The notes below the pieces were generated by a model. The model was not told the DNA's origin, ran no database searches, and saw nothing but the letters and a program-made list of their open reading frames with translations. The position numbers were made by a program, and so were the translations under genes. DNA of 33,171 bases from Campylobacteraceae bacterium (GTDB taxonomy: Bacteria; Campylobacterota; Campylobacteria; Campylobacterales; Sulfurovaceae): positions 1 to 33,171 of the forward strand of contig JALSOO010000155.1 of the NCBI GenBank assembly GCA_026986355.1, given 5' to 3'. This document shows positions 1-33,171 of this stretch, in pieces. Position 1 is the first letter of the stretch; the number at the start of each line of letters is the position of its first letter.

Positions 1-79
1 AACATACCCCTCTCCTAATTTTTAAATCAAAAATGATTATACAAATAATAACTTTAGAAAGATTTAGCTAGAGTGAATT

Positions 80-598
80 ATGAAAAAATTAGAATCAGAA
101 TCAATCAATCAACTTTTAGAGATTATCTCAAACTATCCTGGATTAAGAGTATCACAATTTTCAGATGGAGGAGAGGTGTTCTCTAATATATTATATAGTC
201 TATGTGTAGAGCGTGGATATGAGTATCAACTCAATGTTTTCAATGAAGATTTTTATATAAAAGCCAAAAATCTGTATGGAGGCGATAAACTATCTTTTGT
301 CAAACTAATTAAATGGACTCAACGTAGATACGCATCATTGGCAAAACAGTATGATGTACTCTTTGTTACAGCAACAGTACCCAATGAGCATCGTGAGTTA
401 TTTACAAAAAATATCTATTCTCATATCAAAAGTGCTGGTCATATTATTCTATTTTTAGAAAAAGGGAATTATCAAGATATTGATGAGTGGAGAAGTTTTT
501 TAGAAGAGTATCTATTTGTCTCTATTAGCACATTAGATATATTTGAAAATTATGAAATTCTTATTGCTAAAAAAATGCATGGTTGGGGAGGAAAATAG
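80..598 (+). CDS. Hypothetical protein, possibly Rossmann/methyltransferase-like
   Basis: 172-aa ORF with alternating beta/alpha pattern (YDVLFVTATVP, AGHIILFLEKG); no firm family recognised. Confidence 0.6.
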   Translation: MKKLESESINQLLEIISNYPGLRVSQFSDGGEVFSNILYSLCVERGYEYQLNVFNEDFYIKAKNLYGGDKLSFVKLIKWTQRRYASLAKQYDVLFVTATVPNEHRELFTKNIYSHIKSAGHIILFLEKGNYQDIDEWRSFLEEYLFVSISTLDIFENYEILIAKKMHGWGGK

Positions 599-694
599 AA
601 TTTTTATTTAAAAAATTTGATAGTCTTATATTTTTCCTTACTAGAGGTAAGTTATGGGAAAAGTAAAAAGAGATTATAGAATATTAAATATAAA

Positions 695-783
695 ACTATC
701 TATGAGAGTTCTTTGGGAAATATTGAGGAGAATATCGTTACTCTCATGGGGCGTAGTATATCCCCACAATGTGTCTCAATAGT
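695..783 (+). other. Candidate structured RNA / 5' leader upstream of the LysM gene
   Basis: Nested inverted repeats: ATGAGAGT (702-709)/ACTCTCAT (740-747), TGGGG (747-751)/CCCCA (762-766), ACTAT (695-699)/ATAGT (779-783). Confidence 0.3.
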
Positions 784-864
784 GAATAATCTCTCTTTAT
801 CATAAAAAAAACTACTCTGTTAAAATATATTTTAAGTTACTTTATGTTATCCTTTGATATAAAT

Positions 865-886
865 TAATAGTTATAGTTAACTATTA
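865..886 (+). promoter_or_regulatory. Perfect 9-bp inverted repeat just upstream of the LysM gene RBS
   Basis: TAATAGTTA-TAGT-TAACTATTA, then AAGGAG at 891. Confidence 0.4.
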
Positions 887-901
887 TTACAAGGAGAAAT
901 T

Positions 902-1657
902 ATGTATTACAGTTCAAATAAAACTAACAGTTCTTACTACAATGCCTATAAAGAAGAGATGGAATCCTTAGAAGATTATAATAATGAGTTTTCATTTCAA
1001 ACAATTATTAAAATTGCTTTTATAATTCTCTCTCTAGGACTATTTACTGTTTTAACCATTTATCTTGTTAATCACTTCTCTACAGATAGTAAAGAGTCTA
1101 TTATTACACAAGATATTCAAAAAAAAGAGATTCCAAGAGTAGTATCGTTAGAAGAGAATCTACCTAAAAGTATTCAATTTCAAGAGCCTAAAAAATCATC
1201 TACTGAAAAAAACGTACAGATAAGCCCAAAAGAGGTTGCACGTATAGTACAAATTATTCTTGCACAGATGAATCATAAAGAAGAACTTCCTTTAGAGAAA
1301 CAACTCATAGAGGCCAAAAAAGAGAGAATTGATACCAAAACACTACAAGAGAGTAATCATTATAATAAAGTAGTTATTGCAACATCAAATAGTACTAAAA
1401 ATCTACTAGATAGTGATTTATTATCAAAAGGGGAAAATCCCTCTTCTACTTATGAACAAGCTCTTAAAAAAGAGCTTGATGTTCGTTCAAATGAGATGAG
1501 AATAATTATTGTTAAAAGGGGTGACAACCTTTCAAGAATAGCCAAAAGAGCGTATGGAGATAGAGATGCTTATCCTAAAATATTTAAAGCAAATCCAGAA
1601 GTTCTCAAAAATCCAAATCAGATATTTGCAGGTCAAAAGTTACGCATTCCTGCTTAA
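902..1657 (+). CDS. Single-pass membrane protein with C-terminal LysM domain
   Basis: TM segment IIKIAFIILSLGLFTVLTIYLV; C-terminal IIIVKRGDNLSRIAKRAYGDRDAYPKIFKANPEVLKNPNQIFAGQKLRIPA; RBS AAGGAG. Confidence 0.85.
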   Translation: MYYSSNKTNSSYYNAYKEEMESLEDYNNEFSFQTIIKIAFIILSLGLFTVLTIYLVNHFSTDSKESIITQDIQKKEIPRVVSLEENLPKSIQFQEPKKSSTEKNVQISPKEVARIVQIILAQMNHKEELPLEKQLIEAKKERIDTKTLQESNHYNKVVIATSNSTKNLLDSDLLSKGENPSSTYEQALKKELDVRSNEMRIIIVKRGDNLSRIAKRAYGDRDAYPKIFKANPEVLKNPNQIFAGQKLRIPA

Positions 1658-1715
1658 GTCAATTTAAGAATATCCTGCTATATTTAAATCCAAAATTCAA
1701 CTATTAGGAAAAATT

Positions 1716-2195
1716 ATGGATTATATGTTTCAAGCAGGATTTTTAGGTACACGTGCTCCTTTTTTTATGGATTTTGTTACTCTTATAGTAGCATTCCTAC
1801 CTCTTTTACTATTCATTGCTATTGGAATGGCAAAAAGAAAAACCTATAAACTACATGCCTTTACTCAAACCGTTATTTTTATTGTCTCTTTTATTGTTGT
1901 AGGATATTTTGAATATGGTGTTCGATTGGGTGGTGGGTTTAATAATTTTATGGAGGGGAGTCATGCTTCACATGACTATGCTTTATGGGTTCTTATTATT
2001 CATATTATTATTGCTACAATATCCCTCATTGTATGGGTGAGAACACTTCTATTAGCCTATAAAGCAAATATGAGAGGTGAGCTAGTTGGCTCTTTTTCTG
2101 CCTCTCATAAAAAAGCAGGATTTTATACCTTTATTGCTATTTGCCTAACAGCATTTACAGGAATATGGGTCTATCTTTTACTTTTTGTATATTAA
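1716..2195 (+). CDS. DUF420-like multi-pass membrane protein
   Basis: Four predicted TM helices with conserved-type His residues, resembling the DUF420/CtaM-type family. Confidence 0.6.
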   Translation: MDYMFQAGFLGTRAPFFMDFVTLIVAFLPLLLFIAIGMAKRKTYKLHAFTQTVIFIVSFIVVGYFEYGVRLGGGFNNFMEGSHASHDYALWVLIIHIIIATISLIVWVRTLLLAYKANMRGELVGSFSASHKKAGFYTFIAICLTAFTGIWVYLLLFVY

Positions 2196-2217
2196 TGAGA
2201 GTATCAATTGCTCTCAT
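2195..2217. terminator. Bidirectional terminator-like hairpin between convergent genes
   Basis: ATGAGAG-TATCAATTG-CTCTCAT, overlapping both gene ends. Confidence 0.5.
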
Positions 2218-3410
2218 ATCACACTTTCTCTTATCTTTTTATCTTTTAAATAGCTATATTTTATCATTTTATCATTTTCAAGAGCAATGCTCTTAATTAA
2301 TGATAGATATTTATTTACCACTATCTCTTCGGAAAAGTTCTCTATTACCTTTTTTCTGCCATTTCTTCCCATATAGATTAACTCTATATTCGATAAATTT
2401 AGCATTTTTTTCATTGCTTTGGCTAACTCTACACTATTTTTCACTTTGACTAGATAACCATTAACTCCATTATCTACTATATCCCTACAACCTGTAACAT
2501 CTGTTGTAATAATTGGCTTGGACATACTTGATGCTTCTAGTAAAACTCTTGATAACCCTTCACGATAAGAGGGAAGTACCACACAATCTACTTTATCAAT
2601 CTCATCTTGCACACTATCAGAGTGTCCAAGATACTCGATAAGTCCCTCATCTATCCAAGAGTCTAACTCATTTTGAGATATAGCAGTAGGATTTGAGTGA
2701 TAGAGTGAACCTAGAATTTTAAAGGTACATCTATTGGCATATTTAGTTGATTTAATTATACGTATTGCCTCAATATATTCACTAATTCCCTTATCTTTTA
2801 TCAATCGTGCAATCATCAAAAAGGTAAATTTTCTTTTGTTAGTTAAACTATTTTGTGACTTAAAACGGTTCGTATCAATACCTGAACCTAGAATTAAACG
2901 TGTATTATCCTCTTTTACTAATTTTTTTTCCATAAATAGAGTCATGTCATCACTATTTTGAAAAACTACAAGATTATTATAGATAGAGACTCTGTATAGC
3001 CAACGTGCTATATGAGAGGATAGGTTCTCATTTAAAAATACTGTTCCTAAGCCTGTTATATTATTTAAAGTAGGGATACTAAGAACTTTTCCAGCTAAGG
3101 AGCTGTAGATATTTGGTTTTATAGTATAGTTTAAAATCAAATCAGGTTTCAACTCTTTATAAAGTTTATAAAAATCATATATAAGCATTAAATCTACAAA
3201 AGGGTTTACCCCTCTATTATCTATCTTAATATTATGATATATAAAACCTTCATCTTCTAACTGTTGGCTATAGTCATCTCTTGGGGCTATCAATATAACC
3301 TTATATCCCTCTCTTTTTAATCTTCTAATAAGAGCTAATCTAAAATTATAGATATTCCATGATGTATTGACTACAATTGCTACTGTTTTTATTGAATTAT
3401 TATTTAACAT
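2214..3410 (-). CDS. Glycosyltransferase family 4-like
   Basis: GT-B fold signatures: PSYREGLSRVLLEASSMSKPIITTDVTGCRDIV. Confidence 0.85.
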   Translation of the reverse strand: MLNNNSIKTVAIVVNTSWNIYNFRLALIRRLKREGYKVILIAPRDDYSQQLEDEGFIYHNIKIDNRGVNPFVDLMLIYDFYKLYKELKPDLILNYTIKPNIYSSLAGKVLSIPTLNNITGLGTVFLNENLSSHIARWLYRVSIYNNLVVFQNSDDMTLFMEKKLVKEDNTRLILGSGIDTNRFKSQNSLTNKRKFTFLMIARLIKDKGISEYIEAIRIIKSTKYANRCTFKILGSLYHSNPTAISQNELDSWIDEGLIEYLGHSDSVQDEIDKVDCVVLPSYREGLSRVLLEASSMSKPIITTDVTGCRDIVDNGVNGYLVKVKNSVELAKAMKKMLNLSNIELIYMGRNGRKKVIENFSEEIVVNKYLSLIKSIALENDKMIKYSYLKDKKIRESVI

Positions 3411-4374
3411 ACTCTTTTACCTCTTCCATTGTAAGTGAGAGCATTCTATAATCGTCTTTAAGCTTTTGAAAATAGATAAGTAGCTCTTCTAAATTTTTTA
3501 AATTCTTCTCTTGATTTTCTCCAAAGTTATGAGGGTGCCACCATAGATGAAAATTCTCTTTGTGTATTGCTGAATACCTCATCGCTCTTTTGATTCTATA
3601 AATTTTTAATTTTTCTAAAAATGATAATTTTGGGAAATAGGGTCTTAACATTATGCTTGATTTTAGTTCCATCACTCCTTGTGTTGATTTTGGCTTACTG
3701 CAATGATGTCCTGATATATTTATATAGGTATCTACAAGTCTATATAGACGTAATAGAGTTGATTTGGAGGGTTTGTCTCCATCACTATATGCCCAATGAG
3801 TAGGATTGCCTCTATATGTTGATATATTTAAACTTTTTAAACTATTAATAGAGTTAGTGTCAATTTGATTACGAGGAAAAACTAATGATTTTAAGCTATA
3901 ACCTCTCTTTTGGGCTACCTCTATGGCTTTGGATATATCTATCTCAAAAGCCTCTTTTGATTTTAGAGGTTCATAGGTAAAAAAGTGAGAATAGGTATGT
4001 GTGGCTAACTCCTGATTTGGAGTTGAAGCAATAAGTGAGATAAGCTTTTTTGCTGTGTGCATTTTGGAGAACTCTTTGGAGTAGGGAGGTTTGAGAGTAT
4101 CTAGATAGATATAGGGGTCTACTTTTTTATCAATATAGTTAGGTAGCGTTGATGGTTTATCTTTTTGTATCTCTTCTATACTATCATAAAATAGAAATCC
4201 AACCGTTGCCCATGTTGCATGAATATTATATTTTTTAAAAAGAGCTAATATTTTTGGAATAACTGTATATACAGCTACTAAATTATCTTGATAGCTCTCT
4301 AGTGTTCTATTTGCTCGTACTCCCCAAAAGAGTTCAAAATCTAAAGATATAGTAAATGTTCCGTTACTACTCAT
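3400..4374 (-). CDS. Polysaccharide deacetylase (NodB-like)
   Basis: FTISLDFELFWG and LATHTYSH motifs; HATWATVGFLF. Confidence 0.8.
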   Translation of the reverse strand: MSSNGTFTISLDFELFWGVRANRTLESYQDNLVAVYTVIPKILALFKKYNIHATWATVGFLFYDSIEEIQKDKPSTLPNYIDKKVDPYIYLDTLKPPYSKEFSKMHTAKKLISLIASTPNQELATHTYSHFFTYEPLKSKEAFEIDISKAIEVAQKRGYSLKSLVFPRNQIDTNSINSLKSLNISTYRGNPTHWAYSDGDKPSKSTLLRLYRLVDTYINISGHHCSKPKSTQGVMELKSSIMLRPYFPKLSFLEKLKIYRIKRAMRYSAIHKENFHLWWHPHNFGENQEKNLKNLEELLIYFQKLKDDYRMLSLTMEEVKEYVK

Positions 4375-5539
4375 GACAAAGTACCTCTCTATATTGAGAT
4401 GATATATTTTCTACAGAGAACTCTTTGGCTCTATTAAATGCTCTCTCTTGATAGTCACAACTTATATTATCATTACTAAAAATATAGTATATAGATTTAA
4501 TTAAAGCATCAATATCACCAACACCATATAAGATACCAAACTTACCTATATCCATTCCAGAGGATAATTGTTTTGAACTATCACTATCAGGAGCTAATAT
4601 CTCTCTAGGTCCACTTAGACAATCACTAGAGATAACTACTGTTTTACATAACATTGCCTCTAATATAACATTTGGAAATCCCTCTACTGAAGAGGTTGAG
4701 ATAAAAACATCGGACCTTTTTATATACTTGAATGGATTCTCTACCTGTCCTAAAAAGTGAATACGTTTATCAACAGATAGCTCTTTGGCTAGTTGCTCTA
4801 ATCTCTCTCTCTCCTCTCCATTTCCCAATATAATAAGCTCAATATCTGACTCTAATCTACTAATTGCTTCTATCGCATCATGAAATCGTTTTAATGGGAT
4901 TAATCTACCTACTGCAATAATATATCGTTTATGACTCTTAAATATAAAATCATCTATAGGTTCACTAGACTCTTTTACTATACTATCTATATCATAGGGA
5001 TTATAGATAACTCTCTCACTCTCACTTCTAAAAAAGTGTCTATTAAAATCATTTTTCATTGCTATAGAGATATGGATAATTTTATTGGCTCTAGGATAGA
5101 GATACCTAATAAATAGTAGATTTATTTTACCAGATAGTCCCTCATTAAAAAATCGAGAGACAACAGAACGGTTAACTACTTGAACAGTATGTTTAGAACC
5201 AAATATATATGAGAGTAGATTTACAAAATTGGCACGAAATAGATAGCTTTGTACCAAAGGTATATTATGCTTTTTTATATATTGCCTCAATTTCCACGCA
5301 TGATATGGGATATAGAGCATTTTTCTTAGACCAGATAGTGAGTCGTCCATATTGGATAGAGATACTATCTCTACTCCTTTTGGAATAGTATAAAAATTAT
5401 TATTGGCTAATACCAAGATGGTTACTCTATGATTATCCTCTACAAATTGTTTAGATAGTGTTAAGATTGCTCTCTCTGCACCACCTTCGCAAAGAGAGTT
5501 GATAAGAAATACGATAGAACATCTCTTTTTATTAGACAT
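4367..5539 (-). CDS. Glycosyltransferase family 4-like (start re-assigned to Met12 of the listed ORF)
   Basis: GGAERAILTL and SSVEGFPNVILEAMLCKTVVISSDCLSGPREIL; AGAGG RBS 6 nt before the ATG of MSNKKRC. Confidence 0.85.
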   Translation of the reverse strand: MSNKKRCSIVFLINSLCEGGAERAILTLSKQFVEDNHRVTILVLANNNFYTIPKGVEIVSLSNMDDSLSGLRKMLYIPYHAWKLRQYIKKHNIPLVQSYLFRANFVNLLSYIFGSKHTVQVVNRSVVSRFFNEGLSGKINLLFIRYLYPRANKIIHISIAMKNDFNRHFFRSESERVIYNPYDIDSIVKESSEPIDDFIFKSHKRYIIAVGRLIPLKRFHDAIEAISRLESDIELIILGNGEERERLEQLAKELSVDKRIHFLGQVENPFKYIKRSDVFISTSSVEGFPNVILEAMLCKTVVISSDCLSGPREILAPDSDSSKQLSSGMDIGKFGILYGVGDIDALIKSIYYIFSNDNISCDYQERAFNRAKEFSVENISSQYREVLCHE

Positions 5540-6659
5540 AATCGACCTCTCTTTGATAAAAAATATTCTCATACTTTTTCATAATAGTAGTTTTGGAGTA
5601 ACGTCTATAGACCGAATCTCTAATGATTGACTCTTCAAATCCAAACTCTACTGCCTTGACAATAGTTTTAGCCAAAGCATAAACATCTCCATTTTCAACA
5701 GAAAATCCATTGATTCCCTCTTGAATAATCTCTGTTACTCCACCTTTACAGGCAAAAGCAACAATAGGTGTACCAACTGCATTTGCTTCTAGTAGTACAT
5801 TTGGAAATCCCTCATGTTCAGAGGTCAAGAGAGATAGATTAGCACTTTTCATATAGGGATAGGGGTTTGTTTGATGCCCCTCAAAATGGATACGACTATT
5901 AATATTTAACTCTCTACTTAAAGCTTTTAAATTATTCTCTTCTGCACCAGAGCCTACAATCATTAATGTATAGTTTATAGGTAAAAGAGAGAATGCTTTC
6001 AAGAGTAAATCGTGTCGTTTTCTTTTGCGTAGTGTTCCTACCGATATTAAAGATATTTGATTATCTTCAACTCTATTATCTATAGGTTCATCAGCTAACT
6101 CTTCTATCTTTGATATATCAATTGGATTATTAATCAACACTATTTTTGATGAGGTTTTAGGATAGTGTATCTCTAAATCTCTTTTCATATCTTCTGATTG
6201 AGCAATAATTACATCAAAATTTTTATAAACCTTACGATAGAGAGAGTCAAAAAGCTTAGGATACTTCTCCTCTTGGTTTTGCAATGAGACAATATTTGTC
6301 TCTCTTGAAATCCATTGTGTTTCTGGTAATAACTGTTTCATAAGAGGTATAAATGGAGCAATAGCAATATTTAGATGACCAATACCTGTAAAAACACTAT
6401 TTGGTTCTATTTTATAAATCTCTTTTAAACATTTAGATATACCTTTTTTGATAGATATAGCCTCCAAATCATGAACAGCAATAGATGGGTCAAGTAGACC
6501 CTTGAGTGTACCAATATTTTTAAAAATAATAAGGTGTACTTCATCTCCATTGGATAGAAAATGGTTTAGGATATTAACCATCATTCGCTCTGCACCACCC
6601 ATTGTTAATTCATGTATAACACCTACAATTCGTTGACTTTTTATTGAACTCTTTCTCAT
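5532..6659 (-). CDS. Glycosyltransferase family 4-like
   Basis: GGAERMMVNIL and SEHEGFPNVLLEANAVGTPIVAFACKGGVTEII. Confidence 0.87.
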   Translation of the reverse strand: MRKSSIKSQRIVGVIHELTMGGAERMMVNILNHFLSNGDEVHLIIFKNIGTLKGLLDPSIAVHDLEAISIKKGISKCLKEIYKIEPNSVFTGIGHLNIAIAPFIPLMKQLLPETQWISRETNIVSLQNQEEKYPKLFDSLYRKVYKNFDVIIAQSEDMKRDLEIHYPKTSSKIVLINNPIDISKIEELADEPIDNRVEDNQISLISVGTLRKRKRHDLLLKAFSLLPINYTLMIVGSGAEENNLKALSRELNINSRIHFEGHQTNPYPYMKSANLSLLTSEHEGFPNVLLEANAVGTPIVAFACKGGVTEIIQEGINGFSVENGDVYALAKTIVKAVEFGFEESIIRDSVYRRYSKTTIMKKYENIFYQREVDYV

Positions 6660-7414
6660 AGAAACAGCCTCTCTTGTATCTTTTTTAGAGCATAATAGGG
6701 TAGTGTATAGTAGTTATAACGGACTACTTTTACTCCTCCATGCGAAGCCTTGAATTTGTCAATCCCTGCCAAAGGAGAGTGTGGGTTATTGGTGTATCCA
6801 CCCCAATCAAAGGTGCTAAAGCCTAAATCTTTAAACTCCAATATTGTTTTCCAGTGAAGAGAGTGGTTTATCCACCCTATTTGAGCTTTTCTATGTATAT
6901 TTTGCTCTTTATATAGTGTTGATATGGAGTGTTGTAGACGTACTATTCCACTCTCTCTATCCAATAGATAGAGTTGAATATTGGTTAGCTCTCCATTCAA
7001 ATATCCTTTGATATAAAAGATATTATTACCATATTTATCAATAGATTTTTTGTTAATCATAGGTAGATTTTTAGCTTTTGCAAAATCTCTATAGGCTTCT
7101 AAAAATATCTCTTTGCTATCATAATCACAAGAGAGAGTAAAGGATTCTATCTTATCTGCTTTGCGTATTTCATTTCTGACATTGGATTTAAAAGTAGAAA
7201 ATATCTTCTCCTTATCATCTCTTAAATCATTAATTAAAGTATATAGTTTCTCTTTTTTTAACCCTATCGTATCTATATCAAATGTAGCTTGTCGATAGCA
7301 ATAGAGACCTGTCATTATCATAGTTTTGTTTAATTGCATTTTAGATGCGAACCAAAGCTCATTTAGCATTAATCCTTTTAATTTATAAGAAATTTTCAAC
7401 ATCTCTACATCCAC
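6656..7414 (-). CDS. FemAB/GNAT-like acyl- or aminoacyl-transferase
   Basis: FKSNVRNEIRKADKI, INHSLHWKTILEFKDLGFSTFDWGGYT, GIDKFKASHGG resemble FemAB-type EPS-locus proteins. Confidence 0.65.
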   Translation of the reverse strand: MDVEMLKISYKLKGLMLNELWFASKMQLNKTMIMTGLYCYRQATFDIDTIGLKKEKLYTLINDLRDDKEKIFSTFKSNVRNEIRKADKIESFTLSCDYDSKEIFLEAYRDFAKAKNLPMINKKSIDKYGNNIFYIKGYLNGELTNIQLYLLDRESGIVRLQHSISTLYKEQNIHRKAQIGWINHSLHWKTILEFKDLGFSTFDWGGYTNNPHSPLAGIDKFKASHGGVKVVRYNYYTLPYYALKKIQERLFL

Positions 7415-9300
7415 TTCTCATGCCACATTTGAAACATCAAAATAGACCATAATTGTTTAATACTTACATTTTTTCCATTTAAGTACTCATCACGCATTTT
7501 TATTACCTCATCTGTATTAAAATATCCCTCTTTATCTAATCTTTCACGACTTAAATAGTCCAAGAAATAGCCTTTTAATTCATCTCTAAACCACTCTCCA
7601 ATGGGAGGGGAAAATCCCATTTTAGGACGTTGCATCAACTCTTTTGGTAGATATTTATGAGTAATCTCTTTGAGTATCCACTTCTGTTCTCCATCTCTAT
7701 ATTTAAACTTAGAGGGGAGTTGTCCAGCAAACTCTATAATCTCTCTATCCAAAAAAGGCTCACGCCCTTCTAGTCCAACACTCATTGTTGCTCTATCTAC
7801 TTTGGTTAAGATATTATTGCTCATATATGTTTGATAATCTACTGCTAACATTTTAGAGAGGTCATCTAAAATCATTGAGCTATCCCTATCAAATGATGTT
7901 ATTAATTGATTAGGAGTAGAATCGAATAGAGTATATAGTTGAGAGTTAGTAAATTGTTGGGAGCGATACTTTAACATCTCTACAGTTGTTTTAGACGATA
8001 TTAGATTTTCAATCTTATCATAACGTGTCTCAAAATTATAGAGATAGGAGTGAAACGGGATACTCTTAGGAGAGATAGAAGCCATAATGGAGGAGAGACC
8101 CTCTTTCATCTTGTATGGAATCTTAGAGATTTTTTTTTGCATCTTTAAGATGTGAGCATACTCATCATATCCTGCAAAAATCTCATCACCACCATCTGCA
8201 CTAAGTGTTACCGTGACATCTTCTCGTGCTAATTGACTTACCAAAACGGTGGGAATTGCTGAGTCATCTGCAAAAGGTTCATCATATATTTCAGCCAATT
8301 TAGGGATAATATCCAACGCATCATTATGACTACAATAATACTCTGTATGATTTGTGCCTAGATGTTTAGCCACAGATTTGGCATGGGGAGATTCATCATA
8401 CCCTTTCTCATTGAATCCAATAGTAAAGGTATTAATCTTCTCATCTCTGTCTGATTGTAATATAGCCGTAACCAAGGAGCTATCGTATCCTCCACTTAAA
8501 AATACCCCAACAGGAACATCTGAAACCATTCTATAGTTAAATGCCCTCTTTAGTACCTCTTCTGTTTGGGTAATAGCCTCATCATCACTCAATAACAGTA
8601 GAGGTTTTTTGTAGCAATCTACTACTGACCAATACTCTATGGTCTCTACTCTTTGACTCTTTAAATCAAACTCCAAAATATATCCAGAGTTTAACTGTTG
8701 AGTATTTTTGAAAATAGAGTATGGTTGCATCACATAACCATACTGTAAATAGAGTGCTAATACATCTTTGTTAATCTCTTTTTTAAAATAGGGGTGTGCA
8801 TGAAAACTCTTTAGCTCACTAGCAAATAGGAAAACGCCATCTCTCCAGTACCAATAGAGTGGCTTTACACCTGCTCTATCACGAATAAGTGTTAAACGTT
8901 TCTCTTGTTTATCAAAGAGAGCAATAGCAAACATACCATTAAACTTTTCAATAGCATCTAATCCCCAACAGTGGTAGGCTTTTAGAATGACTTCTGTATC
9001 ACTTTGGGAGTGAAAATCGTAACCTAATAGTTTGAGTTCATCTCTAATCTCTTTAAAATTATATACCTCTCCATTGTATACAATCTCTAAATGTTCATAA
9101 CTCATAGGCTGTATACCCTCATCAGATAAATCTAAAATAGAGAGTCTTTGATGTCCTAATCCCACCGTAGTATCTGAAAGTTCGTGATATGATTGCCCAT
9201 GAGCATCATCTCCACGATGTTTAATCCTATCCATCATAGCAGATAGATTTTTACTACTGCTTCTCTTTGTAAAATCACAAAAACCGACTATACCACACAT
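7405..9300 (-). CDS. asnB: Asparagine synthase (glutamine-hydrolysing), canonical
   Basis: N-terminal MCGIVGF (Cys2), HQRLSIL, YNGEVYN, FLSGGYDSS, SADGGDEIFAGY, KVDRATM, REPFLD. Confidence 0.93.
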   Translation of the reverse strand: MCGIVGFCDFTKRSSSKNLSAMMDRIKHRGDDAHGQSYHELSDTTVGLGHQRLSILDLSDEGIQPMSYEHLEIVYNGEVYNFKEIRDELKLLGYDFHSQSDTEVILKAYHCWGLDAIEKFNGMFAIALFDKQEKRLTLIRDRAGVKPLYWYWRDGVFLFASELKSFHAHPYFKKEINKDVLALYLQYGYVMQPYSIFKNTQQLNSGYILEFDLKSQRVETIEYWSVVDCYKKPLLLLSDDEAITQTEEVLKRAFNYRMVSDVPVGVFLSGGYDSSLVTAILQSDRDEKINTFTIGFNEKGYDESPHAKSVAKHLGTNHTEYYCSHNDALDIIPKLAEIYDEPFADDSAIPTVLVSQLAREDVTVTLSADGGDEIFAGYDEYAHILKMQKKISKIPYKMKEGLSSIMASISPKSIPFHSYLYNFETRYDKIENLISSKTTVEMLKYRSQQFTNSQLYTLFDSTPNQLITSFDRDSSMILDDLSKMLAVDYQTYMSNNILTKVDRATMSVGLEGREPFLDREIIEFAGQLPSKFKYRDGEQKWILKEITHKYLPKELMQRPKMGFSPPIGEWFRDELKGYFLDYLSRERLDKEGYFNTDEVIKMRDEYLNGKNVSIKQLWSILMFQMWHEKWM

Positions 9301-10547
9301 CTTGCCACCTTTCGTAAACGGATAAAATAGAGATTATTTAGATAAAAATGGAATATCTTTACTAGAACTTCTGCCATAGCTAACCCATAGACACCATATA
9401 GTGGAATCAAGATAGCTACCAAGAGAAGATTTACGACTAGCGTCCAAAATGTTGATTTTGTTACATAAAAGCTTCTACTTTGTGTCACAAAACTTTGAGA
9501 ATAGAGTCCTCCTAATGGTGCAATGATTATAAAAAGACTCATAATCTGTAGTAACTCTACACTAATTAAGCTATCCTCTCCTACCAATAATCGAACAATA
9601 TCTTGGGCTGTAAAAAATAGAACTATAGCTATAAAAAACATTGTCAAGATAATACCTTGAAGAAATTTATAAAAAAGTTTATAATAGAACTCTCTATTCT
9701 CTATCCATTTTTTAGATAGATAGGGAAAGATAACTTGATTGACAATATCTCCTAAACTAACCAATGCAGAGACTACTTTATAGGCAACAGCATAATAACC
9801 AACCATGAGATGATTGGTAAATAGACCCAATATAAAGATATTACTTGAGGAGTAGAGTGTTACAGCTAATTTAGAGAGAAATATATGCCAACCCATTATA
9901 ATATATTGTCGTAAAACCCTATATGGTTGCCAAACGAAACGGATATTGAACTTTTTATGGATATAAAAGAGAGATAGTAAACCTACCATTATAAAGCCTA
10001 AACTATTAAAAAGTGGTACAAGATATATATCATCTTCTATTTTGACAAAAAGTAAAATAGCCAATAGAAAAAAGAGTTTAGCTACAATATTTAATATAGC
10101 GATATATCTCATCTTCTCAATGCCTTGGAAAAACCATATAGGAAAGAGAACCTCTCCTATAACCATTCCAAAGGTTAAGATATAGATAAGAGCATCTTTT
10201 CCCAAGCTATCAAAGAGCCATAAACTTAATAGTAAAATAGAGAAACCCAGAGACATTAAAAGAGATTTTATTATCATTACAGCTGAGAAAATCTCATTGA
10301 GCTTCTTGCTATCTTCTCTATAGATAGAAATCTCACGTGTAGCCGTTACATTAAATCCATAATCACTTAAAATCAGAAAATAACTAGAGAATGCTGTAGC
10401 CATAGCCAATAGACCAAAAAGTTCTATCCCTAACGTATATAGTAGATATGGTACAACCAAAAGAGGCAGTAAAAAATTTAGACCTTGAACCACTCCTAAT
10501 GCCAAGAAATTGGAAACAAGGACTTTACCCTCTCGTTTATTTATCAT
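9288..10547 (-). CDS. Wzx-type polysaccharide flippase (oligosaccharide flippase family)
   Basis: About 12 hydrophobic segments; LLPLLVVPYLLYTLG, PIWFFQGIEKMRYI, VGYYAVAYK. Confidence 0.85.
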   Translation of the reverse strand: MINKREGKVLVSNFLALGVVQGLNFLLPLLVVPYLLYTLGIELFGLLAMATAFSSYFLILSDYGFNVTATREISIYREDSKKLNEIFSAVMIIKSLLMSLGFSILLLSLWLFDSLGKDALIYILTFGMVIGEVLFPIWFFQGIEKMRYIAILNIVAKLFFLLAILLFVKIEDDIYLVPLFNSLGFIMVGLLSLFYIHKKFNIRFVWQPYRVLRQYIIMGWHIFLSKLAVTLYSSSNIFILGLFTNHLMVGYYAVAYKVVSALVSLGDIVNQVIFPYLSKKWIENREFYYKLFYKFLQGIILTMFFIAIVLFFTAQDIVRLLVGEDSLISVELLQIMSLFIIIAPLGGLYSQSFVTQSRSFYVTKSTFWTLVVNLLLVAILIPLYGVYGLAMAEVLVKIFHFYLNNLYFIRLRKVARCVV

Positions 10548-10657
10548 ATGCTGTTCTCCTAAATTTATAAAAACATTTTACAACATAATATATTATAACA
10601 TATAAAAATATCCTTAGTTTTATATATAAATTTTTACTTAATTTTTAATATTATATT

Positions 10658-11353
10658 TTATATTTCATAAAAATCTGCTGTTGAACCACTTTGATACTCT
10701 ATATGTTTAATAAGTTTAAAGCTTTTACTTAAAATATCCAAAGAGGCATTTCCATAAATAAGATAGACATCATTTTTAAACAGTTTTCTTTGCTCTTTTA
10801 AATTAAATATAAACTTTTCCATTACCACCTCATCAAATGGATTAAATAGATAGATAACTGATACATCTAATGGAGGTAAAAACGTTGTAGCATCAGCATA
10901 AAAAGAGTCCACATTATCCAATTTTAATTTTTTGATATTCTCTTCTGCTACCTCATGAAGCTCTTTTGCAAACTCAACACCTATAGCTCTCTTGAATCCT
11001 AACTCTCTAGCATGAATAATCGCTGCTCCTTTACCACTTCCATAATCAATAAAGAGATTTCTATTTAGTGGCTTTCCAATAGCACTCTCTAAATCAGATA
11101 TGATTTTAGATAGGAAATCTTTTGAAGTAGAGACCAGTGCTGTACCATGTTCTTTATACTCTCCTGTTCTAGTCAAATCATATATATTTTGTGTAGAAAA
11201 ATCAAGTCCCCTTATCTTGTAATTGATACGTTGTCCTATCTTTTTAATCGTAGGTAAAAGACCATTCTCTCCAAGTGAATTTAGAACTTCTCCAAACTTA
11301 TAAGCAATTCCATTTTGATGTGACATGTCTGCATTTGTATGTGTGACTCTCAT
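10658..11353 (-). CDS. Class I SAM-dependent methyltransferase-like protein
   Basis: LFIDYGSGKGAAIIHARELGFKRAIGVEF motif I/II. Confidence 0.75.
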   Translation of the reverse strand: MRVTHTNADMSHQNGIAYKFGEVLNSLGENGLLPTIKKIGQRINYKIRGLDFSTQNIYDLTRTGEYKEHGTALVSTSKDFLSKIISDLESAIGKPLNRNLFIDYGSGKGAAIIHARELGFKRAIGVEFAKELHEVAEENIKKLKLDNVDSFYADATTFLPPLDVSVIYLFNPFDEVVMEKFIFNLKEQRKLFKNDVYLIYGNASLDILSKSFKLIKHIEYQSGSTADFYEI

Positions 11354-11516
11354 ATTTAATCCTTTATTAAATTTTATATTTAATCTATTTTAATGATTTT
11401 ATCATATAATGATATATATTAGATTTCGATTATGACATATTTTAACTTTGTTATATATTATTTAATGATATTTTATATTTTATTGTGTTATAATAACATC
11501 TATTGAAGGAGTTTTT

Positions 11517-13340
11517 ATGCAAGATTTTTTGGGATTTATAGATTACAGTAGAACCGAACCAATAATAGATATTAACGATTATAATTTCGAGATATATCAA
11601 GAGAAGTATGCACTATTTAATATCTTTTTATCATATAACATAGGAATTAATGCAACCCATTTAAATAATAAAAATATTTTTATAACTCTTTTTGGTACTA
11701 TCAATAATCAATCTAAATTAAGGAGATTATTGCATAGAGATACTTCTATATCAGATATAGAACTTATGGCAGAAGCCTATAAAAGATGGGGATTGGAGTT
11801 TATCAAAATCATAGAGGGTTCATTTGCAATTATGCTCTATGATAAAAACAGAGAGATACTTGTTCTATTAAAAGATAAAATTGGAAAAATCCCTATTAAC
11901 TATTATGAATCAGATAATAAAATTATTTTTACCTCCTCTGTTCAACGATTCAAAGAGGTATCTACTTTTGTTCCCTCTATCAATCCTCAAAGTCTAGCTT
12001 CATATCTCCAATTTGGTGTTGTTTTGCAACCAAACACTATATTGACAAACTGTTATAAGGTAAAAGCTGGAGAGTATATAGAGTTTAATCTACTCAAAAA
12101 AGAGTCAAAAGAGCATATATATTGGAGATTAGAAGAGTGTTACTCTAATCCTAAAAGAGATGAATCAGAAACTTCTATTATAAATAATGCTCATAAACTT
12201 CTTAGAGAATCGGTAGAGAAGAGTTATTTAACAGATAAAAGAGTTGCACTCTCTCTTAGTGGTGGATATGATAGCTCAACTCTTGCCTCTATACTACAAG
12301 AACAGAGAGAGATAGATACCTTTACCATTGGGTTTAATCAAGAGAGCATTAATGAAGCTAAAGAGGCAAAAGCAATTGCAAAGCATCTAGGTACAAAGCA
12401 TCATGAATACTATTTTAGAGCCAAAGATGCGTTGGAGATTATTCCTAAACTCTCTCAAATTTATGATGAACCTTTTGCAGAGTATGGAGCGACACCTACA
12501 CTATTAACAGCACAACTTATTCGTCAAGAGGGTATTGATAATATTGTCGTAGGAGATGGAGGAGATGAAGTTTTTGCAACGGCTGATGATGTATCATTTT
12601 TTCACCGTATTGATACTATACCTCAACATAGAAGAGAACGATTATGCTCTCTATTAAAACGTATTCCAATTAATAAGATACCATATTTGGAGAAAAAATA
12701 TAATTTACCAACAAAATGTAGCAAAATTTTTAATATTATATCGTCAAAAAATATTCCAAAAATGGTAGAGGCCAAAAATATACTCTTTAGAGAAGATGAA
12801 CTCCACCTTATAATACAAAATTATACAAATCCTATTTTAACAACCTTTGATGATATTAATTTTGATGGACACCATGAGACAGTAGATGAGATTATTGGAA
12901 CATATTTTAAAACAACTATGACCGATGGAGAGTTAGTCAAAAGTTATAGAGCTATGAATAACTATAATATCTCTTTGCATACCCCCTTTTTAGATGAACA
13001 ACTTATATCATATATGGCAACCATTCCTAGCTCTATTAAGATAAAATATGGCATTAAAAAGTATATTTTAAAAGAGATAGCCCATCAATATATTCCTAAA
13101 GCTCTTTTAGACCGTCCAAAGCGTGGTTTTGATATTCCATTTTCATCATGGATGAGAAATGAGTTAAAAGAGTTAGTCTATTCACAAATAAATGAGAAAA
13201 GGTTAAACGAAGATAAACTATTTTATACTTCTTTTATTATTAATATTAGAGATAGTTTCTATCAAGGAAACGACTCCTATAAATATAAACTGTGGAGACT
13301 CTTTCTCTTTCAACTTTGGTATGAAAATTTTAAAGGATAA
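11517..13340 (+). CDS. AsnB-family ATP-dependent ligase with degenerate glutaminase domain
   Basis: ATP-pyrophosphatase motifs SLSGGYDSS and VVGDGGDEVFA retained; N-terminus MQDFLGF lacks Cys2, and FGTINN replaces NGEVYN. Confidence 0.85.
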   Translation: MQDFLGFIDYSRTEPIIDINDYNFEIYQEKYALFNIFLSYNIGINATHLNNKNIFITLFGTINNQSKLRRLLHRDTSISDIELMAEAYKRWGLEFIKIIEGSFAIMLYDKNREILVLLKDKIGKIPINYYESDNKIIFTSSVQRFKEVSTFVPSINPQSLASYLQFGVVLQPNTILTNCYKVKAGEYIEFNLLKKESKEHIYWRLEECYSNPKRDESETSIINNAHKLLRESVEKSYLTDKRVALSLSGGYDSSTLASILQEQREIDTFTIGFNQESINEAKEAKAIAKHLGTKHHEYYFRAKDALEIIPKLSQIYDEPFAEYGATPTLLTAQLIRQEGIDNIVVGDGGDEVFATADDVSFFHRIDTIPQHRRERLCSLLKRIPINKIPYLEKKYNLPTKCSKIFNIISSKNIPKMVEAKNILFREDELHLIIQNYTNPILTTFDDINFDGHHETVDEIIGTYFKTTMTDGELVKSYRAMNNYNISLHTPFLDEQLISYMATIPSSIKIKYGIKKYILKEIAHQYIPKALLDRPKRGFDIPFSSWMRNELKELVYSQINEKRLNEDKLFYTSFIINIRDSFYQGNDSYKYKLWRLFLFQLWYENFKG

Positions 13341-13553
13341 ATCATCGAAACATGTATCGCACCTGTAAATAGTAGAAAATATACAAAACCTACAATCTCT
13401 TATGATATTTGGCATAGAGATAAGTTAGATAGACTATTAACCCTTATATATAGACAGTTAGAAACTAGAGATAAATCAACTGTTATTGTCTTAGAGATTG
13501 CACACTTTTCACTACCCTTAGAGGCAATAAATAGAGAGTGGGCAAAGCGTAAT

Positions 13554-14171
13554 ATGAGCTTTGCCAATGAACTCTGTGGTCAAATTATAAAAAAACATCA
13601 ATATAAATTCAAGATTATTCCTATAATACTTTTAAATAATTTAGATGATGACCATAGTGAAGAGTCTGAACTATTTATAGATGAGTTAGTAGAGGGACAA
13701 AAATATATTCGTGCAGAATCTATTAGAGTTGTATCAGAGAGAAATCTAAAAAATAGAGCATTTAAAGCACTAAAACGAAACAAGAAACTTGCTGATAGCT
13801 TTATCAATATAGATGGAAAAGCTTATCTAAAAGATGATGAGTATCAACATGATTTAGCAGCAGGATTTGTAAATGATGATGGTAAAATTATCCCTAGATG
13901 TGGTCTAATCTTGACAAGCTTTTTAGATACTGTTGCTAAATTCGCAAACGATAGACTCCATCAAAAGTCAGATGCTAATGTTCTTTTTATCTCTTTCTCA
14001 GAAGAGTTCCATGAGTATCAAAGAGTAAAACTTGGTGTTGATATATATACACGAACACATAAACAAGCAACTATACACCCGATTATACTCCACTGGTCAT
14101 ATGAAATCGACCAATGTTTAAGCTCTTTTAGAGAGTGTAATACTCAAGAGTGGCATGAAGAGGAGTTATGA
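13554..14171 (+). CDS. Conserved-looking hypothetical protein; N-terminus probably extends upstream to about 13341-13344
   Basis: 205-aa ORF from first ATG; same frame is open back to 13341 and reads as coding (ISYDIWHRDKLDRLLTLIYRQLETRDKSTVIVLEIAHFSLPLEAINREWAKRN). Confidence 0.65.
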
Positions 14172-14181
14172 TAACTCCTCT
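14159..14181. terminator. Shared palindromic terminator-like element of convergent genes
   Basis: Perfect 23-nt palindrome AGAGGAGTTAT-G-ATAACTCCTCT containing both stop codons. Confidence 0.5.
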
Positions 14182-14996
14182 AAGCGTTGAATACGTTGAG
14201 CTGTTGTTGGGTGAGTACTAAATAGCTCTTGCATTGAAAAATCTCGTCCTGTAAAAGGATTAATAATAAACATATGAGCTGTTTGAGGATTTGCCTCTGG
14301 TAGAGTAATTCTTCTAGCATAGTTATCAAGTTTGATTAATCCACTAATTAGCCACTCTGGGTGTCCTGTAATTCTTGCTGAGCCCTCATCTGCCATAAAT
14401 TCACGACTTCTACTGACACTCATCTGAATAATGGTTGCAGCTATAGGCATAATAATCATTAATATCATCATCACAATAGGATTGGGTCTATCTTCTTCAT
14501 CTCCATTAAAAAACATTCCAAAATTTGCAAGTAGAGCAATAGCACCTGAAAAAGTAGCAGCAATAGTTCCAATCAACATATCATAATGCTTAATATGACT
14601 TAATTCATGTGCAATTACAGCCTCTACTTCCTCAGGAGTCAACAAATCTAGTAAACCCTCTGTTACAGCAACAACAGCATGTTCATAATCACGACCAGTA
14701 GCAAATGCATTTGGTTGCTCTTCTGGAATAATATAGAGTTGTGGCATTGGTAAATTGGCTCTTCTAGTCAATTTATCTACAATTTGATATAAGCCTGATG
14801 CAGAGTGTCTATCAATGGGAATGGCATTATAATGCTCTAACACAGCCTCATGGCTATTATAATATGCGTAAAAATTCATACCAATTGCACCTAAAAATGC
14901 CAATACCATTCCTGTTTTTCCTGCAATTAACCCTCCAAACCAAATAAAAATAAGTGTTAATCCTATCATTAAAGCATACGTTTTTAACTGTTCCAT
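14166..14996 (-). CDS. htpX: HtpX-like M48 zinc metalloprotease
   Basis: [11 protein letters not shown] zinc motif, [20 protein letters not shown], multiple TM segments. Confidence 0.9.
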
Positions 14997-15032
14997 TATC
15001 TCCCTTTTTTATAAATTGTACTCAAAAATAGT

Positions 15033-16325
15033 TCAAATATCTGCTACTTTTGTAGCATTTATATTTAAAAATAAGTAATACCCCTTACTTATCATCAAAA
15101 AGAATGCTAAAAAGACACTAAACCATACCATTCCTAAAACTCCAAAAAAGTAGATAAGTATAGGAGCAAATATAATATTTAATCCTGCTGTTATAAATAA
15201 GATTTGATTTAAAAACTTTGTAGCTTTAATCGTTACGAGCATATTGGTAAATTGGCTTCCATAGAGGTATACCACAAGAGAGATAGAAAAAACTTGTAGT
15301 ATCTTAATATTTAATGGCATTACCTCTTCTCCTGTTATTATCTCTAAAATATTCTCTGAAAAATATCCAACCAATAGAGCAACTGGAAACATAATCATAA
15401 AAATTACAATAGCTAACTGTTTGTTTCGTGAGATAAAATTCTCATTTGATTGTTGATGAACAGATACCAAATAGGGATATACAGTTCTAGTTAGAGGGTC
15501 TAAAAGACTTCCAATAGCATGAATTATTTTTATAGATACAGCATAATAGCCTATTACAATAGGTGTAGCAAAAAAACCTAAGATAATAATATTAGCCGTA
15601 GTATAGAACTCTACAGCAAATTTTGAGGTAAATATATACCAACCATCTTTTAGGTAGAAAAAGAGTCTCTTTGTTGATTGAAAAGAGAGTGTAATATTAA
15701 ATTTTGTAATCGCCATATAGAGAGCAGTAATGCCTATAATTATAGTAGTTATACTGTTTAAGAGTAGCAATAGATATAAATCAGACTCCTCTTTTACAAA
15801 TATAAAGATAGAGATTACAAATATAAGTTTAGATAAGCCATTAAGATACATAATGTACCTCATCTTCTCTACTCCTTGAAAAAACCAAAGAGGAAATAGT
15901 ATATGTCCTAGCAACGCACCAGAAGCGATAAAAATAAGCTCTTGATAGCTATATAGTTTCTCTATAAAAAAACTTAAAATAACTAAAATAGTTAAATATA
16001 CAAAAGCTATAGAAAATTTAATAGCTAGTACAGAAGAGAAAATCTCATTGAGTTTTTTTTGATTATTACGATGCAAAGAGATATGATATGTAGCAGATAG
16101 CTCAAAACCATAATCACTTAATTGCACCCCATACATAATAATAGCTAAGATAAAACTATAAATTCCAAAACCCTCTAATCCTAAAATTCTAATGAGATAG
16201 GGGATTAGAAATATAGGAACAAGATAGTTGATAAACTGCAATATAAAAAGAGAAATAAAGTTGTCAGATAGTCTTTTTAGTGTTGTTGTTCTATTTTTAA
16301 TCACATTAATACCAACTCTAACCAA
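15033..16325 (-). CDS. Second Wzx-type polysaccharide flippase
   Basis: YLVPIFLIPYLIRILGLEGFG, PLWFFQGVEKMRYI, IGYYAVSIK; similar to the 9288-10547 product. Confidence 0.85.
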   Translation of the reverse strand: MVRVGINVIKNRTTTLKRLSDNFISLFILQFINYLVPIFLIPYLIRILGLEGFGIYSFILAIIMYGVQLSDYGFELSATYHISLHRNNQKKLNEIFSSVLAIKFSIAFVYLTILVILSFFIEKLYSYQELIFIASGALLGHILFPLWFFQGVEKMRYIMYLNGLSKLIFVISIFIFVKEESDLYLLLLLNSITTIIIGITALYMAITKFNITLSFQSTKRLFFYLKDGWYIFTSKFAVEFYTTANIIILGFFATPIVIGYYAVSIKIIHAIGSLLDPLTRTVYPYLVSVHQQSNENFISRNKQLAIVIFMIMFPVALLVGYFSENILEIITGEEVMPLNIKILQVFSISLVVYLYGSQFTNMLVTIKATKFLNQILFITAGLNIIFAPILIYFFGVLGMVWFSVFLAFFLMISKGYYLFLNINATKVADI

Positions 16326-17269
16326 TATTTAAACATCAATAGTATATATAAAAACATAAAGATATAAACCCAAAATTTTATATGTCTATTCTCAATATAT
16401 CCTATTGCAATAACTATTATAGGCATAATAACAGCCACATAACGTTGAGCAAACACCCCTAATATAGATGCAAAAAAGAAGAAGCTCATAAATACAATGG
16501 CATAACCTGCAATAATACGCTCTTGGCTATTATGAAAATCTCCAAAGGTACTTATAATAAAAGCTATCATAAACCAAACTATAGAGTAGGCGATAGAACT
16601 ACCTGCCGAAATATTTCCATATCCTGCATGTCTATCTCCAATAGCAAAAAGTATGGCATCTAATCCAAATTTCATAAATAGAGCGATAGCTAAAGCAACT
16701 ACCAAAGAGATAAAATAGTATTTTCTAGGTTCAACACGGCTATTATAGTAGTATAAAATAAAATAGACACCTATAAATATAGGCATAGAGGAGTGTATAA
16801 AGAACGCTACTATTGCTAAAATAATCTTGATATACCGAGATGATAAATCATAAGCAAATAGTAGTATCCCAAAAGCTAAAGTTATTCGTACCTGTTCTAT
16901 AAAGAGATTCACTGACATGGGATTTAGTAACAACAACATCACTACATACCACTCTACTCTTCTAAAAAAGAAAGAACCATAGAGAACCATTGCAATAAAA
17001 GAGATAACATATAGTGCAAAACGGTAATCATTAAAGGTGATACCTAGAAGATATAATATTCCTCTCCATATAGGTTCACTAAATAGTATTTTTATACCTG
17101 TTATCTCTGCCTCTTTTCCTCCCTCTTGTATATATACAATACGAAAAATATAGTTAGCTGTATCGGCAAACTCTCGTCCTAATATATCAACCCAAGGTAT
17201 TAAAAATACATAAATTGTAGCATAAACAAAAGCCCATATCCAATAGTTTTCATACTCTCTACTCTGCAT
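16301..17269 (-). CDS. EpsG/Wzy-like polysaccharide polymerase
   Basis: Polytopic membrane protein between Wzx and methyltransferase genes; EpsG-like pattern (YRFALYVISFIAMVLYG, LLLLNPMSVNLFIEQVRITLAFGILLFA). Confidence 0.7.
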   Translation of the reverse strand: MQSREYENYWIWAFVYATIYVFLIPWVDILGREFADTANYIFRIVYIQEGGKEAEITGIKILFSEPIWRGILYLLGITFNDYRFALYVISFIAMVLYGSFFFRRVEWYVVMLLLLNPMSVNLFIEQVRITLAFGILLFAYDLSSRYIKIILAIVAFFIHSSMPIFIGVYFILYYYNSRVEPRKYYFISLVVALAIALFMKFGLDAILFAIGDRHAGYGNISAGSSIAYSIVWFMIAFIISTFGDFHNSQERIIAGYAIVFMSFFFFASILGVFAQRYVAVIMPIIVIAIGYIENRHIKFWVYIFMFLYILLMFKYWLELVLM

Positions 17270-17976
17270 TACTTAATAACTAAAAAGCCCTCAAAATTCA
17301 TATATTTCTGTACTGATAATATATCAACAAAACCTGCACGTTTTAACATATCTATATTTCCCTCGGTTGAGAAGGGTTCTAATACCCCTTTTAGGCTTCT
17401 TGCTTTGGATATAATCTCTTTGGCATCATAACCTTGGTCAAGCTTATACTCCATATAGAGATTGGAGATAATATCTTGAAAACGTGCATCATTGGCTCTC
17501 ACTTTTTCATATAAAATAAATGCTCCACCCCAATTTAGAGATTGATAGATTTTATTAATTAGCTGTTGTCTAAGTTTTGGGTGAATAAACTGAATCGTAT
17601 AGTATGAGACAATTAAATCTGCTTTTTCTAATGTAATGGTATTCATATCATCACAAACAAAAGAGAGATTAGAACTTTTATAGAGTTGATTTGCCTTTTT
17701 TACCATATCTCTCTCTATCTCTATACCTATAAATTTAGCATCTCTAAAACTATGTCTTTTAGCTAATTTATGGGTCAATGTACCAGCAGATGAGCCAAGC
17801 TCATAACAGATAGAGTCATCTTTGACAAAATAGTCACTAAGCTTAGTAATAAGTTCATGCCCCTCCTCATAGAGAGGTACAGATTTTTTTACATGCTCTT
17901 CAAAATGCTCTACCATAGAGCCATTAAATTTCCAATTTGCATTTTTTGCATCAATTTTATCACCAGACTGTCCCAT
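17269..17976 (-). CDS. CmoA-like SAM-dependent methyltransferase
   Basis: CYELGSSAGTLTHKLA, YTIQFIHPKLRQQLINKIYQSLNWGGAFILYEKV, LKRAGF, MNFEGFLVIK resemble the CmoA family. Confidence 0.7.
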   Translation of the reverse strand: MGQSGDKIDAKNANWKFNGSMVEHFEEHVKKSVPLYEEGHELITKLSDYFVKDDSICYELGSSAGTLTHKLAKRHSFRDAKFIGIEIERDMVKKANQLYKSSNLSFVCDDMNTITLEKADLIVSYYTIQFIHPKLRQQLINKIYQSLNWGGAFILYEKVRANDARFQDIISNLYMEYKLDQGYDAKEIISKARSLKGVLEPFSTEGNIDMLKRAGFVDILSVQKYMNFEGFLVIK

Positions 17977-18058
17977 GAAGGTCTCCTATAATATATTAAA
18001 TTTTTCTTAAAGTAGTATATCTAAAGTTTAATAAAAATAAACATGATTTTATCTGTTA

Positions 18059-19354
18059 CTATATTTTTCTCCCTAACCATTGAGGATAGGAGAAGCGATT
18101 ATCATAGTTATACATTATCGTTAAATAGTCTGTTTGATAGTTCCAATTATTAGAACCAATACCCCATTGGCTATCTTCTGTGGTATTTAAGGAGTAGAAA
18201 TAAGCTCTACTCTTTAAAACTCTTTTAGTCTCTTTTAGGTAGTAATCTAAATACTCCTTGGACATAAAGGCTAATGATGAGGCATTTATAACCAAATCAA
18301 TACTCTTATCTTGGATATAGTCCAATATAAATGGTGGAACAATAATAAAATCATAATCCTCTATAACTGACTCCAAATCATCTAAATAAGGATAGATATC
18401 TTCTAAAAGAGCTATCTTTTTATTTGGAAAATTGTACTTTAAAAAGTAGGCTGTTAAAAGGAGAGTTTCAGGTAAATCTATAAGTATCTGTGTCGTATTT
18501 GGTGTGTAGTAGTGTAAAATTCTACTACTTCCTCCAAATCCTACACCAATATCCAAAATTATATTGCGTCTATTGCTTGAAAAGGGTACATGTTTAATAA
18601 TATCATTAGCAACGACTAGATTTTGTAGTAACTGTTCACTTAATCTATTTCCTCTATAGGTAATTGATTTATAATTTCCTGCCATACTTTCCGATATAGA
18701 TGCTAAAATCTCTTTGTCTATTTTGGACGCAAAACGATGATACTCCATAACCAAATCAATAGCATCTAAATAGCTCTTTTTATATCCATCTTTTATCTCT
18801 ATATAGGAGTATTGATTATTAAATATTTTTGTATATATTGCAGGGTCTCCCCTAAAGTTCTCTAGGCTCTTTTTTATAATTTGATTGTGTTTATCAAAAA
18901 ATAGCTCTCTAAACTCTTTGGATATTCTATCCCACTCACTGCTAATATCTTTACTATCGTGGTTGTATGCCAATAGAAATGAGTTTGTTATCTTTTTATA
19001 GAAGCTATCTTCTATCTCAACCTCATCTATCTGAGCCATTGGGGATTTAGGATATAGGATATTATTGTTCCCTTTTAGATACATCTGCTTATAGTCTATC
19101 TTATCAAATCCATCTATCAAGATACTCTTTTTAAATATTTTATTATTTGAGATAAGTGCTATAAACTCTTTGAACATAAATAGTAATCTTCCAAAGCCAT
19201 TATAAAATAGTATAAATTTATAGGGACAACGATGAGCATTAGTTCTATGAAGTAGAAATTGTGACTGTTTCTGATATATCAGAGAGTCAAAAGATGAAAT
19301 AACTACTCGTCTAAAGAGAATGAGACGCTGTTTTAACCATTTGAGATAAATCAT
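18059..19354 (-). CDS. Putative sugar O-methyltransferase
   Basis: ILDIGVGFGGSSRILHYYTPNTTQILIDLPETLLLTAYFL and DKSIDLVINASSLAFMSKEYLDYYLKETKRVLK; RBS AAGGAATAAAT-ATG. Confidence 0.65.
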   Translation of the reverse strand: MIYLKWLKQRLILFRRVVISSFDSLIYQKQSQFLLHRTNAHRCPYKFILFYNGFGRLLFMFKEFIALISNNKIFKKSILIDGFDKIDYKQMYLKGNNNILYPKSPMAQIDEVEIEDSFYKKITNSFLLAYNHDSKDISSEWDRISKEFRELFFDKHNQIIKKSLENFRGDPAIYTKIFNNQYSYIEIKDGYKKSYLDAIDLVMEYHRFASKIDKEILASISESMAGNYKSITYRGNRLSEQLLQNLVVANDIIKHVPFSSNRRNIILDIGVGFGGSSRILHYYTPNTTQILIDLPETLLLTAYFLKYNFPNKKIALLEDIYPYLDDLESVIEDYDFIIVPPFILDYIQDKSIDLVINASSLAFMSKEYLDYYLKETKRVLKSRAYFYSLNTTEDSQWGIGSNNWNYQTDYLTIMYNYDNRFSYPQWLGRKI

Positions 19355-19468
19355 ATTTATTCCTTAATTTAATATTAAAAAGGTATTATAACAAAATTAC
19401 TCTTATAACATAAAATGTTATATAATATTTATATTATTTTGGTAGAATAAAAATAAAAAAGAGAAAAT

Positions 19469-20653
19469 ATGAGAAATAGATTTAAAATAATAGTATGTAT
19501 CTCACTACTGTTGAACTCTAGTTATGCTAACGATAAAAAACTTATATTGGCAGAGGGAAACTACTGGAAGCCAATGATGGCAGATAATTTTGTCAAAAAT
19601 TATGAAAAAATAAAAGAGTTACCCTTTGCAGGTTTTGTAATGGTAGGAGATAGCTTTACTCATGAAGTTATGGGTAGAGATAGTAAAATAGATATTAAAG
19701 ATATTTATAGAGAGCTAAAAGGATTAAAAAATCTGTATAAACAGAAAGAGATTTTTCTACAAATAAATATAGATTTTCCTGCTGATTTTTGGAATGATAA
19801 AGCATGGGAGCAGGTATCTAAAAATTTTGCTACGGTTGCCAAGGTGGCAAAAGATTTAAATTTGACAGGGATTGTATTTGATGATGAACCCTATAATGAT
19901 AATGCTCACAAGATGGATAACTTTAAATTTCCGACAAGAGATGAGATAACCAAAGAGTCTAAGAGATGGGAGATTAAAGGGGTGCAACCCTCTTGGGTAG
20001 ATAAAAAAGGGTATCGAAATCCTAATTATAACTTCAAAGAGCATATGACAAAGGTTACAGAGCGATTTAAAGATATTATGCAAAGTATGGGAGAGGTCTA
20101 TCCCAACTTAACACTACTAGTCTACAATGGAGCATCATTTGCTCACCCTAACTCTAATAAACGAGATATTATTGTTACAGATGTAGGATTACCTAGAGAG
20201 CATGAGTATAAAGGTGCTATCTTTGCAGGATTCAAAGAGGGATTAACTAATAACAATATATCTCTTTATGATATGGGAGAGAGTTATAGATATAGAACAG
20301 ATAAACATTTTAAACGAGCCTACCAATGGAGAAAGTATGATATTGCTTTAGATAGTTCAAATCAATTAGATAGTAGTTATCAGTGGATAGTTCCCAAAAA
20401 AGATAGAGCATCATGGTCACAAGATGTTCAAGTAGGATTTATGGTCTTTAATAAAGGTCAAGAGAGTAACTATAAAGAGTATGATACACGAAACAAATCT
20501 ACATTAACAGATATAAAAGAGACACTTCAAAAGGCACTCAAATATAGTGATAAATATGTAGTATACTACTGCCAAGACCAAGATTGGTTGCTTCCCAATC
20601 AAGAACACCCTTTAAAAAAAGGGTGGCTTGAGATGATGAGAGAGCTACCTTAA
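19469..20653 (+). CDS. Secreted putative glycoside hydrolase-like (TIM-barrel-like) protein
   Basis: Signal peptide MRNRFKIIVCISLLLNSSYA; beta/alpha repeats with GIVFDDEPY and LTLLVYNGASFAHP. Confidence 0.5.
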   Translation: MRNRFKIIVCISLLLNSSYANDKKLILAEGNYWKPMMADNFVKNYEKIKELPFAGFVMVGDSFTHEVMGRDSKIDIKDIYRELKGLKNLYKQKEIFLQINIDFPADFWNDKAWEQVSKNFATVAKVAKDLNLTGIVFDDEPYNDNAHKMDNFKFPTRDEITKESKRWEIKGVQPSWVDKKGYRNPNYNFKEHMTKVTERFKDIMQSMGEVYPNLTLLVYNGASFAHPNSNKRDIIVTDVGLPREHEYKGAIFAGFKEGLTNNNISLYDMGESYRYRTDKHFKRAYQWRKYDIALDSSNQLDSSYQWIVPKKDRASWSQDVQVGFMVFNKGQESNYKEYDTRNKSTLTDIKETLQKALKYSDKYVVYYCQDQDWLLPNQEHPLKKGWLEMMRELP

Positions 20654-22936
20654 TCTTTTGGGTTCATCTTGTTGTATTAGACGAGGAGGGGTGGATAACT
20701 CTCTCTTTTTCATTTTTACAAATAGTTTAAATACCAAACCAATATTTTTAAGTCTCTTTTCTCTGATAGCACTCTCTATCTTTTCCAAAGACTCTTTGGT
20801 TGTAACCTCTTCTCTAATAACGACTAATGTTCTATCTGCATATTTTACCAGTTCTAATACTTCTGGTATCTCACTATACGATGGTGTATCTACAAGAATA
20901 TAATCATACTCTTGTTTTAGATGTTCAAAAAAACTCTCTAGTTCATGAGAAAGTATCAATTCAGTAGGGTCAGGTGGAATTGGTCCTGCTGTAATAATAT
21001 CTAAGTTATCACTGATAGATGTATTGAAACGTATATTTCCAAAATTATCTCTTTTACTTAGATAGGTACTCATACCAGAGTAGGGTAAATCCATTCCCAC
21101 ATAGTGATGCAAAGAGGGTTCAACCATATTCAAATCAACAATAACGGTTTTATAATTTACCTCTTTAAAAAATACTGCACTAAGATTAATAAGTGTTGTT
21201 GTTTTTCCCTCTCCTTTGATAGAAGAGGTAATCAAGACAATATTACCTTCATGATTTTTCTTGGAGAATTGTAAATTAATAGCCAATTTTTTATAAGCAT
21301 CTTCAACTCCACGATTGATTCCCTTTTTCTCATCAAATAGAGGAATTTCACCATAAAAAGGGAGTTTTAATCTCTCTTCTATCTCTTGTCGAGTATAAAT
21401 CTTCTTTTTAGATAGTGAACGAAGAAGTGCCAAAATAACACCCAATACCAACCCAATAATACCTGCAATAATTAAAAGCATCATTCGTTTAGGTTTAATA
21501 GGATTGCTTGAAGCGTAAGCTCTATCAATAGCTTCATAATCTGAAAGTGTTGCTACTTTTATCAACTCATTTTCTGATTTTTTCTCTAATAGATAGGTAT
21601 ATACCTTTGAGTTAACCTCATAGTTACGTTTGAAATTGATATAATTTTTCTCTTTTTTAGGTAGTGCTGTTAAGGTTTGCTCATATTTACTTTTCTGTTT
21701 TAATAGATTATTTTGTTTAATTTTTAATTTTCGTTTAAAATTTTTAACATTCAAAACAATACTTTTTCGTATACGATTTATACGTCTATGCAATTTCACT
21801 AGAGGTGGGTATTTATCTGTAAACTCCAGACTTAAATCATCAGCTTTTGCTTGTAATTCCTGAATATCTGTAATAAGCTTTAGTGTAGATTGTGCATTAA
21901 ATTCTAATAAAGTAGGAGCGATAGAGTCCAAATTTCGGTTATGTTTGATAAAAATAAGAAGATTAGAAATCAACTGCTCTTTTAAGTCTATTTCAGATAG
22001 TTGCAACTCAATATCACTCAACTTACCATAAATATCTTTGGAGTTTGTAGATGGGTCAATTGTCTTATTATTGGATTGGTACTCTTCTAATGCATTTTCA
22101 GATTTTTCCAACTTCTTTTTGGTAATTGCCAAACGCTCCTTGAGGAAATCCAAAATCTTACTGTTGATACTATTTTTTTTCGTAATACTTCTATTTATAT
22201 ATACATCAACTAGTGCATCAAGGTATTGATTTGCACGTGTAGGCATGGTGTCTTGAAAAGAGACTTTAATTAGATTGGTATCTAATTTCAATTGTGTTAC
22301 AGATAGAGAGTTTTTAATAATAGTTTCATATATATGACGGCTACTACCTTGTACTTTAATATCAATAGGTGTTTTAAACTCATCTTTTTTAGTTAAGATA
22401 CCTCTAAAATAGGGAGTAACAACCTCTTTATCATAGGGATATATAGTTGCGTTTATATCTTCTTTTGTCTTTAGTCTAAAACCATTTTCTGCAGGTTCTA
22501 CTGTTATAGGATAGTTAATAAATTTTTTATCTATTTTAGTAATAGTATTGAGTTTAATAGGTAGATTATCATAAATCTCTACCTTTTTATATCCCTCTTT
22601 TACAAAGTATTTTACTCTAAAATCAACCTTTTTTAGTGCTTTTTCATTGATTTGAAAAGTTTTTAAGATAGCCATCTCTTGATTTATTCCAACAGTATTG
22701 GTTTTAAATAGACTATCTCTCAATAAATCTTTGCTATCAACTCTATTTTCATTAACTTTGACTTTGATAATGGCATAAGATTCATAAACAGAAGGGGTAA
22801 AATATAGTTTAATTTTCATTAAAACTATAAAAACTATCATTATAAAAAGAATAGACCACTTGTAAGGGGTGACTCTTTTAAAGAGTTCAATAATATAATT
22901 TTCATTAGAAGATTTATTCATGTATATAGCTTTCAT
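20645..22936 (-). CDS. Wzc/GumC-type polysaccharide co-polymerase with C-terminal BY-kinase-like ATPase domain
   Basis: N-terminal Wzz-like region, coiled coil, second TM (MLLIIAGIIGLVLGVILALL), Walker A SSIKGEGKTTTLINLS, YDYILVDTPS. Confidence 0.88.
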   Translation of the reverse strand: MKAIYMNKSSNENYIIELFKRVTPYKWSILFIMIVFIVLMKIKLYFTPSVYESYAIIKVKVNENRVDSKDLLRDSLFKTNTVGINQEMAILKTFQINEKALKKVDFRVKYFVKEGYKKVEIYDNLPIKLNTITKIDKKFINYPITVEPAENGFRLKTKEDINATIYPYDKEVVTPYFRGILTKKDEFKTPIDIKVQGSSRHIYETIIKNSLSVTQLKLDTNLIKVSFQDTMPTRANQYLDALVDVYINRSITKKNSINSKILDFLKERLAITKKKLEKSENALEEYQSNNKTIDPSTNSKDIYGKLSDIELQLSEIDLKEQLISNLLIFIKHNRNLDSIAPTLLEFNAQSTLKLITDIQELQAKADDLSLEFTDKYPPLVKLHRRINRIRKSIVLNVKNFKRKLKIKQNNLLKQKSKYEQTLTALPKKEKNYINFKRNYEVNSKVYTYLLEKKSENELIKVATLSDYEAIDRAYASSNPIKPKRMMLLIIAGIIGLVLGVILALLRSLSKKKIYTRQEIEERLKLPFYGEIPLFDEKKGINRGVEDAYKKLAINLQFSKKNHEGNIVLITSSIKGEGKTTTLINLSAVFFKEVNYKTVIVDLNMVEPSLHHYVGMDLPYSGMSTYLSKRDNFGNIRFNTSISDNLDIITAGPIPPDPTELILSHELESFFEHLKQEYDYILVDTPSYSEIPEVLELVKYADRTLVVIREEVTTKESLEKIESAIREKRLKNIGLVFKLFVKMKKRELSTPPRLIQQDEPKRLR

Positions 22937-23043
22937 TAAATATAATTCAATTTTGCGTAAATTATACTGCTATTCTCTTTAATTTTCACTATTCTTGCCA
23001 ATTCTTAGTTTATAATTTAATTATAAAAACAAAGGATAATCAA

Positions 23044-23151
23044 ATGAAAACAGTATCAACACTAGCAGTATATATTTTACTTCAATCATCATCATCAATT
23101 GCTTCAAATCTTCGTAGACAATTACAGAATAAACTTATACACCATTTTTAA
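23044..23151 (+). CDS. Candidate small protein, 35 aa (MKTVSTLAVYILLQSSSSIASNLRRQLQNKLIHHF)
   Basis: RBS AAAGGA 7 nt before ATG; followed by hairpin and T-rich tract. Confidence 0.45.
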   Translation: MKTVSTLAVYILLQSSSSIASNLRRQLQNKLIHHF

Positions 23152-23159
23152 TTTAAAAA

Positions 23160-23200
23160 GTAATCTTTTTCAATAAGATTACAGCTTTTCTATTTTTTTT
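23160..23200 (+). terminator. Rho-independent terminator-like hairpin after the 35-aa ORF
   Basis: GTAATCTT-TTTCAAT-AAGATTAC followed by AGCTTTTCTATTTTTTTT. Confidence 0.5.
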
Positions 23201-23300
23201 ACAAAAATGAATAAAACAATCACTTTTTTTCACGCTTACTACCTATTTTATAGTTATTATTTCATGATTAAATAATCGTTAGATAAAAAGGATAATCATC

Positions 23301-24014
23301 GTGCCAAGTAATAGCCGTTCTCTCCCTATTTTTGAACATATAAATAGTGATATTGGATTGAAATATCTTAATGGTAATATAAGCTTATATTTAAATATAT
23401 TAAATAATTTTTTTAAAAGATATAAAGATTTAGAGCTTATAAATTTAAGAAAAGAGGAGTTATATAATACTATCCATTCTATTAAAGGGTTGTCTTCTAC
23501 ATTAGGAATGACCCACTTAGAACAGATTACTACTCAAATCCAAAAAGAGAAAAATCCATCTATACGACTTATTGATGAGTGTTCTAAAACATTGCAAACG
23601 AATATTCAAGAGTTGAATAAAATCTTCTCTTCTACTAAAAAGTATATATCTAATATTTTAATTATTAATAATGAACCTAATGAGATTGATGAGTTAATGG
23701 AAATTTTAGATGATGATTTTGATATTTTATTGGCACTGAATAGATATGAAGCTTTAGAAATTTTTGAAGAAGAGAGAGTAGATTTGGTAATACTCCACAC
23801 CCAACTAGATGATTTATGTGGTATTTCTATATTTAACTTTTTAAAAAGACATACTAATATCAAAGATATTCCCCTAATCTTCATTACAAAAGAGGATAAT
23901 GAATCTGAGATAAAAGATATTTACCCACAACAAAATATCTCATTTATCTATAGACCGTTTCAAAGAGATAAACTTATAAAACAGATAAAAATATTTAATA
24001 ATTTAAAAAGTTAG
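23301..24014 (+). CDS. Hpt domain fused to a degenerate receiver domain; GTG start
   Basis: Hpt motif HSIKGLSSTLGM; receiver-like ILIINNEPNE...DLVILHTQLDDLCG...IPLIFITKED...FIYRPF; AAAGGA upstream of GTG. Confidence 0.75.
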   Translation: MPSNSRSLPIFEHINSDIGLKYLNGNISLYLNILNNFFKRYKDLELINLRKEELYNTIHSIKGLSSTLGMTHLEQITTQIQKEKNPSIRLIDECSKTLQTNIQELNKIFSSTKKYISNILIINNEPNEIDELMEILDDDFDILLALNRYEALEIFEEERVDLVILHTQLDDLCGISIFNFLKRHTNIKDIPLIFITKEDNESEIKDIYPQQNISFIYRPFQRDKLIKQIKIFNNLKS

Positions 24015-24142
24015 AATCTTCATATAAAACATAAAATAAAACTTTTTATTTTATTAATTTTAATATTAATTTTATGATTTAAGTTTTATTTTAATTTTAT
24101 CTTATTATACTTTAGTTAATAAAATTAAACTAAAGGTAATTT

Positions 24143-24529
24143 ATGAAATTTCTACTGCTACTACTATTATTTAGCTCTTTAGCTTTCTCTCAAATTAAGA
24201 TTATTTCAAATAATAGTAAATTAAACTCAATTACAATTACAAAAAAAGAGTTAGCTAATTTATATCTAAGAAAGACAGATAAAATTAAAGGTATTAGGGT
24301 TGTTCCATTGGATAACAAATCAAATTTTGAAGAGTTTTATAATAAAATTGTAAATAAATCTAAAAAAGAGCTTCGTGCTTATTGGGCAAGAGAGATGTAT
24401 AAAAGTGAAAGAGTTCCACCTAAAAAGCTCTCTATTCAAGAGCTAAAAGGTATGATAAAAAGTAATAAAAACTATATATCCTACTCCTCATCTGATGTAT
24501 CTGGATTGCTATCTATCTCTATTAAATAG
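24143..24529 (+). CDS. Small secreted PstS/PBP-like protein
   Basis: Signal peptide MKFLLLLLLFSSLAFS; ITKKELANLYLRKTDKIKGIRVVPLDN...FYNKIVNKSKKELRAYWAREMY pattern. Confidence 0.7.
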   Translation: MKFLLLLLLFSSLAFSQIKIISNNSKLNSITITKKELANLYLRKTDKIKGIRVVPLDNKSNFEEFYNKIVNKSKKELRAYWAREMYKSERVPPKKLSIQELKGMIKSNKNYISYSSSDVSGLLSISIK

Positions 24530-24530
24530 T

Positions 24531-24564
24531 AAAGTAACTATATGAAATCAAATTGTGTTACTTT
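24531..24564 (+). terminator. Terminator-like hairpin after the PBP-like gene
   Basis: AAAGTAAC...GTTACTTT followed by TCTC. Confidence 0.35.
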
Positions 24565-24849
24565 TCTCTACATAAATCAGTTAAAATATCTATTAAATTT
24601 ATCTAATATAATTATATTAATAATACTCTAACTTTATAAAAATATCTACTTTTTGGGCTGTTTTGGTACATAGAAAAACATAGTAAGTTTATTATTACTC
24701 TCATATAGTGTAAACAATAATAATAAAAAACTTTAGAGAAAATTGATATAAAAACTACGATTTTTACTTTACAGTTAAATAATCACTTTTTTATTATTAT
24801 GTTATATACACATATTTCAGGAGTGTAAATATTTTATTGGAGTTCCAAG

Positions 24850-25092
24850 ATGAGTAAAACAGAAGAGTATGATTTTGAACCATTAAGCATCGGTTCTACG
24901 GGAGCTATTGTTTTGATGGTTCAAAAGACATTAAAATCACTAGGATATGAGTTAGATACCAATGGAGTATTTGATGAATCTACAGATAATGTATTGAGAA
25001 GTTTTCAAGAAAATCTAGGTATCGTACCAAATGGTATTTTAGATGCTATAACAATGATGAAGCTAGATGAGATGTTTCTCTTGCCCCATTAA
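24850..25092 (+). CDS. Stand-alone peptidoglycan-binding (PG_binding_1-like) domain protein
   Basis: SIGSTGAIVLMVQKTLKSLGYELDTNGVFDESTDNVLRSFQENLGIVPNGILDAITMMKL. Confidence 0.75.
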   Translation: MSKTEEYDFEPLSIGSTGAIVLMVQKTLKSLGYELDTNGVFDESTDNVLRSFQENLGIVPNGILDAITMMKLDEMFLLPH

Positions 25093-26060
25093 TCAATATT
25101 GAAGTGAATTGTTAGATAAATATCATTTATTGGAAGTTCACTTCTTAATGAACTAGGAATATCTATTGGAAAACTCTTTTCAATTGCTTTTCTAGCCCCT
25201 TTTTGTAAAATACTTTTTCCATTTATATAACAGATATTTGTTACATTTCCATTAGCTGTAATATCAAACTTGACTTTTACAGAGCCTTGGATATGTTGTC
25301 TAAGTGCTACTCTTGGGTATCGTTTATTTGCAATAATTTTACTTCTTACTTGGCTTAGGAAGCCTCTTTTTTCTATACTTTTATCTACTTTTTTAGGTTG
25401 TCTCTGAATTTTCCTTGTTGTTGGTGCTTTAACAACTTTCTCTATTACTCTTGTGGGTTGAGGGGGTGGAGTATATATCTCTTCTATGATAGGCTTAACT
25501 CTTTTGGGAGGTTTTCTCTTATGAATAACTTTTTTATAATAAACTATTTTATTAGGAGTTGGAGTATATCTCTTTTTTATAATTGGTTTTACTCTTTTGT
25601 TAGGTTTTATCTTATGAATAACTTTTTTATGATTAACTATTTTATTAGGAGTTGGAGTATATCTCTTTTTTATAATTGGTTTAACTATTTTGTTAGGTTT
25701 TATCTTATGAATAACTTTTTTATGATTAACTCTTTTTTTAGTATTTTTTTTAGGCGATTTTATCTTTTGAATAACTTTTCTCTTATGGAGTTTTTTCTTT
25801 TTATAAATATGTTTATGTTTAATCTTTTTTTTAATTTTATGATGTTTTGGAATACTAAGTGGTAATATAGGCTTTTTTTTCTTGATAATTTTTTTATCAA
25901 TAGGTGTAATAATAGAGACTTTTATAACCGATTTTGAAAGCTCTTTGGGTTTCTCTACTCTTTGGGCAAATATAAAAATAGAGAAGCCTATTACTGTAAA
26001 GAGAATTGAGCTAACAAGAAATGCTATGCTATAGCGATAGTTATTCATTTTTTGTAACAA
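25089..26060 (-). CDS. tonB: TonB-like energy transducer with Lys/His-rich repeat linker
   Basis: N-terminal TM, basic linker, C-terminal RYPRVALRQHIQGSVKVKFDITANGNVTNICYINGKSILQKGARKAIEKSFPI; downstream of exbB-exbD. Confidence 0.85.
   Translation of the reverse strand: MLQKMNNYRYSIAFLVSSILFTVIGFSIFIFAQRVEKPKELSKSVIKVSIITPIDKKIIKKKKPILPLSIPKHHKIKKKIKHKHIYKKKKLHKRKVIQKIKSPKKNTKKRVNHKKVIHKIKPNKIVKPIIKKRYTPTPNKIVNHKKVIHKIKPNKRVKPIIKKRYTPTPNKIVYYKKVIHKRKPPKRVKPIIEEIYTPPPQPTRVIEKVVKAPTTRKIQRQPKKVDKSIEKRGFLSQVRSKIIANKRYPRVALRQHIQGSVKVKFDITANGNVTNICYINGKSILQKGARKAIEKSFPIDIPSSLRSELPINDIYLTIHFNID
25450..25728 (-). repeat. 93-bp tandem repeats inside tonB (two near-identical units plus one diverged unit)
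   Basis: Units 25543-25635 and 25636-25728 differ at 2 positions by eye; 25450-25542 is a diverged copy; encodes KIVNHKKVIHKIKPNKxVKPIIKKRYTPTPN. Confidence 0.9.
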
Positions 26061-26451
26061 TCCCTAAATTTTCATAGTTATTCTTTTTTAGAATATCTAA
26101 AATAAAGACAAAATCTTGAAAGGTTGTATTTTTGTCACTATATAGTTGTATTGGTGTTTTTTTATCATGACTCAATAGGGTTTGTTCAATCTCTTTATGA
26201 GCTATTTTTCTCTTACCAAAAAATATATCTCCATTCTCTTTAATAGATATTTGCAACTCTTTTTTGGGTTTATCATCTGCTTTAGCACTAGATGTGGGTA
26301 AATCCAACTTTATAAGTCCAGTCTGAATAAATGAAGCCGTAGTAAGTACAATAACTAATAAGACCAACATAATATCAATAAAGGGAACAACATTAATAGT
26401 ATCAAATTTTGATAAACGTCTCACTATCTTACCTTTTGGTTGATAATCCAT
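26041..26451 (-). CDS. exbD: ExbD-like biopolymer transport protein
   Basis: INVVPFIDIMLVLLVIVLTTASFIQTGLIKLDLPTSSA. Confidence 0.92.
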   Translation of the reverse strand: MDYQPKGKIVRRLSKFDTINVVPFIDIMLVLLVIVLTTASFIQTGLIKLDLPTSSAKADDKPKKELQISIKENGDIFFGKRKIAHKEIEQTLLSHDKKTPIQLYSDKNTTFQDFVFILDILKKNNYENLGIVTKNE

Positions 26452-26882
26452 CTATTTAAGATAACTTCTACTTTACGATTGAGATGATTATAGAAAAATA
26501 TTGCAGGAATTGCTACAACCAAGCCCATTGCAGTAGCTTTAAGTGCCAAAGCCAAAGAGGTCATAATATGTTTGACTTCCATGTCAGCTGTTTGCCCCAT
26601 TGTATAAAAGGTAATTATAATACCAAGAACCGTACCCAAGAGACCGATATATGGAGCATTTGCCCCAAAGCTAGAGATAATAGATAGATTATTGGTTATA
26701 TCAATCTCTAACTCTTCAATATCTTGATAATCCTCTACCTCTACACTTCTATAAAATAGTAATCTCTCAATCCAAAAAAATAGAGTTAAAAAGCTCATAA
26801 ATGCCAACACTCCCAATACACCATAATCTACAATATGACTTAGTAGTTTTATATCAATAATCTCTTCCATAATTTTTCCCAT
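26424..26882 (-). CDS. exbB: ExbB/TolQ-like MotA-family proton channel
   Basis: FGANAPYIGLLGTVLGIIITF, LALALKATAMGLVVAIPAIFFYNHLNRKV. Confidence 0.92.
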   Translation of the reverse strand: MGKIMEEIIDIKLLSHIVDYGVLGVLAFMSFLTLFFWIERLLFYRSVEVEDYQDIEELEIDITNNLSIISSFGANAPYIGLLGTVLGIIITFYTMGQTADMEVKHIMTSLALALKATAMGLVVAIPAIFFYNHLNRKVEVILNRWIINQKVR

Positions 26883-26953
26883 TATTTTAATAGGTGTATT
26901 ATAATAGAAAAAGATGAGAAGAAAATGATTATTTCAATGATTTTTGGTCGGTT

Positions 26954-28213
26954 TTAACCATTTCTCATTGTCCAAATAGCTTCATAAAAAGGTAAAACCT
27001 CAATTTTCTCAAACTTTTCACGCTGATGGTAGGTAATAATTATTTTTCTATCGCATTTAAAGGGGAGCTTCTCTAAGCCTCTTATCTCTCTTTTTTGGTT
27101 TCTATCGTTTAACTCATAACAGACTTGTATGGCAATGAGTTCTTCATCTTTTTTGGCTAAAAAATCACACTCATAATTTTTATTGTAAAAATATAACTCA
27201 TAACCTAATTTAAGTAGCTCACTAAAAACAAGATTTTCAAATAACGTTCCTAAATTTTGTGAGAACTTAAAATTTAATAGGGTAAATCCATTGTCACTTA
27301 GATATATCTTTTTTTTACTACTATTTTGCTCTTTGAGTGAATAGGAAAATTGTTTTAGCTCATAAAGCATAAAGCTATCTTCAAGATACCCAACATACTC
27401 TTTGGTGCTTATGTCGGTAATTCCTATGGCTTTAGAGAGCGAAGTGTAGGAGAAAAGAGAGGTCAAATTACTTAAACAAAAATAGCTCAACTCTTTAAAG
27501 CTTTTAACCTCTCTTATTGAATAATTGGAGACACAATCTTTGAGTAAAATGGTCTCATAATAACTCTTAATTAAATCTCTTCTAAACTCCTCATCGGCAT
27601 TATATATCTCAACAAAAGAGCCAAATTGCATCATATCATCTATTATTTTTAGCACTTTGGCTCTCTTTTCTACTAAATCCATATAGCTATCAATCTTATT
27701 GATATGAAGAATTTCTAAAAATGAGAGAGGATAAACTTTGGTAGAGAAGTATCGACCCGTTAAAAGTTTGGCTAATGTTCCATCTAAAAAAGAGCTGTTT
27801 GAACCTGTTATAAATATCTTCTTAAACGTTTCACTGTCATAAACACTCTTAACATATCTCTCCCACCCCTCGATGGATTGGACTTCATCTAAAAAGAGAT
27901 ATTCAATCTTTCCTTGCGTCAATTTCTCTGCCATCTCCACTACCTCATGCAATTTTCGTGCATCTTTAGCATAAGGAATAAAAAATGGGTCATCAAGGTT
28001 TAAATAGAGTATCTTTTTGGCTTCTATTTTTTGACTTAGGTGGTTAATAAGTAGTTTAAAAAGGGTTGATTTTCCACTTCTTCGTATTCCTTGAATGGCT
28101 TCTATCTGTCTTAAATCCAATCTAGCAATAAGTTTCTCTAAAACATCACGCTGATATAATGCTTTATAGGAATTTTTCCAATGTATATTTTGAGATATTA
28201 TTAACTTTTCCAT
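26954..28213 (-). CDS. AAA+ ATPase with DUF4143-type C-terminus
   Basis: Walker A GIRRSGKST; LFLDEVQSIEGWERYVKSVYD; ITGSNSSFL; C-terminal nuclease-like YNKNYECDFLAKK. Confidence 0.85.
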   Translation of the reverse strand: MEKLIISQNIHWKNSYKALYQRDVLEKLIARLDLRQIEAIQGIRRSGKSTLFKLLINHLSQKIEAKKILYLNLDDPFFIPYAKDARKLHEVVEMAEKLTQGKIEYLFLDEVQSIEGWERYVKSVYDSETFKKIFITGSNSSFLDGTLAKLLTGRYFSTKVYPLSFLEILHINKIDSYMDLVEKRAKVLKIIDDMMQFGSFVEIYNADEEFRRDLIKSYYETILLKDCVSNYSIREVKSFKELSYFCLSNLTSLFSYTSLSKAIGITDISTKEYVGYLEDSFMLYELKQFSYSLKEQNSSKKKIYLSDNGFTLLNFKFSQNLGTLFENLVFSELLKLGYELYFYNKNYECDFLAKKDEELIAIQVCYELNDRNQKREIRGLEKLPFKCDRKIIITYHQREKFEKIEVLPFYEAIWTMRNG

Positions 28214-28359
28214 ATTATAACCTTGTATTTTTTTAATTATTTATATATTATACTATGAATTTTTTCAAAAATTTGGTATGTTTTAGAGTAAAATATGTTA
28301 TTTTTCCATTAACTCTCTAATAATTTATATTTAATAGACTTGATTAAAAAGAAGATAGA

Positions 28360-28385
28360 GATTCTCCTTATATATGAGGAGAATC
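28360..28385 (-). terminator. Terminator-like hairpin downstream of tsf
   Basis: GATTCTCCT-TATATATG-AGGAGAATC perfect 9-bp stem. Confidence 0.5.
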
Positions 28386-28407
28386 AAAAAAAGTTGGGGG
28401 TAGGGTG

Positions 28408-29463
28408 TTATGCCATCTGTTTTGCAACTTCTGCTGCAAAATCTTCCTCTTTTACTTCGATTCCTTCTCCTACTTCAAGGCGAATAAAATCTGTAATAGT
28501 GGCTTTGCCACCAGATATTTTTTGTATATGTTCTCCAACTGTTACAGAGTCGTCCATTACATATTTTTGGTCAAGAAGTGCAAGTTCTTGGTCAAGAAGT
28601 GTATTATCAGAGATAAATCTTGCTAATTTACCTGGCACAATTCTATCCCAAATCTTTTCTGGTTTACCTTCACTTGCAAGTTCAGCTTCGATAGCTTTTT
28701 TTGCATCAGCTAATACTTCATCAGTAATTTGAGACATACTCACATATTGAGGTACATTTTTTAGAGGTTTTCCAAGTCTTACTAACTCTTCATTCTCTTT
28801 TTTTACTTTTTCAATTCTACCATTTGTCTCATCAGCTACAAATTTAGCATCAAAATCTTTATATGAGAGTGTTTTAGGACTCATTGCTGCTGCGTGCATT
28901 GCAATATTTTTAAGCTCTGCTCTTACTTTATCAGCAGTTGCTTTATCTTCACATTTTGCACCTAGAAGTACAGCTACTCTTGAGTTTGCATGAACATACC
29001 CATTGATAGCTACAGTTTCATCATCAGAAGCAATCATTCCAGCACGTCTAACTACAAGATTCTCTCCGATAGTTGCAATTTTAAGTGATAGATACTCTGA
29101 AAATGGTTGACCATTAATTGTAGAGTTATTGATAGACTCTGCATCAGCCAAGTTATTATCAAAAGCATGATTTGTAATCTCAGCCACAACCTCTTTGAAC
29201 TTGTCATTTTGTGCAACAAAATCTGTTTGAGAGTTAATCTCAACAATTACAGCTTTGTTATCTGCAACGTTAACAGATACAACACCCTCTGCAGCTACTT
29301 TACTTGCTTTTTTAGCTGCTGCACCAAGACCTTTTTCTCTAAGCCATGCTACTGCATCATCAAAATTACCATCAGACTCTTTTAGTGCATTTTTACAATC
29401 CATCATTCCTGCATTGGTAGCTTCTCTAAGTTTTTTAATATCTTTTGGTCCGAATTTTGCCAT
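28408..29463 (-). CDS. tsf: Translation elongation factor Ts
   Basis: KKLREATNAGMMDCKNALKESDGNFDDAVAWLREKGLGAAAKKA. Confidence 0.97.
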   Translation of the reverse strand: MAKFGPKDIKKLREATNAGMMDCKNALKESDGNFDDAVAWLREKGLGAAAKKASKVAAEGVVSVNVADNKAVIVEINSQTDFVAQNDKFKEVVAEITNHAFDNNLADAESINNSTINGQPFSEYLSLKIATIGENLVVRRAGMIASDDETVAINGYVHANSRVAVLLGAKCEDKATADKVRAELKNIAMHAAAMSPKTLSYKDFDAKFVADETNGRIEKVKKENEELVRLGKPLKNVPQYVSMSQITDEVLADAKKAIEAELASEGKPEKIWDRIVPGKLARFISDNTLLDQELALLDQKYVMDDSVTVGEHIQKISGGKATITDFIRLEVGEGIEVKEEDFAAEVAKQMA

Positions 29464-29466
29464 CTC

Positions 29467-30345
29467 TTATGCCTTTGTCTCTTCTTTTTTAGCTTCTTCT
29501 TTTTCGCCCTCTTCAACAGCCTCTTTTACAATCTCTTTTACTTCAGAATCACTTGGAAGAGCTGTCTCTTTTAATACTTCAGGGTCTTCTGTTTGTGCCA
29601 TCATAGCTTTACCAAGTTCTTCATCTGCAGCAGGTGCAACCTCTGCGTCTCTACCCTCTTTTTCAGCTAATTCAGCCTGACCTTCAATAATTGCTTCAGC
29701 CATTTCTCTACAGAAAAGGTTTATTGAACGGATAGCATCATCATTACCTGGAATTGGATAATCAACAACATCTGGGTCACAGTTGGTATCAAGTGGTGCA
29801 ACAACTTTCATACCCATTCTCTTTGCCTCTTTTACAGCAATATGCTCTTTGACTGCATCAATAACAAACATCATCTCTGGTAGTTTTTTCATATGTCTGA
29901 AACCTTCAAGATATGCAGATAGTTTTGCTTTTTTACGAGTAAGCATTAAAGCTTCTTTTTTGGTTAAAAGCTCCAATTGACCGTTCTCTTCCATCTGCTC
30001 AATGATTTCTAATTTTCTAATAGATTTTTTCATTGTTGGGTAGTTTGTCAACATTCCACCTAACCATCTTGTAGATACATAAGGCATTCCACAACGCTCT
30101 GCATGTTCTTTAACAGCTGAACGAGCTTGTTTTTTAGTTCCTACAAAAATAATTGTTTGACCATTTGCTGCAGCCTCTTTTACAACATTGTAAGTGTATT
30201 TGAAGTATCTAAGTGTTTTTTGTAAGTCAATAATGTAGATATTTTTTCTCTCACCGAAGATAAACTTTTTCATCTTTGGATTCCATCTTCTTGTTTGGTG
30301 ACCAAAGTGTACACCACACTCCAATAAATCTTTCATTGTTACCAT
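29467..30345 (-). CDS. rpsB: 30S ribosomal protein S2 (start re-assigned to MVTMKDLL)
   Basis: [47 protein letters not shown] about 6 nt upstream of ATG at 30345. Confidence 0.96.
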
Positions 30346-30369
30346 ATTTTGCTCCTTGCAAAAGTCCAA

Positions 30370-30553
30370 AAATAGATAATTCTATTATATATTTCAAGAC
30401 AAAAATAATATTTTTAGAGACCGTAGTCTATAGGTTTATTCCACTGTAGCCCTTAACACAAAAATGTGCAACCATTCAAGGATTAACTACATGAGAATTT
30501 GCTTATAAAAAAGCTTGGAATTATATCTAAATTTATTTAAATTTTTGGATAAA
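30370..30553 (-). promoter_or_regulatory. Candidate structured leader of rpsB-tsf
   Basis: Minus strand carries AGAC-TACG-GTCT (UNCG-type tetraloop; 30418-30429) and a GCACA-TTTT-TGTGT hairpin. Confidence 0.3.
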
Positions 30554-30571
30554 GGTCGGCAAAAACCGACC
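30554..30571 (-). terminator. Terminator-like hairpin downstream of groEL
   Basis: Minus strand GGTCGG-TTTTTG-CCGACC-TTTATCC. Confidence 0.6.
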
Positions 30572-30596
30572 AAAAAGAGAAGATGTAGTAGTAAAA

Positions 30597-32500
<1,904 letters not shown>

Positions 32501-32533
32501 TTGGTTTCTCCTTATAGTTGTTAATTTTTTGGA

Positions 32534-32562
32534 ATAATAATCTATTTTTTTACAAAAGTCAA
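32534..32562 (-). promoter_or_regulatory. Sigma70-type promoter of groES-groEL
   Basis: Minus strand TTGACT-17 nt-TATTAT. Confidence 0.65.
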
Positions 32563-32652
32563 TACTTTATGCTTTAAAAATCAATAAACTTTAGTCTATA
32601 TAACTAAGCTTTGAAAAAAAATTAATTTAAATTGGTAAAATCAAAAGAATCC

Positions 32653-32681
32653 TTGACTTTTAAGACTCTTTCAGATAAAAT
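32653..32681 (+). promoter_or_regulatory. Sigma70-type promoter of the tRNA gene
   Basis: TTGACT-17 nt-TAAAAT, 23 nt before tRNA position 1. Confidence 0.65.
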
Positions 32682-32704
32682 TTCGCCACTTCAAAATAAT
32701 GTGT

Positions 32705-32781
32705 GGTAAGGTAGCTCAGCTGGTTAGAGCGCTGGTCTCATAAGCCGGAGGTCGAGGGTTCGAGTCCCTCTCTTACTACCA
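32705..32781 (+). tRNA. tRNA-Met (CAT anticodon; probably elongator)
   Basis: Cloverleaf: acceptor GGTAAGG/TCTTACT, TA, GCTC...GAGC, CTGGT-CTCATAA-GCCGG, GAGGG-TTCGAGT-CCCTC, encoded CCA. Confidence 0.9.
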
Positions 32782-32871
32782 CTCCTTAATCTAATCCCAT
32801 TTAAAACCCTCTATAAAGTACCTAAAAACAATAATCTAAAGCCCTTTTATCGTTTAAGTTAGTCTAATATG

Positions 32872-32956
32872 TAGTAGTCACATCTAAGTTAAAGAGTAGT
32901 AATATTAGTAGTCACTTTATAAAAGACTACCAAAGGATAATAAAATATGACTACTA
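32872..32956 (+). promoter_or_regulatory. Repeated TAGTAGTCA elements with an inverted copy overlapping a small-ORF start
   Basis: TAGTAGTCA at 32872-32880 and 32906-32914; TGACTACTA at 32948-32956. Confidence 0.4.
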
Positions 32957-33012
32957 TTAAATCAAGAGAACATCAAAAACACTCCAAAGCAGGAGCTTTG
33001 GAGCGAGTTTAA
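32947..33012 (+). CDS. Candidate small/leader peptide, 21 aa (MTTIKSREHQKHSKAGALERV)
   Basis: AAAGGA RBS upstream of ATG; coding region contains hairpin CTCCAAAGC-AGGA-GCTTTGGAG (32982-33003). Confidence 0.35.
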   Translation: MTTIKSREHQKHSKAGALERV

Positions 33013-33020
33013 GCTAATAA

Positions 33021-33058
33021 TTATGTTTATAATTGTATGATTATTGTTATAAACATAA
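33021..33058 (+). promoter_or_regulatory. Perfect 12-bp inverted repeat immediately upstream of lipoprotein gene
   Basis: TTATGTTTATAA (33021-33032), 14-nt spacer, TTATAAACATAA (33047-33058). Confidence 0.45.
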
Positions 33059-33068
33059 AGGAATAAAT

Positions 33069-33171
33069 ATGAATTTTTTTAAATTAAGTTTAGTAGCAAC
33101 TTCTCTGCTGTTGATTGGTTGTGGTAGTAGTAGTAATAAAAGTAGTACTGCTCCTAAAGCAACAACTGTGA
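33069..33171 (+). CDS. Putative lipoprotein, truncated by window end
   Basis: MNFFKLSLVATSLLLIGCGSSSNKSS lipobox LIGC; RBS AAAGGA. Confidence 0.7.
   Translation, partial: MNFFKLSLVATSLLLIGCGSSSNKSSTAPKATTV

Follow-up and report, generated by a model that had tools for sequence, protein, structure and literature searches.

We report that P0001, a 607-residue AsnB-fold protein encoded at positions 11517-13340 of the forward strand of the window (the whole 33,171-nucleotide stretch of DNA analysed, from a Campylobacteraceae bacterium), has, judged by its sequence, a catalytically dead glutaminase half and an adenylating half that is intact and under constraint, and that the dead AsnB gene travels with the gene of a partner protein (13344-14171, forward strand; 275 aa) that forms a new family. 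On balance, we favour an amide ligase role for P0001, dependent on ATP but not on glutamine, in which it uses an amine and acts on surface-polysaccharide sugars together with this partner. AsnB-fold amide synthetases without a glutaminase are a known kind; what is new is a clade of them in polysaccharide loci of a group of sulfur-oxidising bacteria, tied to an unnamed partner family.

Results

The N-terminus of P0001 reads MQDFLGF where that of its paralogue P0002 reads MCGIVGF, and the open reading frame translations confirm the claim of an earlier note on this DNA that the nucleophile Cys2 is absent. The ATG is preceded by an AAGGAG Shine-Dalgarno sequence and the frame is open for just 16 codons 5' of it, with no MCG start among them, so that a Cys-containing upstream start, the objection which that note had itself raised, is not to be found there. 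The N-terminal glutaminase (Ntn) domain (residues ~1-200; 11517-12116, forward strand) is vestigial: the alignment shows the HRGPD and HxRLS loops as either deleted or beyond recognition, and FGTINN stands in place of NGEVYN, in agreement with the note, which had found this replacement and no counterpart of HQRLSIL. The Pfam model GATase_7 matches from residue 50 only, at 63.7 bits (145 bits for the paralogue), and TIGR01536, the model for glutamine-hydrolysing AsnB, reaches 256.9 bits, below its equivalog cut-off of 267.1; without the Cys2 nucleophile and the glutamine-binding loops, P0001 falls outside that family. The domain is ~30-45 aa shorter in several relatives belonging to one sublineage. 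Loss of the Cys is neither chance nor an assembly slip, because the homologues with a readable N-terminus in the 175-genome family, and those elsewhere in the order, are all Cys-less.

The synthetase half presents a different picture. It matches PF00733 (Pfam) over residues 227-603 (6e-69; 233.7 bits vs a curated cut-off of 21) and carries SLSGGYDSS, GDGGDEVFA, KSYR, PFLD and RPKRGF. The AF2 model (pLDDT 90.9) retrieved the two-domain AsnB-fold enzymes TsnB9, AsnB, ASNS, beta-lactam synthetase and CarA with Foldseek (E 1e-18 to 1e-25). We then compared residues between 26 members of the Cys-less clade and 22 canonical relatives. The ATP-pyrophosphatase (PP) loop SLSGGYDSS (12252-12278, forward strand, as are the motifs that follow) keeps SGGYDS in 26/26; GDGGDEVFATA (12552-12584) retains its acidic residues and has Thr-Ala where canonical relatives have Gly-Tyr; E472-L-V-K475 (12930-12941) combines a Glu that is invariant in the clade, vs Ile/Val in canonical relatives, with a Lys present in 26/26; and RPKRGF (13113-13130) contains the catalytic Lys535, which aligns with Lys449 of Escherichia coli AsnB and Lys443 of beta-lactam synthetase. 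Asp347, Asp350, Lys475 and Lys535 are each found in all 26 proteins and Glu351 in 25, at a mean identity of ~45% (calculated for 23 of the 26). One point of the earlier note needs correcting: across the clade the Lys of KSYR is kept in 26/26, but its Arg is not conserved, the position being mostly Ser, Gln or Thr.

Cys2, HRGPD, HxRLS, NGE, KVDR and EGR have gone from the clade. Three changes are fixed in it, namely Gly-Tyr to Thr355-Ala356, Ile/Val to Glu472 and Asp-Tyr to Tyr463-Phe464, which signals that the substrate site has changed. The relative PesC, which converts a carboxylate to an amide and a nitrile, requires a Glu-Tyr pair five residues apart, and its Y368F variant is dead (PMC13060819). 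In the corresponding DExFxGY dyad of the Cys-less clade, mapped by motif spacing, the Glu is kept and the Tyr is replaced by Ala in 26/26; on this spacing, the PesC dyad Tyr would be the position that is now Ala. The pattern of residues kept, lost and newly fixed is one of repurposing, not decay.

A profile search of the 175 family genomes recovered Cys-less AsnBs at 678-1074 bits in 15 genomes of one genus, together with an additional 163-aa fragment at a contig edge in G174, of the same genus; Cys-containing relatives reached at most 517 bits and occurred in 10 of the 11 genera. Matching public records carry the names Sulfurovum and Campylobacteraceae. In a tree that included 12 of them, the Cys-less AsnBs grouped as a single clade (100/100) whose stem is long, at 1.68 changes per column; it was placed next to the EPS-type AsnBs and away from this genome's two other AsnBs, and a quick tree with 14 more sequences from other groups of the order still united all 26 on one branch (SH-aLRT 100). 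In these sequence trees the clade is sister to the Cys-containing EPS amidotransferases (WbpS/TIGR03108-like) and lies outside ordinary AsnB, the grouping that the earlier note had set as a challenge to its own reading. The clade spans two family-level groups of the order, and probably a third (f1, f12 and f13 in the codes assigned by the search tool; f13 is a single genome). Acidobacterial matches were rejected as members: they begin with MCG, and the tree places them outside the clade.

The partner is present in 13 of the 175 family genomes and the dead AsnB is immediately upstream in 13/13. Three dead-AsnB carriers were without it. In G156 and G174 the contig runs out at this point, and in G166 (L061 2150-2300, contig C182) the AsnB runs at residue ~577 into the partner's final codons (QAWHEVEL-stop), a junction with the partner 3' end that represents a deletion or misassembly, so that G166 was rejected as an exception. 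Searches of the phylum and order gave 16 further close partner loci that were read, in 15 genomes (G411 included), and a Cys-less AsnB is in the locus at 14 of them, including that of G565, where the AsnB has its N-terminus cut off; G595 has just an AsnB C-terminal fragment in its partner locus, with its Cys status unseen, and the stretch of G625 stops at the partner gene. The two genes adjoin in 12 of these loci; at both loci of G587 and in G600 they are 2-6 kb apart. Two distant f22 relatives of the partner (L124 6296-7180, L125 5431-6240) lie beside a glycosyltransferase, and the stretch that was read there contains no AsnB. Pairwise distances of AsnB and partner were correlated in a mirror-tree comparison (r = 0.81; 0/2000 permutations as high), to which shared descent contributes.

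The partner family has no relative in Pfam, NCBIfam or PDB sequences; PDB profile searches returned nothing, BFVD none better than 1e-3, and no copy was found on plasmids. Its invariant residues are E51, H54, N98-N99, PRCGLI, E224 and R227. The partner model (pLDDT 81) gave weak Foldseek matches to ArgRS, CysRS and NadE (E 1e-4 to 1e-3, TM ~0.4), and a reading of the partner as an aminoacyl-tRNA synthetase of class I or as a HUP enzyme was rejected when hhalign against ArgRS and CysRS alignments found nothing.

The listed ATG open reading frame of the partner (13554-14171) is N-terminally truncated, as 70 codons 5' of that ATG are conserved in homologues, and the start codon is probably the AUC at 13344-13346. 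Of the 13 copies in the genus, 10 have ATC as codon 1, 2 have ATA and 1 (G165) has ATG; G411 has ATG at the equivalent protein position. From the in-frame stop that precedes it up to codon 1 there is no ATG, GTG or TTG; in the 12 non-ATG copies the next in-frame one lies 31-70 codons downstream. ATT accounts for 64% of the Ile codons in these genes, yet for none of these 12 first codons. A Shine-Dalgarno-like AAAGGA (13332-13337, forward strand), which overlaps the AsnB C-terminus and abuts the AsnB stop, is found in 13/13 copies and sits 6 nt 5' of codon 1 in the non-ATG copies; G172 retains it though it is out of the AsnB frame there. Variation by codon position over codons 2-70 (0.30/0.18/0.49) is highest at the third position, as is typical of coding sequence. 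From these observations we infer that the partner is translated from AUC. There are precedents in infC, which begins at ATT in E. coli and at ATC in Streptomyces and is repressed by IF3 (PMC5472188). Stop-codon readthrough fusing AsnB to its partner is disfavoured: the two frames match in 12 of the 13 copies and differ in G172, as they do in G411, and the residue that separates stop from start is not constant, which favours a separate partner start. Such an AUC/AUA start, conserved in most copies of one genus, would be a rare instance of non-AUG initiation that lends itself to testing; a gene caller limited to ATG, GTG and TTG shortens the partner protein.

In the window and most related loci, the AsnB-partner pair is surrounded by flippases, glycosyltransferases, a deacetylase, MBOAT, an O-acyltransferase and O-methyltransferases. 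The reverse strand of the window encodes a polysaccharide deacetylase-like protein (3400-4374), with a homologue right next to the partner gene in 5 related loci; a GNAT/FemAB-like protein (6656-7414) with a weak TIGR03019 match, VimA-like by context; P0002 (7405-9300), whose strand the earlier note had left unstated, a canonical Cys-containing AsnB-type amidotransferase of WbpS/TIGR03108-like type (36% identity to P0001; TIGR03108 562.1 bits, under the cut-off of 816.9); a Wzx-type polysaccharide flippase (9288-10547); a divergently transcribed SAM methyltransferase (10658-11353), whose 10 strong matches in the 175 genomes are all in dead-AsnB carriers; and a NanM-type putative sugar O-methyltransferase (18059-19354), a recurrent neighbour that is distributed more widely in the genus. 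The CmoA-like gene at 17269-17976 (149 bits vs a cut-off of 193.3), also of wider occurrence in the genus, is 80-92% identical across many of its genomes and could encode a methyltransferase put to a new use. On contig C30 of this genome (G000), another polysaccharide locus has two further Cys-containing AsnB-type genes at L007 9995-11830 and 14131-15978, one with a GTG start. Near the pair in G587, L118 6482-7474 encodes a TupA-like ATP-grasp (PF14305, 1e-62), possibly another amide-forming enzyme. No EpsH was found in the genome and an exosortase link was rejected.

WbpS, VimA and VimE produce an amidated, aminoacylated sugar in other systems (PMC7468200). Next to its WbpS-like gene the window has genes for deacetylase-like and FemAB/GNAT-like proteins (3400-7414), an arrangement reminiscent of the Vim/Wbp genes that serve aminoacylated uronamide sugars; we offer this parallel as a lead.

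Discussion

Amide ligation on a surface glycan, already suggested in the earlier note, is still the best reading of P0001, because the synthetase residues are invariant in the 26-member clade and the neighbours are mostly polysaccharide genes; AsnB and partner probably act together in decorating cell surface polysaccharide. The PP-loop domain would bind ATP-Mg and adenylate a carboxylate, for example that of a uronic acid or of an acid destined for an amino sugar. The acyl-AMP would then be attacked by an amine, not by glutamine-derived ammonia, as in beta-lactam synthetase, and the deacetylase-like neighbour may expose that amine. The partner could bind or present the substrate or nucleophile, or perform the next step, and the methyl- and acyltransferases might decorate the same glycan. 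A precedent is the C-terminal domain of Campylobacter jejuni Cj1438, which ligates an ATP-dependent amide on glucuronic acid of a Campylobacterota surface glycan using serinol or ethanolamine phosphate (PMC12096443); no homology with P0001 is claimed. Against a polysaccharide role stands G411, where the pair has three methyltransferases nearby and is outside any evident polysaccharide cluster.

Beta-lactam synthetase and CarA share with P0001 the AsnB fold, a dead Ntn domain, an intact PP loop and the catalytic Lys (Foldseek E ~1e-20), yet they are not nearest in sequence, and P0001 has a polysaccharide neighbourhood with no beta-lactam genes nearby; the two lineages have by all appearances a separate origin. 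The dyad Tyr of beta-lactam synthetase, Tyr348, presumably corresponds to Asp347 of P0001, and the invariant Glu472 lies at most 2 residues from the dyad Glu (by ungapped extension from Lys535/beta-lactam synthetase Lys443). As Asp347 is also the residue of canonical relatives, these residues give no proof of an amine acceptor. Lasso peptide cyclases of the McjC/LasC type likewise form amides in an AsnB-like manner without glutamine; P0001, however, scores 104.1 bits against NF033535 (cut-off 525) and has polysaccharide genes around it, with no peptide cluster. The nearest relatives in the tree are WbpS, WbqG and eps_aminotran_1 (TIGR03108), which have in common with P0001 a long synthetase half and an occurrence in polysaccharide loci, and WbpS is known for uronamide formation (PMC7468200). 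Unlike these enzymes, P0001 has a dead glutaminase, has lost the dyad Tyr, shows KSx in place of KVDR and reaches 259.6 bits against the TIGR03108 cut-off of 816.9.

A rather unlikely alternative is that P0001 makes a primary uronamide from free NH4+, through the chemistry that the WbpS-like enzyme next to it uses. The sister clade is of the uronamide-forming WbpS type (PMC7468200), AsnB-type enzymes accept ammonia instead of glutamine (PMC13060819) and the acidic Asp347 is kept. The dyad Tyr is nevertheless Ala in 26/26, and most carrier genomes have a canonical EPS-type AsnB, which would make another enzyme for primary amides redundant. More speculatively, and with a similarly small chance of being right, the dead AsnB and its partner might form an obligate two-component amide synthetase of a kind not described before: AsnB would adenylate the glycan acid, the partner, as a new enzyme family faintly resembling aminoacyl-tRNA-synthetase-like folds, would activate or deliver the amine, and, in the genus of the window, the conserved AUC/AUA start would set their ratio.

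The earlier note had also considered P0001 as the synthetase subunit of a heteromer that receives ammonia from the adjacent canonical AsnB, a proposal that our comparisons have weakened and that we now find distinctly improbable. The window and several relatives do have a canonical AsnB in the locus, and in G557 and G646 dead AsnB, partner and canonical AsnB follow in that order in one run. Within one genus, however, two unrelated canonical AsnB types accompany the dead AsnB; the Cys-containing EPS-type AsnBs of G411 are on other contigs; there is no canonical AsnB within the 13-19 kb read in G628, G583 and G591; G156 (80% complete) showed no other AsnB, and G166 (94%) none of the EPS type; and the canonical enzyme has a complete synthetase half of its own. 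The association with the 13344-14171 partner, which the note had missed, is stronger than that with the canonical AsnB. That P0001 is a pseudoenzyme serving as scaffold or regulator for the partner, as the strict genetic tie and the partly changed active site (dyad Tyr) might suggest, is scarcely plausible when the PP loop, the two Lys and the acidic residues do not vary over 26 proteins (mean identity ~45% for 23 of them).

Most known examples of AsnB-fold enzymes that have given up glutamine and taken on amide-ligase chemistry come from antibiotic and peptide pathways. If the surface-glycan amide ligase reading is true, clade-wide amide ligation in surface-polysaccharide loci would represent a new route to amide-decorated glycans, and the partner family, absent from Pfam and NCBIfam, would gain its first functional handle.
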